Source: Anaerostipes caccae L1-92 (GTDB lineage: Bacteria; Bacillota; Clostridia; Lachnospirales; Lachnospiraceae). Taken from it: a stretch of 64,000 nt of DNA. Positions 1 through 64,000 of the stretch are shown in pieces. Location: NCBI RefSeq assembly GCF_014467075.1, contig NZ_AP023027.1:2669501-2733500 (forward strand), in the 5' to 3' direction. Position 1 is the first letter of the stretch, and every line of letters starts with the position of its first letter. The notes below the pieces were generated by a model. That model did no database searches, was not told where the DNA came from, and was given only the letters and a program-made list of their open reading frames with translations. The translations under genes and the position numbers were made by a program.

Positions 1-368
1 GGAATATCTCTTAGATTTAATTCTTTTTTTTCTTTCTTTTTCTTCTTTTTATCTTTTTTCTTCACTGCCTGCGCAGGCGGTTCCTGCATATTTTCCATCA
101 GACGGGATAAGTCCATATTGTTCAGGTCCATGTTTGTGGCATCGATAAAGCTGAACTGTCCGTTTCCCATACTGTCCATAGTTCTCTGCATACAGTCTAC
201 GCAGATATGTATATCCTTGGGAAGCGTGATCATCTTTCCGGTAATCGATTCCGGCCTGCGGCACAGATAGCAGTAGCGCTCCACATCATGGGTTTCGTCT
301 TTCTCCTCAGTAGTTTTTGCAGGCACTTCTTTTTCTTCTAATTCTGTTTCATTTATTTCTTCAGACAT
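1..368 (-). CDS. clpX: ClpX-type AAA+ unfoldase, N-terminal part (runs off window)
   Basis: The frame opens at ATG 368 after a GAGGTA ribosome site and stays open to base 1, giving about 122 N-terminal residues; the AAA+ domain lies outside the window. Residues 33-59 form a four-cysteine zinc-binding domain (C33, C36, C56, C59), followed by a Lys-rich linker. ClpX selects substrates and unfolds them into the ClpP chamber. The zinc domain differs from the usual CSFCGK type and resembles a second ClpX form that I recall from Lachnospiraceae, so this may be a paralogue. It lies 29 nt downstream of the MocR gene on the same strand. Confidence 0.75.
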   Translation of the reverse strand, partial: MSEEINETELEEKEVPAKTTEEKDETHDVERYCYLCRRPESITGKMITLPKDIHICVDCMQRTMDSMGNGQFSFIDATNMDLNNMDLSRLMENMQEPPAQAVKKKDKKKKKKEKKELNLRDI

Positions 369-397
369 TATTTGTACCTCATTTCTTGTAGAAAATA

Positions 398-1789
398 TCA
401 TGCCAGCCGGTAAACATCCCGGATGGCTTTAAGTCCTTTTATCATATCTTCTTTCTGCATTTTCGTAAAGCCTAAAATATACTGCTCCTTTTCGGGACCT
501 CCGTCTATATAATACATCGAAAGAGGATAAACCCTGACTCCCCTTTTCAGCAGTTCTTTTTCAAACCAATCTGTATCCTGAATATGAAAATCAACGCGCA
601 CATGAAGGCCTGCTCCGGCACCGTAAACTGTGATCCGGCTGTCAATTTCCTTCAGCTTCTGAATCAGAAGATCGTGCTTTTCTTTATAAACATTTCTCAT
701 CCGGTTTAAGTGCCGTTCAAAATGACCTTCCGATAAAAAAGAGGTGAGTACACTCTGGTCGATCCTGGATACCGCACAGGAGAAAATACCCGCGGTCTTT
801 CTGTATGCAGGCACAAGGCTTTTGGGCAGCACCATATAACCGATCCGTATGGCAGGGGCGATCGCTTTAGAAAAAGTACCCATATATATTACCTTATCAC
901 TCTCGTCGATGCCCTGAAGGGCCGGGATCGGCTTTCCATAGTACCGGAACTCACTGTCGTAGTCATCCTCGATAATATACCGTTCTTCCTTTTCTCTGGC
1001 CCATTTGATCAGCCGGCTCCTTCTGCCGATCGGAAGAACCACACCGGTAGGATACTGACGGGCGGGCGTGACATAGGCGAGATCCGCACCGCTCTGCTCC
1101 AGCTGCGAAACCCTCAGGCCTTCCTCGTCCATGTCTACGGGAAGTACCTGAAATCCGAGTTCGCGGACCGTCTGATAGGCGTTTAGGTATGCCGGGTTTT
1201 CCATGGCCATGGTCCTGCCCTTACCCAGAGTCAGGCTCAGGAGAAACAGCAGGTTTTCAATCCCCGCTCCTATGATAATCTGGCTGGTGCCCACGTGGAC
1301 ACCTCTGGACTGCCTGAGGTAATACATAATAGCCCTCCTCAGTCCTAAATCCCCCTGATTTTCTCCTTTTTGGAACAACTCACTGTTGTCGTTCATCATG
1401 ACTTCTTTCAGAAGTCGTCTCCATACATTATAGGGGAACAGAGTCATGTCGACTCCTACGGGAGAAAAATCAAAAGGGATCGGATCTTCCTCCTGCACCG
1501 GATCTTCCTCCTCTGTCTCCACGGGAATATTTAAAGACGCCAGGTCTTCCACCTGGCAGATAAAATATCCGCGCTTGGGCTTTGCCTCAATATATCCTTC
1601 GGCTGTCAGCTGGCCGTAGGCCAGATCGATCGTATTCCGGCTCAGGTCCATATGCTTTGCCAGCCTCCTGGTGGACGGAAGCCTGGACCCGCAGGGCAGA
1701 GCCCCACTCCGTATTTCATCCCGGATATAAGCATAAATCTGCCTGTAAAACGGTTCTTTTTTTGTGTGATCCAGTCCGATGGTAAGCAT
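398..1789 (-). CDS. MocR-family regulator (GntR wHTH fused to aminotransferase-like domain)
   Basis: 463 residues. Residues 1-75 are a GntR-type winged helix (SRLPSTRRLA, SRNTIDLAYGQL). From about 110 there is a fold-type-I aminotransferase domain, with the PLP lysine at K308 in the TFSKAIAP motif followed by RIGY. MocR proteins such as PdxR bind DNA and sense PLP or amino acids. The start has a GGGAGG site 4 nt upstream. The gene lies between a cyclophilin lipoprotein (21 nt upstream) and clpX (29 nt downstream), probably in one transcript. The target genes cannot be told from sequence. Confidence 0.92.
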   Translation of the reverse strand: MLTIGLDHTKKEPFYRQIYAYIRDEIRSGALPCGSRLPSTRRLAKHMDLSRNTIDLAYGQLTAEGYIEAKPKRGYFICQVEDLASLNIPVETEEEDPVQEEDPIPFDFSPVGVDMTLFPYNVWRRLLKEVMMNDNSELFQKGENQGDLGLRRAIMYYLRQSRGVHVGTSQIIIGAGIENLLFLLSLTLGKGRTMAMENPAYLNAYQTVRELGFQVLPVDMDEEGLRVSQLEQSGADLAYVTPARQYPTGVVLPIGRRSRLIKWAREKEERYIIEDDYDSEFRYYGKPIPALQGIDESDKVIYMGTFSKAIAPAIRIGYMVLPKSLVPAYRKTAGIFSCAVSRIDQSVLTSFLSEGHFERHLNRMRNVYKEKHDLLIQKLKEIDSRITVYGAGAGLHVRVDFHIQDTDWFEKELLKRGVRVYPLSMYYIDGGPEKEQYILGFTKMQKEDMIKGLKAIRDVYRLA

Positions 1790-1810
1790 CTGTCCCTCCC
1801 GGCGGTTTTT

Positions 1811-2581
1811 CTAGTAATTCTTTACGGTGATTTTTTCAATGACAATGTCTTTTTTAGGTTTGTTCTCGGCCTTTGCATCTGACACAGTCTGAGTCTGGGC
1901 AATCTTGTCCAGAACATCGTATCCGTCATACAGCTGGCCGAATACCGTGTAGTCTCCGGTCAAAGACGGGTATCCTCCCTGCTCTTTAAAAAGATCCCTC
2001 TGAGCTTTTGTAAGTTCTATCGGAGAAGAATCCAGCATTTCATCTGTAACTTCCCTGTTCTGCACTACAAAAAACTGGCTTCCGTTGGTATCCGGACCTG
2101 CATTTGCCATGCAGAGTGCTCCTCTCACCGGGATCAGCTTGTCAGAAGTCTCATTCTTGAACTCTTTTCCCCAGATGCTCTGTCCGCCTTTTCCTGTTCC
2201 CGTCGGATCGCCTCCCTGGATCATGAAGTCTTTGATGACCCTGTGAAAAATAATCCCATCATAATATCCGTTGGATGCCAGCGTCAAAAAGTTTTTGACT
2301 GCCAGCGGGGAATCCTTGAGGAAAAACTTAAATTTCATTGTTCCGTAGCCCTTGACTTTCACAATAGCAACCGTCTCCCCTTTGGACGGGTCCCCAATCT
2401 GCACAGTCTTTTTGGCTCCGTTGATCTTGATCTCTTTATATTTGCTGAGGACCTTTGCCTCCGTCGATTTCTCGGCAGTCGTCTTTGCTTTTTCTGTTTT
2501 CTCCTGCTTTTTCTCAGTCTGGCACGCAGAAAGCGCTAATGTACAGAGGAGCAGTCCCCCTGCGATCAGTTTCTTTTTCAT
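1811..2581 (-). CDS. Cyclophilin-type peptidyl-prolyl isomerase lipoprotein
   Basis: 256 residues. The N-terminus is a lipoprotein signal with lipobox LSAC (C20), followed by a Lys/Glu-rich linker to about residue 50 and then a cyclophilin domain. Visible motifs include FHRVIKDFMIQGGDPTGTG, NGSQFF and a late TVFGQLYDG segment. It should be anchored outside the cytoplasmic membrane and catalyse proline cis-trans isomerisation in exported proteins. The start follows AAGGAG by 9 nt. It sits 14 nt after the Gfo/Idh/MocA gene, so co-transcription is likely although no functional link is obvious. Confidence 0.93.
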   Translation of the reverse strand: MKKKLIAGGLLLCTLALSACQTEKKQEKTEKAKTTAEKSTEAKVLSKYKEIKINGAKKTVQIGDPSKGETVAIVKVKGYGTMKFKFFLKDSPLAVKNFLTLASNGYYDGIIFHRVIKDFMIQGGDPTGTGKGGQSIWGKEFKNETSDKLIPVRGALCMANAGPDTNGSQFFVVQNREVTDEMLDSSPIELTKAQRDLFKEQGGYPSLTGDYTVFGQLYDGYDVLDKIAQTQTVSDAKAENKPKKDIVIEKITVKNY

Positions 2582-2595
2582 TGATCTGTTCTCCT

Positions 2596-3585
2596 TTACT
2601 GTTCTCTGATTTTATCTGCCGGAAATACAATTCCGGTCTGCCTTCTGGCTTCGTCTATGATCTTCATTTCCATTACTGAAGCTTCCAGATGCGGATGGTC
2701 TGTCTGCCCCGTCTCGATCAGTTCTACAAAAACCTGTGCTTCGTAATTCATCGGGTTGGAACGGCTGTCACATTCAATGGTCTCTTCACTGCCATCGTTA
2801 TAAAGAATCTTGATCTCTCTTGGATTCGGGCACTCTGAGATGATCATGCAGCCTTTCTCTCCCTGGATCTGGGTCGGAAGCTTGGAATTGGTGATCTTTG
2901 AATAAATAACCTCCGCCTGTTTATCCCCATAGGATGCGATGAGCGTGCCTGCTCCGTCCACACCATTTTCCAGGAATATGGCATCCGCCAGTATTTTTTC
3001 CGGCATCCCGAATAATGCCGCGAGAAAATGCACGCAGTACACGCCGATGTCCATAATGGCTCCGTTGGAAAGTTCCGGCTTGAAAGCATTTTCAATAATC
3101 CCGTTTTTAAACTTGTCATATCGTGAAGAATACTGGCAGTACTGGATCGTGGCACGGCGCACGGTGCCAATCTTGGAAAGATGTTCCTTCATCGCCTTGA
3201 ATCCCGGTGTATGTACGGACTTCATAGCTTCCATAAACACGACCTGATTTTCCTTTGCCGCCTGGATCATCAATTCAAGTTCCGTCAAATTGGATGCCAC
3301 CGGCTTTTCACATAACACGTGTTTTTTGTGGTTGAGCATCATCATCGTGTGTTTGAAATGGCAGTAAGTAGGGCTTGCCACATAGACCGCATCGATCTCA
3401 GGGTCCTTTGCCAGTTCTTCATAATTATCATAAACTTTATCGACCCCGTATTTGGCCGCAAATTCTTTTCCCTTTTCCATCGTCCTTGAATAGACCGCTG
3501 AAAGCTCGATCCCTTCGACCTCCCGGATGCCTTCCAGGAGCCAGTCCGTGATAAAATTTGTTCCTATACATGCCAACCGTACCAT
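2596..3585 (-). CDS. Gfo/Idh/MocA-family NAD(P)-dependent oxidoreductase
   Basis: 329 residues. The N-terminal Rossmann domain begins MVRLACIGTNFI and carries the family lysine motif in LCEKPVASN at about residue 95. The C-terminal half is the substrate-binding alpha/beta domain. These enzymes oxidise or reduce sugars and cyclitols; the substrate cannot be assigned here. An ideal TAAGGAGG site lies just upstream of the ATG. It is first in an apparent run with the cyclophilin and MocR genes and follows the ABC exporter after a 102-nt gap. Confidence 0.9.
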   Translation of the reverse strand: MVRLACIGTNFITDWLLEGIREVEGIELSAVYSRTMEKGKEFAAKYGVDKVYDNYEELAKDPEIDAVYVASPTYCHFKHTMMMLNHKKHVLCEKPVASNLTELELMIQAAKENQVVFMEAMKSVHTPGFKAMKEHLSKIGTVRRATIQYCQYSSRYDKFKNGIIENAFKPELSNGAIMDIGVYCVHFLAALFGMPEKILADAIFLENGVDGAGTLIASYGDKQAEVIYSKITNSKLPTQIQGEKGCMIISECPNPREIKILYNDGSEETIECDSRSNPMNYEAQVFVELIETGQTDHPHLEASVMEMKIIDEARRQTGIVFPADKIREQ

Positions 3586-3687
3586 AATTTCCTCCTTATA
3601 CCTAAATGCAATTTAGCCTCTGGCACGCCGGGGCAAAAATGCGCCGACGGTACCGGAGGCTTTCAGGACCGGAAGATAAATTCCCTT
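3586..3687. other. Intergenic gap with GC-rich hairpin
   Basis: This 102-nt gap lies between the exporter stop and the Gfo gene. GCCTC near 3614 can pair with GAGGC near 3661 around a GC-rich, partly self-complementary interior. There is no clear T-run, so it may be a weak terminator for the exporter operon or a processing hairpin. Confidence 0.35.
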
Positions 3688-5523
3688 CTAGTCCGCTGTT
3701 TCAAACTGACTGTTGTAGAGGTTCGCATAGAAACCGCCTTTCGCAAGCAGTTCCTCGTGATTTCCCTGTTCTACGATGTCCCCGTGGTTCATGACGAGGA
3801 TCATATCCGCATCCTTGATCGTAGAAAGGCGATGCGCGATGACAAAACTGGTTCTTCCTTCCATCAGGTTATCCATTGCTTTCTGAATCCGCTCTTCCGT
3901 CCTTGTATCGACGGAGCTGGTGGCTTCATCTAAGATCAGGATCTTAGGGTCGGCCAGGATCGCTCTCGCAATGGTCAGAAGCTGTTTCTGTCCCTGGGAA
4001 ATGTTATTGCTCTCCTCATTTATTATCATATCATAACCTTTCGGCTGTGTCTCGATAAAATGATGGGCAAAGGCAGCTCTTGCCGCTCCCTGGATCTCTT
4101 CTTCACTGGCGTCCAGCTTTCCGTATCGGATATTGTCACGGACGGAAGCATTGTAAAGCCATGTATCCTGAAGAACCATTCCAAACATCTGCCGGATATC
4201 GCTTCTTTTAAAGTCTCTGACATCATAGCCGTCAATCTTGATCGATCCGCCGCTGACATCATAAAATCTCATCAAAAGTTTGATCATCGTTGTTTTTCCT
4301 GCGCCTGTCGGGCCGACGATTGCGATCTTCTGTCCTTCTTTGACTTCCACGGAGAAATCGTTGATGACTCTCTGATTCTCATTATATCCGAAGGATACGT
4401 GTTCAAAAGTTACATTTCCGTCCAGCGAAGACACATCCACAGGATTCTCCTTCACTTCTTCTTCCTCCTCTTCTTCGAGGAATTCAAAGACACGCTCCGC
4501 GGAAGCCGCGGTCGTCTGCATCATGTTGCCGACCTGGGCCAGCTGGGTGATCGGCTGGGTAAAGTTTCTTACATACTGGATAAAGGACTGGATCTGCCCT
4601 ACCTCAATGGTATTCTTGATTGCCAGAAATCCTCCCAGAATCGCAACGACCACATAGCCTAAGTTTCCCACAAACTGCATCAGAGGCATCATTGCCCCGG
4701 AGAAAAACTGAGATCTCCACGCAGAATTATATAATTTTCCGTTTACTTTTTCAAACTCTTCCACAACACTCTTTTCTTTATTGAATACTTTTACAATGTT
4801 GTGGCCGCTGTAAATTTCTTCTACCTGGCCGTTGACTTCCCCGAGCAGTGCCTGCTGCGCCTGGAAATAAGGCTGGGATTTTTTCATGATCGCACCGATC
4901 ATCAGGAAGGATACCGGAAGGATCACGACCACGGCGACCGTCATCGGAACGCTGATCCTGATCATCATAACGAACACACCGATAATGGTAGCCACAGAAG
5001 TAATGATCTGTGTCATACTCTGATTCAGACTCTGTCCCAGAGTATCCACATCGTTGGTGATCCTTGAGAGCACCTCACCGAATGTTCTGCTCTCAAAATA
5101 TTTCATCGGCATCCTGTGGATCTTTTCAGAAATATCTTTTCTCATCTGATATGTGGTGTTGTTGGACACATGGGTCATGATCAGTCCCTGAAGGAATGAA
5201 AATGCCGCAGATGTCAGATACAGTCCGAGAAGCGTCAGCAGTATGCCCCTTATCTTGGAAAAATCAATTCCGCCGGTTCCCTGGACTTTTTTCACCAGTC
5301 CGTTAAAAATTTCAGTTGTGGCATTTCCAAGTATGGTCGGTCCTACAATGTTAAATACCGTGCTGGCAATGGCAAACAAAATAACAAAAGCGATGGCGCC
5401 GTAGTAGCGTCTCATGTATTTTAAAAGCTTCTTAATGGTTCCTTTGAAATCTTTTGCTTTTTCTCCGCCCTGCATCGGGCCGTGGCCCATTCTCCTGACC
5501 GGCCTTCTGTTCTGATTACTCAT
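3688..5523 (-). CDS. ABC exporter half-transporter, degenerate-signature subunit
   Basis: 611 residues from ATG 5523, chosen over upstream in-frame starts because GGGGAGG precedes it and the upstream readings lie inside the partner gene. The 8-nt overlap with that gene suggests translational coupling. A six-helix membrane domain (about 50-350) is followed by a nucleotide-binding domain. It has Walker A GPTGAGKTT, a non-canonical signature SQGQKQ instead of SGGQ, and a canonical Walker B ILDEATSSVD. Together with the partner's Asp-substituted Walker B, this is the asymmetric pattern of heterodimeric exporters such as BmrCD or TM287/288. It probably exports drugs or lipids under MarR control. 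Confidence 0.93.
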   Translation of the reverse strand: MSNQNRRPVRRMGHGPMQGGEKAKDFKGTIKKLLKYMRRYYGAIAFVILFAIASTVFNIVGPTILGNATTEIFNGLVKKVQGTGGIDFSKIRGILLTLLGLYLTSAAFSFLQGLIMTHVSNNTTYQMRKDISEKIHRMPMKYFESRTFGEVLSRITNDVDTLGQSLNQSMTQIITSVATIIGVFVMMIRISVPMTVAVVVILPVSFLMIGAIMKKSQPYFQAQQALLGEVNGQVEEIYSGHNIVKVFNKEKSVVEEFEKVNGKLYNSAWRSQFFSGAMMPLMQFVGNLGYVVVAILGGFLAIKNTIEVGQIQSFIQYVRNFTQPITQLAQVGNMMQTTAASAERVFEFLEEEEEEEVKENPVDVSSLDGNVTFEHVSFGYNENQRVINDFSVEVKEGQKIAIVGPTGAGKTTMIKLLMRFYDVSGGSIKIDGYDVRDFKRSDIRQMFGMVLQDTWLYNASVRDNIRYGKLDASEEEIQGAARAAFAHHFIETQPKGYDMIINEESNNISQGQKQLLTIARAILADPKILILDEATSSVDTRTEERIQKAMDNLMEGRTSFVIAHRLSTIKDADMILVMNHGDIVEQGNHEELLAKGGFYANLYNSQFETAD

Positions 5524-7684
5524 GTTCTGCCGCCTCCCCTCTAGCTTTTGCAAAATCATCCTCAGACAACTGGGATTTTGCAATCTGTAAGTAGACCGGA
5601 CATGACTCCAGCAGTTCTTCATGAGTTCCTGTGCCCACGACGCGGCCCTCATCTAAGACAACGATCTGGTCTGCGTGCAGGATCGTACTGATCCTCTGCG
5701 CAACGATCAGGGTCGTGCTTCCCTTCGTCTCTCTGGCCAGTGCCTGCCGAAGTGTCACATCCGTCTTGTAATCAAGTGCGGAAAAGCTGTCGTCAAAAAT
5801 GTAAATTTCCGGGTCCTTGGCAACTGCCCTGGCGATGGACAGTCTCTGTTTCTGCCCTCCGGATACGTTGGAACCTCCCTGGGCGATCGGAGAATCATAT
5901 GCCTCTTTCTTTTCTTCAATGAAATCTGCGGCCTGTGCAATCCTTGCCGCTTTCTTCACCTCTTCTTCAGATGCATCCTCTTTTCCGTAACGCAGGTTCG
6001 AGTCGATCGTTCCGGAAAACAGAACCCCCTTCTGGGGTACATAGCCCAGTTTATCTCTTAAATCCGACTGTTTTACCTCCCGGATATCTACTCCGTCAAC
6101 GAGAATACTTCCCTCTGTCACATCAAAAAACCTCGGGATCAGATTGATCAGCGTAGACTTTCCGCTTCCGGTGCTTCCGATAAACGCCGTGGTCTTTCCG
6201 GACGGCGCCGTAAAGCTGATGTCGTGGAGCATATCCTCCCCTGCATCGGGATATCGGAAAGAAACATGCTTAAATTCCACTTCTCCCTTTTTCTCATTCA
6301 GAAATTCTTTCGGCCGTTTCGGATCTTTGATCATGATCTCCATATCTAAAATTTCATTGACACGCTCTGCTGCCACCTGGGCTCTCGGCATCATGATGGA
6401 AACCATGGAGATGAAAAGGAATGACATGATGATCTGCATCGCATACTGAATGAACGCCATCAGATCTCCCACCTGCATCCTTCCCAGGTCAATGTTGTCT
6501 GCTCCCACATAGACGATCAGGACCGTCATGGCATTCATGATCAGCATCATGAGCGGCATCATAAACGTCATCGCCCTGTTGACGAACAGGTTGGTCTTCA
6601 TCAGGTTCTTATTGGCCGTGTCAAACCGTTCTTTTTCGTGCTTTTCGGTGCTGAATGCACGGATGACGGGAAGCCCGGTCAGAATTTCCCTGGATACAAG
6701 GTTCAGCCGGTCGATCAGTTTCTGCAAAACCTTAAATTTCGGCATAGCCACAGTAAACAGGACTAAAATCACGGTCATGATCGCCACGACTCCGATGGCA
6801 ATGGTCCATGTCATATCCACGTTGGTTTTCAGTACTTTATAGATACCTCCAAGCCCCATCAATGGTGCAAATACAACGATGCGGAACATCATGGTCACAA
6901 ACATCTGGATCTGCTGGATATCATTCGTACTCCTGGTGATCAGGGATGCCGTGGAAAACTTATCAAACTCTGAGTTCGTAAAATCCATTACCTTTTTAAA
7001 AATATGGTCACGGAGAATTCTGCTCAGCCTGGCTGCCAGTTTTGCGGATAATAAAACGACAGTTACGGCCACAGCCATAGCCAGCAGTGCAAGCCCTACC
7101 ATAATGGCTCCGGTCTTCAACATATAATTGGTCTGTATCTGGTCTAAGTCGAGCCCCATGGCTTTATATTCCGCTTTTACAAAAGAGATCGCGGCCTGGC
7201 TGATGATGCTTTCCGGCATGTCATCAATGCTCTTTCCCTTAAATTTCTGCGCCATTTTGGCATTTTCTTTGGTCTGGCCGCTTTGCTCCATCATTTTCAT
7301 TTCCAGCATCAGCATCGGTTTTGAAAGGATTTTGTCTAAATCCTCCCTGTCCTTTTTACTGATGTCTTTTCTCACATAGAGACGGCCTTTTTTATAAGAG
7401 CTGTAATCAGAGTCTTTCACCTGTTTTTTCGTGTACAGCTCATAGGCATCCTTCACTTTTTCTGCATCTTTCGGCTTCATCATTCCCATGAGTGCCTGCA
7501 TGGACTCTTCCCGGACGGCATCCGGCACTGCGTCCTCGATTCCGCCCTGCTGGATTCCTACATTGACAATATTGGACGTATACGTCGGGATCGTCAGTTC
7601 ACAGCTGACCTGCACACACAAAAGCAAAACAATGCATGCGATCGGGATATATGCTTTTTTCAGATATCGGAATATTTTCAGCAT
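5516..7684 (-). CDS. ABC exporter half-transporter, degenerate-Walker-B subunit
   Basis: 722 residues, longer than usual because of an extra segment of roughly 150 residues (about 40-190, Lys/Asp/Met rich) between the first two membrane helices, predicted to be extracytoplasmic. The NBD has Walker A GSTGSGKST, a canonical signature SGGQKQR and Walker B IYIFDDSFSALD, where Asp replaces the catalytic Glu. ATP hydrolysis should therefore depend on the partner's composite site. GAAAGGAG lies upstream of the start, and the MarR stop is 18 nt further upstream. Order: marR, this gene, partner. Confidence 0.93.
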   Translation of the reverse strand: MLKIFRYLKKAYIPIACIVLLLCVQVSCELTIPTYTSNIVNVGIQQGGIEDAVPDAVREESMQALMGMMKPKDAEKVKDAYELYTKKQVKDSDYSSYKKGRLYVRKDISKKDREDLDKILSKPMLMLEMKMMEQSGQTKENAKMAQKFKGKSIDDMPESIISQAAISFVKAEYKAMGLDLDQIQTNYMLKTGAIMVGLALLAMAVAVTVVLLSAKLAARLSRILRDHIFKKVMDFTNSEFDKFSTASLITRSTNDIQQIQMFVTMMFRIVVFAPLMGLGGIYKVLKTNVDMTWTIAIGVVAIMTVILVLFTVAMPKFKVLQKLIDRLNLVSREILTGLPVIRAFSTEKHEKERFDTANKNLMKTNLFVNRAMTFMMPLMMLIMNAMTVLIVYVGADNIDLGRMQVGDLMAFIQYAMQIIMSFLFISMVSIMMPRAQVAAERVNEILDMEIMIKDPKRPKEFLNEKKGEVEFKHVSFRYPDAGEDMLHDISFTAPSGKTTAFIGSTGSGKSTLINLIPRFFDVTEGSILVDGVDIREVKQSDLRDKLGYVPQKGVLFSGTIDSNLRYGKEDASEEEVKKAARIAQAADFIEEKKEAYDSPIAQGGSNVSGGQKQRLSIARAVAKDPEIYIFDDSFSALDYKTDVTLRQALARETKGSTTLIVAQRISTILHADQIVVLDEGRVVGTGTHEELLESCPVYLQIAKSQLSEDDFAKARGEAAEHE

Positions 7685-7702
7685 GATGTCTCCTTTCTAC
7701 GA

Positions 7703-8164
7703 TTATTCCTTACATTTACAAGTTCCTATTTCCAAATCAACTAATTTATCAAGCCCCTCATAAAATTTTGTGAGCAGCCGGAACAGTTCTTCTTTTTCCT
7801 CTTCCGTGAAGGTCTTCATGACCTGATTTTTAACTTCGACGGTAGCTTCGGAAATTTTCTCATAGATCTGCCGTCCGTGTTCCGTGAGATACACGAGGCT
7901 TCTCCTCTGATCTTCCGGGTCCTGCTTCCTGATGACAAATTCTCTTTTTTCAAGCCTGCGGATCATGACATTGATCGTCGAAGGCTTAATGCCCAATCTA
8001 TCTGCAATCTCCTTCTGAGTCACTCCTTCTTTCTTGTAAAGGCCGGTGATCAGCGGCATCTGCCCCGGATGCAGACCTGCCTCCTTTAGGTAAGCAAATC
8101 CGATTGCAAAATTTTTATGGTTGATCTTCAGAAGCAGGTGATAAATGCCGTCATCTTCATACAT
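7703..8164 (-). CDS. MarR-family transcriptional regulator
   Basis: 153 residues from ATG 8164, preferred to an upstream TTG because AAAGGAG stands 5 nt before it. The winged helix includes TQKEIADRLGIKPSTINVMI and the wing RKQDPEDQRRSLVYLT, both typical of MarR. It is first in an operon with the two ABC half-transporters, and two palindromes lie just upstream. It probably represses its own operon until a ligand, likely an exporter substrate, releases it. Confidence 0.95.
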   Translation of the reverse strand: MYEDDGIYHLLLKINHKNFAIGFAYLKEAGLHPGQMPLITGLYKKEGVTQKEIADRLGIKPSTINVMIRRLEKREFVIRKQDPEDQRRSLVYLTEHGRQIYEKISEATVEVKNQVMKTFTEEEKEELFRLLTKFYEGLDKLVDLEIGTCKCKE

Positions 8165-8195
8165 GATGACTCCTTTCTTAAACCTCAAAAAATAT

Positions 8196-8225
8196 ATTAG
8201 TTATCTAATCATTAGTTGACTAATG
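8196..8225. promoter_or_regulatory. Tandem MarR-type operators over the exporter promoter
   Basis: Two adjacent palindromes, ATTAG-TTAT-CTAAT (8196-8209) and CATTAG-TTGA-CTAATG (8210-8225), lie with centres 15 bp apart. On the minus strand a possible -10 TAATAT (8194-8199) and -35 TAGTCA at 17-bp spacing overlap them. Binding here would block transcription of marR and the exporter. Confidence 0.75.
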
Positions 8226-8275
8226 GTTATCATAGCACAGTGCAAATGGAAATACAAGAAAAGAATTGTGAAGAT

Positions 8276-9199
8276 TCAGTGACGTTTTTTCGTCCCGAAA
8301 ATCATTCTGAAAAAGGTCCTGATTTCTCTCCAGGCCTCTTTGCTCTCCGGCAGCATTCCCATCGCCAGCTGAAACACATGGAACATGTCGGGATAGACAC
8401 TGTTTCTCACCGAAACACCGCTTTCCTTCACCTTTCTTGCCACTCTCAGTGTGTCGTCCAGCAAAACTTCCCTGCCGCCTGCCTGAAACAGCATCGGCGG
8501 AAATCCGTGATAATCTCCGAACAGCGGGGAAATATACGGATTGCTGACATCCTCACTTCCCGGATACAGAGAATCGTAAAGCATCGTGACCTTTGATCTG
8601 CCGAACAGCGGGTCTCTTCCGTAATTATATTTGAGACTTTCTCCGCTCAGTGTAAGATCCGTCCACGGTGACATCAAAATAAAACCTGCCGGCATGGCAA
8701 TTCCATGATCCTTCAGATATAAACCGAGAGCCAGCGCAAGTCCTCCCCCGGCAGAATCCCCCGCAATCACGATCTTTTCCGGCGGGAATCCCTTCTCCTC
8801 TGTCAGCCACCGGTAGGCTGAGACAGCGTCTTTAAGCGCCGCAGGAAACGGATGCTCCGGCACGACCCGGTAATCCGGTGACAGAACACTTCCTCCCCCG
8901 CTGCAAATAGAGTACTGGAGGGCAGCTCTGCGGTATGCGTTTCTAAGCGTCCCGATATATCCGCCGCCGTGCAGCTGCAATACCGCCAGGTCATTTTTAT
9001 CCTGATCCGGAGACAGAAATTCCATCTGAAAATTCTCATGTGCCAGTTTCTCGTTTGTATACCCTTTTGGGCACTTCCACCGGTATTCCTTCGGATTCTG
9101 ATGTCCCATGCCGGTGGCATATGTCCTTCCTCTGGGTGTCGCTGTAAATCCTCTGATGCATTGAACGGCCATCTGTCCGCGCAAACTTGCTCGTTTCAT
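8276..9199 (-). CDS. Alpha/beta hydrolase, HSL-type esterase
   Basis: 307 residues. The oxyanion motif HGGG (77-80) and nucleophile elbow GDSAGG (S149) identify a hormone-sensitive-lipase-type carboxylesterase. A late PDMFHVFQL segment offers the catalytic His. No signal peptide is seen, so it is cytoplasmic. AGAAGGAG precedes the start. It is the last gene of an operon with a zinc-ribbon membrane protein and a condensation-like acyltransferase, which suggests that it cleaves or trims an ester made by that partner. Confidence 0.9.
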   Translation of the reverse strand: MKRASLRGQMAVQCIRGFTATPRGRTYATGMGHQNPKEYRWKCPKGYTNEKLAHENFQMEFLSPDQDKNDLAVLQLHGGGYIGTLRNAYRRAALQYSICSGGGSVLSPDYRVVPEHPFPAALKDAVSAYRWLTEEKGFPPEKIVIAGDSAGGGLALALGLYLKDHGIAMPAGFILMSPWTDLTLSGESLKYNYGRDPLFGRSKVTMLYDSLYPGSEDVSNPYISPLFGDYHGFPPMLFQAGGREVLLDDTLRVARKVKESGVSVRNSVYPDMFHVFQLAMGMLPESKEAWREIRTFFRMIFGTKKRH

Positions 9200-9217
9200 A
9201 GTATGCTCCTTCTCTGA

Positions 9218-9889
9218 TTAGGTGTGAAATCTTCTGGCCAGTTCATTTTTCCCCTGCTTGTTCCCTGCCGCTAAAATAACAAATACCGTCAGTACTGAAA
9301 TTCCGCAGGATATCCATGCGATCAGCGGCTGTTCAAAGAGTCCGAACAGGTACATGATGACCGGTACCACACTCAAGACCGCTATAAAAATCAAGTACAT
9401 CAGATAACTGTACCATGTCTTTCTGTTTACCAGTACCAGCACTACCACTGCCAGATCTGCCGTCAGGATCAGCCCCGGTATGACATAAGCCGCAGACCAT
9501 CCCTCATATCCGATGACATAGTCAATGACAGATACCAGAATTCCTCCGCCGATGACCTCCACAACGATTTTTGCGGCCAGATTTCTCCTGTGTACAATGG
9601 AATAGGATACAGTCACCATTAGATATAAAATACTTGCAAGGACGATTGCCGACCAGAGAAATCCATTATATGTAATATAATTGATGATTCCCATAAGGAC
9701 TGCAATCATACCGAGCAGGATGAAAAAAATATTTTTAATCCCGTAAAGCCTCATTCTTTCTTCTTCCGGATCAGGGTACATTCTCTCCCGCTTAACGGTT
9801 TTTCCGTCATCACTTAATACCCTGTTGCAGAGCGGGCACGTCACGGTCTCATCCAGGACTTCCACCTGGCAACTCTTACACCTTTTCAT
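9218..9889 (-). CDS. Zinc-ribbon membrane protein (DUF6320-like)
   Basis: 223 residues. The N-terminus has a CxxC...CPLC zinc ribbon (C4, C7 and a second pair near 18-21), then about six hydrophobic segments from residue 50 onward. I recall this architecture as DUF6320 beside alcohol acetyltransferase genes; the family name is from memory. Its start lies inside the 3' end of the acyltransferase gene (14-nt overlap), indicating translational coupling. The function is unknown; membrane recruitment of the acyltransferase is one possibility. Confidence 0.75.
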   Translation of the reverse strand: MKRCKSCQVEVLDETVTCPLCNRVLSDDGKTVKRERMYPDPEEERMRLYGIKNIFFILLGMIAVLMGIINYITYNGFLWSAIVLASILYLMVTVSYSIVHRRNLAAKIVVEVIGGGILVSVIDYVIGYEGWSAAYVIPGLILTADLAVVVLVLVNRKTWYSYLMYLIFIAVLSVVPVIMYLFGLFEQPLIAWISCGISVLTVFVILAAGNKQGKNELARRFHT

Positions 9890-11162
9890 TGATTACCCCA
9901 TTGCTTTCTATGGCTACTTTGATTCCTTCCTTCGCCAGATTCCTGAAAAAGGCTTTCTGCAGATAGCTTTCCTGGAAAACCGACGTAAATGTGATGACCG
10001 CCTGGTCCTTATAACTGAGCATGGCGCATTTCATCTCCTGTGTCTTGAAGACACCCATCATCACATGAAATTGCTCGATCTCATCCTCATATCCGGGAAG
10101 CACCCTGATCTGTCCCAGGTTGGACAGCGTAGTCGTCGCTGACTTGCTGGAACGCCTGAACTTATAACTGAGTCCGAGATTCTTCAAAACAAGCGGCAGA
10201 ATCCGTATAAATGGGTTCTTTTCTGCAGAAACATTATAAGACAGTACCTCCTCGATCTTTTCCTTTTTAATCTTTTCGTCCATCTGCCGGCTGACTTCAG
10301 AGAGAATCTCCTGAAATGTATGATTTTCCCCCCTGGATAAAAATTCGATCAAGGTTACCGCATAAAAGTTACTGGTCGTACTGGAGTCAAAAAAAGCCCT
10401 TAAATTGATCGGCAGATTGATTCCGATTGGATTTTTGTCCTGCTGCCTGTTCATGTATTCCTCATAGATACTGTATATTAATACGGCAGTCAGGTATTTG
10501 GTGACGCTGACCCCGCAGCTCCTGCAGGTTTTCTTCAGATCCTCAATACTGACATAGCCGTGAATGACGCTGATAGCGCCTCCGTAAATCCTTCTTCCTT
10601 TGATCTGATAGGCTCTTTGCGTGCTGTAACCTTTTCCCTTTTTCTTTCGGTAATGCTTAAAGTAGCTGTCTTCCTGATCCAAAATACATTCTTCGCTGGG
10701 TGAATATTTTTTCACCTCTCCTTTGGACTCGTTCCTGAACAGGTCAATATAGCGGTAAGTGAGTTCCTTTAAGAACGTGATGGCTCCCATACCGTCCGAG
10801 ACAGCGTGGAATACTTCCAGATTGATCCTCCTTCTGTAATAGGAAACACGGAACAGAAACTTCCTCCTGCCATGGGGATCGATATACCGGCACGGATACT
10901 CGGTCTCATCCTCTACTTCGGGCCGGTTCTTATTTTCTTCAAAATAAAACCAGAAAAATCCCCTGCGAAGCCGCACCCGGAACACGTCAAACCACGGAAG
11001 GACATCTTCCAGCGCCTGCTGGAGCAGATCCGGACGCACCTCCTCTTTCAGCGTGGCCGAAATTCGGTAAACATGGCTGATCTCCTTATTTGCGATCACC
11101 GGAAAAAGCTGGGCCGTATTGTCAAGCTTCCTCCATGTAATATGATCATCTCTCTTTTTCAT
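9876..11162 (-). CDS. Condensation-like acyltransferase (alcohol acetyltransferase family)
   Basis: 428 residues from ATG 11162, with GGAAGG 8 nt upstream; a further 10 in-frame residues upstream lack a good site. HAVSDG (H119 to D123) matches the catalytic HxxxD motif of the CoA-dependent acyltransferase, condensation and wax-ester synthase superfamily. A second FxxS/SNLGQ-like segment lies late in the protein. The likely reaction is acyl transfer from CoA to an alcohol or amine. It is first in the operon with the zinc-ribbon membrane protein and esterase. The substrate is unknown. Confidence 0.82.
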   Translation of the reverse strand: MKKRDDHITWRKLDNTAQLFPVIANKEISHVYRISATLKEEVRPDLLQQALEDVLPWFDVFRVRLRRGFFWFYFEENKNRPEVEDETEYPCRYIDPHGRRKFLFRVSYYRRRINLEVFHAVSDGMGAITFLKELTYRYIDLFRNESKGEVKKYSPSEECILDQEDSYFKHYRKKKGKGYSTQRAYQIKGRRIYGGAISVIHGYVSIEDLKKTCRSCGVSVTKYLTAVLIYSIYEEYMNRQQDKNPIGINLPINLRAFFDSSTTSNFYAVTLIEFLSRGENHTFQEILSEVSRQMDEKIKKEKIEEVLSYNVSAEKNPFIRILPLVLKNLGLSYKFRRSSKSATTTLSNLGQIRVLPGYEDEIEQFHVMMGVFKTQEMKCAMLSYKDQAVITFTSVFQESYLQKAFFRNLAKEGIKVAIESNGVINEKV

Positions 11163-11306
11163 AATTCTTACCTTCCTAAAAAGCAAAATCAAAAGAAAAT
11201 TCTGTCTATAAACAAAAAGCTGCCAAACCTAATTGACAACTTTTCGGGTGTTATAAACAGTATTACAGCACAACCAGAGCACAGCATCTTTTGTTTGAAA
11301 GGCACC

Positions 11307-11392
11307 ATCTCCAGCAAACATTACGTCCATTTTCTACATGATTGGAGTGAGACATTCTAAGAGCCGAACGGAAATCATGTAGAAAATGTCAT
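11307..11392 (+). repeat. Hairpin repeat copy A
   Basis: Arms at 11328-11343 and 11373-11388 form 16 perfect base pairs around a 29-nt loop containing AAGAGCCGAACGG. The left flank, CCAGCAAACATTACGTC, is shared with copies B and C. GGCACC stands at 11301 just before this copy and again at 11467 after copy E, so A and E together could be one inserted block. Confidence 0.85.
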
Positions 11393-11394
11393 GA

Positions 11395-11455
11395 GTTATT
11401 TACCACTATTTCCGTCGCGCTTTTGAAATGCGCTCCTACAATAGCGGTAAATAAC
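11395..11455 (-). repeat. Hairpin repeat copy E (inverted, different stem)
   Basis: Arms at 11395-11410 and 11440-11455 (GTTATTTACC at the outer end) enclose a 29-nt loop, the same geometry as copies A-C. The stem sequence is unrelated to theirs. The central 35 nt on the plus strand match the minus strand of copy A at 23 positions. The one non-Watson-Crick pair is G-U on the minus strand. It starts 3 nt after copy A. Confidence 0.7.
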
Positions 11456-11492
11456 TTTCGAAAAGTGGCACCTTTTTTGACAGAGGCCCTTC

Positions 11493-11574
11493 TCCAACAG
11501 ACATTATGTCCATTTTCCACATGATTGGAGTGAGGCATTCTAAGAGCCGAACGGAAATCATGTGGAAAATGTCA
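11493..11574 (+). repeat. Hairpin repeat copy B
   Basis: Arms at 11511-11526 and 11556-11571, with a 29-nt loop nearly identical to copy A. One stem pair is T-A in A and C-G here, a compensatory change. The right end reads ATGACATTTTC on the minus strand, and its TGA is the stop codon of the SEC-C gene. Confidence 0.87.
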
Positions 11575-12078
11575 TGCATTTCTTCCGCAGCACTTTTTAT
11601 ATTTCTTTCCGCTTCCGCAGGGACACGGGTCATTTCTTCCGATCTTCTCGCCTTTTACAACTGTCGTGGATGATTTCTGTTCTTTATACAGCTCTTTTCT
11701 TCTCTCCTCTGACAGAATATCGTTCCACTGTTCCAGTTCATACAGCCATTCTGCACGGCAGGCAACCATATTGTAGTATAATTTTTCAAAGTCGATATCT
11801 AACGTTACTTCCGTATCTTCTTCCATCTCCTCGATCGGATTCGGAGTTTTCAGACTGTCATTGATCCCGTCCAGAAAACCTACAAAAAACTGAAGTTCCG
11901 TCTCGTATTTTTCTGCCAGTTCTTTGACTGTTCCTTTTTCTACAAAGTCTTTATCTGATAATAACTTTACATAAATCTCTTTTTCGATCCCAAAATAAGA
12001 AAGCCAGAACTGCTGTCCTTCCTGTGTACGGTCGTCAAATTTATACGCATAGTCGCGCCATTCCTGAAGTAATCCCAT
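11572..12078 (-). CDS. SEC-C zinc-motif protein
   Basis: 168 residues. A helical N-terminal region of about 145 residues (an acidic middle section carries EEMEEDTEV) precedes a C-terminal SEC-C motif with [11 protein letters not shown] and KKCC, as in SecA and many small cytosolic proteins. The motif binds zinc and often mediates contact with protein or ribosome partners. AAAGGATGG lies before the start, and a TTGAAA-17-TATAGT promoter lies upstream. The last codon and stop coincide with the conserved end of repeat B. The specific role is unknown. Confidence 0.85.
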
Positions 12079-12127
12079 GATTTATCCATCCTTTAACTGT
12101 TTTTATTGCTTTCGTGATACTTATGAT

Positions 12128-12156
12128 ACTATAACAAATTTAAAATATTTTTTCAA
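12128..12156 (-). promoter_or_regulatory. Sigma-A-type promoter for the SEC-C gene
   Basis: On the minus strand, -35 TTGAAA (12151-12156) and -10 TATAGT (12128-12133) are separated by exactly 17 bp, about 50 nt upstream of the ATG at 12078. Confidence 0.7.
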
Positions 12157-12235
12157 TCTGTGTATAAAAAAAATTACAGGGGACATACTCTTAATGTCTA
12201 ATCAACAGATTAGATTACTTATCCTCCCCTTGACG

Positions 12236-12278
12236 TGCAGGAGGCCTTGTGTTACAGGGCCTTCTGCATGTTTTTTTA
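12236..12278 (+). terminator. Rho-independent terminator, plus direction, no plus gene upstream
   Basis: TGCAGGAGGCC (12236-12246) pairs with GGCCTTCTGCA (12258-12268) with one G-U pair, and is followed by TGTTTTTTTA. No plus-strand gene precedes it. Two smaller hairpins lie just upstream (GACAT/ATGTC at 12182-12198 and TCTAATC/GATTAGA at 12197-12214). It may end a small RNA or insulate arsR. Confidence 0.65.
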
Positions 12279-12330
12279 TTTTATCAGTTTCCTTCATTTC
12301 CCGCAACGCCTGTAAAGTCTCCAAAACACA

Positions 12331-12370
12331 TTGACATATATCTATATTTGTCATATAGTAAATATAGATA
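12331..12370 (+). promoter_or_regulatory. arsR promoter with overlapping ArsR-type operator
   Basis: -35 TTGACA (12331-12336), a 17-bp spacer and -10 TATAGT (12354-12359). A perfect 11-bp inverted repeat, TATCTATATTT (12339-12349) and AAATATAGATA (12360-12370), straddles the -10. This fits autorepression by the downstream ArsR protein. Confidence 0.85.
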
Positions 12371-12393
12371 AGCATCTATGGGAGGTATCTGAA

Positions 12394-12681
12394 TTGGAGA
12401 TTAATGAAAAGAAGGTTTCCGCCGTCTTTAAAGCTTTTTGTGATGAAAACCGCATCAAAATTCTAAAACTTTTAGTTACTGGTGAAAAATGTGCCTGTGA
12501 GCTCAATGAAAAAATTAATGTTTCGCAGCCTACCATGTCCCATCACATGAAAATTTTGTGTGATTCCGGAGTTGTATCGGGCCGCAGGGAAGGCAAATGG
12601 ACCTACTATTCCATTTCATCTGAAGGAATGTCCCTTGCCATTCGGACTTTGCATGAACTGACCGGCGAAAAAATATCGTAA
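12394..12681 (+). CDS. arsR: ArsR-family metalloregulator
   Basis: 95 residues from TTG 12394, chosen because GGGAGG stands 7 nt upstream; an upstream in-frame reading would overlap the promoter. The winged helix includes SQPTMSHHMKIL, and the GEKCACEL segment places C33 and C35 in the metal-sensing helix, as in As(III)/Sb(III)-responsive ArsR. Binding of the thiophilic metalloid should free the operator that overlaps its own promoter. The permease follows 107 nt downstream and is probably co-regulated. Confidence 0.9.
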   Translation: MEINEKKVSAVFKAFCDENRIKILKLLVTGEKCACELNEKINVSQPTMSHHMKILCDSGVVSGRREGKWTYYSISSEGMSLAIRTLHELTGEKIS

Positions 12682-12788
12682 AAATTTAATTGTAGTCTGG
12701 GCAATCCACAAAAGTGCCTGTAAGATTTTTATATACAATACATCGAAACATTTCTATTTATCTATATAACAGAAAGGACGTTAATAAC

Positions 12789-13802
12789 ATGGAAACAATA
12801 AAATCAATGTGGGATTTCTTTCAGAACGAAATACTGGGAATGAATTGGCTGAACAAAATCATAAAAAATCTTTTAGAATCCCTTGGACTCGATACCTCAT
12901 CCAGGGTCGGAAACAGTATGTTGTTCTTTCTATATGACACCGTAAAAATCATGGTGCTGCTGGGAATTTTGGTCCTCCTGATCTCTTACATCCAAAGTTA
13001 CTTTCCGCCGGAAAGAACTAAACGAATTCTTGAAGGTTTACACGGTATCAGGGCAAACATCATTGCTGCTCTGCTGGGCACCGTGACTCCGTTTTGTTCC
13101 TGTTCTTCTATTCCGATTTTTATCGGTTTTACAAATGCGGGACTGCCTCTTGGAGTTACCTTCTCTTTTCTGATATCCTCCCCTATGGTAGATCTCGGAT
13201 CACTTGTGCTTTTAACGAGTATCTTTGGCGGAAAAGTAGCTCTCGTCTATGTCCTTCTGGGACTTGTCATTGCAGTGGCAGGCGGCACCGTGATTGAAAA
13301 GCTGCATTTAGAGCATCAGATCCGGGATTTTAACAAATCTGATCATGTCCCGGATGTGCCGCAGGAATCTCTGTGTTTTAAAGACAGAGTCAAATATGCA
13401 TGGGAGACAGCAAAAATTACAGTAAAAGGGGTCACTCCATATATTTTGGCGGGTGTCGCCATAGGTGCGGTGATTCATAACTGGATTCCTGAAACCTTGA
13501 TTATAAAAATTCTCGGAAAAGGGAATCCTTTGGGCATTCTGATCGCTGTGCCCGCCGGGATTCCTATGTATGCGGATATCTTCGGCACCATTCCCGTTGC
13601 AGAGGCACTGCTCTCGAAAGGCGCCCAGTTAGGTGTTGTCCTGTCCTTTATGATGGCGGTTACGACTCTCTCCCTGCCATCTGTAATCATGCTGAAAAAA
13701 GCAGTCAAACCAAAGCTTCTCTTGATTTTTGCAGTCATCTGTACCCTTGGTATTATTTTTGTAGGATACTTTTTCAATGCATTCCAGTATCTGTTTCTAT
13801 AG
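12789..13802 (+). CDS. ArsP/DUF318-type permease
   Basis: 337 residues from ATG 12789, after AGAAAGGA. About eight membrane helices are visible. The family motif TPFCSCSS (C103, C105) and the later SFLISSPMVDLGS match the DUF318 permeases that include ArsP, an exporter of trivalent organoarsenicals. A second repeat-like half carries PLGILIAVPAGIPMYADIFG. Placement after an ArsR with a CxC sensor supports metalloid efflux. The exact substrate, inorganic or methylated arsenic or another thiophile, is not settled by sequence. Confidence 0.88.
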   Translation: METIKSMWDFFQNEILGMNWLNKIIKNLLESLGLDTSSRVGNSMLFFLYDTVKIMVLLGILVLLISYIQSYFPPERTKRILEGLHGIRANIIAALLGTVTPFCSCSSIPIFIGFTNAGLPLGVTFSFLISSPMVDLGSLVLLTSIFGGKVALVYVLLGLVIAVAGGTVIEKLHLEHQIRDFNKSDHVPDVPQESLCFKDRVKYAWETAKITVKGVTPYILAGVAIGAVIHNWIPETLIIKILGKGNPLGILIAVPAGIPMYADIFGTIPVAEALLSKGAQLGVVLSFMMAVTTLSLPSVIMLKKAVKPKLLLIFAVICTLGIIFVGYFFNAFQYLFL

Positions 13803-13899
13803 AGAAGAATGTCACGCTCTGTCCAAAATAACCCCTTGTATCTTCTTTCTCTTCCCATTAGAATAGAAGAAACAAATCTATTGTGCGGGAGGTTATCTT

Positions 13900-14652
13900 T
13901 TGAATTTTAATAACACACCAGTAAAAAGAATCCGGTTAGAACATGCATTTAATATCAGGGATCTGGGCGGCCTGGAAACCGCGGATGGCTCCGTCATCCG
14001 CTGGAACCGCCTGTACCGTGGTGACTGTCTTGCGTTCCTCTCCCCAGACGAATGGAAAAAGCTTGAGGACTTTGGAATTGTCTCTATTATAGATCTTCGG
14101 AGCAAATCCGAGACGCTCCTCATGAAAGATCAGGTTCCGGAGACAATGCAGTATTATCACTGTCCCCTTCAAAAAGAAGAAATTGACTTTGAAAATGCAG
14201 CAGAATCTGCTTCCAAAGCCTTCACGAAAAGTCTGGCAGACGGCTATCAGAAAATGCTGTATGACAGTCCTGAGCTGATTGCCGGCGCAGTAAAAACCGT
14301 CGTTCAGTGTCTTAACAAAGGCGGGGTTCTGTTCCACTGTACCGCCGGGAAAGATCGGACCGGTGTTCTTTCTGCCGTACTCTTGACACTTCTTGGTGCT
14401 GACAGAGAAGACATCGTTGCAGAATATCAGGTTTCCTTTACATACAATCAGCGCGGCGTTAACAAAGCAGCCATGGAACTTCCTGACTATCAGTCCATGC
14501 TTCCGATGCTCGGCTCAGATGCCGCCCATATGGAACAGCTGCTTCACTTGTTTGAAGAACTTCACCTTACGTCCTATCTTACAGAACATGGGCTGCCCGA
14601 TTCTGAAATTACAAACCTGAAAGATCTTGTCTTGGAAAGGAAAGGCTCATGA
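13900..14652 (+). CDS. Tyrosine-phosphatase-like protein (Y_phosphatase3 family)
   Basis: 250 residues from TTG 13900 with GGGAGG upstream. The N-terminus has NIRDLGG, typical of this family. The P-loop HCTAGKDRTG (C147) is the dual-specificity or lipid phosphatase signature with Lys and Asp, as in phosphoinositide-type members such as LipA of Listeria. No signal peptide is seen. The stop overlaps the next small membrane protein by 4 nt. It could act on phosphotyrosine or lipid phosphate. Confidence 0.88.
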   Translation: MNFNNTPVKRIRLEHAFNIRDLGGLETADGSVIRWNRLYRGDCLAFLSPDEWKKLEDFGIVSIIDLRSKSETLLMKDQVPETMQYYHCPLQKEEIDFENAAESASKAFTKSLADGYQKMLYDSPELIAGAVKTVVQCLNKGGVLFHCTAGKDRTGVLSAVLLTLLGADREDIVAEYQVSFTYNQRGVNKAAMELPDYQSMLPMLGSDAAHMEQLLHLFEELHLTSYLTEHGLPDSEITNLKDLVLERKGS

Positions 14653-14834
14653 AACAAAAAACAAAACGTATCCTGTCCATCCTTGTGATCCTGTCCATTT
14701 TTCTCGTCATAGGCCTCACTCTGTTTTGTGCATTTACCGGAAATGGAGCATTCTATGGTATGCTGGCGCTGATGTTCTTCTATCCGCTGCTCCTGTGGGT
14801 GCTTATCTTTCTATACAAAAAAAACAAAGACTGA
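14649..14834 (+). CDS. Small two-helix membrane protein
   Basis: 61 residues with a basic N-terminus (KQKTKR), two hydrophobic segments (about 9-29 and 33-55) and a basic tail. The ATGA overlap with the phosphatase gene and the shared terminator show that it belongs to that operon. I do not recognise the family; it may tether the phosphatase to the membrane. Confidence 0.7.
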   Translation: MKQKTKRILSILVILSIFLVIGLTLFCAFTGNGAFYGMLALMFFYPLLLWVLIFLYKKNKD

Positions 14835-14835
14835 A

Positions 14836-14877
14836 ACAGAAGGTGCGTTCCATCCTCGGAATGCACCTTCTGTTTTT
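14836..14877 (+). terminator. Rho-independent terminator
   Basis: ACAGAAGGTGCGTTCC pairs with GGAATGCACCTTCTGT around a 6-nt loop and is followed by TTTT. It ends the phosphatase/membrane-protein transcript and abuts the stop of the convergent aldo/keto reductase gene. Confidence 0.88.
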
Positions 14878-15742
14878 AAAATCCTACGACTTGTCTTGTT
14901 CTCGGAATACTCGGTTCCTCCCCGATCATCCCATAAGTTCTGAGCGTCGCGATCTTTTCCATATCGTCTTCCCCGATCTCAAAATCAAAGACATCTGCAT
15001 TTCCGCTGATACGCTCCATACTGGATGCTTTCGGCAGCGGGATCACTCCTTTTTGCATGATCCATCGGATACAAATCTGCGCCACGGTACGGTCATATTT
15101 TGCGGCCATTTCTTTTAACAGTTCTCTCTTAAATGCCTGTCCCTGGATCAGCGGACTCCACGCCTCCGGCACGATCTGGTTTTCTTTGCAGTAAGCAGCC
15201 ATCTCTTCCTGCGGATGCTGCGGGTGAAGCTGCACCTGATTGACCATCGGCATAATCTTTGCATGGTTCTTTAATATTTCCAGATGTTCGATCATAAAAT
15301 TGCTGACACCGATGGCTCTGATCTTACCCGCCCCATAAAGCTCCTCAAAAGCCCTCCATGTGTCAAGAATATCCTGCTCATAGTCATCCTTATGCTCGAT
15401 CACAACCGGCCAGTGGATCAAATAGAGGTCAAGATAGTCAAGACCTAAGTGTTCCAGTGTTTTATCAAACGATTTTTTCGCCTTTTCATATCCATGATCT
15501 GCATTGGGGAGTTTGCTTGTAATAAACAACTCTTCCCTGGGCACTCCGCTCTCACGGATTCCTTTCCCCACACCTGCCTCATTGGCATATGCGGCTGCAC
15601 CGTCTATGTGCCGGTATCCGGCCTGAATCGCCATTTTCACGCTCTCACAGACCACATCGTCGGGAGACTTCCATGTCCCAAACCCAATACACGGTATCTT
15701 TACTCCGTTTCTCAGCATATATCCATCCTGTAAACTGTCCAT
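14876..15742 (-). CDS. Aldo/keto reductase
   Basis: 288 residues with a TIM-barrel fold and the family signatures GYRHIDGAAAYANE (catalytic Asp and Tyr), DLYLIHWP and IGVSNF, plus a C-terminal NADP-binding LPKASSMERI segment. It reduces aldehydes or ketones with NAD(P)H; it most resembles the 2,5-diketo-gluconate/glyoxal reductase branch. The start with GGAGG overlaps the end of rarA closely (3-nt gap), so the two are co-transcribed. Confidence 0.93.
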   Translation of the reverse strand: MDSLQDGYMLRNGVKIPCIGFGTWKSPDDVVCESVKMAIQAGYRHIDGAAAYANEAGVGKGIRESGVPREELFITSKLPNADHGYEKAKKSFDKTLEHLGLDYLDLYLIHWPVVIEHKDDYEQDILDTWRAFEELYGAGKIRAIGVSNFMIEHLEILKNHAKIMPMVNQVQLHPQHPQEEMAAYCKENQIVPEAWSPLIQGQAFKRELLKEMAAKYDRTVAQICIRWIMQKGVIPLPKASSMERISGNADVFDFEIGEDDMEKIATLRTYGMIGEEPSIPRTRQVVGF

Positions 15743-15745
15743 GCC

Positions 15746-17065
15746 TCATTCCTCCCTCAGGCTGTCCAAATATTTCTTAATATTTTTCTCATATCCATTC
15801 TCTGTCGGTTCATAAAACACGGTCCCCAGTAGTTCATCCGGAAGATACTGCTGTTTGACATAATGTCCCGGAAAATTGTGGGCATACTGATATCCGATTC
15901 CCCGGCCCAGTTTGGAAGCCCCTTTGTAGCTGGCATCCCTCAGGTGGTTTGGAACCATCCCGTTTTTTCTCTTTCTGACAGCTTCCAATGCCTGGTTCAC
16001 AGCCATATAAGCCGCATTGCTCTTGGGTGCTCCCGCCACATAGGTCACCGCCTGGGCAAGAATGATCCTGGCTTCCGGAAGTCCGATCCTCTCCACAGCC
16101 TGGGATGCCGCGACTGCGACCTGCAGAGCCTGGGGATCTGCGTTTCCTACATCTTCCGAAGCGCAGATCATGATTCTCCGTGAAATAAAGGTAACGCTCT
16201 CTCCGGCATCAATCATTCTGGCCAGATAATAAACTGCCGCATCGGGGTCAGATCCCCTCATACTCTTAATAAATGCCGAGATAATATCGTAGTGGTTGTC
16301 CCCGCCTTTGTCATACCTCATGACCCGCTTCTGGATACACTCCTGAGCCACATTGATATCAATAACAATCTCTCCGTTTTCTCCCGGTTCTGTGGTAAGA
16401 ATCCCAAGCTCGACGGCATTCAGCGCACTTCTTGCATCTCCCTCGGCCATATCTGCCAGGAAATCAAGGGCCTCATCGGTAATCTTGGCGCGGTAAATCC
16501 CCATGCCCTTCTCGTCATCGGTCACAGCTCTGACTAAAAGTTTTTTAATGTCCTCTGGTTCCAGTGACTTAAGTTCAAAGACATTGGACCTTGAAATCAG
16601 CGCCTGATTCACCTCGAAATACGGATTTTCCGTAGTGGCGCCGATCAAAATGATCGTCCCGTCCTCCACAAAAGGAAGCAAAAAATCCTGCTGGGCTTTG
16701 TTAAACCTGTGGATCTCATCAATGAACAGGATTGTTTTTTTCTGGAACATCCCCAGTGCTTCCTTTGCCTCCTTCACGGCCTCCTGCATTTCTTTTTTGC
16801 CGGAAGTGGTAGCATTCATCTGCACGAAGTTTGCCTGGGTCGTCTGGGCAATGACTCTGGCTAAGGTCGTTTTTCCGGTACCCGGAGGTCCGTAAAATAT
16901 GATGGAACTGAGCTTGTCCGCCTGAATCGCCCGGTAGAGCAGCTTGTCCTTCCCTATAATATGCTCCTGTCCCACGACTTCATCGAGGGTTTTGGGCCGC
17001 ATTCTGCCGGCCAGCGGAGCTTCTTTCCTGCTGTTTTTCTGTCTTGCATAATCAAATAAATCCAT
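15746..17065 (-). CDS. rarA: Replication-associated recombination protein A (MgsA/RarA AAA+ ATPase)
   Basis: 439 residues. The N-terminus has RPKTLDEVVGQEHI, then Walker A YGPPGTGKTT, Walker B ILFIDEIHRFNK, sensor 1 IGATTENPYFE, and the C-terminal tetramerisation domain with GNADPQALQVA and PNHLRDASYKG. RarA acts at stalled replication forks with SSB and helps gap repair. AAAAGGAGG lies upstream of the start. Confidence 0.97.
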   Translation of the reverse strand: MDLFDYARQKNSRKEAPLAGRMRPKTLDEVVGQEHIIGKDKLLYRAIQADKLSSIIFYGPPGTGKTTLARVIAQTTQANFVQMNATTSGKKEMQEAVKEAKEALGMFQKKTILFIDEIHRFNKAQQDFLLPFVEDGTIILIGATTENPYFEVNQALISRSNVFELKSLEPEDIKKLLVRAVTDDEKGMGIYRAKITDEALDFLADMAEGDARSALNAVELGILTTEPGENGEIVIDINVAQECIQKRVMRYDKGGDNHYDIISAFIKSMRGSDPDAAVYYLARMIDAGESVTFISRRIMICASEDVGNADPQALQVAVAASQAVERIGLPEARIILAQAVTYVAGAPKSNAAYMAVNQALEAVRKRKNGMVPNHLRDASYKGASKLGRGIGYQYAHNFPGHYVKQQYLPDELLGTVFYEPTENGYEKNIKKYLDSLREE

Positions 17066-17164
17066 AGCTCCTCCTTTTTGGTAATCTTAACATAGAGACC
17101 GATGAAAATCCACGCAAATTTAAGACTTTTTTTAGAAATAAGTCATGATTTTATATGCACGATT

Positions 17165-17173
17165 TGATATAAT
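17165..17173 (+). promoter_or_regulatory. Extended -10 promoter
   Basis: TGATATAAT is an extended -10 about 55 nt before ATG 17228 and heads the VTC-like gene. No good -35 is seen at 17 bp. Confidence 0.5.
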
Positions 17174-17227
17174 GTCACTAGTATATTGATAAGAAACAAT
17201 AAACCAAAACTGCGTATTGGAGTTATT

Positions 17228-17869
17228 ATGGGTAAAATATTAGTAGAAAAGCTTTCTTACACCGAAGTCAACAAAAATATCAGTCAGACAGAATACGAAA
17301 AGATACAGGAGGAATATCTGCTGTCCAGGTCTCCTGAAAAATACATGATAAGCATGCCCGTAAGAGTTTTGATGTTTGAGGGGCTTGAGAGAGAACCGAA
17401 TATCCGTTACTATATTTATGAAGAAGACCACACAAACTTTTTCTTCATTCAGAATCAGACCAGCGGACATGTGGTCCATAAGACAAAGTTTTCCCTGACA
17501 CAGGAAGAAGTAGAGAAAATTCTCAGCGGAGATTATCAATTCCTGCTGGACAGTGAAGAGCCGGCGATGAATTCTTTGTATTTCCAGTTCACCATCAACA
17601 AGCTCCATCCTACTTATAAAAAGGAGTGTACCAGGAAGATCTTTCACCAGAATCGTTTTTTAGATATCGTGATTGATATTTCTATAAAAAGGACACCGTT
17701 TGAGGGCTCTGACTTTTTTACTCCGCAAAAGTTATACGCTCAGAAAAAGTCTTCGCTCAGGTGTCATACAAGACAGTATCTGACACTTTCAAAACCGGTA
17801 TCCTCCCTGCTGAAGTTCAATGAACAGCTCCTACATAATCAGACGGGAAATGTCAACGCCGGCCGCTGA
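17228..17869 (+). CDS. Possible VTC/CYTH-like domain protein
   Basis: 213 residues from ATG 17228, with TTGGAG 5 nt upstream; an earlier in-frame start has no site. Alternating beta-rich segments with basic and acidic residues (VHKTKFSLTQEEVEKILSGD, KKECTRKIFHQ) recall the triphosphate-tunnel fold of VTC/CYTH proteins, where the KT...E...GD and R-x-aromatic patterns line the tunnel. The match is by eye only and some tunnel Arg/Lys residues are uncertain. No membrane segment is seen. It stands alone between an extended -10 and a terminator. Confidence 0.55.
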   Translation: MGKILVEKLSYTEVNKNISQTEYEKIQEEYLLSRSPEKYMISMPVRVLMFEGLEREPNIRYYIYEEDHTNFFFIQNQTSGHVVHKTKFSLTQEEVEKILSGDYQFLLDSEEPAMNSLYFQFTINKLHPTYKKECTRKIFHQNRFLDIVIDISIKRTPFEGSDFFTPQKLYAQKKSSLRCHTRQYLTLSKPVSSLLKFNEQLLHNQTGNVNAGR

Positions 17870-17909
17870 CCCATAAAAGTGCTGCCTTCTTTGGCATACC
17901 GTATCTTAA

Positions 17910-17953
17910 ATACAAAAGCAATTCACCCCTGAATTGCTTTTGTATTTTTTTTA
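17910..17953. terminator. Bidirectional terminator between VTC-like gene and spoIIID
   Basis: ATACAAAAGCAATTCA (17910-17925) and its exact complement (17930-17945) enclose four C residues; eight T follow on the plus strand. On the minus strand the 5' arm also encodes the last residues of SpoIIID. Confidence 0.85.
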
Positions 17954-18198
17954 ATCTTCTCGTATTTTCCACGGGTCGCCATGCCGCCCCGTATGTGCCG
18001 CTCCGATTTGTTGAGATCCAGTACCTCTCTGGCCCTTCTGGCCAGGGACTGATTGATCTTTTCCAATCGTTCCGTCACATCTTTATGTACGGTAGATTTA
18101 GAGATTCCGAACACTTTGGCAGTTTGTCTGACTGTGGCTTTTTTATCTACGATATAATTGCCGACTTCTACCGCGCGTTCTTCAATGTACTCTTTCAT
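17923..18198 (-). CDS. spoIIID: Sporulation regulator SpoIIID
   Basis: 91 residues from ATG 18198. The helix-turn-helix TVRQTAKVFGISKSTVHKDV and the basic tail GGMATRGKYEKIKKN are diagnostic. SpoIIID is a mother-cell DNA-binding protein that switches genes on and off in the sigma-E to sigma-K period. Its ribosome site GGGGA lies in the 3' arm of a hairpin (18205-18240), so translation could be controlled. An upstream in-frame start at 18213 would lie inside that hairpin. The DD-carboxypeptidase gene lies 60 nt upstream on the same strand. Confidence 0.96.
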   Translation of the reverse strand: MKEYIEERAVEVGNYIVDKKATVRQTAKVFGISKSTVHKDVTERLEKINQSLARRAREVLDLNKSERHIRGGMATRGKYEKIKKNTKAIQG

Positions 18199-18204
18199 AA
18201 AAAT

Positions 18205-18240
18205 CCCCTGCATTCTCTGTTTTTACAGTGTATGCAGGGG
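18205..18240 (-). promoter_or_regulatory. Hairpin enclosing the spoIIID ribosome site
   Basis: On the minus strand CCCCTGCAT (18232-18240) pairs with ATGCAGGGG (18205-18213), with an inner CTGT/ACAG stem. The GGGGA ribosome site 5 nt before the spoIIID ATG is in the second arm. No T-run follows, so it is not a typical terminator. Confidence 0.75.
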
Positions 18241-18258
18241 AATATCCGTTTAGACTTC

Positions 18259-19167
18259 CTATAATTCTTGATATATAGATTCTGCGTCCAGCACGTGAAA
18301 CGGTCTTGTCTGATGGTCTCCTCTGGCACCCGCAGTCACCAGTATATACCTCTTTCCGCGTATATTGACCCAGCTTGCCAGGCAGAGTCCTGCTTCTTTT
18401 GTATATCCGGTCTTTCCGCCGAGAAAACTTCCGTTCGTTGGCTTCAGCTGGTCTTTATAATCTGTCAGAGTACTTTGCAGAAGAAGTCCTTCCGGATGCT
18501 TTTGTGTTGGTTCTGTCCGATACTGCATTGTCTCAAACACTTTTCTAAACCGGGGATTTTTCAGAGCATACCGGAGAAGGATCTCCAAATCCTCTGCTGT
18601 TGAAACGTGCTTCGGATCATGCAGGCCGGTTGAATTAACAAAGTTTGTGTGCTTCATTCCAATTTCCCTTGCCTTCTGATTCATCAGCAGGGCAAACTTT
18701 TCTTCACTTCCTGCCAGATAATTTGCCAGCCTGAGACAGCACTCCGCTCCTGACGGCAGCATTGCTCCATAATAAAGATCTTTTATCTTTACTCTCTCCC
18801 CCGGCAGAAATCCTGCAACGGAGGCATGGCTTTGGGCCAGCGACTGAAAAATATCCTGGTTCATCAGGATTTCCTTTTCATCATTAGAAACAGATTCTAC
18901 AGCCAGCAGAACTGTCATGATCTTTGTTAAAGATGCAGGATATATTTTCTTATTTCCCTGCTTATTCATTAGGATCCTGCCGGATTTTTGTTCTGCCAAA
19001 ACCGCAGCATCGCTGTAAATCTTTTGATCTGAGACCTGCCTTAAGTCTGATACCTCCTTGAAAACGTCATCTCCAAATGGGATGTCTTTAGGAAACCACT
19101 CTCCGCCTTTTGCCCACAATCCTATGGCAAAAATGATGATCAGCAAGCATATTCTTTTTCTTTTCAT
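18259..19167 (-). CDS. D-alanyl-D-alanine carboxypeptidase (DacF-like)
   Basis: 302 residues with an N-terminal signal or anchor helix (residues 4-19). Penicillin-binding motifs: S79-L-T-K82 (nucleophile), S139-G-A in the SxN position, and K252-T-G. The Asn of SxN is replaced by Ala within LPSGAEC, a variant I recall from many Firmicute carboxypeptidases. It trims the terminal D-Ala of peptidoglycan outside the membrane. Lying 60 nt upstream of spoIIID on the same strand, it may serve in spore cortex or forespore wall. The start follows AGGAGGGA. Confidence 0.92.
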   Translation of the reverse strand: MKRKRICLLIIIFAIGLWAKGGEWFPKDIPFGDDVFKEVSDLRQVSDQKIYSDAAVLAEQKSGRILMNKQGNKKIYPASLTKIMTVLLAVESVSNDEKEILMNQDIFQSLAQSHASVAGFLPGERVKIKDLYYGAMLPSGAECCLRLANYLAGSEEKFALLMNQKAREIGMKHTNFVNSTGLHDPKHVSTAEDLEILLRYALKNPRFRKVFETMQYRTEPTQKHPEGLLLQSTLTDYKDQLKPTNGSFLGGKTGYTKEAGLCLASWVNIRGKRYILVTAGARGDHQTRPFHVLDAESIYQEL

Positions 19168-19272
19168 TCTAGTCCCTCCTGTTTTATCCTTTCAGTTTTT
19201 TCTAATTTTCAGTATAAAGATAAAAAAAAGAACCGTAACAAAAAAACCTTGTGTTGAGCATCATCCTGCCCC

Positions 19273-19322
19273 AAATAAAAAAGGGACAAACGTTCAGGCC
19301 AAACGGCCGACGTTTGTCTCCG
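19273..19322 (-). terminator. Terminator of the GTPase operon
   Basis: On the minus strand GACAAACGT pairs with ACGTTTGTC, with an inner GGCC/GGCC stem, and TTTTTTATTT follows. It lies 19 nt after the stop of the G3E GTPase gene. Confidence 0.87.
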
Positions 19323-19340
19323 TTTCTTACGATGTGCTGC

Positions 19341-20297
19341 TTAAAAGTAGATCAGCTTTTCTTTTGGCTGTGTTCCCTGTTCTATGCGCAGCGCCTTTAG
19401 AACAGGGCCCCTCTCTCCTCCGTACGCTTTATGGTTTTCCATACTGATTTTCGCCGTCAGCACGGCCCAGGAACCATCCTGTATTTTCTTCATTGTAGAG
19501 GACTTGACATGATGCATTTGACAGATGAAACCGATAAATGTTATGTCGTCCTCACAGCATGTCATAGCAGACCTGCCCGGCAGGATCAGCCCGGCAGGGA
19601 TTCCATGAGGCCTTCTGACAAATACATTGGAAAGCTCCACCACTTTGCCCATATAAACATTGGGCCGCTCCAAAACGTCAATGTACCAGATTCCAAAATC
19701 ATCCTCATTGACCCTGATGATCTCTGCCTCCGGATCGTACGGGAGCATCTCATTGAGTTCAAATTCTTTTCCGTCCGCCCGTTCAAATCCTACCTGCGCC
19801 CTCCGGCTGACTGCCTTAATACTCCTTCTATAGGAGGACGCATTGGTCTCATCGGTACAGCGGTTGAAAATGACCATATCCGCCATCTTGAACATCTCCA
19901 CCATCAGAGACCGCATATTTTTTAAATACAGATCCGCAGTAGACGCATCCACCGTGACAATGATCTGATACAATTCCAGGTCTGTCTCATCGATCACATC
20001 CATGACATCCTCGATCTGATACATTCCATTATATTCGATCATAATACGGTCCGGATGGTAATTTTTCTCACAGTTTTCTACAAAGGCTGGGGTAAAATCT
20101 TCTATGTCATCTATCTGTAGAACAAAGGAATTACTTTCCTCCAGGAACTCTTTTTCATATTCTTCCTCCCCTTCTTCGAATGAAAGAATCATCGTCCGCT
20201 CACCGTCCGCAAAATATTCCTGGTTCAAAGTGTCTTTTATAAAAGAAGTTTTGCCGCTCTCTAAAAATCCCCATATCAGGTAAACCGGCATTTCCAT
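19341..20297 (-). CDS. G3E-family (CobW-like) GTPase lacking the CxCC metal motif
   Basis: 318 residues. The P-loop WGFLESGKTSFI is near the N-terminus, and IMIEYNGMYQIEDV and VIFNRCTD (a variant NKxD) mark the G domain. It belongs with the CobW/ZNG metallochaperone GTPases but lacks the CxCC metal site and the His-rich loop present in the protein encoded just upstream. The two genes are 14 nt apart, in one operon. It may work as a partner of the metal-binding GTPase. AGGGAGG precedes the start. Confidence 0.85.
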   Translation of the reverse strand: MEMPVYLIWGFLESGKTSFIKDTLNQEYFADGERTMILSFEEGEEEYEKEFLEESNSFVLQIDDIEDFTPAFVENCEKNYHPDRIMIEYNGMYQIEDVMDVIDETDLELYQIIVTVDASTADLYLKNMRSLMVEMFKMADMVIFNRCTDETNASSYRRSIKAVSRRAQVGFERADGKEFELNEMLPYDPEAEIIRVNEDDFGIWYIDVLERPNVYMGKVVELSNVFVRRPHGIPAGLILPGRSAMTCCEDDITFIGFICQMHHVKSSTMKKIQDGSWAVLTAKISMENHKAYGGERGPVLKALRIEQGTQPKEKLIYF

Positions 20298-20311
20298 AGT
20301 TTTTTACCTCC

Positions 20312-21313
20312 CTATTTAAGCCCAAAAAGGGCCTGGATTTTTTCCGTGTTGAGATCTGATCCGATGACACAGATTCTGCCGGTATAATCCGCTTCTCCCT
20401 GACGGATCTCGTACTCACCCGGCACCATGTCAAAATGCAGCCATGTATGATCCGGCCCTTCCACGATGCCTTTCGCTCTCAGAATCATGCCGAAATCATC
20501 TGACTCTGCCAGCTTCTTCAGGATCTGTTCCAGCATTTCTTTCTCATATTTGTGAGGTGTTTCCTCCCCCCAGCTTGTAAACACTTCATCCGCATGATGA
20601 TGGCCGTGTTCGTGGTGATGTTCCTCTCCATGATGGTGATGATGCTCTCCATGTTCATGATGGTGTCCGCACTCCGGACAGATTTCTTCTTCCTCAAACA
20701 GCTGCTTTTCCAGCTGGTTTCCCTCTTCCATCACAGAAAGGATTTTCTCTCCGTCCAGCTGCTCCCACGGCGTCGTGATCACGGCTGCCTTATGGTTATG
20801 TTCTCTGATCAGGCTGACTGCCTGTCCGAGCTTATCTTCCTTTACCTGACCGGTCCTGCTCAATATGACAGTTCCTGCGTATTCGATCTGATTATTGTAA
20901 AATTCCCCGAAGTTTTTCATATACATCCTGCACTTCTTTGCATCTGCCACAGTGACAAAGCTGTTCAGTGAGAGATCACAGTTTTCTGCTTCCTTCTGCA
21001 CTGCTTTGATCACATCGGACAGTTTTCCCACACCGGACGGCTCAATGATGATGCGGTCCGGGGAGTACTGTGAAACTACTTCTCTGAGCGCCGTTCCAAA
21101 GTCTCCTACCAGAGAGCAGCAGATACATCCGGAATTCATCTCCGTCACCTGGATCCCGGCCTCTTTTAAAAATCCGCCGTCGATGCCGATTTCGCCGAAT
21201 TCATTTTCGATCAGGACAACCTTTTCCTGTCCCAGAGCCTCTTTTAAAAGCTTTTTAATAAGCGTTGTCTTCCCTGCTCCTAAAAATCCTGAAATGATAT
21301 CTATTTTTGTCAT
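20312..21313 (-). CDS. CobW/ZNG-type metallochaperone GTPase
   Basis: 333 residues from ATG 21313, with AAAGGAAG 8 nt upstream; 16 further upstream residues lack a site. Visible are the P-loop GFLGAGKTT (9-17), the metal site GCICC (C63, C65, C66) and a loop near residues 225-245 with more than a dozen His, then a CobW C-terminal domain. Such proteins deliver Zn, Co or another metal to client enzymes with GTP hydrolysis. The His-rich loop suggests metal storage or capture. The metal is not identifiable. Confidence 0.92.
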   Translation of the reverse strand: MTKIDIISGFLGAGKTTLIKKLLKEALGQEKVVLIENEFGEIGIDGGFLKEAGIQVTEMNSGCICCSLVGDFGTALREVVSQYSPDRIIIEPSGVGKLSDVIKAVQKEAENCDLSLNSFVTVADAKKCRMYMKNFGEFYNNQIEYAGTVILSRTGQVKEDKLGQAVSLIREHNHKAAVITTPWEQLDGEKILSVMEEGNQLEKQLFEEEEICPECGHHHEHGEHHHHHGEEHHHEHGHHHADEVFTSWGEETPHKYEKEMLEQILKKLAESDDFGMILRAKGIVEGPDHTWLHFDMVPGEYEIRQGEADYTGRICVIGSDLNTEKIQALFGLK

Positions 21314-21504
21314 AATTCTTACTTCCTTTCTTTGGATGATTGCATCCTGCGGCCGGGTCACATATAATTCTACTTATACCACAGTATTTTTTATTGTACT
21401 ACTTTTTTAAAATATTTCAAATATCCCGAATGCACGGTCTTTGTCCTGAACGTAATCAATCCTTAAAACTTCACGTTCTGTCCCAGGTATCACAGGATAT
21501 TTTT

Positions 21505-21549
21505 AAGACATTCTTGTTTTCTTCTCTTATAGTAGTTCCTGTATAGGAA
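21505..21549 (+). promoter_or_regulatory. Promoter and inverted repeat before the LytTR operon
   Basis: -35-like AAGACA (21505-21510) and -10 TATAGT (21528-21533) at 17 bp. TTCCT-GTAT-AGGAA (21536-21549) sits at the expected start of transcription and might be a regulator site. Confidence 0.5.
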
Positions 21550-21582
21550 ACAAAAGAGATCAGGCAATCAGAAAGGAGTTTT

Positions 21583-22341
21583 ATGTTAGAAATCATTCTC
21601 TGCGATGATGATCCTTTTATTTTAAAGATCATCAGAGAACAGGTAGAACACATTTTATCAGAGTCCATCCCCGAAGGCCGGATTGCATGTGTTGCCTCCG
21701 GCTATCAGGAACTGTTTCTTTATTTAAAGAAACATCCCGGTGAATATCTTTTTTTTCTGGATCTGGATTTTGGAAGCAATGAATTTAATGGAATTGATAT
21801 AGCAAAACAGATCAAAAAAAGTTTTCCCGGCTCAAAGATCGTATTTGTGACGAACCACTATGAACTGGCACTCAATGTACTGAAATCCGGAGTGGAGCCT
21901 TTTGGCTTTATCGAAAAGACCACAGACATTATGAAAATGAACCAGTGCTGCTATCAGTATATCTATCTGGCCAAAAAAAGCTTTCCCTCTAAGGAATCTG
22001 AAGAGGATACAGAAACTGTCACTTTAAAAATCGGCACCGATGAGGAACTGTCACTTCCAAAAGCCGATATCCTGTATGTGGAGGCAGTCAAGACAAAGTC
22101 CCACTGTATCTGCTATCATACAGTGAACGGTTCTTCCATTACAGTCCGAGAAACAATCGACCATGCACTTGAGACTTTAGGCGCAGGCTTTATGAAGAGC
22201 CACCGCTCCGTCATTGTCCAGAAGTGCCATATGATCGGACTCTCCGATGGAATGATCAAGTTTATCAATGGGGATACGGTCCCCTGTTCCTTCCGGCAGA
22301 GAAATGAAATAAAAGGAGTCATATATGGAAAGCAAAGCTAA
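21583..22341 (+). CDS. LytTR-type response regulator
   Basis: 252 residues. The receiver domain starts LEIILCDDD with the probable phosphate acceptor D60 (FFLDLDF) and a conserved Lys in SKIVFVTNH. The C-terminal LytTR DNA-binding domain (about 148-250) includes ILYVEAVKTKSHCICYH and FMKSHRSVIVQ. AgrA-like proteins of this kind respond to a GHKL kinase; the kinase gene overlaps its 3' end by 17 nt. No autoinducer peptide gene of Agr type was found next to it. Confidence 0.93.
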   Translation: MLEIILCDDDPFILKIIREQVEHILSESIPEGRIACVASGYQELFLYLKKHPGEYLFFLDLDFGSNEFNGIDIAKQIKKSFPGSKIVFVTNHYELALNVLKSGVEPFGFIEKTTDIMKMNQCCYQYIYLAKKSFPSKESEEDTETVTLKIGTDEELSLPKADILYVEAVKTKSHCICYHTVNGSSITVRETIDHALETLGAGFMKSHRSVIVQKCHMIGLSDGMIKFINGDTVPCSFRQRNEIKGVIYGKQS

Positions 22342-23782
22342 AAAAATCCTGTGGCTGCTTTATCCCGCAGTCATGGGGCTGATATGGTACACGCAGCTTC
22401 CGAGAATACTGTTAATGACTGGTACTACGGCTATGCAGTATTTCGTGATCAGCCTTGTTTCTGTTCTGTCTATCGCCATTTTAAATCTGCTGCGCTTCCG
22501 GCTCCCCGATTTTCTGCTGTTATTTACTGTCATTTTCATGGTCGTGTCGAAACCGGACTTTGTTGAAGGATTTTCAGATTTCCTGATCTTCTTTCTGATT
22601 TTTGGTATCGGCTACTACAGAAAAGAGCTTCAGAAAGGCAAAGTTTTGTTTTCATGGATCACATTTATCCTGTATGTGGCAAACCGTGTGTTTCTTCGGA
22701 ATATTTATGACTCTTTCAAAGGTTTTTATTTCCGCTATGCAAACGGGCTTGAGACTGAATATCTGGTCAAAGCAGGGATCTTTATTCTTCTGTCCGCTGC
22801 TGTGGTTTTGCTGGATACCCTTTTGATCTTGCTGATCAGAAAAATTTTTGGAAGATATCTGGTTAAAATTTCAGTGCTGGAGAAGTCTTATCCGAAGATC
22901 GCCCGGAATTTTATTCTATGTACCGTTTGTTTATTTGTGCTGGCTCTGGTTTTTCAATATCAGCTCTCCATGTTTATGACACTTTTTTATACGGCGGATT
23001 ATTCTGAATTTTATCACCAGATCATGAATTGTATGGATACGATAACAGTCTGTGTCCTGCTGATCCAGATCATCATCCTGGCAACTCTTCTTATGTTTTC
23101 CAAGTATCGTTTTACCATCGACGCAAAACGGCGCTATGAGGAAAACCTCCTTTTGTACAGCAATGATCTGGAGAAAAACCTGACAGAGATCAGAAATTTA
23201 AAGCATGATATGAAAAATATCCTTTTTACTCTGGGCCATCTGATTGAGAACAGCCATGATGAACCTCTGAAAGAATATTTTAAGCAAACCGTCAATCCTT
23301 ATTTTCAGGATGAGCTTAAGAAAAATGATTTATATGCCCAGCTGCAGCAGGCGGACGATGAACAGCTCCGAGCTTTTCTATATTATAAAATCTCTGCCGG
23401 CTTTCGGGAGCACTTAGATATCCGCCTGTCGTTCGACGGTGTTTTTAAAGAAAGCCTGATCACAGACAGCATTGATTTTCTGGACTTTATCCGCATTTTA
23501 GGGATTTTTCTCGACAATGCCATGGAGGAAGCCGCACTTACCATGGACAAACAAATCGATATCCGGTTCGTTTCAAATAAAGATATGTATGAGGCTGTTA
23601 TCTCAAACTCTGTCCGTAGGGAGAAGGAGGTAGTGCCCGGCTTGTCAGATAAAGGACTGGGCCGGGGCAATGGGCTGATGATCGTCCATAAGATACTGGA
23701 AACCTATCCTAATATTATTTTAAACTCCTATACAAACAACGGAAAATTCATTCAGCACCTTGAAATTACCAGATCTGAATGA
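22325..23782 (+). CDS. GHKL sensor histidine kinase (AgrC-like)
   Basis: 485 residues. About six to seven membrane helices occupy residues 8-258. A coiled segment then leads to the H-box NLKHDMKNIL (H294), an N-box FLDNAMEEAA and a G-box GLGRGNGL. It should sense an external or membrane cue and phosphorylate the overlapping LytTR regulator. AAAGGAG lies before its ATG inside the regulator gene. A VanZ-like gene follows 42 nt downstream. Confidence 0.93.
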   Translation: MESKAKKILWLLYPAVMGLIWYTQLPRILLMTGTTAMQYFVISLVSVLSIAILNLLRFRLPDFLLLFTVIFMVVSKPDFVEGFSDFLIFFLIFGIGYYRKELQKGKVLFSWITFILYVANRVFLRNIYDSFKGFYFRYANGLETEYLVKAGIFILLSAAVVLLDTLLILLIRKIFGRYLVKISVLEKSYPKIARNFILCTVCLFVLALVFQYQLSMFMTLFYTADYSEFYHQIMNCMDTITVCVLLIQIIILATLLMFSKYRFTIDAKRRYEENLLLYSNDLEKNLTEIRNLKHDMKNILFTLGHLIENSHDEPLKEYFKQTVNPYFQDELKKNDLYAQLQQADDEQLRAFLYYKISAGFREHLDIRLSFDGVFKESLITDSIDFLDFIRILGIFLDNAMEEAALTMDKQIDIRFVSNKDMYEAVISNSVRREKEVVPGLSDKGLGRGNGLMIVHKILETYPNIILNSYTNNGKFIQHLEITRSE

Positions 23783-23824
23783 TTCCGTTTTGCCTGATCT
23801 CCACACATAGCAAAGGAGATCACT

Positions 23825-25099
23825 ATGAACAAAGAAAAACAAACAAGAACAAACAAATATTTCAAACGATTTTTCTGGGCAGTATTTTTATTTTATCTGC
23901 TGATTTTGATCAAGATCGTTCTGTTAAAAGATACGGACCTCTCTGCTGTTCCAAAATTTTTGACCGGTGAGAAAAAGGGATTCCGCTCATTCAATCTGAT
24001 TCCTTTTCAGACCTTTCTTAATTTTTCCCGTATTGCAGGGAGCGGGAATTTTTTGTGGAGCATATCAAATCTTTTGGGAAACAGCCTGATTTTCCTCCCT
24101 TTTGGTTATCTTCTTGCTCTGTTGAAAAGCCCGAAGATTTCTAAACGAAAGATTCTGTTCCTGTCGGCACTTTTAAGTCTCTTCTTTGAGACCAGCCAAT
24201 ATGTTTTTTATCTTGGTTCTGCCGACATTGACGACCTGCTTCTGAATGTACTCGGCGCTGCCGCGGGAATTCTCTGTTTTCATATTCTGTCGGCTCTGTG
24301 CAGGAAAGATCTGCACCGGATCTATCTTATCAGCCTGATCCTTGGACTCCTTTCATTTGCCGGAGCGGGTGCCATCGCCTATGTGGAATTCGGGAGCCGC
24401 CTGGGTCTCGTGCATTATAAAAGTTCAGTCATAGGCGGGGAGGACATACCAAAAAAAGAGCCTGATTATACTGGTTACTTTATGTCCGGAAGTGACAGAA
24501 AGCTCCGGTGCACCAGCGACACAGATGAGGCATTCGGCGATCCTTCTGTCATAAATATCACCCCTGAGACAAAAGTCTTCCATTTGAGTTTTGAAAAGGA
24601 GAAGACCAGTTTTCATCAGATTAATACTGTCTATAAACGATACAGCTTATCCCAGCTGAAATCTGTAAAAAAACATTCCAAAGTTTCTGCCTGGTTTGTT
24701 AAAAATGGCAGGAATGCGGATATCATCGTTCTGTCTGACCCTGTCAATACAGACAGTGAAAGCGTCAAGGCAGACGGCGCTTCTGTGGAAAAGAAAGAAC
24801 TGAACGGCACTGTCATAAGTATAGGAAAAGAAACCTTTGTGATCAGCAAGATCAACACATACGATGACAAGAAAAACGGCGGACAGATTGCCGAAAGCAC
24901 TGGTATTCATATCACAGTAAAATATAAAAAAGATCTGAAGGTTACTGTCTGTGATGCCTATAATCAGGGAACAAAAACCAGCTACCGGAAAGGCAGCTTA
25001 AAGGATCTGAAAAAGGACCGCAGCGTTCTTTTGAAAGGAACCGTCAAAGATAAAATCTTTTACGCGGAATCTGTTACTGTTTACATTTTCCACAAATAG
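23825..25099 (+). CDS. VanZ-like membrane protein with C-terminal extracytoplasmic domain
   Basis: 424 residues. Residues about 14-190 match VanZ: a first helix, FNLIPFQTF, NLLGNSLIFLPFGYLL, FETSQ and ADIDDLLLNVLGAA. A further membrane helix (near 165-185) precedes about 230 mostly beta-rich, Lys-rich residues that should lie outside the cell. VanZ proteins give modest resistance to lipoglycopeptides. As third gene of the LytTR/GHKL operon it is a likely output or co-sensor. CAAAGGAG precedes the ATG. Confidence 0.85.
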   Translation: MNKEKQTRTNKYFKRFFWAVFLFYLLILIKIVLLKDTDLSAVPKFLTGEKKGFRSFNLIPFQTFLNFSRIAGSGNFLWSISNLLGNSLIFLPFGYLLALLKSPKISKRKILFLSALLSLFFETSQYVFYLGSADIDDLLLNVLGAAAGILCFHILSALCRKDLHRIYLISLILGLLSFAGAGAIAYVEFGSRLGLVHYKSSVIGGEDIPKKEPDYTGYFMSGSDRKLRCTSDTDEAFGDPSVINITPETKVFHLSFEKEKTSFHQINTVYKRYSLSQLKSVKKHSKVSAWFVKNGRNADIIVLSDPVNTDSESVKADGASVEKKELNGTVISIGKETFVISKINTYDDKKNGGQIAESTGIHITVKYKKDLKVTVCDAYNQGTKTSYRKGSLKDLKKDRSVLLKGTVKDKIFYAESVTVYIFHK

Positions 25100-25132
25100 C
25101 GTTTCCCCGCTTCATGCGTCAGCTGACTTTCG

Positions 25133-25161
25133 TTGACACATTGTATGGAATTTGGTACAAT
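25133..25161 (+). promoter_or_regulatory. Sigma-A promoter of the xanthine-dehydrogenase-type operon
   Basis: Consensus -35 TTGACA (25133-25138), a 17-bp spacer and -10 TACAAT (25156-25161). Transcription should start near 25168 and leave about 100 nt of leader. Confidence 0.85.
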
Positions 25162-25185
25162 TTATTTACAATTAAAAGATCGTGG

Positions 25186-25241
25186 CCTGGGCGTCTCTGA
25201 CAGCATTCTTTTACATAGAATGTTGTTAGAGAACGCTCAGG
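25186..25241 (+). promoter_or_regulatory. Long leader hairpin upstream of the molybdenum hydroxylase operon
   Basis: A 23-bp stem: CCTGGGCGT (25186-25194) with ACGCTCAGG (25233-25241), a bulged A at 25232, then CTCTGACAGCATTC (25195-25208) with 25218-25231, and a 9-nt loop. Three pairs are G-U in the plus-strand RNA. No T-run follows. It does not match a riboswitch class that I can name. Confidence 0.75.
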
Positions 25242-25268
25242 TATTTTATATTCAGAGGGGGACTGCCT

Positions 25269-27554
25269 ATGAGAACTGTTGGTCAAAGCATAAAAAGGGT
25301 GGATGCTTACGAGAAGGTATCCGGAAGAGCCAAATTTACCGATGATCTGATCCCGAAGCATTGTCTCACTGCGAAAGTGCTGCATGCTCCCATTGCCAGC
25401 GGTATTGTCGCTTCTATAGACACAAGTGAGGCGGAGGCCCTCGAAGGGGTAGTAAAAGTCGTCACCTTCCGTGACGTCCCAAAACATACATATCCCACTC
25501 CCGGCCATCCCTGGTCCGTAGAGCCGTCTCACCAGGATACGGCGGACCGCCGTCTGCTGACCGGTAGAATCCGTTATTACGGCGACGATGTTGCCGCCGT
25601 GATCGCCGAAGATGAAGTCACCGCTTCCAGGGCTTTAAAACTGATCCGGACAGAGTACGAAGAATATGCCCCGGTGCTTCATCCCCGGGATGCCATGAAG
25701 GGAACCATTCCGCCGGTTCACGAAGAACATCCGGACAATATTCTTGCAAAGAGCAGCTACGAGATCGGACATGTGGACGATGCACTCTCGCAGGCAGATG
25801 CCGTACTCAGCGAAAGTTTCCGCACCCCTATCGTCCAGCACTGCCACATTGAGCCGCCGATTTCCTATGCCTACATGGAAAAAGACAGGATCGTTGTCGT
25901 ATGTTCCACCCAGATCCCCCATATCGTGAGGAGAGTCATCGGGCAGGCCTTGGGCATCCCATGGGGAAAAGTCCGTGTCATAAAGCCATATATCGGCGGA
26001 GGCTTCGGCAACAAACAGGAGGTTCTCTATGAACCTCTCAATGCATTTCTGACTGCCTCTGTCGGCGGCCGTCCGGTGAAACTGGAGCTTTCCAGAGAGG
26101 AAACGTTTACAAACACCAGGACCCGCCATTCCATTGAATATGACCTGACGGCAGGCGTAACAAAAGACGGTAAAATTCTCGCCAAAGATATGAAAGCCTA
26201 TTCCAACCAGGGGGCCTACGCCTCACACGGCCATGCCATCGCAGCCAACGGCGCTACCGCATGGCGCCATTTATATGATGTAAAAAATATCCGGGCCGAT
26301 GCTTATACCGTCTATACAAATGCACCGGTAGGCGGAGCCATGAGGGGCTATGGTATCCCCCAGTTCTGCTTCGTATCCGAATGTCTGATGGATGATCTGG
26401 CCTGTAAAATTTCCATGGACCCGTTAAAGTTCCGGGAGCTCAACCTATATGACGGATATTTTGAAGATCCTGTTTTAACTCCTCTCGCCGCAAACACCAA
26501 CGGCGTCAGAGAGTGTATGAGGCGCGGAGCAGACTACATACACTGGGAGGAAAAACGCAGCTTATACCAAAACCAGTCCGGGAATATCCGGCGCGGTGTG
26601 GGCATGGCTTTGTTCAGCTATAAGACCGGTGTATGGCCCATTTCCCTGGAAATATCCGGAGCCAGGCTTATCCTCAATCAGGACGGGAGTGTCCAGCTCC
26701 AGACCGGCGCCGCAGAAATCGGGCAGGGTTCCGACACTGTATTTACACAGATGGCGGCGGAGGTCCTGGGTCTTTCCCCTGATGACGTCCACATTCAGTC
26801 CTTTCAGGATACGGACATTACCCCTTTTGACACGGGAGCTTACGCTTCCAGACAAACTTATATCAGCGGCACCGCCGTCAAAGAATGTGCCGAACTCCTG
26901 AAAGAAAAAATTCTTACCTATGCCAGGACTCTGGTTGCTGAAGAATACAGGGATCAGGAGCTTTCTCTGTATGATAAACAGATCCTCTGCGGTCGGAAGC
27001 CGGTCCTGTCCCTTGAAGAACTGGCTTTTCACAGCTATTACAGCAGGACTTCTTCTGCCGCCATCACGTCGGATGTATCCCGGCAGATCAAGAAAAACAC
27101 CCTTGCGTTCGGAGCTTGTTTTGCGGAAATTGAAGTAGATTTAAAACTAGCTAAGATTAAGATACTCGATATCATCAATGTCCATGACAGCGGAAAGATC
27201 ATCAATCCACAGCTGGCCTCCATGCAGGTCCACGGCGGCATGTCCATGGGCATAGGCTATGGTCTGAGTGAGCAGATGCTCCTGGATGAAAAGACCGGAC
27301 GCGTACTGAACGGCAGCCTGTTAGACTACAAGCTTCCCACTATGATGGACTCCCCGGATCTCCATTTAGACTTTGTGGAACTTGAAGATCCAACGGGCCC
27401 GTTCGGAAACAAGGCTCTTGGCGAGCCTCCCGCAATCCCTCCTGCTCCGGCCATCCGCAATGCTTTTCTTCACGCAACCGGGATTCCGGTCAATGAAATC
27501 CCTCTTTCACCTCAGAGGGTATTTGAGGCATTAAAAAAAGCTGATTTGATATAA
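25269..27554 (+). CDS. Xanthine-dehydrogenase-family molybdopterin-binding subunit
   Basis: 761 residues. Molybdenum-hydroxylase motifs are GGGFGNKQE, APVGGAMRGYG and the C-terminal GNKALGEPPAIP with the active-site Glu. It hydroxylates a purine or other N-heterocycle at the Mo centre; electrons pass to the FeS and FAD subunits encoded next. It is cytoplasmic. AGAGGGGG lies before ATG. Gene order Mo, FAD, FeS is common in clostridial xanthine or purine hydroxylases, but substrate identity cannot be read. No accessory Moco or selenium genes are nearby. Confidence 0.93.
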   Translation: MRTVGQSIKRVDAYEKVSGRAKFTDDLIPKHCLTAKVLHAPIASGIVASIDTSEAEALEGVVKVVTFRDVPKHTYPTPGHPWSVEPSHQDTADRRLLTGRIRYYGDDVAAVIAEDEVTASRALKLIRTEYEEYAPVLHPRDAMKGTIPPVHEEHPDNILAKSSYEIGHVDDALSQADAVLSESFRTPIVQHCHIEPPISYAYMEKDRIVVVCSTQIPHIVRRVIGQALGIPWGKVRVIKPYIGGGFGNKQEVLYEPLNAFLTASVGGRPVKLELSREETFTNTRTRHSIEYDLTAGVTKDGKILAKDMKAYSNQGAYASHGHAIAANGATAWRHLYDVKNIRADAYTVYTNAPVGGAMRGYGIPQFCFVSECLMDDLACKISMDPLKFRELNLYDGYFEDPVLTPLAANTNGVRECMRRGADYIHWEEKRSLYQNQSGNIRRGVGMALFSYKTGVWPISLEISGARLILNQDGSVQLQTGAAEIGQGSDTVFTQMAAEVLGLSPDDVHIQSFQDTDITPFDTGAYASRQTYISGTAVKECAELLKEKILTYARTLVAEEYRDQELSLYDKQILCGRKPVLSLEELAFHSYYSRTSSAAITSDVSRQIKKNTLAFGACFAEIEVDLKLAKIKILDIINVHDSGKIINPQLASMQVHGGMSMGIGYGLSEQMLLDEKTGRVLNGSLLDYKLPTMMDSPDLHLDFVELEDPTGPFGNKALGEPPAIPPAPAIRNAFLHATGIPVNEIPLSPQRVFEALKKADLI

Positions 27555-27565
27555 GGGGGAAATAT

Positions 27566-28444
27566 ATGTATGATATAGAAGATTATTATGAAGCAGACAC
27601 CGTGGCAGATGCCTGTGATCTCTTACAAAAACATCCCGGCGCCATACTCATCTGCGGCGGCAGCGATGTGCTGATCCGCATCCGGGAAGGGAAACTGGCA
27701 GGCTCCAGCCTGATCAGTATACGGGGTATCAGAGATCTGCATGGAGTTTCCATGGAAAAGGACGGAACAATTTCCATAGGAGCTGCTGTCACCTTTCATC
27801 ATTTGACAGAGGACCCGGTGATCCGTCAATATATCCCGGTGCTTTCAGAGGCGGCAGATCAGGTAGGCGGTCCCCAGATCCGCAATATCGGCACCATCGG
27901 CGGAAATCTCTGCAACGGAGCCGTCAGCGCAGACAGTGCACCTGCCTGTTTTTGTCTGGATGCCCGGCTGAAGATTTCCGGTCCCGGCGGAGAGCGGATC
28001 GTCCCCATAAAAGATTTTTATCTGGGACCGGGCCGGGTAGATTTAAGAGACGGAGAAATACTGACCCGGATCTTCATCGACAAGAAAAATTACGAAGGTT
28101 ATACCGGGCACTATATTAAATATGCCATGAGGAATGCCATGGATATTGCAGCGCTGAGCTGCTGCGTCCTGTGCAGGACCGATCTGTCTGCCCGGACACT
28201 GAACGATGTGAAAATAGCGTTTGGCGTTGCGGCTCCCACACCTTTCCGGTGCGTGGAGACAGAATCAAAATTAAAGGGGATTGCTGTTGATGACCGTCTT
28301 TACGACAAGATCGAGGAATCCGTCCGCACCGAAATCAATCCGAGAGATTCCTGGCGTGCATCCCGCAGTTTCCGCATCCAGATCGGAGGCGAGATCGCCA
28401 GACGGGCACTGCAAAAAGCCGTAAAACTCCAGGAGGTGAGGTAG
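27566..28444 (+). CDS. Xanthine-dehydrogenase-family FAD-binding subunit
   Basis: 292 residues of the CO-dehydrogenase/xanthine-dehydrogenase flavoprotein type. ICGGSDVLIRIREG binds FAD, and GGPQIRNIGTIGGNLCNG is the second FAD loop. It relays electrons from the iron-sulfur subunit to NAD or another acceptor. AAGGGGG lies before ATG; 11 nt separate it from the Mo subunit gene and 1 nt from the FeS subunit gene. Confidence 0.94.
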   Translation: MYDIEDYYEADTVADACDLLQKHPGAILICGGSDVLIRIREGKLAGSSLISIRGIRDLHGVSMEKDGTISIGAAVTFHHLTEDPVIRQYIPVLSEAADQVGGPQIRNIGTIGGNLCNGAVSADSAPACFCLDARLKISGPGGERIVPIKDFYLGPGRVDLRDGEILTRIFIDKKNYEGYTGHYIKYAMRNAMDIAALSCCVLCRTDLSARTLNDVKIAFGVAAPTPFRCVETESKLKGIAVDDRLYDKIEESVRTEINPRDSWRASRSFRIQIGGEIARRALQKAVKLQEVR

Positions 28445-28445
28445 T

Positions 28446-28934
28446 ATGGAACAGCAGAAAAAACTTATAACCTGTACGGTCAACGGTCATGAAGTGGCTG
28501 AATATGTAGATGTGAGAGAATCCCTTTTAGAAATGCTCAGAAACCGCCTTGGCCTGACTTCCGTAAAAAAGGGCTGTGAGGTGGGTGAATGCGGTGCCTG
28601 TACGGTCATTGTGGATGGAGAGACCATCGATTCCTGTATTTATCTGGCCGTGTGGGCCCAGGGAAAACAGATCCGCACTCTGGAAGGCCTCATGGGACCG
28701 AATGGAGAACTCACAAGAATCCAGGAGGCATTTATCGAAGAAGGCGCCATTCAGTGCGGCTTCTGCACCCCGGGTTTTATTATGTCCGCCACAGTCCTTC
28801 TGGAACGAGGTGAAAAAACCCTGACTCGGGATATGATCCGGAAACATATGGCAGGAAACCTCTGCCGGTGTACGGGCTATGAAAATATCGTAAATGCGGT
28901 GCAGAAGGTACACAAGGAAAACCAATCCCTGTAA
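28446..28934 (+). CDS. 2Fe-2S subunit of the xanthine-dehydrogenase-type enzyme
   Basis: 162 residues with two [2Fe-2S] clusters: plant-type C44, C49, C52 and C64 in KGCEVGECGACT, and the helical domain C114, C117, C150 and C152 (QCGFC, CRCTGY). It moves electrons from the Mo site to FAD. It is the last gene of the operon; a 200-nt hairpin element begins 7-10 nt after its stop and may act as its 3' end. Confidence 0.95.
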   Translation: MEQQKKLITCTVNGHEVAEYVDVRESLLEMLRNRLGLTSVKKGCEVGECGACTVIVDGETIDSCIYLAVWAQGKQIRTLEGLMGPNGELTRIQEAFIEEGAIQCGFCTPGFIMSATVLLERGEKTLTRDMIRKHMAGNLCRCTGYENIVNAVQKVHKENQSL

Positions 28935-28940
28935 ATTATC

Positions 28941-29148
28941 ATGACATTTTCACCAGTTCTGCGGCTTGCTGTCTCCGGAAGGTAAGATTTTCTAACTTTC
29001 ATCAAAGTTTCTCCGGCGGCCCGTTCGGAACTCGCTGACGCTCAAACAGCCTCACTGCGCTTCGCGCACCACCTCCGAACCTTTGCTGAAAGAAGAAAAA
29101 CTAACCTTCCTTCGAATGCAATGCCTCCGAACTGGTGAAAATGGACAT
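28941..29148 (+). repeat. Long hairpin element D
   Basis: Outer arms CATTTTCACCAGTTC (28945-28959) and its exact complement (29129-29143). Inside, GGAAGGT with ACCTTCC and further blocks extend an imperfect stem of about 75 nt per side. The centre holds a TGCGC-TTC-GCGCA hairpin. The left end ATGACATTTTC and right end GAAAATGGAC match the ends of the short repeats on their opposite strand. Confidence 0.8.
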
Positions 29149-29218
29149 AGTTTCTTCTGAAGAAGGCTAATGAATAAAGAAATCTTGCATTGAATAGCCC
29201 CTTTTATTCAAAAATACC

Positions 29219-29303
29219 CTTCCAGCAGACATTACGTCCATTTTCTACATGATTGGAGTGAGCCATTCTAAGAGCCGAACGGAAATCATGTGGAGAATGT
29301 CTT
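29219..29303 (+). repeat. Hairpin repeat copy C
   Basis: Arms at 29239-29254 and 29284-29299 with a 29-nt loop nearly identical to copies A and B. Two of the 16 pairs are G-U, valid only in plus-strand RNA. It ends 10 nt from the stop of the thioesterase gene. Confidence 0.85.
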
Positions 29304-29313
29304 GAATTACTGA

Positions 29314-29766
29314 TTACCGAAATGTTTTAAATGGTCTCGGAGTCTTAAATATTCCGGTAGCACTGCCCACCAGCTCGTCTCCCACATACGCTTTTCCCAT
29401 GAAATTCATGATCGTTTTTCCAGTGGACACAGCTTCGGCTTTTACTGTCACTGTAGATCCAATGGGTACTCCCTTCAGAAAGGAAGTGGAGAGCTGGACC
29501 GTAGGTGCGATATCATAATCGCCCAGTCCGCTTGTCAGCGTGCCGAAGGTGATGTCGAACATCCCAACCAAAGATCCTCCAAACATAATATTAAACCCGT
29601 TTCGATGGAAATCCCCGACCTCATATTCCATCGTGACACGTTTTTCATCATAATTGTAATCCACAATCTTTCCTCTCAATTCATTGAAAATACTGTGGTC
29701 GCTCACATGGCGGATGGCCTCCACTCTGCGTCTCATATTTTTCTCAAAACTCTCACGGTTTCCCAT
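29314..29766 (-). CDS. PaaI-like hotdog thioesterase
   Basis: 150 residues from ATG 29766; a GTG three codons upstream abuts the GGGAAG site and is less likely. The hotdog fold is seen in FHRNGFNIMFGGSLVGMFD and IAPTVQLSTSFLKGVPIGS, with a late IMNFMGKAYVGDELVGSATG strand. The usual HGG of PaaI is FGG here. It probably hydrolyses acyl-CoA; its substrate is unknown. It stands alone, with repeat C just past its stop. Confidence 0.85.
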   Translation of the reverse strand: MGNRESFEKNMRRRVEAIRHVSDHSIFNELRGKIVDYNYDEKRVTMEYEVGDFHRNGFNIMFGGSLVGMFDITFGTLTSGLGDYDIAPTVQLSTSFLKGVPIGSTVTVKAEAVSTGKTIMNFMGKAYVGDELVGSATGIFKTPRPFKTFR

Positions 29767-29886
29767 AAAATTCACTTCCCTTCTTTTTACTTTCTGATAA
29801 TTTTAACACAGATCCTTGCTTTTGTATAATAATTCTGTTTTATGTAAATGCTACCTGTAACAGATGTATTTGAAAGGAGTTTCATT

Positions 29887-30312
29887 ATGGATAACCAGAA
29901 TTTATTAAACGAGATGTATCAAAATCTTCAGATGGTGTTAAATACCATGCCGGAGCTAACACAGGCCACCACAGACTGTGATCTGAAAGGTTGTTTGGAA
30001 CAGCAGGAACAGCAGTTCCAGGACTTTTTCTCAAGAGTCAAACAGGCTATGACAAAGGATATGCAGCAGCCGGAAGAAATCGGAGAAATCCAGAAAAAAT
30101 ATGCGGAATGGATGACTAAGATGAAGGCCATCGCAGATAAATCCACAAGCCATTTAGCGGAAATGTCCATCCAGGGATATACCATGGGAATGATCCAGCT
30201 GATCCAGAGCTCCCACAAAAATTGTGACGCTTCCAAGGACAATTTGTCGATGTCAACTGATCTTGTAAAACTCTACGAAGAAAGTATCGATAGTTTAAAA
30301 AAGTATTTGTAA
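29887..30312 (+). CDS. Uncharacterised helical protein
   Basis: 141 residues from ATG 29887, with AAAGGAG 7 nt upstream. It is almost wholly helical with heptad-like stretches (NLLNEMYQNLQMVLN, EIQKKYAEWMTKMKAIADK), and C28, C33 and a late Cys are the only cysteines. No signal peptide or membrane segment is present. It looks like a small four-helix bundle. I do not recognise the family. The csp promoter begins within its last codons. Confidence 0.7.
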   Translation: MDNQNLLNEMYQNLQMVLNTMPELTQATTDCDLKGCLEQQEQQFQDFFSRVKQAMTKDMQQPEEIGEIQKKYAEWMTKMKAIADKSTSHLAEMSIQGYTMGMIQLIQSSHKNCDASKDNLSMSTDLVKLYEESIDSLKKYL

Positions 30313-30335
30313 AAAAACAATGATTGTGGTATGAT
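30307..30335 (+). promoter_or_regulatory. Promoter of the cold-shock gene
   Basis: -35 TTGTAA (30307-30312, overlapping the stop of the preceding gene), a 17-bp spacer and -10 TATGAT (30330-30335). The mRNA would have a leader of about 130 nt before ATG 30472. Confidence 0.65.
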
Positions 30336-30359
30336 AATTACTGTTATTAGTGAATGTAT

Positions 30360-30420
30360 AGATCACGTCCGGGTAGATGTTACATTGCTATGTATCCTCT
30401 GGACCGTGATCTTTTTATTT
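30360..30420 (+). promoter_or_regulatory. Terminator-like hairpin in the csp leader
   Basis: AGATCACG (30360-30367) pairs with CGTGATCT (30405-30412), and TTTTATTTT follows. The loop contains GTCC/GGAC and ACAT/ATGT pairs. It lies between the promoter and the csp gene, so it could be an attenuator or simply the end of the upstream transcript. Confidence 0.7.
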
Positions 30421-30471
30421 TACTGATAATGAAAGTAATGTTAATTTTTTATTTTTAATGGAGGTACCCAA

Positions 30472-30675
30472 ATGAACACTGGTACAGTAAAATGGTTTAA
30501 CTCAGAAAAAGGTTACGGATTTATTTCTCAGGAAGGCGGAGACGATGTATTCGTACACTTCTCAGCAATCTCTGGTGATGGATTCAAGACTTTAGAAGAA
30601 GGACAGCAGGTTAGCTTTGAAATCGCAGAAGGACCTCGCGGAAAACAGGCTGAGAACGTATCCAAATTAGCTTAA
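30472..30675 (+). CDS. Cold-shock protein
   Basis: 67 residues, full CspA-type length. RNP1 KGYGFIS and RNP2 VFVHFS are intact within the five-stranded cold-shock domain. It is an RNA chaperone that melts secondary structure and helps translation at low temperature or in growth transitions. TGGAGGT precedes ATG. It is transcribed alone, with a structured leader and a strong terminator. Confidence 0.97.
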
Positions 30676-30709
30676 TCTTTTTCTTTTTGAATTAAATAGA
30701 TTTTGCAAG

Positions 30710-30755
30710 AATCCCACAGACGGTGTGCACCACTGTCTGCGGGATTTTTTATTTT
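30710..30755 (+). terminator. Terminator of the cold-shock gene
   Basis: AATCCC-CAGAC pairs with GTCTG-GGGATT, followed by TTTTTTATTTT. Confidence 0.9.
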
Positions 30756-30789
30756 ATATAAAATTGTGCGGACTTTCCTCCTTATCCTG

Positions 30790-31554
30790 TCAGGAACAAA
30801 CCACTTCTATTCCTTGCTTTTCCAGGGCCTCCTTTGCATGGTCCGGTATCTGTGCATCGGTGATCAGACGGTGAAACTCCTCCGCTTTTGCATAGGAACA
30901 GATGGTACGCTTTCCGATTTTTGAACTGTCGCAGATCAGATATTTCCGCTCTGCGATCCCCATCATTCCTTTCTTGATCTCTGCCTGTTCCAAATTTGGA
31001 GTAGTGGCACCTTTGGCCAGGGACAGGGCATTGGCAGACATAAAAGCCTTATCTGCAGACAGATTTTCCAAAAATTTAAGTCCCATACTGCCCACCGTAC
31101 ATTCAAAATAGTTTCTCACATGACCGCCTAAAAATATAAGATAAATCCCCTGATGTCTCTGAAGTTCCAAAGCGATTTGAAGGTCATTGGTCACCACCGT
31201 AAGATTATTTGCATCCTTTAAGAGCTTGGCAAGTTCCAGTGTCGTCGTCCCGCTGTCCAGAAGGATCATGTCGCCGTCTTCGATCATTGCTCTGGCAGCC
31301 TTTGCAATCTTCTGCTTCTCTTCCATCCGTTTATCTTTTCTCGCGGAGATGGACTCCTCCATGTCCAGGACATCCTCATTCAGCATGGCTCCTCCGTGTG
31401 TCCGGACGAGTTTTCCAGCCTTTTCAAGCTCTGTGAGATAAGTACGGATCGTTGTCCCGCTGACCTGAAACATTTCGGTGAGCTCCCCGATGCTTGTCCT
31501 CTTATTCTGCCTTAAAAGCTCCATGATCTTTTCTTTTCTTTCTTCTGCAAACAT
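30790..31554 (-). CDS. DeoR-family sugar-phosphate regulator
   Basis: 254 residues. The N-terminal helix-turn-helix TSIGELTEMFQVSGTTIRTYL is followed by a DeoRC sensor domain (about 75-235) with LLDSGTTTLELA and KKGMMG. Such proteins repress carbohydrate operons until a phosphorylated sugar binds. Downstream of the PTS operon on the same strand but behind a terminator and its own promoter, it is the likely controller of that operon. CGGAGGG precedes ATG. Confidence 0.94.
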   Translation of the reverse strand: MFAEERKEKIMELLRQNKRTSIGELTEMFQVSGTTIRTYLTELEKAGKLVRTHGGAMLNEDVLDMEESISARKDKRMEEKQKIAKAARAMIEDGDMILLDSGTTTLELAKLLKDANNLTVVTNDLQIALELQRHQGIYLIFLGGHVRNYFECTVGSMGLKFLENLSADKAFMSANALSLAKGATTPNLEQAEIKKGMMGIAERKYLICDSSKIGKRTICSYAKAEEFHRLITDAQIPDHAKEALEKQGIEVVCS

Positions 31555-31570
31555 GCGATCCCTCCGTGCT

Positions 31571-31609
31571 CTCTGTGTACTTTATGTTTAGATAAATTAT
31601 AGCACAGAG
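31571..31609 (-). promoter_or_regulatory. Extended -10 promoter and inverted repeat of the DeoR gene
   Basis: On the minus strand TGCTATAAT is an extended -10 (core at 31596-31601). CTCTGTG (31571-31577) and CACAGAG (31603-31609) form an inverted repeat around the start region, a candidate autoregulatory site. Confidence 0.6.
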
Positions 31610-31621
31610 GCCTCAAAAGGA

Positions 31622-31653
31622 AAAGCCGCGGGAACTACCGCCCCCGCAGCTTT
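31622..31653 (-). terminator. Terminator of the PTS operon
   Basis: On the minus strand AAAGCTGCGGG pairs with CCCGCGGCTTT (one G-U), followed by TCCTTTT. It begins 8 nt after the PTS stop codon. Confidence 0.8.
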
Positions 31654-31660
31654 GCTTCTG

Positions 31661-33508
31661 CTATTTTGTCAAAATATGATACAGTTCATCTGCGTCTCTG
31701 CCGTCTACAATCTTTCTTACTGCCTCCTCCTCATTCAGAGTAAGTGCGACATTTGAAAGAATGGACAGGTGTTCCTGGTCGGCTCCTGCGATCCCGATCA
31801 CCAGCCTCACTGTCTCGTCATTCCAGACGATTCCATCCGGTACGATTAATGCAGCGATACCCGATGCTTTAATTTCCTTCTTGGCTTCAAGAACACCGTG
31901 CGGGATAGCGATTCCATTGCCCAGATTGGTCGGATTTTCTTTTTCCCTCAAAAGCATGCCCTTCTCATAGCTTTCTGTGACATATCCGTCCTTTAAAAGC
32001 ATCTGCGCAATCATATGAATTGCATCTTCTTTTGTTTTTGGCTGATCTGTGACTTTGATATTTTCCTTTTTCAGTACCGGAAGAGGATTTTTTGCCTCTG
32101 TCAGTTTTTTTACGATCTCATCGTACTTTGGACTGGAAAGAAAGTTATCCACGGAGATATGTACCGCCTCCGGGCGCTCTCTCATAGCCCGCTCCGTCAG
32201 TGATTCATGGGTAACAACCACATCCACATCTGCCGGAAGATTGGGGATTGCCACGTTTTTCACCTCAATATCGAGGCCTGCCTGTTTTGCCTTATCTTTG
32301 AGTATAGATGCTCCCATGGCACTGGAACCCATTCCGGCGTCACATGCCACATATACTTTTTTGATGACTTTCCCTGTGAAATCAATGACTTCCTGCGCTC
32401 CGATACGGCCTCCGCCGCCTGTGCCTTCTGCCTTCATAGAGTCTTTCTTTGCCACTGCCTTCTGGAGTGCTTCTTCATCAGAATCACGGCAGAGCCTCAG
32501 GATGAATGCGCCGACCCCAAATGATACGGCAGTGGATACGAGCATTCCGGCAATGATCGGAAGATAGTCAGATTTCGGCGCCACTGCCAGCACGGAAAAG
32601 TAACTTCCCGGTGAAGCGGTTGCCACCAATCCGCAGTTAAACATCTGGAAAATAAAGTTTCCTGACACCGCACCGCAGATAGATGCAAGGATCATCTGAG
32701 GCTTCATGAGGATATATGGAAAATAAGGTTCATGGATTCCACCGAATGCATGGATGATTGCTACACCAGGCGCCGTCTTTTTCGCTGTTCCTGTACCAAA
32801 GAATGTATAGGCCAGCAAAACGCCCACTCCTGGACCCGGATTCGGCTCCAGGATAAATAAGATTGATTTTCCTGCCTCTGCCGCCTGGGTGATTCCCAGA
32901 GGTCCAAGAATTCCGTGGTTAATCGCATTGTTAAGAAACAGAACCTTCGCAGGCTCAATAAAAATACTCGCAAAAGGTGTAAGGCCGTGATCGATGATGA
33001 CATTAACTCCGGCAGACATCACATGGTTTAATACCTGTACAAACGGTCCGATCGCAAAAAATGCTGCCAGCACTAAGAAGATTCCAAGAATCCCGCAGGA
33101 AAAATTGTTGACGATCATTTCAAATCCCGGTTTTACCCTGCCTTCAAACAAACGGTCCACCTGTTTCATACAGAGAGCTGCCAAAGGTCCCATAATCATG
33201 GCTCCCATAAACATCGGAATATCAGATCCTACGATAACTCCCATGGTAGCTGCCGCACCGATGACACCGCCGCGGTCGCCGTAAAAGTTCTTTCCTCCCG
33301 TATAACCGATCAAAGTAGGAAGCAGATACTTTAACATCGGATCGATCAGTACGGCAATCTTTTCATTTGGAAACCAGCCTGTCTTTAAAAACATTGCCGT
33401 AATCAGTCCCCAAGTGATAAACGCCCCGATATTCGGCATTACCATGCCGCTTAAAACTCCTCCGAACTTCTGGATCCTGGCACGGAATCCTGTCGCTTCA
33501 TTTCCCAT
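31661..33508 (-). CDS. Mannitol-type PTS transporter, fused EIICBA
   Basis: 615 residues. EIIC (about 10-345, polytopic, with GGIHEP near 256-261), EIIB with phosphocysteine C389 in VACDAGMGSS, and EIIA with phosphohistidine H537 in NGIAIPHGV. The order matches E. coli MtlA. It imports and phosphorylates a hexitol-like substrate. The neighbours are a Gfo/Idh/MocA dehydrogenase and a DeoC-type aldolase, with no mtlD, so the natural substrate may not be mannitol. TAGGAGG lies upstream. Confidence 0.93.
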   Translation of the reverse strand: MGNEATGFRARIQKFGGVLSGMVMPNIGAFITWGLITAMFLKTGWFPNEKIAVLIDPMLKYLLPTLIGYTGGKNFYGDRGGVIGAAATMGVIVGSDIPMFMGAMIMGPLAALCMKQVDRLFEGRVKPGFEMIVNNFSCGILGIFLVLAAFFAIGPFVQVLNHVMSAGVNVIIDHGLTPFASIFIEPAKVLFLNNAINHGILGPLGITQAAEAGKSILFILEPNPGPGVGVLLAYTFFGTGTAKKTAPGVAIIHAFGGIHEPYFPYILMKPQMILASICGAVSGNFIFQMFNCGLVATASPGSYFSVLAVAPKSDYLPIIAGMLVSTAVSFGVGAFILRLCRDSDEEALQKAVAKKDSMKAEGTGGGGRIGAQEVIDFTGKVIKKVYVACDAGMGSSAMGASILKDKAKQAGLDIEVKNVAIPNLPADVDVVVTHESLTERAMRERPEAVHISVDNFLSSPKYDEIVKKLTEAKNPLPVLKKENIKVTDQPKTKEDAIHMIAQMLLKDGYVTESYEKGMLLREKENPTNLGNGIAIPHGVLEAKKEIKASGIAALIVPDGIVWNDETVRLVIGIAGADQEHLSILSNVALTLNEEEAVRKIVDGRDADELYHILTK

Positions 33509-33526
33509 AATTTCCTCCTATCCTTC

Positions 33527-34540
33527 TTATAACTTCACTATTTTCTTCTGTACAATTGATTCATTCCCCGCCTTCACAATTTTCACTGCCATTTTTCCGT
33601 CATGGCCGCTGCATTCCACTTCGCTGTCATTTAAAATCGCTTCGACAAAACTTCTGTCTTCCAAAAGGTACGCATCCTTGAACAGATGAGTCCAGCTGTG
33701 CATTGAAGGTCTCTTGAGTTCGTGGGTTTCATTGGCACTTGTAATCTTCTTTTCATGCATATCCCCGATACAGATCACCCCTTTTGTGCCAAGGATCTCG
33801 ACTCTGGCATCGTAGCCATACTGCACATACTGCGCTCCCTCAATGCAGGCGTGCACTCCGTTTTCAAATTCCGCATTCACGATCACGTTGTCATAAAAGT
33901 CCGGATACTGGTCTGCGATTTCTTTATTCCGGAAATTCCCTCCCAATGCATAGACACTCTTTAATTCACTTCCTGCAAACCACCGTACCGTGTCAATGTC
34001 ATGACTGCACACCTCCGCCAGAGGGCCGTTGCTCTTTTCAATGTCATACATCCACTCACGGGGCTTGCTCGGTCCTCTCGTGTGAGATTTCACCAGGACA
34101 ACATCTCCGATTTCTCCCTCTTCGATCATTTTTTTGGCTTCTCTGAAGCTGTCGTCAAACCGCCTCATAAATCCGATCTGGAGCTTTACGCCGTTGTCCA
34201 CTGCGGCCTTGATCATCTCATCACACTCTTCTTCATTCATCGCCATAGGCTTTTCACAGAAAATGTGTTTTCCCTCATTAGCCGCAGCCACCGCGATTTC
34301 TCTGTGATATTTGGTCGGGCAGGCAATGATTACCGCATCAATCTGTTCATCACTGAGCGCTTCCGTATAGTCCTGGTAATAAGTCTCAATTCCAAGCTCC
34401 TCTGCCGCGGCTTTGGCTGCACTGATGTCCGGGTCACAGGTGGCATAAATCTCACCGCCCGGAACACTTCCCGCCATATTTCTTGCATGAATCATCCCTG
34501 CTCTTCCGGAACCGATCAAACACACTTTAACTTTCTTCAT
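33527..34540 (-). CDS. Gfo/Idh/MocA oxidoreductase (inositol-dehydrogenase-like)
   Basis: 337 residues from ATG 34540 with AGAGG 8 nt upstream; a GTG three codons earlier overlaps that site. The Rossmann motif GSGRAGMIHARN and FCEKPMAMN carry the NAD site and family Lys. SHDIDTVRWF supplies the catalytic Asp/His region seen in myo-inositol 2-dehydrogenases. Being between deoC and the PTS gene (13 and 18 nt gaps), it should oxidise the imported polyol or its phosphate. Confidence 0.92.
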   Translation of the reverse strand: MKKVKVCLIGSGRAGMIHARNMAGSVPGGEIYATCDPDISAAKAAAEELGIETYYQDYTEALSDEQIDAVIIACPTKYHREIAVAAANEGKHIFCEKPMAMNEEECDEMIKAAVDNGVKLQIGFMRRFDDSFREAKKMIEEGEIGDVVLVKSHTRGPSKPREWMYDIEKSNGPLAEVCSHDIDTVRWFAGSELKSVYALGGNFRNKEIADQYPDFYDNVIVNAEFENGVHACIEGAQYVQYGYDARVEILGTKGVICIGDMHEKKITSANETHELKRPSMHSWTHLFKDAYLLEDRSFVEAILNDSEVECSGHDGKMAVKIVKAGNESIVQKKIVKL

Positions 34541-34553
34541 TTTGTCCACCTCT

Positions 34554-35231
34554 TCAGTCCTGTTTTTTTAATTCTTCCACAATTTCCACTCCTGCACTTG
34601 TTCCCAGACGCTCTGCTCCCGCTTCAATCATCTGAAGTGCGGTCTTTAAGTCCCTGATTCCCCCGGCAGCCTTGACTTTCACTTCATCACCAACTGTGGT
34701 CTTCATAAGCTTCACATCTTCCGGTGTAGCCCCGCCTGTTCCAAACCCGGTTGATGTCTTAATAAAATCAGGTTTTACTTCTTTTGCTATTTCAGCTACT
34801 TTCACCTTTTCTTCATCGGTCAGATAGCAGTTTTCAAAGATGACCTTGCTGATTACTCCGGCTTTTCGGCACTCTGCCACGATCTCTTCCATCTCTTTTT
34901 TTATGTAATCATAATTTTTGTTCTTTAATTCCGCAATGTTGATGACATAGTCGATCTCGTCTGCGCCTTTTTCGATGGCATCCTTTGTCTCAAATACTTT
35001 ACATTCCAGTGTTGTCTGTCCCAGCGGAAATCCTATGGCTGCCCCTACGTGAACCGGACATCCTTCCAAAAGGCGTTTGCACCGCTCTGTCTGTGCAGGA
35101 TTTATGGCTACCATCTTAAAACCATATTCTCTGGCTTCGCTGCATAATTTTTCGAACATTGCTTCATCGGCAAAGGCTTTGAGATTTGTGTGGTCTACCA
35201 TGCCTGCTATTTGATCTGCACTTAACTTCAT
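34554..35231 (-). CDS. deoC: Deoxyribose-phosphate aldolase (DeoC family)
   Basis: 225 residues from ATG 35231, with GGAGGAG 6 nt upstream; the reading five codons earlier starts inside that site. Class I aldolase signatures: [17 protein letters not shown], and the Schiff-base K158 in DFIKTSTGF, then KAAGGIRD. The known reaction splits deoxyribose-5-phosphate to acetaldehyde and glyceraldehyde-3-phosphate. In this PTS operon it may act on a related keto- or deoxy-sugar phosphate. It is first in the operon. Confidence 0.93.
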
Positions 35232-35282
35232 TTCTGACTCCTCCATTTTGTTTTCTTTTATTATCTTTTACTTTGTACTTGT

Positions 35283-35311
35283 ATATTATCATATTGACTT
35301 TCATTTTGCAA
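35283..35311 (-). promoter_or_regulatory. Promoter of the deoC-dehydrogenase-PTS operon
   Basis: On the minus strand -35 TTGCAA (35306-35311), 17 bp, -10 TAATAT (35283-35288). TACTTG and CAAGTA flank the core as a 6-bp inverted repeat and might bind the DeoR protein. Confidence 0.65.
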
Positions 35312-35463
35312 GTAAAAATAAAAGAAAATAAAACTTAATAAAGATTGCACAGAAATAAAGACAAAAAAATAAGAACTCTGTGTATGGATATTTCCACAGA
35401 ATTCTGTTCATTCATTGAATGAATCATATTACAACAACAGCACAAATCTGTTTGTTTTCTGTA

Positions 35464-35690
35464 TGCCTAAAATAACTTTTGTTTTTATTTATCAAAAACG
35501 TTTTTTTATTTCAGAGGCAGGTATCATTATTTCAATACAACACTTGTTTTTATTTATCCAAAACGAATCTTATGGGACAAGTGAATCTTATGGGGTATTT
35601 CAATACAACACTTGTTTTTATTTATCGGAATAGAGTTTATAATTCCCTGCGCAATGGCAGATTTCAATACAACACTTGTTTTTATTTATC
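35464..35690 (-). CRISPR. Orphan CRISPR array: 4 repeats, 3 spacers
   Basis: Three identical 30-nt repeats at 35529-35558, 35597-35626 and 35661-35690 (plus-strand ends ATTTCAATAC and TTTATTTATC), plus a degenerate fourth at 35464-35493 that keeps only the last 15 nt intact. The spacers are unique and of 35, 38 and 34 nt. Read on the minus strand the repeat ends ATTGAAAT, like the 5' handle of type I-B/III crRNAs, and the degenerate copy is then at the trailer end as expected. No cas gene lies in the window. Confidence 0.87.
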
Positions 35691-35964
35691 CAACGTTTTT
35701 CCGCCATTCTTTGTTTTCATTATAATCGCCTTTCCGCATAAAATCAACGTTTTCTCAATTTTTTCCCAACCGCCATAAATTTTTCTCTTATCTTTTCCAA
35801 AATAGCTTCCCTCCCTTATTCTATGCGGCTTTCCGGCATTCATCTGCTTTTAGAGATTGGGAAAAATCCTCCTCTTTGAGAGACTTACCCACTTTGTGCA
35901 CTAAATGCGATTTTCCAACCTGCCTGGAGATCTTTCCATTCCATAGCAAGATTTTATCTGATAA
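35691..35964 (-). other. AT-rich probable CRISPR leader and spacer DNA
   Basis: About 270 nt without a credible gene. If the array is read on the minus strand this is its leader side. It is T- and A-rich near the array (35691-35800) as leaders usually are. No clear promoter was fixed. Confidence 0.45.
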
Positions 35965-35965
35965 C

Positions 35966-36000
35966 AAAAAAAGGAGCCATGCAAAACTCTGCACAGCTCC
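35966..36000 (-). terminator. Terminator of nadE
   Basis: On the minus strand GGAGC...TGC pairs with GCA...GCTCC, followed by TTTTTTTG, starting 9 nt after the nadE stop. Confidence 0.88.
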
Positions 36001-36009
36001 AATCCTTAT

Positions 36010-37908
36010 CTATGACTTCTGCCAGATATTCACGCTGGCATCGCTCGGCATTCTCAAATCCCCTCTTGGAGACACTGCTACACTTCCCACCTTCGGCCCG
36101 TCCGGCAGGCAAGAGCGCTTAAACTGCTGGCTGAAGAACCGCCAGTAGAATTTATCCAGCCACTTTTGTATGGTTTCATCGTCGTAATCCCCTGCAAAAG
36201 TAAGTTTTGCCATTCGGTAAAGCTTTGCCTTTGGAAAACCAAATCTCAACATATAATATAGGAAGAAATCATGCAGTTCATACGGCCCCACCAAGTCCTC
36301 TGTCTTCTGCGAGATCACACCGTCCACCGGAGGAAGCAGTTCCGGGCTTACCGGGGTGTCCAGCACATCCATCAGCACATCGGATAACTCTTTATTTTCA
36401 ACCGTCTCTGCATAATACAGTACCAGATAGCGCACCAGAGTCTTCGGCACAGAACAGTTCACCGCATACATGGACATATGGTCTCCGTTATAGGTAGCCC
36501 AGCCAAGAGCAAGCTCTGACATATCGCCGGTCCCGATGACCATGCCGTTATACTTATTGGCGATATCCATGAGGATCTGAGTCCTCTCCCGGGCCTGGGA
36601 ATTTTCATAGGTCACATCGTGGACATCTTCCTCATGTTCAATATCTTTAAAATGCTGTCTGACGGCTTTCTCGATATTAACTTCTTTTAAAGTGGCTCCC
36701 AATTCATGGATCAGGGATACTGCATTCTGGTATGTCCGGTCTGTCGTACCGAAACACGGCATCGTGACGCAAATGATATTTTCCCTTGGAATATCCAGCA
36801 TATCAAAAGCACGCACAGTTACTAAAACTGCAAGGGTAGAGTCCAGTCCTCCGGAAATTCCCACCACCGCATGCGTACAGTTCGTATGTTCCAGACGTTT
36901 TTTCAGTCCCATAGACTGAATCGATAAGATCTCATCACACCGTTTCTCCCGCTCTTCCCTGCTGGACGGCACAAACGGATTCTTTGGAAACTTTCTTGTA
37001 ATCTGGTTTACTTTTACCGGAAGAATAAACGGCACACTACGGTATTCCTCAGAATCTTCCTCGAAAAACGTCGTCATTTTTCTTCTCTCTGCCACAAGGC
37101 GCTTCACGTCCATGTCCGCATAGATAATATCGTTTACAAACCGCTTCGCCTCTGCCAGCACGGTTCCGTTTTCACAGATCAGATGGTGTCCGCTGTAAAC
37201 TACATCCGTTGTGGATTCTCCCTCTCCTGCATTGGCATACACGTAACCCGAAAGCAGTCTTGCAGACTGATTGGACACGAGGGCGCTCCTGTAAACCTCC
37301 TTCGTGGTAGTCTCCACGCTGGCAGACGGATTACAGATAACGGTTGCCCCGGCCAAAGCGTGATGAGTACTCGGCGGAAGAGGAACCCACAGGTCCTCAC
37401 AGATTTCCATGGCAATGGTCAGTTCCGGGATATTTGTGCATTCCAGCAGGATGTTTGCTCCAAACGGAACATACTCCCCGTCCAGCAGAATGTCCTTTAC
37501 CTCTCTTTTTCCTTTTGCAAAATGTCTGGCTTCATAAAACTCTCCGTAATTCGGAAGGTGGATCTTCGGCACCACCCCTAAAATACGTCCGTCAAATAAA
37601 AACACACCGCAGTTATAAAGCTTATGCTCCACAACCAGAGGACAGCCCACGGTGACGACCATGTCCATCCCTTTTGTTTCCTTCTTGATCTCCATGAGTC
37701 CCTTAAGGGATTCCTCCAGCAGAGGGTCCTGCAAAAACAGGTCCCCGCATGTATAGCCGGAAACGGCCAGTTCAGAAAAAACAAGAAGGCTGGCTTCTTC
37801 ATCTCCTGCCTGCCGGATAATCTTTATGATCTCTTTTGTGTTATATTCCGGATCTGCGACTTTCACCTTCGGTGTCGCCGCAGCTACTTTAATAAAACCA
37901 TCTTTCAT
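36010..37908 (-). CDS. nadE: Glutamine-dependent NAD+ synthetase
   Basis: 632 residues, the long two-domain form. The N-terminal nitrilase-type glutaminase has the triad E46, K115 and C170 (FSELAVSG, KIHLPNY, EICEDLW). The C-terminal ATP-pyrophosphatase domain has GISGGLDST near 350 and GTGDMSE. It amidates nicotinic acid adenine dinucleotide, the last step to NAD+, using glutamine. It follows prfA by 2 nt and ends the rpmE-side gene run at a terminator. Confidence 0.96.
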   Translation of the reverse strand: MKDGFIKVAAATPKVKVADPEYNTKEIIKIIRQAGDEEASLLVFSELAVSGYTCGDLFLQDPLLEESLKGLMEIKKETKGMDMVVTVGCPLVVEHKLYNCGVFLFDGRILGVVPKIHLPNYGEFYEARHFAKGKREVKDILLDGEYVPFGANILLECTNIPELTIAMEICEDLWVPLPPSTHHALAGATVICNPSASVETTTKEVYRSALVSNQSARLLSGYVYANAGEGESTTDVVYSGHHLICENGTVLAEAKRFVNDIIYADMDVKRLVAERRKMTTFFEEDSEEYRSVPFILPVKVNQITRKFPKNPFVPSSREEREKRCDEILSIQSMGLKKRLEHTNCTHAVVGISGGLDSTLAVLVTVRAFDMLDIPRENIICVTMPCFGTTDRTYQNAVSLIHELGATLKEVNIEKAVRQHFKDIEHEEDVHDVTYENSQARERTQILMDIANKYNGMVIGTGDMSELALGWATYNGDHMSMYAVNCSVPKTLVRYLVLYYAETVENKELSDVLMDVLDTPVSPELLPPVDGVISQKTEDLVGPYELHDFFLYYMLRFGFPKAKLYRMAKLTFAGDYDDETIQKWLDKFYWRFFSQQFKRSCLPDGPKVGSVAVSPRGDLRMPSDASVNIWQKS

Positions 37909-37910
37909 AT

Positions 37911-38984
37911 CTACTCTTCTTCCATATTACTTAATTTGGCTGCCTGATCCGCAGCGGTTAAACTGTCGATGAGCTCATCCAGATCTCCGTTCATGACAGA
38001 ATCTAATTTGTGGAGGGTCAGCTTGATCCTGTGATCTGTCACACGGCCCTGAGGATAATTGTAGGTTCTGATCTTCTCGGAACGGTCCCCGGTTCCCACC
38101 TGGCTCTTTCTCTTTTCTGCCTCTGCGTCATGGGCTTTCTGCTGCTCCAGCTCATACAGACGGGAGCGCAGCACCTTCAATGCCTTGTCCTTATTCTTAA
38201 GCTGTGACTTTTCATCCTGGCAGGATACAACGATTCCGGTCGGCAGATGAGTCAGCCGCACAGCTGAATCTGTCGTATTGACACACTGTCCTCCGTTTCC
38301 GGATGCACGGAATACGTCAAACTTACAGTCATTTAAATCTACTTCCACTTCCACATCCTCCACTTCCGGCATAATAGCAACCGTAATAGTGGACGTATGA
38401 ATCCTTCCGCCGGACTCGGTGGCCGGGATTCTCTGCACACGGTGCACTCCGCTTTCATATTTAAATCTGGAATAGGCACCCTGGCCTGAGATCATGAAAA
38501 CAAGCTCTTTAAAACCTCCGATCCCGCTTTCATTAAAACTCAGTGTCTCCACCTTCCAGCGGCGTCCTTCCGCATAACTCCGGTACATGCGGGCCACGTC
38601 TGCCGCAAACAGGGCAGCTTCGTCCCCGCCGGCTCCGGCGCGTATTTCCACGATGATGTTCTTGTCGTCATTTGGATCTTTTGGAATCAGAAGAATCTTT
38701 AATTCCTCTTCCAGCCGCTCTACATTCGCTTTGGACTCGGAAAGTTCCTCTTTGGCGAGTTCCTTCATCTCCTCATCGGATTCCTCTTCGAGAAGTTCCA
38801 GACTTTCCTCAATGTTCTGCTTTTCCTGTACATACTCCTTATACTTTTCTACGATAGGTGCCAGATCGCTCTGCTCCTTCATCAAATCCCTGAACCGGTT
38901 CTGGTCTCCGGCCACATCCGGATCGTTGAGCTGCTGGAGTACGGTATCCATTCTCTCTACTAAACTTTCTAACTTATCAAACAT
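37911..38984 (-). CDS. prfA: Peptide chain release factor 1
   Basis: 357 residues. GGQ (231-233, in [10 protein letters not shown]) is the peptidyl-tRNA hydrolysis motif, and PAT (187-189) is the tripeptide that reads UAA/UAG. An internal frameshift as in RF2 is absent. The gene for its methyltransferase PrmC lies immediately upstream. AAAGGAG precedes ATG. Confidence 0.97.
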
Positions 38985-38995
38985 CTTCTTCTCCT

Positions 38996-39832
38996 TTATG
39001 CCAGCGTTCCGATGACCATCCGGTCAAGTCCCGCCAAGTCTTTCTTTATCTCCACAGAGGAAAATCCTGCTTCCTCCATCATCGTTTTTACCGCCGCTCC
39101 CTGGTCATAACCGATCTCAAATACGAGGGTGCCTCCGGCGTTCAAATGCTTCGGGGCCGTCCCTGCAAGCTTTCGGTAAAAATACAGCCCGTCCTCTCTT
39201 CCGTCAAGAGCAAGCATGGGCTCGTGGTCTTTTACTTCCGGCATCAGTTCCATACAGTCTTTTGTAGGAATATACGGAGGATTGGAAATGATCAGGTCAA
39301 AACAACCGTCCACCCCGGAAAAGAGGTCACTCTTTTTAAATTTTACCATAGGAGCCAGCCTTCTTCCATTCTCTTTTGCAATTTTCAGGGCCTTTTCATC
39401 AATATCTGTACCGATGCAGACGTCCGGCTTCAGCATAAGACAAAGGCTGATGGCAATACACCCGGAGCCTGTACAGACATCCAGGATGCTTTCATGGGGA
39501 TAGTTTCCTTCCACAACCGCCTCGATGACACTTTCCGTATCCTGCCTTGGTATGAGCACATCCGGGGTCACCCGAAATGTATATCCCATAAAATCCTGAG
39601 TCCCGATCAGGTATTGGAGAGGAATCCTCTCGCTGATCCGTCGGTCCAGCAAAGCCTTGTACTGCTCTAATTCTTCCCCTTCTTCCACCGGCGTAGTCAT
39701 AGAAAATAAGTATTCTTCCCGGCTTAAAGAAAAGCAATGGGAAAACAGATACCAGGCTTCCCCATCCGGGTTATCGATCCCCGCTTCCCGGAGCATTTCC
39801 GCCCCGTATGTGACCCAAATCTTCCTATTCAC
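38996..39832 (-). CDS. prmC: Release factor glutamine methyltransferase
   Basis: 278 residues from GTG 39832, chosen because AAAGGAAG lies 4 nt upstream and the start overlaps the DUF1385 stop by 8 nt. The SAM motif DVCTGSGC (about 118-125) and NPPY (N184) are those of N5-glutamine methyltransferases. It methylates the Gln of the GGQ motif in release factors, and prfA is the next gene. Confidence 0.96.
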
Positions 39833-40757
39833 GGTTCTTCCTTTCTTTCTCCAGATATGTTTTCCAGTCAAAAACACCCTCCACTGACCGGATTGCCACT
39901 TCGATCATGCTCTCATCCGGCTCTTTCGTCGTTAAAAGCTGAAGACACAGCCCCGGCTTGCTGAGCGCCGTGATGACCGGATTGTCTGAATTTCCGGCGA
40001 GCCGGATAAACTCATAGGATACCCCTGCGATCACCGGGACCAGCAGAAGTCTCAATGCAACTTTCAGCCACACCGTGTCCACACGGATAAAAAAGAAAAA
40101 TATAATGCTTATGATCATGACAAAAAACAGGAAACTCGTACCGCACCGCTTGTGCAGCCTGGAATATTTCATTACATTTTCCGGCGTGAGATCCTCCCCT
40201 GCCTCCAGGCAGTTGATCGTTTTGTGCTCGGCTCCGTGGTACATGAAGACCCGTTTGATGTCGTTCATTCTGGATATGAGAATGATATATCCTAAAAAAA
40301 TACCCACTCGGATCAGACCCTCCAGCAGCAGAACAGCCGGACGGCTCATGCCGAACCCTTCAAATATGTTGGAGAGGAAATAAGGCAGCACCATGAACAG
40401 TCCGATGGCAATGGCAAATGACAACACCACGATTCCGCCCATGAGGACCCCTTCCCATTTCTCAGAGAAATGACGGTTCAGCCACTGTTCCAGCCGGGAC
40501 GGCTCCTCTTCCCCGTCTTCTATGAAGTCAGCCGAATAAGTGAGTGTTTTCATGCCGACCACCATAGACTCCGCAAAATTTACGACTCCCCGCAGGACCG
40601 GGAGCTTCAGAACAGGATATCGATCGGATATGCTCGTATACCGTTCGGTCTTCGTCTCGATCTCCCCGTCCGGTTTTCTCACGGAAACTGCATAGCGGTC
40701 CTCATTTTTCATCATGACGCCTTCCATGACCGCCTGTCCGCCAATCCTTACTTTCAT
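39825..40757 (-). CDS. DUF1385 membrane protein
   Basis: 310 residues. The N-terminal signature GGQAVMEGVMMKNEDRYAVSVR, then about four to five membrane helices (roughly 100-250), YHGAEHKTINCLEAGEDLTPENV and HKRCGTSF mark DUF1385. The family commonly sits between rpmE and prmC/prfA in Firmicutes, as here; its role is unknown. GGAAGGACGGG precedes ATG. Confidence 0.93.
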   Translation of the reverse strand: MKVRIGGQAVMEGVMMKNEDRYAVSVRKPDGEIETKTERYTSISDRYPVLKLPVLRGVVNFAESMVVGMKTLTYSADFIEDGEEEPSRLEQWLNRHFSEKWEGVLMGGIVVLSFAIAIGLFMVLPYFLSNIFEGFGMSRPAVLLLEGLIRVGIFLGYIILISRMNDIKRVFMYHGAEHKTINCLEAGEDLTPENVMKYSRLHKRCGTSFLFFVMIISIIFFFFIRVDTVWLKVALRLLLVPVIAGVSYEFIRLAGNSDNPVITALSKPGLCLQLLTTKEPDESMIEVAIRSVEGVFDWKTYLEKERKNRE

Positions 40758-40796
40758 ATAGTGCCCGTCCTTCCTTTTAAATAGCTATACAACAAA

Positions 40797-40826
40797 ATAG
40801 GCTGAGATTTCGCAACCTCAACCTAT
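40797..40826 (-). terminator. Terminator after rpmE
   Basis: On the minus strand ATAGGTTGAG pairs with CTCAGCCTAT (one G-U) and TTTTGTTG follows. Transcription of DUF1385-prmC-prfA-nadE then needs readthrough or a promoter in the remaining gap of about 30 nt. Confidence 0.8.
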
Positions 40827-40839
40827 CATTTCATGTTTT

Positions 40840-41040
40840 CTACTTAGTACCATACTTACGATTGAACTTGTCAATACGTCCGCGAGCTTGAGTAGCTTTC
40901 TGTTGTCCAGTGTAAAAAGAATGACACTTAGAACAGATCTCAACGTGGATATCTTCCTTTGTAGATCCTGTTACAAATTCGTTACCGCAGTTGCAGACTA
41001 CTTTTGCCTGATGGTATTCTGGATGGATTCCTTCGCGCAT
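40840..41040 (-). CDS. rpmE: 50S ribosomal protein L31 (zinc form)
   Basis: 66 residues. Begins [10 protein letters not shown] and keeps the four zinc-ligand cysteines C16, C18, C36 and C39, the C+ type used when zinc is plentiful. It bridges the ribosomal subunits. AGAGGTG precedes ATG, and a strong promoter lies upstream. Confidence 0.98.
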
Positions 41041-41108
41041 GTTTCTTCACCTCTTTGATCTTAGTTTATCTTAAACATTCCTTTTGTTTATTCTTAAACA
41101 GCTTTCTC

Positions 41109-41137
41109 ATTATATCACAGCATCTTCTACAATGCAA
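41109..41137 (-). promoter_or_regulatory. rpmE promoter
   Basis: On the minus strand -35 TTGCAT (41132-41137), 17 bp, and extended -10 TGATATAAT (core 41109-41114). It lies 70-100 nt upstream of the rpmE ATG. Confidence 0.82.
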
Positions 41138-41149
41138 ATACTTTTTCTC

Positions 41150-42493
41150 TTATTTTCTCAGCAGAGATTTCTTCGCAAACTCAATAAATTCCTTATTATT
41201 TTTAGAACGTTTGAACATATTCAGTGTCTGCTCGAAAAATTCGTCTGAACGGCTTCCGGACAGTTCTTTGTGCAGTGCGGTGACCACAGACTGTTCATCT
41301 TTGGAAAGCAGCAGATCATCTCTTCTCGTACCGGATTTGGCGATATCCACCGCAGGGAAGATCCTGCGCTCGGACAGATGGCGGCTCAGTACAAGCTCCA
41401 TGTTTCCGGTTCCCTTAAACTCCTCGAAGATGACATCGTCCATCTTGCTTCCCGTCTCTACCAGCGCTGTCGCAAGGATCGTGAGACTTCCGCCTTCCCT
41501 CATATTTCTGGCAGCTCCAAAAAATCTTTTTGGCATGTGGAGTGCTGCCGGATCAAGCCCTCCTGTGAGCGTCCTTCCGCTCGGAGGCACGGTGAGGTTG
41601 TACGCCCTGGCAAGTCTTGTGATACTGTCCAAGAGGATCACTACGTCCTCTTTATGTTCTACCAGGCGCTTTGCTCTCTCAAGCACCATTTCCGACACTC
41701 TCTTGTGATGATCAGGAAGCTCATCAAACGTAGAATAGATGACCTCCACGTTCTGTCCCTCCACAGATTCTTTAAAATCCGTCACTTCCTCGGGTCTCTC
41801 GTCAATGAGCAGTACGATCAGCTTGATGTCTTTATAATTTTGGCTGATGCTCTGAGCCATCTGCTTTAACAGCGTCGTCTTTCCTGTTTTGGGCGGTGAT
41901 ACGATCATACCCCTCTGCCCTTTTCCCACAGGAGAGAGCAGATCCACCATGCGCATCGGAATCGTCGCCCGCTCGGTCTCCAGCCTGAGCCTCTGGTTCG
42001 GAAAGATCGGCGTGAGGTCTTCAAAATGCTTTCTCCTGGCTGCCGCCTCGGGGCGATATCCGTTTACGGACTCTACAAACAGCAGGGCTCCGAACTTTTC
42101 ACTCTGGCTTTTTACGCGGATGGCACCGTTTAAGATATCTCCGGACTTTAAGTTAAACCTCCGGATCTGGGTCGGTGATACATAGATATCATTCTCTCCG
42201 GGGAGATAATTCTCACAGCGGATAAATCCATAACCGTCCGGCAGGACTTCCAGTATACCATTGGCTTTCCTGCCGCTGTCCAGGCTTTTTATATCCCTGG
42301 GCACACGGTCTGTCCTGACGTCTTTTGTCTGCTCTGCTTTCGTCTCCTGTTCCGGCTCACTCTGTTTATGTTCATTGTCATTATTTTTTAAATATTCGAT
42401 CAGCTCCTGCTTTTTCAGACTGCTGATACCTTTCAGATTCTTTTCCTTTGCCGCCTTTCGAAGTTCGAGCAAAGACATAGATTCATATACCAT
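41150..42493 (-). CDS. rho: Transcription termination factor Rho
   Basis: 447 residues from ATG 42493 with AAAGGAG 8 nt upstream. The N-terminal SAP-like part (MSLLELRKAAKEKNL) leads to an S1-like RNA-binding domain (GYGFIR, DIYVSPTQIRRF), then the hexameric ATPase with Walker A PPKTGKTT, DERPEEVTDF, and the Q/R-loop region DSITRLARAYN. It ends untranslated transcripts. It follows sigF with a 171-nt gap. Confidence 0.97.
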   Translation of the reverse strand: MVYESMSLLELRKAAKEKNLKGISSLKKQELIEYLKNNDNEHKQSEPEQETKAEQTKDVRTDRVPRDIKSLDSGRKANGILEVLPDGYGFIRCENYLPGENDIYVSPTQIRRFNLKSGDILNGAIRVKSQSEKFGALLFVESVNGYRPEAAARRKHFEDLTPIFPNQRLRLETERATIPMRMVDLLSPVGKGQRGMIVSPPKTGKTTLLKQMAQSISQNYKDIKLIVLLIDERPEEVTDFKESVEGQNVEVIYSTFDELPDHHKRVSEMVLERAKRLVEHKEDVVILLDSITRLARAYNLTVPPSGRTLTGGLDPAALHMPKRFFGAARNMREGGSLTILATALVETGSKMDDVIFEEFKGTGNMELVLSRHLSERRIFPAVDIAKSGTRRDDLLLSKDEQSVVTALHKELSGSRSDEFFEQTLNMFKRSKNNKEFIEFAKKSLLRK

Positions 42494-42623
42494 AGAATAT
42501 TCTCCTTTGTTTAAATACATAAGATGTTTCTTGTTTTGATTCGATTTGCAATATTCAGTGCGGGTAAATGGATGATGTATCCGATGACCTGTAATCTGAC
42601 CGATCTTTACAGAATTGTAATCG

Positions 42624-42645
42624 TAAGAGGGAAATTTCCCTCTTA
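42624..42645. promoter_or_regulatory. Perfect palindrome between sigF and rho
   Basis: TAAGAGGGAAA and its exact complement join without a loop. It lies 20 nt after the sigF stop. It is probably a weak terminator for sigF or a leader hairpin; a T-run is lacking. Confidence 0.5.
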
Positions 42646-42664
42646 GATTATACTACCACAATTT

Positions 42665-43390
42665 TCAACTATGTCCAAGAATTTGTTTTCTCATGCGGAG
42701 CAATATTTTCTTTTCCATCCTTGAAACCTGTACCTGGGAAATCGAAAGTTTTTTTGCGATTTCCTGCTGTGTCTTCCCATGGAAGTACCGCATAGTGATC
42801 AATTCTCTCTCATCTCCGGACAGTGTATCCATGAGTTCTTCCAGCATCACATGGTTGATGACAGTATCTGACTCATTTTCCTCGCCTGGCAGTTTATCTA
42901 CCAAAAGCACCTGGCTGTCGTCGCTTTGATAGCTTGGCTGATAAATAGATTCCACATCTTTGTTTGCCTCCAGTGCGACGACAATCTCATCTCTGGCAAT
43001 CTTTGTCTCCCTGGAGAGTTCGTCTATCGTTGCTTCCCTGTTGTACTTCATGGCAAAAGCCTCTCCTGCCTGCCGGACCTGGTAGGCGATCTCCTTCAGG
43101 GAACGGCTGACCTTGATCATCCCGTCATCCCTTAAAAACCGTTTAATCTCCCCGGTGATCATCGGCACCGCATAAGTAGAAAATTTTACATCATAGGAGA
43201 GGTCAAACTTGTCCACGGCCTTTAAAAGTCCGATGCTCCCAATCTGAAACAGATCTTCGGGCTCGTGTCCCCGCCCTGTAAAACGCTTTACCACACTCCA
43301 GATCAGCCCCATGTTGTCAAGCACGATCTTCTCTCTCGCATCCTGATCTCCTTCTTTCGTAAGCTTTAATAATTCTCTTGTCTCGTCCAT
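42665..43390 (-). CDS. sigF: Sporulation sigma factor F
   Basis: 241 residues. Region 2 has DLFQIGSIGLLKAVDKFD and FSTYAVPMITGEIKRFLRDDG, and region 4 has ISQVQVSRMEKKIL. These are typical of SpoIIAC. Sigma-F directs the first forespore-specific transcription after asymmetric division and is held inactive by SpoIIAB. It is third in the spoIIA operon, 9 nt after spoIIAB; its own ribosome site is weak, so coupling is likely. Confidence 0.97.
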   Translation of the reverse strand: MDETRELLKLTKEGDQDAREKIVLDNMGLIWSVVKRFTGRGHEPEDLFQIGSIGLLKAVDKFDLSYDVKFSTYAVPMITGEIKRFLRDDGMIKVSRSLKEIAYQVRQAGEAFAMKYNREATIDELSRETKIARDEIVVALEANKDVESIYQPSYQSDDSQVLLVDKLPGEENESDTVINHVMLEELMDTLSGDERELITMRYFHGKTQQEIAKKLSISQVQVSRMEKKILLRMRKQILGHS

Positions 43391-43399
43391 ATAAAAGGC

Positions 43400-43813
43400 C
43401 TATTTCCCGGTGACTTTCTTTTCCATGATGACTCTGGTTCCTTTTCCTGACTCAGAGCTGACTTCGATCTTGTCCATGAATGCTTCCATAAAGGAAAATC
43501 CCATCCCGGTCCGCTCCTCATCAGGTTTTGTCGTATACATAGGTTCCATTGCCTGTTTTACATCCGGAATACCGACACCGAAATCCTCAATGACGATTTT
43601 AAGGACACTGCCTTCATTTGAAATATCCATGAAGATCTTTCCCTGATCGTCCTCGTATCCGTGGACAATACAGTTCGTAACCGCTTCGGAAACCGCTGTT
43701 TTCACATCTGCCATCTCTTCCATCGTCGGATCGAACTTCATCATATAGGTTGCTGCCAGCACTCTTGCGATCCCTTCATTTTCTGATTCGCTGTTGAATT
43801 CTAAATGTATCAT
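43400..43813 (-). CDS. spoIIAB: Anti-sigma-F factor SpoIIAB
   Basis: 137 residues. GHKL kinase fold with N-box AVSEAVTNCIVHGYE and G-box DFGVGIPDV, plus GMGFSFME. It binds sigma-F, and with ATP it phosphorylates SpoIIAA. AGGGAGG lies before ATG; the gene follows spoIIAA by 18 nt. Confidence 0.97.
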   Translation of the reverse strand: MIHLEFNSESENEGIARVLAATYMMKFDPTMEEMADVKTAVSEAVTNCIVHGYEDDQGKIFMDISNEGSVLKIVIEDFGVGIPDVKQAMEPMYTTKPDEERTGMGFSFMEAFMDKIEVSSESGKGTRVIMEKKVTGK

Positions 43814-43831
43814 CTCTTATCCTCCCTATCC

Positions 43832-44137
43832 CTATCGCTCATTGATGATCTTGTGCAGACCCGCCATGTGTACGATCCGTTTAACCACATCGTTGACATT
43901 TACCACGCTCACCGTGCCTCCGAGAGGCTTCAGCTGCTTGTACCGCCCAAGGATCATTCCCACACCGGAGCTGTCCATAAAACCGGTATTCTTAAAATCA
44001 AATTCAATATCCCTGATCGGATATGACTTCAGGATCACATCACATTTATGCCTGACACGCTCTGCCAAGTGATGATCCAGTTCTCCGTCAAGCCTTACAT
44101 ACAGTGTCCTGTTTTCAACCTGATATTCTGTTGCCAT
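43832..44137 (-). CDS. spoIIAA: Anti-anti-sigma factor SpoIIAA
   Basis: 101 residues of STAS fold. The phosphoacceptor serine lies in GFMDSSGVGMILGRY. When dephosphorylated it binds SpoIIAB and frees sigma-F. AAAGGAG precedes ATG. Only about 24 nt separate its start from the T-run of a strong terminator, so there is no room for an ordinary promoter in between. Confidence 0.97.
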   Translation of the reverse strand: MATEYQVENRTLYVRLDGELDHHLAERVRHKCDVILKSYPIRDIEFDFKNTGFMDSSGVGMILGRYKQLKPLGGTVSVVNVNDVVKRIVHMAGLHKIINER

Positions 44138-44161
44138 AGATGATTCACTCCTTTAAATGAT

Positions 44162-44222
44162 AAAAAAATGAAAGAGAAATACACCGGAAGGTTTTGATAT
44201 CTTCCGGATATATTTCTCTTTC
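44162..44222 (-). terminator. Strong terminator between the TPR gene and spoIIAA
   Basis: On the minus strand GAAAGAGAAATA and CCGGAAG blocks pair with their complements over more than 20 bp, followed by a TTTTTTT run at 44162-44168. It ends the TPR transcript directly ahead of spoIIAA. Confidence 0.92.
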
Positions 44223-44259
44223 GTGTCTTATCGGTTTCTTTGTCAGCCCAAGTGCTGTT

Positions 44260-45591
44260 TTAAAGATTTTTTGCTTGTTTGTTCTGTAATTGATTCAGGT
44301 AATTCTGTGAGTTCCTTGCACTGTTGGTGCCCGGGAACTTCTTGATGACATCCTCGTATGCCTTGATGGCTTTGTCCTTGTCACCATTTTTCTCATAAGA
44401 TCTGGCAAGGTAGAAATAAGACCCCACATTTGTGTCTTTTACTTTGATTGCTTTTTTCAAAGTGCTGATGGCATCCTTGTAGTTGCCCTGATTATATGCA
44501 CTGATTCCCTTGTTGTAAAGTCCGGTGGCCGCATATGGGTAAACCTTCTGTTCCAGATCGTCATAAATCTCTTTCATCTTCTTTGATTCCAGCTTATCCC
44601 TGTCGATGTTCAGCAGGGCATCGGCAGACTCCGTATACTGGCGGTCGCCGTAATACTGCATGGCTGTCAGCAGAGAATCATAGATTCCCTCTGTCTTGCT
44701 GTCTCCGACAAATTCTTTTAATTCTTTCTTCGCCTTTTCCTCGGCAGCCTTTGCCTCTTTGATGTCTTTTTCGTTGCTCTTTAACTGAGTCTCTTTGGCA
44801 AGAAGCTGTTCCTTATAATTTTCAATCTTGGATGAATACTTGTAGCTGGATGCCTTCTTAATGCTCGGATATAAGAGCACCAGGGAAACAAGCACGCCGA
44901 TCACAATACCTCCCACCATATATACCATGCGGTGGCGGTTGGACGGCAGCTCCTCGTATTTTCCTACAACGCTGCTTAAAACCTTTTTCTTCGGCCCTTC
45001 TGCACTCTCCAAACCGCTGTCTTCTGCTTTCATATCCGCAGGTTTTAAAAGAGCTTCCGTCTCCTGCAGATATTCTAATGCCCTTGGGTTTTTGCAGTCC
45101 ACCTCCAGCACATTTTTTAAAGCCTTCTGGGCGTCTTTATAATTCTCATCTTTGATGGAAAGCAGGGCAATCAGAAGCTGTGCATTGATAAAATTCGGCA
45201 TCATGGAAACGACATTTTTCAGCTGGATCATTGCCAGGTCTTCATTCCCCTGTTTTGCGTATACGAGAGCCTGATTATACTTTTTAATGACCTGGTTGAC
45301 CGTGTCAAGCTGGACAGGATTCTCCTGCACATCTTTCAGATAATCAATGGCCGCATTTTCTTCCTTTTTCAGATTACTGCTGATGACCCACTGGCTCAGG
45401 GCAGGGACGATGTCACCCATCTGATAGTAGACTAAGCCCAAAAGATTCCTGGCGTTCATGTCGTTCTTGTCATAAAACAACGCAGCTTTCAGGTTCTTTA
45501 CGGCCCCGGTCAGATCGTTGGCATTGGCTTTCTCCAGCCCAAGGTTGTAGTAGTATTTGGAACTGTTTTTAATCTTTTCCTTACTCTTCAT
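44260..45591 (-). CDS. TPR membrane protein
   Basis: 443 residues from ATG 45591 (AGGTGG 5 nt upstream; a GTG three codons earlier overlaps that site). Tetratricopeptide repeats cover about 10-175. One membrane helix (223-242, MVYMVGGIVIGVLVSLVLL) is followed by a coiled coil (250-295, Lys/Glu rich) and C-terminal TPRs (about 360-435, YNQGNYKDAISTLKKAI). The C-terminal half should lie outside the membrane. A protein scaffold role is likely. It follows the 47-residue gene by 13 nt. Confidence 0.85.
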   Translation of the reverse strand: MKSKEKIKNSSKYYYNLGLEKANANDLTGAVKNLKAALFYDKNDMNARNLLGLVYYQMGDIVPALSQWVISSNLKKEENAAIDYLKDVQENPVQLDTVNQVIKKYNQALVYAKQGNEDLAMIQLKNVVSMMPNFINAQLLIALLSIKDENYKDAQKALKNVLEVDCKNPRALEYLQETEALLKPADMKAEDSGLESAEGPKKKVLSSVVGKYEELPSNRHRMVYMVGGIVIGVLVSLVLLYPSIKKASSYKYSSKIENYKEQLLAKETQLKSNEKDIKEAKAAEEKAKKELKEFVGDSKTEGIYDSLLTAMQYYGDRQYTESADALLNIDRDKLESKKMKEIYDDLEQKVYPYAATGLYNKGISAYNQGNYKDAISTLKKAIKVKDTNVGSYFYLARSYEKNGDKDKAIKAYEDVIKKFPGTNSARNSQNYLNQLQNKQAKNL

Positions 45592-45604
45592 ATCTGCCAC
45601 CTTA

Positions 45605-45748
45605 CTATTTCTCTTCTTCTATGTCTTTTTTGATTTCATTGATCAGATCTTCTACATCTTTTAAATCATCGCTGTAAATAGCATCCTCTGCCTGGTCCAC
45701 ATCTAAGCAAGGTTCAAATTTTTTTAACTCTTCTCTGTAATTAATCAT
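45605..45748 (-). CDS. 47-residue acidic protein
   Basis: A complete frame starting MINYREELKKFEP and ending IKKDIEEEK, from ATG 45748 to TAG 45605, with GGAGG 6 nt upstream. Nearly half of its residues are acidic or basic, and it should be helical. The start overlaps the folC stop by 4 nt (ATGA), and the TPR gene follows 13 nt on. I do not recognise it. Its position suggests an adaptor linked to the TPR protein. Confidence 0.75.
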   Translation of the reverse strand: MINYREELKKFEPCLDVDQAEDAIYSDDLKDVEDLINEIKKDIEEEK

Positions 45749-46983
45749 TTTCTTCCTCCATTCAAGATAAACGTTTTAACCTTACCAGCTAAATAAAAAG
45801 AGCCGATACAAAAGCAGAGAACCCCCTCCTCTGACTTTTTTATCATTGTCTTATATGCCTTTAAGAAATCATTCTCCGGTATCTCCCGGTTCACAACCGG
45901 AACCTTTATGATTCCTTCCAAGTTTTCAACTTCCGTGAGAAGCTTCAGGATGCCCTCCTCTTCCTTCTTATGGGAAGGGGCAAAAACAATCAGTTTTCTC
46001 TGCGGAAAATATTTCTCTAATGTATGGCAGAATGCCTCCGCCGCCTGAAGATTATGTCCTCCGTCTATAAAAATATTGGGACTCACTTCCTCCATCCGTC
46101 CTGCCAGAAAAGCTGAGGAAAGACCGTTAAATACCGTCCTTCTTTTCAGGTCAGGAAACAGCAGGCGGACTGCTGCTGCCGCAAGAGCGGCATTCTCATA
46201 CTGAAAATCGCCCAACAGGCCTAATTTCAGGCATTCACTCTTTTTATCATACGCACTCTTTCTCAAAAAATCAATATAATCGCTGCTTTTTTCAGAAAAA
46301 ATAAGATTATCTTTTGAAATTGTTAGGAATTCCGAATCTTTATGTGCGGCCTCTTCCTGAAATACCCTGAGAACCTCAGGCTTCTGCCTGAGACAGATCA
46401 CAGGAACCCCCGGTTTTATGATCCCTGCTTTCTCTGCCGCAATCAGCTGCAGAGTGTTTCCTAAAAATTCCTGATGATCAAGACTCACCGCAGTGATGAC
46501 AGAAAGCCTCGGCATGATCACATTGGTCGCATCATGCCTGCCTCCCATTCCAGTCTCGATGATACAGACCTCCGCATGTTCTTCCCGGAAAAATACAAGT
46601 GACATAAAGAACAGAAATTCAAAGAAGGAAGGATGATCTGCCCCCTCCTTCACTGCCTGAAAGACGGCATTCTTTACTTTTGCAAAGACCTCTGAAAATC
46701 TTTTTTCGGAAATCTCTCTGCCGCCGATCTGTATCCGTTCTTCCATGCGGATCAAATGCGGGGACGAAAACCGCCCGGTCCTTATTCCTGCGCCCGTAAG
46801 GATCGAGTCCAGAAATGCACAGACTGAACCCTTTCCGTTGGTGCCTGCTACATGGATCATGAACAGATCTTTTTCTGGATTTCCCAAAACATCCAGAATC
46901 CATTGTACATTGGATAAGGATGTTTTTTTAGCGAAACCCGTCACATGATTCAAATAATTTCTTGCTTCTTCAAAATCCGTCAT
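45745..46983 (-). CDS. folC: Folylpolyglutamate synthase / dihydrofolate synthase
   Basis: 412 residues of the Mur-ligase fold: P-loop GTNGKGSV, FSSPHLIRMEERIQI, GGRHDATNV, and FIDGGHNLQAAEAF in the C-terminal domain. It adds glutamate to folates, and possibly to dihydropteroate. It starts 1 nt after valS with no clear ribosome site, so translation is probably coupled to valS. The valS-folC pair is usual in Firmicutes. Confidence 0.96.
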   Translation of the reverse strand: MTDFEEARNYLNHVTGFAKKTSLSNVQWILDVLGNPEKDLFMIHVAGTNGKGSVCAFLDSILTGAGIRTGRFSSPHLIRMEERIQIGGREISEKRFSEVFAKVKNAVFQAVKEGADHPSFFEFLFFMSLVFFREEHAEVCIIETGMGGRHDATNVIMPRLSVITAVSLDHQEFLGNTLQLIAAEKAGIIKPGVPVICLRQKPEVLRVFQEEAAHKDSEFLTISKDNLIFSEKSSDYIDFLRKSAYDKKSECLKLGLLGDFQYENAALAAAAVRLLFPDLKRRTVFNGLSSAFLAGRMEEVSPNIFIDGGHNLQAAEAFCHTLEKYFPQRKLIVFAPSHKKEEEGILKLLTEVENLEGIIKVPVVNREIPENDFLKAYKTMIKKSEEGVLCFCIGSFYLAGKVKTFILNGGRK

Positions 46984-46984
46984 G

Positions 46985-49624
46985 TTATTTTACAAGCTGA
47001 CCCAGACGTTCTTCCACTTTTTCAAGCATCTGCCGGTATTTTGAAAGCTTTTCTTTCTCTTCTTCTACTTTTTGTTCCGGTGCTTTGCTTAAGAAACGTT
47101 CGTTATTGAGCATGCCTTCGCACCGCTTGATCTCTCCGCCTAATTTCTTCTGTTCTTTTTTCAGTCTCTCAATTTCTTTTTCAATGTCCACAAGCTCCGC
47201 AAACGGCATATAGATCACGGCATCCGGGACCATCGTGGATACGGCATCCTCCGCAATCCCTTCTCTGTCCGCCCGCACAGCTACTTCGCTTGCGTAACCC
47301 AGGGTTCCAAAGAAGACCTTCCCCTGTTCAAAGATGTCTCTTACATCTTCATTTTCAGAGACAACAAATACTTTTGCTTTCTTTTTCGGGGATACGTTCA
47401 TCTCGGCACGTATATTCCGGATTCCCCTCACCGCTTCTTTCATGAGTTCCACTGCAGCTTCTTCCCGGGCAAAGCTGTATTCCTCTCTGTATTCCGGCCA
47501 GGATGCCAGCATAATGGATTCTTCCCCTGTCAGATTGCAGTAGATCTCCTCTGTGATAAACGGCATGAATGGATGAAGCAGCTTCAGTGATTCGGAAAGC
47601 ACCTTTTTCAGCGTCCACAAAGCTGCGGCTTTCGTGTTGTCTTCATCGTTATAGAGACGCGGTTTCACCATCTCGATATACCAGTCACAGAATTCTTCCC
47701 ATATAAAGTCATTGAGCTTCTGTACGGCAATTCCCAGCTCATACTTGTCCATATTATCCGTCACATCTTTGGCCAGAGTGTTGAATTTAGATAAAATCCA
47801 CCGGTCTGCGCTTGTCAGATCGGAAAGTTCCACATGAGAAAAGTCCGCCTGTTCAAAGTTCATCATCATGAAGCGGGATGCATTCCACACTTTATTGGCA
47901 AAATTCCGGCTGGCTTCCACACGCTCCATGTAAAAACGCATATCATTGCCCGGCGCATTTCCGGTGACCAGAGTAAATCTCAGCGCATCTGCCCCATACT
48001 GGCTGATGACTTCCAGAGGATCAATTCCGTTGCCCAGGGATTTGCTCATCTTTCTTCCTTTGTCGTCTCTCACGAGTCCGTGGATCAGTACCGTATCAAA
48101 CGGCGCTTTCCCTGTATGCTCATATCCGGAAAATACCATTCTGACAACCCAGAAAAAGATAATGTCATATCCGGTTACCAATACGTTGGTCGGGTAGAAA
48201 TAATCCAGTTCCTCCGTCTGTTCCGGCCAGCCTAACGTGGAAAACGGCCACAGCGCAGAACTGAACCAGGTATCCAGGGTATCCTCATCCTGAGTAAAGT
48301 GTGTGCATCCGCATTTTGGGCATACTTCCGGTTTTTCTTTTGCCACCACAGTTTCGCCGCACTCGTCACAGTAATATGCAGGAATCCTGTGTCCCCACCA
48401 GAGCTGTCTGGAGATACACCAGTCACGGATATTCTCAAGCCAGTGCAGATAGGTCTTTGTATAACGTTCCGGCACAAATTTAATGTCCCCGTTTTTAACC
48501 GCCTCGATGGCAGGCTTCGCGAGCTCATCCATCTTTACGAACCACTGGGGTTTAACCATCGGCTCGATGGTAGCTTTGCAGCGGTCATGGGTTCCGACGT
48601 TGTGCTCGTGTTCTTTTATTTTTACCAGATATCCCTGTTCTTCCAGATCTTTTACGATGGCTTTTCTCGCCTCATAACGCTCCATGCCCTCATATCTGCC
48701 GCCGTTTTCATTGATCGTGGCGTCATCGTTCATCACATTGATCACTGGGAGGCCATGCCGTCTTCCGACTTCAAAATCATTTGGATCATGGGCAGGAGTG
48801 ATCTTCACAGCACCGGTTCCAAACTCTTTGTCTACATATTCATCCGCCACGATCGGGATCTGTCTGCCGCAAAGCGGAAGCTCCAGCATTTTCCCTACAA
48901 GATGTGTATATCTTTCATCGTCCGGATGGACAGCCACCGCCGTATCTCCAAGCATTGTCTCGGGACGGGTAGTAGCAATCTCTAAATAATCATCGGTTCC
49001 CGCAACCGGATACTTGATATGCCAGAAATGACCTGCCTGGTCCACATGCTCAACTTCTGCGTCAGAAATTGAAGTCTGGCAGACCGGACACCAGTTGATG
49101 ATCCTGGACCCTTTGTATATATAGCCTTTTTCATATAACTTGATAAAGACCTCTTCCACTGCTTTGGAACAGCCCTCATCCATCGTAAAACGCTCTCTGT
49201 CCCAGTCACAGGCAGAACCCAGCTTCTTTAACTGGCTGACGATTGTGCCGCCGTACTCTTCCTTCCACTCCCAGGCTCTCTCAAGAAACTTCTCTCTTCC
49301 CAGATCTTCCTTTTCAATGCCTTCCTCTTTCAGCGCCTCGATGATCTTGACTTCCGTTGCAATGCTGGCATGATCTGTTCCCGGCTGCCACAGTGTATTG
49401 TATCCCTGCATTTTTTTAAAGCGGATCAGGATATCCTGCAGCGTCTCATCCAGTGCATGCCCCATATGGAGTTTACCCGTAATATTGGGAGGCGGAATCA
49501 CAATCGTAAACGGTTTTTTGCTGTGATCCACTTCTGCATGAAAATATTTGTTGTCAAGCCACTTCTGATATAACCGGTCTTCAATCTCAGACGGGTTATA
49601 AGTCTTTTCCAATTCTTTACTCAT
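46985..49624 (-). CDS. valS: Valyl-tRNA synthetase
   Basis: 879 residues. HIGH-type HMGH in [18 protein letters not shown] in [10 protein letters not shown], an editing domain (about 180-340) with [14 protein letters not shown], and a C-terminal coiled coil with leucine/lysine heptads. Class I enzyme charging tRNA-Val. Only 24 nt separate it from the upstream gene, so no T-box leader fits. GTAGGAG precedes ATG. Confidence 0.98.
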
Positions 49625-49648
49625 ATCATATCTCCTACTTTTTATATT

Positions 49649-50644
49649 TTATTCTAAAAGATTGTTGCGGATCGCCCGCTCATGCTGCACCATTGCCTGC
49701 TCACAGATGTTCTGACGGCCGGACAGCCATTCCATCCGGTTGATCCTTTTCGGTATATCATAAATTGCCTTTGGGTAATAACACCAGGCCTGAGGTGCAT
49801 GCATTCCACACTGCTCCATGGCCGAGACAAACGTCTTCCTCTGGGCGGAAAGTTCTTCACTGCAATTTAATTCCGCTGCAACTTTAGCACAAAACTCAAA
49901 TAATTTCCACTGTTCTTCGGAAATATATCCAAACAGCACCTGATATTTCTCTCTGCAGAATTCAAGGTCATTGACAATCGTATCATACTCCGATTTGAGC
50001 CTCCGTCCCGAAGTCTCTTTGTGGTTTCTTACCATATGATACATTTTCTTTTTCTCTGCCGCTTTCTTCTTTCTTGTCCTGAGAATCAGAAGGATCACAG
50101 CCGCACCAAACACTGCTGCCGCTGCCGGCCAGAGAGAAACGCTCAGCCGGAGCTCAAAATAAAAAACTGCTGCCGCACCGAGTCCCGCGGCAGTCAGGGC
50201 CATGATCAGCGAAGACAGAAAATAGGCCCTCCTGTTGATGAACTTTCCATGAAATTCCCTCTCTTTTCTTTTCAGATCACGTTCTTCATCTTCCTGGACT
50301 GAAATTTCCTTCTCGATCTGTTTTTTTTCACCCTCCAGGGATTGGATACGGGACAAACCCTGTCTTATTTCCTCTTCCCTCTCCCAGAGGGGCAGAAATT
50401 CCTCATCGGAGACTCGTCCGCCTGCGGAATCATAAAAAATCCTGGCAAAGATGCGGTTGTATTTTCTGGCTTCCTCACTGATCAGCTTTGCTTCTTCACC
50501 GGAAAGCTTTTCCATGATCTCGATATCTTCCTTCTGCTCCAGAATATAAGACACCTCATCTTCATACATTTCCACAAAACGCCGGTTTAATTCCATCCGT
50601 TTTTTCTGATATTCAATTTCAGACAATCTCTCTTCTGTACTCAT
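49649..50644 (-). CDS. Coiled-coil membrane protein of the DUF5716/DUF5717 cluster
   Basis: 331 residues. The long charged coiled coil (1-135, Glu/Lys rich) is followed by two membrane helices (140-163 and 171-190, Ala rich) and a soluble helical C-terminus with several cysteines. The start lies within the 3' end of the previous gene (26-nt overlap). It is the fourth gene of a tight cluster and is followed 24 nt on by valS. I do not recognise the family; a membrane anchor for the complex is plausible. Confidence 0.7.
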   Translation of the reverse strand: MSTEERLSEIEYQKKRMELNRRFVEMYEDEVSYILEQKEDIEIMEKLSGEEAKLISEEARKYNRIFARIFYDSAGGRVSDEEFLPLWEREEEIRQGLSRIQSLEGEKKQIEKEISVQEDEERDLKRKEREFHGKFINRRAYFLSSLIMALTAAGLGAAAVFYFELRLSVSLWPAAAAVFGAAVILLILRTRKKKAAEKKKMYHMVRNHKETSGRRLKSEYDTIVNDLEFCREKYQVLFGYISEEQWKLFEFCAKVAAELNCSEELSAQRKTFVSAMEQCGMHAPQAWCYYPKAIYDIPKRINRMEWLSGRQNICEQAMVQHERAIRNNLLE

Positions 50645-51419
50645 TTTTCCACCGTTCCAGCATCGACCAGGTAAGCCTTCTGGTCATCAGGTCATCGGGT
50701 TTCTTTCTGTGATAGCCAATCTTTTTCAGTGCTGTGGATTCCTCGCTTCCGGAAAACCGTTCCTCCATAGCTGAGATATTTTCATGGATCTCTCTCAGCT
50801 GTTCTTCTGTAAAAGAAAGCGCTCTGCCGTCTTCCAAAAACTTCTGGTAATCTCCCTGCATATAAGAGACTATGAAATATGCTTCCTGGCATTTCTTGTT
50901 CTCTTTCAGGCGGCAGCTCCTTTTAAAAAACTCCTTCGCCTCCTGAAAACGGAACATCCGGGTCAGGCAGAGTCCCGTGTGATACAAAACTTCCTGCTGT
51001 TCCTTTGTCTTCAGCTGCATCAGACCGGAAAGCGATTTTTGATAGGCGTGATAAGCGCTCAGATATCTGGAATGTTTCAGATATAAGTCGCCGAGCATTT
51101 TGTGCTTTCTCACAGAGGAATATAGATAGGCCGTGCGCATCTGCTGGACAAGCATTCTCTGCTCGGGAACCGTAAAATAATTCCGGTAACCGATAATATG
51201 CTCCAGCTGCTTCTTTGTCTCCTCTTCTGCCGGCAGGACCAGACCAAGTTCTTCTTCGATCCACTCTCTCATCCCTTCCGGGATTCCTTCTGTCAGAAAA
51301 TATAAATACTGTCCTGAAATAATATAACATAATTCTTCATAGGAAGAAATGGTCTGTCCAAAGGAATTCAGCGTGTAAGTCCGCCTGCTCTCCTCTGTCT
51401 CACACAATACCATTCTCAT
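50619..51419 (-). CDS. Helical-repeat (TPR-like) protein of the DUF5716/DUF5717 cluster
   Basis: 266 residues from ATG 51419 (GGAGGGG 6 nt upstream, ATGA overlap with the DUF5716-like gene); a longer in-frame reading lies inside that gene and is unlikely. Residues about 115-215 carry repeated helix pairs such as YLKHSRYLSAYHAYQKSL and CLTRMFRFQEAKEFFKRS, which look TPR-like. No membrane segment. It probably mediates protein contact within the cluster's complex. Confidence 0.72.
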   Translation of the reverse strand: MRMVLCETEESRRTYTLNSFGQTISSYEELCYIISGQYLYFLTEGIPEGMREWIEEELGLVLPAEEETKKQLEHIIGYRNYFTVPEQRMLVQQMRTAYLYSSVRKHKMLGDLYLKHSRYLSAYHAYQKSLSGLMQLKTKEQQEVLYHTGLCLTRMFRFQEAKEFFKRSCRLKENKKCQEAYFIVSYMQGDYQKFLEDGRALSFTEEQLREIHENISAMEERFSGSEESTALKKIGYHRKKPDDLMTRRLTWSMLERWKNEYRREIV

Positions 51420-52468
51420 GGCTGTCCCCTCCTCTCCCATGAAATTACCTGCTGGAATACCTGGTATGTAGAAGGATATAATGTCCCAAACCCCAGATCC
51501 GTGATTTTGATTCTGCACTTTGTCTCCCCGGTGCACTCGGCTTCAATCTTCAGCTTTGTAGAGCGTCCCGGACGTTTTTTAAGCCCTTTTAAGGAAATTG
51601 GAAACCTCATTCTGTCACCTTTCCCGGGAAACAGGGGTTTGATCTCCACAGGAATGGATGCCGCTGTCTCAACCAGTACCGTCATATTTCCCCGGCTCTC
51701 AAACCATGGCTTTCCACCCTTTATGACCGGCAGAAATTCTTCTTTTCCGTGGTTCCATACCATGGCACCGATCTGATACATCATAACCGTGTCGGTAAGA
51801 ATCACGGCAGAGTCAAGGTCAGCCGCATTTTTTCTTCCCAGCAGACAGACGGCCCCTGTCGCGTACACATGATCTCCCATAAACACACGCCGTCCCGCAC
51901 ACAGCTTTGCCGAAGCGCTTTTCAGCCATCCACCGTCAAATCCTCTGCCGTACAAATAAACTAAAGAAGTAACCTCCTGGGACATAGCCTGAACAGCGGC
52001 GTTCTCAAATGCCATGTCTTTCTGATGGGGCAGCCGGGTGTTTCTCATAAAAGCAGAGTAGTCTTCTCTCTCTACGAGCAGCTGCCCATCCTGCTTTTTC
52101 ACCAGATAGTAAAACAATCTCTGGCCGGAATAGTCAAACAGCCCCACAGCCCCCTGTTCAAGCTGTTCCTTTCGGTCCCCGGCAAGTCCCAGAAAAGCCT
52201 CCTCCTTCGTAAACAGCCTGAGCTGTTCCTCCGAAAACCCCAGCTCTTTTCTAAGCTCCGCGGCTTTTGACGCCAGGTCCTCCTCCGGGTCCTCCAAAAT
52301 AACGCCCATAAACAGATTGGACGTATCCGCATGCTTTTCCGATTCTGCACGCACATAATCCGCCCAGTCCCCGGAAAGCTTTTTCGGTTCTTCTTCCACG
52401 ATCTTTCCGTCCGTTACGGAACACTGATATATCATTTCCCGCTCTATCTGTATGCCTATTTTCATCAT
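51416..52468 (-). CDS. Hsp70/actin-like protein, DUF5716 type
   Basis: 350 residues. The N-terminus MKIGIQIER could be a first phosphate strand. Mid-protein EEAFLGL and AVGLFDYSGQ (107-116) parallel the Hsp70 EPTAAAL and VFDLGGG segments. SLVYLYGRGFDGGW (168-181) with GDHVYATGA (198-206) parallel the adenosine loop and the DEAVAYGA helix. The Gly-rich phosphate-2 loop is degenerate, so ATP use is uncertain. The C-terminal 130 residues are beta rich. The DUF5716 name is from memory. ATGA overlaps on both sides show strict coupling. Confidence 0.72.
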   Translation of the reverse strand: MMKIGIQIEREMIYQCSVTDGKIVEEEPKKLSGDWADYVRAESEKHADTSNLFMGVILEDPEEDLASKAAELRKELGFSEEQLRLFTKEEAFLGLAGDRKEQLEQGAVGLFDYSGQRLFYYLVKKQDGQLLVEREDYSAFMRNTRLPHQKDMAFENAAVQAMSQEVTSLVYLYGRGFDGGWLKSASAKLCAGRRVFMGDHVYATGAVCLLGRKNAADLDSAVILTDTVMMYQIGAMVWNHGKEEFLPVIKGGKPWFESRGNMTVLVETAASIPVEIKPLFPGKGDRMRFPISLKGLKKRPGRSTKLKIEAECTGETKCRIKITDLGFGTLYPSTYQVFQQVISWERRGQP

Positions 52469-55400
52469 AGATCCTCTGTCATCGGACGGATCAGATCCGT
52501 CATTGCTTTTTCATACGCGTAGATTTCCATTTCCATGGCTACGCTCTCCCTTTGTTTTTCCTTCAGCATGTGATTCAGCTGATAAAATCTTCCCTTCTGG
52601 TTCCTTCCGGAATGGTCAAGAAAGACGATATCTTTTCTCCTGCGTCTCTCTTCTCCCGGTGCTGTCACATAATAATCTGCCGACTCATCGGCAAAGATCA
52701 GAACTTCCGCCACATAATACCCCGGCAGCAGCTCTCTCATAGGAATCTCTCTGGCCGGCTCCGACCTGTTTTCCGCATAGTGAAATACCATGCCGCCTGC
52801 TTTCTCTCCCCTGTAAACTACATAAGTATAAGTATAGCACTCATATGGAAGAGGTATCTCCTCTTTATATTCTAAAAGCACCGGCAGGATACAGCGGCGG
52901 TCCTCCTGCCACTCTATGAGTTTTTTTATTCTTTCTCTGACTTCTTCTGACAATTCTTTATCTTTATAAAAATCCAGATAAGCCCACTGCCAGATCAGTT
53001 TGAGATTCCCCTGATCGATCAGCCTTCCGAGAATCGGATAAAACTCATCCGAAATATACACTCCTTCTTCATAAGACAGTTCTGCAAACTGGCCCGCCAG
53101 CTTTTTTATCAGTTTTTTGTCTCTGGAATCCTTCTCAACATAAGATAAGAAGACAGGAAGGTCCTCCCACTCTGCTCCTTTCCCGACGGCCATATCAAGA
53201 AGCTGCTCCGTAAACTGCTGATCATATATTTTGTGTCTGTCTCCCTGTTTCCAGATCTTCCGCATCTGATCCAGGTCTCCCCTGAAAAAACGTTCCAGAT
53301 ATGCAAGAATCTCGCTGTTGTATACTTGTCCCTTAAAAACCGCAAGGCACATATCGATCAAAGTCTGCACCCTCTTCCGGCTCCGGGATGTGAGTTCATG
53401 CAGCACGACCTCTTTTAACGGCTCCGGGTCCATGAAATCAAATCCAAAGATCTCCATGCCTTTCATCGCCTCTTTGTAGTGGCGGCCGGCAATGAAATAC
53501 TCCAGCATCTGCTTACAGTTTTCCTCGGAGAGAAATTTCCACTGGACCATAGACAGCGCCTGCTCTAATTGTTCCTGCTCTCCATGCTTCCAGTAATAGT
53601 CCAGAAGCTTTTCAAATAATCTGTGCCGATATTCTTCTTTCAGGCTCTGACATTCAAGGACAGCCCTCACATCCGGAACATCTCCGGGTTCATATTCTGT
53701 CTTCTGTGCAAAGACCAGGCTTCTGCGGATCAAATATGCTTCATTTCTCCTGCCAAGCCCCGAAAATACAGCCTCCTCCTGCTCCCTCGTCCACAGTTTT
53801 GAAAATTCATAGTCCAGTGACAGATAGCGGTTGTCCTCCTGATCCATAAACACGACCAGAGGGTCGCTGTAGACCGTCACATAAACTTCCCCGTTTTCCA
53901 GAGAAACATTCTGAACTTCTTTTAACTCCTGATGATAGACGGCGGCCTTTTCCACCGCCGGATTCCTGCAGATCAATTTCTGCTTTGCCATAATCCCTGC
54001 GATTCCGGCCCTGCCTTTCATCCCTTCCAAAAGGCGGTCAAAGAAGGCCCTGTAAAGAATAAACAGATTAGAATTGATTCTGCCTTCTGCCAGCTGTTCC
54101 AAGAGAAATTCTTCAATCTGCGGCTCAAAAGATGGAAATACTGCCTCATATTTTCGCCGGTTCTTAACAAGATTGGCATACAGGTAAGCCCTCTCCCGGC
54201 TGCTTAAACTGTTGCTGTACGAAAAATACAGCAGTACATTCTTCTCAAGATACGGATATCGGTCTTTTGGAATCGTACGAAGGTAAGATTCCTGGAGTCC
54301 GATCATCTGAATCCCCGCCCGGACAGCTTTTTTAAAATATATATGATAACACTCATCGGTACAGTTTCCCCGGATCAGCATAGAGCAGATCGCCTGGAGC
54401 CCTTCCTTTGACTCCTCTCTCTGAAAGGACAGTATCAAATCAAAAAGCAGCTCCTCCGAAAATCCTTTGTCTTTCAGCACAAGACCGTAAATATGTTTTT
54501 TCATGCTTTTCCCAAACAGGTCCCTGCAAATGCCGAAATGAATGATCTCTCTCTCAAAATCAGTGATCTTTTTTGCCCTGCTGTGATCCTGGTTCCAAAT
54601 GCTGACGGCCTCAAACCATAAAAAGCTGCTGCACCGGCCTGTATCATAAACCTCTTTTATCTTCTGAAGCTGAAGTCCGAAATCATATGCCAGCTCTTCG
54701 TCAAGATAAATCAGCATCCACAGCAGATATCCCTTGTGATCGTCCGCTTTCTGAAAAAGCTCATAAATCCGGTCTTTTGCATACTCTGTCTGATCCGGTG
54801 TCTTTAAATAAAGTGCTTTCAAATATAAATAATAGCCATAGTAAAAAGGATCTGACTGAACCTCACTCATATTCGGCTCAAGTCTTGCAAAGCCTCTCTC
54901 GATTGCTTCCTCTGCGCCGAGAACAATATGACAGTGCAGGTTTAAGAGAGTCCTCAGTATCTCTAAGGATGCCTCTCCCTCCATCTGTGCGGTCAGATTC
55001 ATTTCCTTTTCCGCAAACTCCGTGACATGACATCTGCCAAGACAAAATTCCATATACGCATCGAAAATCTGGTCGGACAGATTCCAGGCCCCTTCGTTTC
55101 TCTCTTTCTCTGCATTGAACAGGATGTCTGTCTGACAGCTGCTGTACGGGGCAGAAACCGTAAGAATTCCCCGGCTCTCTTCCCTAGCATCAGAAAACAG
55201 CACGGGAATGGTCAGTACCCCTTCCACAAAATCCTCTTCTGAAAATTCTGTCTTTTGCAGAGACAGAAACGTGGAATCCAGGCGGATCTTCCCCTGGACA
55301 AAACCGCTGCCCTCTTTGTAAATCTTCACGTACAGAGGCTCAACCGCATTCACCCGACGGATCTCATACGCATCCTTTTCCGGTCTCAGCACCGCAGGTT

Positions 55401-55599
55401 CTTTTGCCCCGATACAGATCAAAAACTCTTCAAAGATCTGGCCCCGGTTTCGGCCGAGCAGGAGCTGATGATAGATTTCCTTTTCCCTGGAATTCTCCTC
55501 CAAATACTCATTTTTGAAGGCCTCAGAAAAAAAGAGGGCCTTTGCCCGCTGTTCATCTTCCTGTACAATTTGTATGAACTGCTTCATCTTCTCTGTCAT
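52465..55599 (-). CDS. Large cluster protein, DUF5717 type
   Basis: 1044 residues with no signal peptide or membrane helix. Residues about 1-170 are helical then beta-rich (VKIYKEGSGFVQGKIRLD). The long middle (180-900) is helical with TPR/HEAT-like spacing. The last 130 residues are again beta rich (YTYTYVVYRGEK, YYVAEVLIFADESADYYVT). I recall this architecture as DUF5717 in Lachnospiraceae, always near DUF5716; that is memory, not a search. It heads the operon that continues to valS, folC and the TPR gene. Confidence 0.75.
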   Translation of the reverse strand: MTEKMKQFIQIVQEDEQRAKALFFSEAFKNEYLEENSREKEIYHQLLLGRNRGQIFEEFLICIGAKEPAVLRPEKDAYEIRRVNAVEPLYVKIYKEGSGFVQGKIRLDSTFLSLQKTEFSEEDFVEGVLTIPVLFSDAREESRGILTVSAPYSSCQTDILFNAEKERNEGAWNLSDQIFDAYMEFCLGRCHVTEFAEKEMNLTAQMEGEASLEILRTLLNLHCHIVLGAEEAIERGFARLEPNMSEVQSDPFYYGYYLYLKALYLKTPDQTEYAKDRIYELFQKADDHKGYLLWMLIYLDEELAYDFGLQLQKIKEVYDTGRCSSFLWFEAVSIWNQDHSRAKKITDFEREIIHFGICRDLFGKSMKKHIYGLVLKDKGFSEELLFDLILSFQREESKEGLQAICSMLIRGNCTDECYHIYFKKAVRAGIQMIGLQESYLRTIPKDRYPYLEKNVLLYFSYSNSLSSRERAYLYANLVKNRRKYEAVFPSFEPQIEEFLLEQLAEGRINSNLFILYRAFFDRLLEGMKGRAGIAGIMAKQKLICRNPAVEKAAVYHQELKEVQNVSLENGEVYVTVYSDPLVVFMDQEDNRYLSLDYEFSKLWTREQEEAVFSGLGRRNEAYLIRRSLVFAQKTEYEPGDVPDVRAVLECQSLKEEYRHRLFEKLLDYYWKHGEQEQLEQALSMVQWKFLSEENCKQMLEYFIAGRHYKEAMKGMEIFGFDFMDPEPLKEVVLHELTSRSRKRVQTLIDMCLAVFKGQVYNSEILAYLERFFRGDLDQMRKIWKQGDRHKIYDQQFTEQLLDMAVGKGAEWEDLPVFLSYVEKDSRDKKLIKKLAGQFAELSYEEGVYISDEFYPILGRLIDQGNLKLIWQWAYLDFYKDKELSEEVRERIKKLIEWQEDRRCILPVLLEYKEEIPLPYECYTYTYVVYRGEKAGGMVFHYAENRSEPAREIPMRELLPGYYVAEVLIFADESADYYVTAPGEERRRRKDIVFLDHSGRNQKGRFYQLNHMLKEKQRESVAMEMEIYAYEKAMTDLIRPMTEDL

Positions 55600-55765
55600 G
55601 GGTTCCTCCGATTTTAAGACTGGTGGTCTCAGGGTATTTGGTCTATAATAGCTGTAATAAAGTTTTGTATTTCAGAGGTCATGGATGCTTCACACCCTTT
55701 GATCTCTGCTCCGTAATATTATAGCAAACTTCGACAAAATAGAAAAGATAAAGAAAGGTGAAACT

Positions 55766-56854
55766 ATGTCAGAAAAGAAGCAAGTCTTCCACGGAAGCGA
55801 CTTAGAAAAAATAGAAGAAATATATGGGATTAAAAAAGAAGACATCATTCCTTTCGGAGGCAACGTAAATCCCCTCGGGATCTCCCCGCTGTTTCGGGAA
55901 AGCCTGATCCGCCATGTAGATGCTGTCTGCACGTATCCCGACCGCGACTACAAGTCCCTGCGCTCCACACTGAGCCTGTATGCCCGGATTCCTATGGAGC
56001 ATATCATTGTCGGAAACGGAGTGACAGAGCTGATCAGCCTGACCATGCACCTTCTCCGTCCGAAGAAAGCTCTGCTGCTTTCCCCGACTTACTCTGAATA
56101 CATGCGGGAAATTTCTATGATCGGCGGCACCTGTCTGGAGTATAACCTGAAGGAATCCTCGGACTTTTGCCTGGACATCGAAGACTTGAAACACTCCCTC
56201 ACCGATGATGTGGATTTATTCGCATTCTGCAATCCAAACAATCCCACATCCAGTGCATTAAACAAGGACCAAATCTCGGAGATCCTTTCCCACTGTAAAA
56301 AGCACGGCATCTTTGTTTTGGCAGACGAGACTTACGCAGAGTTTGCCCCGGATATAGACGATGTCACTGCCGTACCCCTGACCCGAAAGTTTGACAATCT
56401 GTTTGTCCTGCGGGGAACTTCAAAGTTCTTTGCTGCACCGGGCATCCGCCTCGGCTACGGGATCAGCGGAAATGCGAATTTTATCAGGGCAGTGGAAGAC
56501 AAAAAAAATCCATGGAGCATCAATACTCTTGCAGCGCTTGCAGGAGAAGCAATGTTCATGGATACAGACTATATTAAAAAGACGAAGGCTTACATCGCAG
56601 AAGAGCGCAGAAAATGTACGGACAGACTTTCAGGCACCCCTGCTTTTAAGATTTATCCAGCCTATGCCAATTTCCTTCTTGTCCGGCTGACGGACGGCAC
56701 CACTTCTCATGAGATGTTTGAACGCTGTATCAAGAAAGGGCTGATGATCCGTGACTGTTCAAGTTTTGAAGGGCTTGACGGGGAATATATCAGATTCTGC
56801 TTCCGAAAAGAAGAGGAAAATAATGCTTTGCTGGATTCTCTTCTGCAAGTATGA
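55766..56854 (+). CDS. Class I/II aminotransferase (HisC/CobD-like)
   Basis: 362 residues. PLP-fold signatures: FCNPNNPT, LADETYAEF and the PLP-lysine region RGTSKFFAAPGIRLGYG near 222. The N-terminus GGNVNPLGISP is like histidinol-phosphate aminotransferase and threonine-phosphate decarboxylase CobD. With no his or cob genes nearby the substrate stays open. AAAGGTG precedes ATG. It converges with the TDT transporter gene (2-nt gap). Confidence 0.88.
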   Translation: MSEKKQVFHGSDLEKIEEIYGIKKEDIIPFGGNVNPLGISPLFRESLIRHVDAVCTYPDRDYKSLRSTLSLYARIPMEHIIVGNGVTELISLTMHLLRPKKALLLSPTYSEYMREISMIGGTCLEYNLKESSDFCLDIEDLKHSLTDDVDLFAFCNPNNPTSSALNKDQISEILSHCKKHGIFVLADETYAEFAPDIDDVTAVPLTRKFDNLFVLRGTSKFFAAPGIRLGYGISGNANFIRAVEDKKNPWSINTLAALAGEAMFMDTDYIKKTKAYIAEERRKCTDRLSGTPAFKIYPAYANFLLVRLTDGTTSHEMFERCIKKGLMIRDCSSFEGLDGEYIRFCFRKEEENNALLDSLLQV

Positions 56855-56856
56855 GT

Positions 56857-57780
56857 TTATTGTTTGACATAAAATATATATTTCAGAAACTGCAGTGTCA
56901 CATAGATCAGCAGAGCTGCCGAAAGCACGGTCTGGAAATCTACGATCCATTTTAAATAGGTTACCGGATATCCCCACTGGCTCAGTGTGATAAAAGCTTC
57001 TTTTAATGCTGCGGCACTGATCACAAATGGAAATGTATAAGCGGCAAACGATGGTGTAAACGGCATGACAATATATTTTAATCCCGCCGCAAGCACAAAA
57101 ACATATAAGATTACAGATAAAACCGTTAGTACGATTACCAGCCATGCCATTGGCTTTTCAAAGCAGTTTAGGTACCCTGCCAGCAGAAGGCTTGCGGGTG
57201 CCGCAAAGATACAGACCAGCGGCTGATACTCTTCCGGTATTTCCTTGACTTTTGCATATCTCTTTATAATCGGAACAGCAATGATCACCGTAAAGAGAAG
57301 GGCTGCCCAGAAAAACCAGCGGCCAATCTCTCTCATATCAGCGTTGGGAGCCGTCATGCTGCTCATCGCCAGTCCGGCATAGAAGATAAAAAAGCTTGCA
57401 TACACATTTTTAATGTTAAACTTGTAATATATAAAGTGTCCGTTGAAATATACCAAAAGATACACATGCACCGCCAGTGCAAGAATCCACAAGATAGAAA
57501 CGGCATCCCCCACATAAGGTTTGATATAAACGGTCAGGACAAGCAGACCCATGGAAAACGCACCCGAAATACTGCAGTTTACCGGATCTTCCAGTTCTTC
57601 TTTTACCATGTCGAGACAAGTTCCGGTCTTTAACAGCAAAAGGATCAGCAGACAGACGGCCATGGCTCCGCAGACTGACTTTAAAGTTACAGAATAATTT
57701 TCTATCATAATTCCCATGGCGGCAAAGCCGAGCATCGGCCCTGCCAAAGGCAAAGGTATTCTCTCTATCGTGTTTTTCAT
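56857..57780 (-). CDS. TDT-family (TehA/SLAC1-like) transporter
   Basis: 307 residues with ten hydrophobic helices and the N-terminal IPLPLAGPMLGFAAMG of the tellurite-resistance/dicarboxylate transporter family. Such proteins conduct anions or export organic acids. AAGGAGG lies before ATG. The order on the minus strand is hydrolase, NlpC/P60-like protein, this gene. Substrate unknown. Confidence 0.88.
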   Translation of the reverse strand: MKNTIERIPLPLAGPMLGFAAMGIMIENYSVTLKSVCGAMAVCLLILLLLKTGTCLDMVKEELEDPVNCSISGAFSMGLLVLTVYIKPYVGDAVSILWILALAVHVYLLVYFNGHFIYYKFNIKNVYASFFIFYAGLAMSSMTAPNADMREIGRWFFWAALLFTVIIAVPIIKRYAKVKEIPEEYQPLVCIFAAPASLLLAGYLNCFEKPMAWLVIVLTVLSVILYVFVLAAGLKYIVMPFTPSFAAYTFPFVISAAALKEAFITLSQWGYPVTYLKWIVDFQTVLSAALLIYVTLQFLKYIFYVKQ

Positions 57781-57798
57781 TTTTATCCTCCTTGTGTT

Positions 57799-58890
57799 CT
57801 AGTTTTCATATAGATCTTTCAGGATCGCCCCGGCACTTTTCTTCTGATAGCCTTCCGGGTCTTCCATAATATGATTTCCCGAAATATCCCATCTCATCTG
57901 TCCGTATTGGGTAAGATAACTCCTTCCCCTGGAACAGTCCGGATATCTTGTGTACCATTTTCTATGATACTTTTTCATATATTTTCTTGCAAGTGCCAGT
58001 GCCTGGCTTTTTTTCTTTCCTCCCGGTGTGGCCGTTCCGGAAATCTGCACTCCTTTCGGACTGGAATGAACCAAAACGACACTGCCGTCTTTACAGGAGC
58101 CGATGACGATCCATACGTGGCCGCAGCTTGAAGATCCCATAATGTCTCCTGCTTTGTAGTCTGTCACCTTACTCTTGCTTTTATATGTTCCCCAGCCTTT
58201 TTGGGCAAACAATTCAGGCTGGTCTTTTGCTTTCCGCACATAACCGCCTCTGCCCGGTACCGTATTTCTGATATTATACACGGTCCACCCGACGAAGCCG
58301 GAGCAGTCCAGGCCTTTTCCTCTGCGGTAGCGGTACTTTTTATAATTATACCCCGAATTCTGCGACAGGAAAAATCGGTTCCACTCCCCGTTCAGTCCGA
58401 TCCGCTTCCCGTCTTTCCCGGTTCCGGTATCGGCTTTATTCCATCCTCCGCCCCAGATGTATAAGGTGGTGCCCACCGGGGCTGCGGCTGTTTTCAGAAA
58501 ATTTTTAATAGTAGATTCTCCTCTGGCTGCCATCGATACTTTCACTGTTTTAGAAAATCTGCTGTAATATTTTTTCTTTTTGTATTTCCTGAAAGAACGG
58601 ACTTTAAAACAGTAATTGACCCCGGGCTTCAAGCCTTTGATCACATGTCTGGATGACTTTGAGACAGCTTTTTTTCTATACTTTTTCTTCGCTTTGTCGT
58701 ACAGATAAATCTCCGTCCCTGTGGCTCTTTTTCCCTTTACCCAGGACAGAACAATATTCCTTTTTACGCCGGTGGCCATCACTCCGGAAGGCTTCCCGGG
58801 TTTCTTCGATGCTCCCTGAATTTGTCTCTCTCCTCCTGCCCATACCAGCATCATACAGAGTGCTGTAAGCAGTATCCTCTTTGTTTTCAT
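57799..58890 (-). CDS. Secreted FN3 plus NlpC/P60-like protein
   Basis: 363 residues with a signal peptide (about 1-26), one fibronectin-III-like domain (30-120, ITY-like strands with GLKPGVNYCFKVRSF), then a cysteine-peptidase-like domain with nucleophile C196 in GLDCSGFVGW and H258 in SCGHVWIVIG. It should cleave or bind cell-wall peptides outside the membrane. The protein is very basic (many KKK runs). AGAGGAT lies before ATG. Confidence 0.85.
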   Translation of the reverse strand: MKTKRILLTALCMMLVWAGGERQIQGASKKPGKPSGVMATGVKRNIVLSWVKGKRATGTEIYLYDKAKKKYRKKAVSKSSRHVIKGLKPGVNYCFKVRSFRKYKKKKYYSRFSKTVKVSMAARGESTIKNFLKTAAAPVGTTLYIWGGGWNKADTGTGKDGKRIGLNGEWNRFFLSQNSGYNYKKYRYRRGKGLDCSGFVGWTVYNIRNTVPGRGGYVRKAKDQPELFAQKGWGTYKSKSKVTDYKAGDIMGSSSCGHVWIVIGSCKDGSVVLVHSSPKGVQISGTATPGGKKKSQALALARKYMKKYHRKWYTRYPDCSRGRSYLTQYGQMRWDISGNHIMEDPEGYQKKSAGAILKDLYEN

Positions 58891-58912
58891 GATTATGTAT
58901 CCTCTGTTTCAT

Positions 58913-59821
58913 TTATTCGATAAATCCGAGTATTTCCTTATATATCTGGCCGGAACATGATTCGTTCAAGATTTCGTGTCTGCATCCGGGATATAGTTTC
59001 CCTTTTGTGTCTGCATACCCAAGCTCCTTTAAAAAAGAGACAGCATTCCAGAATTGTTTTTGGGATATGATACACGGATCATCTTCTCCTGCGATAAACA
59101 GAATCGGCAGATCTGTCTTTTTCTTCTCCCATCCTCTCCGGCTGTATGTCTCATCCATCAGATGAAACAGATTTAAAAATCCGTTGTTTGTAAAGACAAA
59201 CCCGTCCAGCGGTTCTTCATCGTACTTCCTGACGTTATCTTTATCGTAACTGATCCAGCCGTTTAATGATTCTCCGTCCCTGAGCTGCTTATTGAAGGCT
59301 CCGAATGCCAGTTTGTGAAAAAACAAGCCTTTCTTCCGGTCTCCGCAGATTCTGCATGCAATCTTTGCCATCCCTGCGGCTGGTTTTGCCAGAGGATTTT
59401 TACTGGGACTTCCGCATACGGTCAGCGAACTCAGCTCCCAGTCATACTTTTTCAAATAGCACCGCACAATCAAAGACCCCATACTGTGCCCAAATAAATG
59501 GACAGGCAGGCCGGGGAACTCCATTTTGATCCACTCCGTAACCTGATGGGCATCCTCCACAACGGCCCGTCCGGAGGTGTCGTAAAAATATCCAAGATCG
59601 TCTTCTCTTTCTATGCTCTTACCATGTCCTCTGTGGTCATGGATCACTGCGGCATAGCCCCGGTTTTGCAAATATTCCATAAAAGGAAGATAGCGTTCCT
59701 TGTGCTCACTCATCCCATGGCAGATCTGAACCACTGCCCTGGGCTGATTTTCTGGTGCCAGTATTAAAACATGGAGACGATGACGGTCTACTTCTGATTT
59801 TATATACAATTCTCTCTTCAT
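58913..59821 (-). CDS. Alpha/beta hydrolase (monoacylglycerol-lipase/lysophospholipase type)
   Basis: 302 residues with a Hydrolase_4 fold: CHGMSEHKERY, HDHRGHGKS, the elbow GHSMGS (S113), Asp in AGEDDPC and His in CRHEILNE. No signal peptide. It probably hydrolyses lysophospholipids or monoacylglycerols. CGGAGGATGG lies before ATG. It is 22 nt ahead of the NlpC/P60-like gene. Confidence 0.93.
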   Translation of the reverse strand: MKRELYIKSEVDRHRLHVLILAPENQPRAVVQICHGMSEHKERYLPFMEYLQNRGYAAVIHDHRGHGKSIEREDDLGYFYDTSGRAVVEDAHQVTEWIKMEFPGLPVHLFGHSMGSLIVRCYLKKYDWELSSLTVCGSPSKNPLAKPAAGMAKIACRICGDRKKGLFFHKLAFGAFNKQLRDGESLNGWISYDKDNVRKYDEEPLDGFVFTNNGFLNLFHLMDETYSRRGWEKKKTDLPILFIAGEDDPCIISQKQFWNAVSFLKELGYADTKGKLYPGCRHEILNESCSGQIYKEILGFIE

Positions 59822-59954
59822 ACTCCATCCTCCGATTATTTTTATCCTGTCTGTTATGATGTATTATACTCGTTTTGCTTTACCTTGGAAAGAAAAACAG
59901 CTATAATTATCTTGTAATGTATTCTAATTTTATTAAGAACACAGGAGGACAGTT

Positions 59955-60779
59955 ATGAAGAGATTAAAAAGAGTTCTGGCACTTACTTTGGCTGCCGTGA
60001 TGCTTTTTACACTGGGAGGATGTAAGAAGAAAACTCCCGAGGAAGTATTGGAAGCTGCCACGAAGAAGATGAGCAAAGTAACATCTGCCGATATGAGCGG
60101 AAACATCAAGATGAAAATGAGCAGTACATCATCCACCAGTTCCAGCCTTGAGATGAACATGGGACTCAAGATGAAAGCTACCGATATGACATCCGAGGAC
60201 ATGAAAATGGATATGGACATGACCATGGGCATAGCCGGACAGGATCTGAACTTTAAGGCTTATTACACCGACGGTTACTATTATATAAACTATTCCGGTC
60301 AGAAGCAGAAACAAAAGATGGATTTTGCTGCCATGCAGAAACAGATGGAAAACACTGCCGGACAGTTCAACACAAACGCCAAAAACTACAAAGGTCTGAA
60401 GATGGATAAGAAAGGAGACAACTATGTCATCTCCTTTAAATTAAAAGAAAAAGCCCTGAATGACTATGTCAATAAGATCATGGGACAGATGAATTCCACA
60501 GGAGTCGCAGGTGCCGGCACCAATTATGCGGACCAGGTAAAATTTGAATCTATGTCCGGTACCATGACCGTCAATAAAGACTCAGAGATCACCGCACAGA
60601 AGATCAACATGGTTGTTTCAAGCAAAGAAGATACGAAACTTAAAGTCAAGATGATCCTGGACTTTAAGTACCACAACATCGGAAAAGATGTGAAAGTAAC
60701 ACTTCCTGATGACCTTGATACTTATAAGGAAGCTCCTGCTGCTTCCACCACAGCACCTGCCGCAACAACAGCACAGTAA
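59955..60779 (+). CDS. Met-rich lipoprotein (DUF6612/LppX-like)
   Basis: 274 residues with a lipobox at TLGGC (C23) and a mature part of LppX/LolA-like beta sandwich character. Residues about 50-100 are Met, Lys, Ser and Thr rich (MKMDMDMTMG). A Pro/Ala/Thr tail ends the protein. It is a membrane-anchored protein on the outer face, perhaps binding lipid. AGGAGGA precedes ATG, and it is transcribed alone with its own terminator. The DUF6612 name is from memory. Confidence 0.8.
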   Translation: MKRLKRVLALTLAAVMLFTLGGCKKKTPEEVLEAATKKMSKVTSADMSGNIKMKMSSTSSTSSSLEMNMGLKMKATDMTSEDMKMDMDMTMGIAGQDLNFKAYYTDGYYYINYSGQKQKQKMDFAAMQKQMENTAGQFNTNAKNYKGLKMDKKGDNYVISFKLKEKALNDYVNKIMGQMNSTGVAGAGTNYADQVKFESMSGTMTVNKDSEITAQKINMVVSSKEDTKLKVKMILDFKYHNIGKDVKVTLPDDLDTYKEAPAASTTAPAATTAQ

Positions 60780-60785
60780 CTAAAA

Positions 60786-60825
60786 CGGGCCTTCCGGATC
60801 TCTCCGGCAGGCCCATATTTTTTCC
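60786..60825 (+). terminator. Terminator of the lipoprotein gene
   Basis: GGGCCT-CCGG pairs with CCGG-AGGCCC, followed by ATATTTTTTCC. It lies 7 nt after the stop and just before the convergent citrate synthase stop. Confidence 0.88.
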
Positions 60826-60828
60826 TTA

Positions 60829-62196
60829 TTAACGTTCTTTTATCGGTGTATAGGTTTTATGCCCGGCCACGCCTTTGTACGCCGGTCTTATGATCCTTCC
60901 GCCGTTTACAAGCTCCTCCATCCTGTGTGCGCTCCATCCCGCAATTCTCGCGATAGCAAACAGCGGAGTATACAGCTCGTAAGGAAGATCCAGCATACTG
61001 TAAATAAAACCGCTGTAAAAGTCGATATTTGCGCTGACGCCTTTATAGATTCTTCGCTCTTCGGCGATGACTTGTTTTGCCAGCTTTTCTACATTGGTAT
61101 ATAAAGCATATTCCTTTTCTTTTCCCTTTTCTTTTGAGAGTCCCTCTACAAAGTAACTTAATACCTTTGACCGCGGATCGGAAATAGAATAAACCGCATG
61201 CCCCATTCCATAGATCAGTCCGGACTGATCAAAGGCCTCTTTCCTCACGATCCTGGTCAGGTATTCTTTCAGTTCCTTCTCATCCGTCCAGTCCTTTACA
61301 TGTTCTTTGATATCAGCAAACATCTGAACAACCTTGATGTTTGCTCCCCCATGTTTCGGTCCCTTTAAAGAACACAGTGCCGCTGCCACAGAAGAATATG
61401 TATCTGTTCCCGAAGAGGAAACCACGTGAGTCGTGAAAGTCGAGTTGTTTCCGCCGCCGTGCTCCGCATGGAGAACCAGAGCAAGATCCAGGATTTTTGC
61501 CTCCAGTTTTGTATACTTGCTGTCCGGCCTTAACAGGTACAGAATATTTTCCGCCGTGGACAGATTCTCTTGAGGCGGATGGATCACCAGGCTTTCTCCT
61601 TTTTCGTAGTGGCTGTATGCCTGATATCCGTAAACCGCCAGCACAGGGAAAAGTGCAATCAGCTGAAGTGACTGCCTGAGCACATTCGGTATAGAAGTAT
61701 CACTGGCGTTATCATCGTAAGAAAATAACGTAAGCACACTTCTCGCCAGCGTATTCATCATATCCCGGCTCGGAGCCTTCATGATAATGTCCCGGACAAA
61801 ATTTGTCGGAAGCTGACGGTATTCCGCCAGGAGCTGTTTTAAATCCTGAAGCTGTTCCTCATTGGGCAGTTCCCCGAATAAGAGAAGATAAACTGTTTCC
61901 TCGAATCCATACCGCTCTTCTTTGATAAATCCCTGGACAATATCTTCAATGTCAATTCCGTGATAGTATAATTTTCCATCACATGGAACAATCTCTCTGT
62001 CCTCGACCATATAGGACATGATCGTCGAAATATCAGTCAGTCCTGCCAGTACACCCTCTCCGCTCTGTTTCCGCAGTCCTCTTTTCACGTCATACTTTTC
62101 AAAAAGAGTGGGATCGATTTTCTTCTCACACTTTTTTGCCAGTTCTTCAATTTCGGGTGTAATTTCAGAAAACTTATTCGGCATATTTTTTATCAT
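60829..62196 (-). CDS. gltA: Citrate synthase
   Basis: 455 residues, with catalytic-region motifs AEHGGGNNS, GMGHAVY (His) and ANIDFYSGF (Asp). It condenses acetyl-CoA with oxaloacetate. The 455-residue length with an N-terminal extension is that of clostridial forms. A stretch like KGPKHGGAN and GLIYGMGHA are intact. AAAGGAG precedes ATG. It stands next to an amino-acid ABC cassette, which fits an anabolic glutamate route. Confidence 0.93.
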   Translation of the reverse strand: MIKNMPNKFSEITPEIEELAKKCEKKIDPTLFEKYDVKRGLRKQSGEGVLAGLTDISTIMSYMVEDREIVPCDGKLYYHGIDIEDIVQGFIKEERYGFEETVYLLLFGELPNEEQLQDLKQLLAEYRQLPTNFVRDIIMKAPSRDMMNTLARSVLTLFSYDDNASDTSIPNVLRQSLQLIALFPVLAVYGYQAYSHYEKGESLVIHPPQENLSTAENILYLLRPDSKYTKLEAKILDLALVLHAEHGGGNNSTFTTHVVSSSGTDTYSSVAAALCSLKGPKHGGANIKVVQMFADIKEHVKDWTDEKELKEYLTRIVRKEAFDQSGLIYGMGHAVYSISDPRSKVLSYFVEGLSKEKGKEKEYALYTNVEKLAKQVIAEERRIYKGVSANIDFYSGFIYSMLDLPYELYTPLFAIARIAGWSAHRMEELVNGGRIIRPAYKGVAGHKTYTPIKER

Positions 62197-62255
62197 CTTG
62201 ATTGCTCCTTTCTTACTATGATTCTTAACAATTAAAAGCCCTGTTTACCGCACTG

Positions 62256-63017
62256 TCAGGCAATATCGTGGTACTTTCCGAGGAATTCCCTCGTCCGCTC
62301 ATTGGCCGAGTTAAACACATCCTCCGGAGCCGCGTCTTCCACGATGACCCCCTGGTCCATGAAGATGACCCGGTCTGAGATCTCCTTCGCAAATGCCATC
62401 TCATGGGTGACAATCACCATAGTCATATTCAGGTCTGCCAGGGATTTAATGACTTTCAGCACCTCTCCGGTCAGCTCCGGGTCCAGTGCAGAAGTCGGCT
62501 CATCGAAGAACAGAATCTTCGGCTCCAGAGCCAGCGCCCTTGCTATGGAGACTCTTTGGGACTGTCCGCCTGACAGTTCACACGGATAAGCATCGGCCTT
62601 TTCTTCGAGTCCGAGCTTTCTGAGCAGTCCGAATGCCTTCTCCCTGGCCTCTTCTTTCGGGATACCGGCCACCTGTACCGGGGCCTCCATGACATTTCTC
62701 AGCACACTGTAGTGTGGAAACAGATTGAAATTCTGAAAAACAAATCCTGTCTCCATCAGTATTTTCTTTTGTACCTCTTTTGACGCATACTCCGGTGTGT
62801 CTCCGTTCATGGATACCAGCGTATGTCCGTTGATCTCGATGGTTCCCTTGGTCACCTTTTCCAGCTGATTCATGCATCTTAACAGCGTGGATTTTCCGGA
62901 ACCGGAGGAACCAATGATCGTCACGATCTCTCCGTCGTTAATTTGGAAAGAAATATCTTTTAAGACCTTCAGCTTTCCGAAATTTTTCTGGAGATTAGTC
63001 ACAGATAAAACACTCAT
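62256..63017 (-). CDS. Polar amino-acid ABC transporter ATPase (GlnQ-type)
   Basis: 253 residues. Walker [10 protein letters not shown], signature [15 protein letters not shown], Walker [15 protein letters not shown] and switch His in VTHEM. It powers import with the permease encoded 12 nt upstream and the binding protein before that. AAGGAGG precedes ATG. Likely substrate is a polar amino acid. Confidence 0.95.
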
Positions 63018-63029
63018 TTTCTTTCCTCC

Positions 63030-63701
63030 TTAACGATAATAACTCATCCGTTTTTCCAGGATGCCAAAAACTTTAGATACAATCATATTCATGATCAGAT
63101 AAAAAATACCTGCCACGATCAAATATTCCATCCCGCGGCTTCTGGACATATTATTGGCTGCGACCACATAAATTTCCATGACACCGATGACATGTGCCAG
63201 GGAAGTATCTTTTACAAGAGTCATGCACTCACTTCCCATCGGCGGCAGAATGATCTTGACTACCTGCGGCAGAATGATCTTAAAGAATGTCTGTGCCTTA
63301 CCGAATCCAAGCACTTTTGCAGCCTCGTACTGTCCGTTCGGTATCGCCTGAATTCCGCTCCGGTAGATCTCCGCAAAATAAGCGGCATAGTTTAAAGAAA
63401 ATGCCACAACCGCTGCCATAGTCCGTTCGATTCGTATGCCTAAAAGCAGATTCAGACCGAAATAAAAACCGTATAACTGGAGGATCAACGGTGTACCTCT
63501 CATAATCAGCAAGTAAAAACGCACCGGAAGCTGAATGATCTTAAATCTGGTCATTCTCCCAAGCGCCAGTACAAGCCCCAGTGTCAGGCCGAAGACCAGT
63601 GTGAGGAAAAAGATGATCAGCGTCTGATCCAATCCGTTATGTAACAGCATATCTGCAATGCCAGGCAGTTTTTCAAACCATTGTATGATACCATCTATCA
63701 T
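63030..63701 (-). CDS. Amino-acid ABC transporter permease (HisM/GlnP type)
   Basis: 223 residues with about five membrane helices; RGTPLILQLYGFYFG and the EAA loop YEAAKVLGFGKAQTFFKIILPQ are typical. It forms the membrane channel with the GlnQ-type ATPase. ATAGGAG precedes ATG. A terminator-like hairpin lies between it and the binding-protein gene upstream. Confidence 0.95.
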   Translation of the reverse strand: MIDGIIQWFEKLPGIADMLLHNGLDQTLIIFFLTLVFGLTLGLVLALGRMTRFKIIQLPVRFYLLIMRGTPLILQLYGFYFGLNLLLGIRIERTMAAVVAFSLNYAAYFAEIYRSGIQAIPNGQYEAAKVLGFGKAQTFFKIILPQVVKIILPPMGSECMTLVKDTSLAHVIGVMEIYVVAANNMSRSRGMEYLIVAGIFYLIMNMIVSKVFGILEKRMSYYR

Positions 63702-63764
63702 TTTTTTGCTCCTATAAGTATAAATTTTCCGGAATTTTTCTGTCAGAAATTAATTTCTGTGTTG

Positions 63765-63800
63765 GTGAAAAAATCAAGAGGCTTTGAAAAAAGCCTCTTG
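63765..63800 (-). terminator. Partial terminator inside the amino-acid ABC operon
   Basis: On the minus strand CAAGAGGC pairs with GCCTCTTG, followed by ATTTTTTC. It comes after the binding-protein stop, and would lower expression of permease and ATPase relative to the binding protein. Confidence 0.85.
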
Positions 63801-63811
63801 CTTCTTGTCTC

Positions 63812-64000
63812 TTATTTGATTGTTGTCAGATCTTCGCCAAACCATTTTTTACTGATCTTAGCCAGTGTTCCGTCTTTTTTCATATCCTTTAACTGTTTTT
63901 CTACTTCTGCTTTCAGTTTTTCATCTCCGGTACGGAAACCGATAACATATTTCTCAGTAATTAAATTGTCATTTAAGATCTTGAATTTTCCCGGGTCCTT
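63812..64000 (-). CDS. Amino-acid ABC substrate-binding protein, C-terminal part
   Basis: The 62 C-terminal residues, open to the window edge and ending at TAA 63812. Sequence such as KYVIGFRTGDEKL, ALKDMKKDG-type LKDMKKDGTLAKISKKW and a final WFGEDLTTIK is typical of the SBP_bac_3 family: the last helices of a periplasmic-type polar amino-acid binding protein. It is the first known gene of the operon in this window, upstream of the permease. Confidence 0.9.
   Translation of the reverse strand, partial: KDPGKFKILNDNLITEKYVIGFRTGDEKLKAEVEKQLKDMKKDGTLAKISKKWFGEDLTTIK

Follow-up and report, generated by a model that had tools for sequence, protein, structure and literature searches.

A conserved four-gene cluster of Lachnospiraceae with a degenerate Hsp70-like protein, probably the remainder of a multi-Hsp70 operon

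Hsp70 and actin have a common fold, and in eukaryotes the proteins Ssz1 and Hsp110 bind nucleotide without hydrolysing it and regulate Hsp70. Kaur et al. 2020 (PMC7159879) described GAP1-N2 GTPase systems whose neighbourhoods include HSP70, GrpE and FNIII proteins fused to DnaJ or TPR. A subset of them encodes a second protein with an Hsp70 domain, and other themes in the same section of that paper feature vWA and TM proteins. Our literature search on the function of DUF5716 and DUF5717 found no paper, the one record that matched a name (PMC8115291) being a cancer study by its title. Searches on the cluster described here (Hsp70 with GrpE, vWA or TPR, DnaK-like proteins in Lachnospiraceae, signature proteins, pseudo-Hsp70 and Tn-seq) found no paper either.

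We analysed a window of 64,000 nucleotides from Anaerostipes caccae L1-92 (Lachnospiraceae), whose genome is a single contig of 3.59 Mb. A first-pass annotation made from the sequence had recognised four tightly joined genes, and all four ORFs are confirmed, on the minus strand. The mechanical ORF of the TPR gene starts at a GTG (51536); the ATG start used in Table 1 is the one that overlaps the DUF5716 stop as ATGA.

Table 1. The four cluster genes and their neighbours in the window
Feature	Position	Strand	Length	Basis or remark
DUF5717 scaffold protein	52465..55599	-	1044 aa	
DUF5716, degenerate lidless Hsp70-like protein	51416..52468	-	350 aa	PF18980, E 9e-63
TPR protein	50619..51419 (from ATG)	-	266 aa	TPR_2, E 4e-7
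Coiled-coil/2-TM protein, putative membrane anchor	49649..50644	-	331 aa	Hydropathy peaks; homologs in same place
valS	46985..49624	-		Cluster neighbour, also in other families
Divergent gene, presumably a HisC/CobD-like aminotransferase	55766..56854	+		Upstream neighbour of DUF5717

The membership of DUF5716 and DUF5717 was established with Pfam profiles above the gathering score, the two DUF5717 domains matching at E 3e-152 (N) and E 7e-40 (C) and DUF5716_C at the value in Table 1. Neither protein had an NCBIfam match at E 1, and the TPR and coiled-coil proteins had weak matches only, below the cut-off. A single-sequence search with the window DUF5716 returned only 8 protein clusters, including one named Anaerostipes rhamnosivorans to which it is 79% identical.

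Using profiles of both families, we found DUF5716 in 145 and DUF5717 in 147 of 150 Lachnospiraceae genomes (150 genera), mostly in single copy, and DUF5716 in all 11 Anaerostipes genomes, that of the window included. Two Lachnospiraceae genomes (G318 and G380) lack the cluster itself. Across the class DUF5716 was present in 10 of 291 genomes, all 10 of them Lachnospiraceae, while DUF5717 was present in 94 of 196 genomes of the order. Matches to the DUF5717 profile in five class genomes outside the family (E 1e-10 to 8e-4) spanned just 81–155 of the 905 profile positions, and we did not treat them as members. It should be noted that the DUF5716 and DUF5717 sets were thinned by identity, and that some sequences were dropped by length or for a missing ATG. 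One DUF5717_N sequence (P0051) is joined to an AAA/ClpX-like part on a short contig, which is probably a chimeric assembly.

We also monitored gene order in 80 further loci (L099–L178), most of them named Lachnospiraceae, which were retrieved in a single search that used eight close DUF5716 proteins (80 of 525 kept) and represent one part of the family. DUF5717 and DUF5716 were each found in 79 of them, the coil gene in 77 and the TPR gene in 76; all four were present in 74, in the same order and on one strand in every case, indicating a conserved unit. Overlaps are less general. In the window, DUF5717 and DUF5716 overlap by 4 nt, DUF5716 and the TPR gene by 4 nt, and the TPR and coiled-coil genes by 26 nt; the last overlap is also 26 nt in the ten other Anaerostipes genomes, which keep an identical order from the cobD-like gene to valS. 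The tight joining proposed at first therefore holds for the window and its genus; across the 80 loci neighbouring genes still lie near each other, with a median nearest-start gap of 17–21 nt, but an overlap of 1–8 nt was seen in only 3/78, 7/75 and 11/76 neighbouring pairs. The four genes evolve with dN/dS of 0.03–0.11 against two relatives (folC, 0.12–0.15; valS, 0.02–0.03), dS against the second relative reaching 2.5, near saturation. All four are thus held by purifying selection, and the degenerate DUF5716 is not a pseudogene.

A transcript shared with valS, folC and the TPR membrane gene ahead of spoIIA had also been proposed. valS follows the coiled-coil gene after 24 nt, and it is an old neighbour that varies among lineages. 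Six genomes of other families have a 69–74% identical valS behind the cluster, either directly or with a 120-aa ORF in between; within the family it adjoins the cluster in 10/10 other Anaerostipes, in 6 of 17 other Lachnospiraceae loci that were picked, not drawn (L194, L196, L277, L279, L282, L286), and in 0/80 of the L099–L178 sample, a figure that is not family-wide, since this sample is confined to one part of the family. Given the 144-nt gap between folC and the TPR membrane gene, a single transcript reaching past folC is not established. On the other side, the cobD-like gene is 41–50% identical, divergent, and adjoins DUF5717 or stands one ORF off in 19 loci of other families. Scans for promoters (15 sites against 17.9 in shuffles) and terminators (18 against 12.2, sd 3.4) played no part in the argument. 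Elsewhere in the window, the protein of 57799–58890 looks secreted by eye; it has one match above the Pfam cut-off, to an interferon-receptor fn3 model, and weak fn3-like and NlpC/P60-like matches below the cut-offs.

The first-pass annotation had read an Hsp70/actin-like fold in DUF5716. The predicted model of a 428-aa homolog supports this, as it combines a nucleotide-binding domain (NBD) with the beta substrate-binding domain of an Hsp70, and its Foldseek and VIA matches are to DnaK; the window protein lacks part of the N-lobe seen in this model. The alpha-helical lid is absent, DUF5716 ending with the beta domain. A PDB sequence search with the DUF5716 profile gave no match. Conservation is not clearly better in the substrate-binding domain (0.467) than in the NBD (0.450).

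Other families of the order carry a longer operon. HspA, a GrpE-coil gene, HspB and HspC occur together in 34 of 72 classified loci (33 genomes), 32 of these 34 with a labelled DUF5717; the 72 include second pieces of one genome (e.g., L188, L265) and loci cut at contig ends. Three loci (L226, L250, L258) show, in one direction, DUF5717 (1–2 ORFs), HspA, GrpE-coil, HspB, HspC, HspD, TPR and coil genes, and a fourth (L260) has an unlabelled 311-aa ORF at the TPR place. The coil gene was recognised with a one-sequence model in only 9 loci of other families, so that its ancestral place rests on few families. In one family (f82), 12 loci have DUF5717 and no labelled Hsp there; 9 of the 12 genomes encode HspC at another place. 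In one genome (G471), HspA, HspC and HspD match HSP70 in Pfam and score better with it than with MreB; HspB matches both DUF5716_C (E 1.5e-26) and HSP70 (E 1e-17), and the C-terminal end of HspC also matches DUF5716_C (E 7e-10). A GrpE domain was found in 32 of the 33 GrpE-coil proteins scanned (out of 37) and a vWA domain in all 28 HspD scanned (out of 29), placed after the HSP70-matching part, where the lid sits in DnaK. Pfam scans of cluster and operon proteins found no J-domain. PADLOC matches of HspC and HspD to PDC-M61B, and those to PrimPol, PDC-M71B and PDC-M16B (TPR2), lie within Hsp70 or TPR regions, and we treated them as general similarity. In G441 (L179, L201), HspD and the TPR gene are each split into two ORFs, by decay or assembly error, and several ORFs beside the operon of G471 (L199:2700-13400) look CRISPR-associated by eye, next to a repeat array.

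In a tree of these paralogs (78 sequences, 502 columns, long branches, no actin included), DUF5716 nests within HspB (UFBoot 99) and pairs with HspB of G441 (100); the joint HspB/DUF5716 group is in turn sister to HspC (100). The position in the operon agrees with this placement. On the evidence of tree and gene order, DUF5716 descends from the HspB subunit of the multi-Hsp70 operon.

Motifs were compared in 40 HspA, 38 HspB, 35 HspC, 30 HspD and 56 DUF5716 sequences, with the two DnaKs of the window genome as reference. HspA, HspC and HspD retain the phosphate-1, Glu and phosphate-2 motifs. The GGGT loop of phosphate-2 was seen in 0/38 HspB and 0/56 DUF5716. The catalytic-Glu column holds mainly His in DUF5716 (44/56), and a Glu two columns on (51/56 DUF5716, 28/38 HspB) could be a shifted equivalent. 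The phosphate-1 Asp column is kept in 84% of HspB and 96% of the 56 DUF5716, and G-x-G remains in the adenosine motif of DUF5716. The phosphate-1 region is lost in the window protein and in 10/10 other Anaerostipes. In a wider check of 146 rows, one genome counting twice (L027, L280), a script flagged 25, whose starts were then read by eye; Asp or Glu is absent in 13 (11 Anaerostipes, L284 and L286), and L285 has Glu.

We then asked how far the remaining operon genes are found in Lachnospiraceae. The HspC profile matched at 859 bits at least in 20 of 24 genomes of other families, 20 of the 24 belonging to one family. In all 16 Lachnospiraceae searched, G318 and G380 among them, the best match reached 157–186 bits; for 15 genomes it fell in a frame of 620–646 aa, as for DnaK. 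HspA, HspD and the GrpE-coil protein were covered through general HSP70 and GrpE searches: among the matches listed for 60 Lachnospiraceae genomes, none resembled HspA, HspC or HspD in both frame length and score, and a few were longer frames (958–1328 aa). Judged from these profile searches, HspC is absent from the Lachnospiraceae genomes examined, and the ATP-burning parts of the sister-family operon appear to be gone from the family. In the window genome, the searches recovered dnaK and another dnaK-like gene together with a single grpE, as well as a 335-aa frame that we read as MreB. Two DnaK-type genes (1531256-1532959 and 1534887-1536629) are close neighbours next to this grpE.

As for the partners, the helical/beta character attributed to DUF5717 is supported by the predicted structure of a Lachnospiraceae relative (pTM 0.58). 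By homology to this model, the window protein would have one Ig-like domain, a helical solenoid with an inserted beta domain and a C-terminal beta domain; compared with relatives of ~1190 aa, it is missing the first PapD/ASH-like domain. A PDB sequence search with DUF5717 gave nothing better than E 0.08. Joint loss in Anaerostipes had suggested a contact of this first domain with the DUF5716 N-lobe; the idea was rejected, as L194, L284 and L285 have a short DUF5716 alongside a full-length DUF5717. The TPR-like nature of the third protein is confirmed by its TPR_2 match. DUF5716 and TPR are fused into one ORF in five other Lachnospiraceae genomes (L195, L276–L279), so that, of the single complex proposed for all four proteins, a physical link is supported for this pair, the only one with fusions. 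Hydropathy peaks begin at residues 142 and 169 of the window coiled-coil protein, consistent with the predicted membrane protein. Among the members of its family in the 80 loci, 64/77 show two hydrophobic segments, 12 show three and 1 shows none; the same crude measure gives one peak in 18/79 DUF5716 and 6/79 DUF5717. A PADLOC LeoBC match of the window protein (E 3e-6) was taken as coiled-coil similarity, the L099 homolog having none.

Taken together, we propose, with a probability of roughly 0.6, that the cluster encodes a membrane-tethered, non-catalytic complex left over from a dedicated multi-Hsp70 machine. The two-TM coiled-coil protein would anchor the complex at the membrane, DUF5717 would be its long scaffold, and the TPR protein would hold the pseudo-Hsp70. 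DUF5716 itself would act as a nucleotide-independent binding or adaptor module that retains clients or partners at the membrane, perhaps for the general DnaK, its job being binding and not an ATP cycle. We see about even odds for the stronger form of this proposal: that Lachnospiraceae swapped an ATP-driven four-Hsp70 machine for a dead subunit, a true pseudo-chaperone with nucleotide-free partner binding at the membrane, the motor having become a static scaffold by gene loss with gene order kept.

Given that the Asp column is retained in most DUF5716 and that a G-x-G remains, binding of nucleotide without hydrolysis is possible. The protein could then be a co-chaperone that regulates the general DnaK, which the membrane complex would localise. 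We consider this co-chaperone reading unlikely, since the phosphate-1 Asp is lost in every Anaerostipes as well as in L284 and L286, yet the Anaerostipes gene is under selection, and dnaK lies >1 Mb from the cluster in the window genome.

Less probable still is a conflict system (defence or cell suicide) built like the HSP70/GrpE/FNIII-TPR theme of the GAP1-N2 GTPase systems. The parts of the ancestral operon are similar (Hsp70s, a degenerate Hsp70, GrpE, a beta-sandwich/solenoid protein, vWA and a TM protein), and the proteins diverge fast: DUF5716 and DUF5717 of the window are 32–40% identical to those of 8/10 other Anaerostipes (L288–L297), compared with 84–87% for valS. However, a GAP1-N2 domain gene was found in 0/20 genomes, with a control match in Corynebacterium glutamicum, and no PADLOC model was taken as specific. 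Moreover, the near-universal, mostly single-copy presence in Lachnospiraceae and the recurrent place argue against a patchy conflict system. Pfam showed no TRAFAC GTPase among the operon proteins scanned, flanking ORFs being covered in part.

The weakest candidate, an actin-like cytoskeletal or envelope element in which DUF5716 would form polymers at the membrane, attached to the coiled-coil anchor, could draw on the shared Hsp70/actin fold, the membrane hairpin partner and a scaffold with a PapD/ASH-like domain, but is very unlikely, because DUF5716 keeps the Hsp70 beta substrate-binding domain (the fold relatives listed are Hsp70s, with this domain included in the match), nests among Hsp70 paralogs by sequence (in a tree without actins), lacks phosphate-2 and comes with GrpE in the ancestral operon; of the chaperone, cytoskeletal and envelope roles first suggested, chaperone ancestry is supported and an actin cytoskeleton is not.

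With a membrane-tethered remainder of a multi-Hsp70 machine as the preferred reading, both DUF5716 and DUF5717 can be given a fold, an origin and likely partners, and nearly every genus examined of a major family of gut bacteria carries their cluster. A gradient leads from operons with several Hsp70s, GrpE and vWA parts down to the motorless remainder, and it opens the question of what a pseudo-Hsp70 does without its cycle, and the sister-family operon may be tractable for biochemistry.

Compared with the GAP1-N2 systems, as far as that section of Kaur et al. describes them (PMC7159879), the combination of HSP70, GrpE and a beta-sandwich/TPR protein is shared, here only by the operon of other families, the beta-sandwich nature of the scaffold resting on the Lachnospiraceae DUF5717 model. 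The differences are that no DnaJ domain was found, that several Hsp70 paralogs stand in fixed order, and that no motor was found in Lachnospiraceae. With the DnaK/Hsp70 family, DUF5716 has in common the fold of NBD and beta substrate-binding domain and descent via HspB/HspC; it differs in having neither lid nor phosphate-2 loop, the window copy also lacking phosphate-1. To the Pfam entries, which give both DUFs as of unknown function, fold, origin and ancestral operon are added. Finally, Ssz1, the atypical Hsp70 of the ribosome-associated complex, is partnered by the J-protein Zuo1, whereas here the Hsp70-like protein has DUF5717, a TPR protein and a coiled-coil membrane protein as its neighbours.
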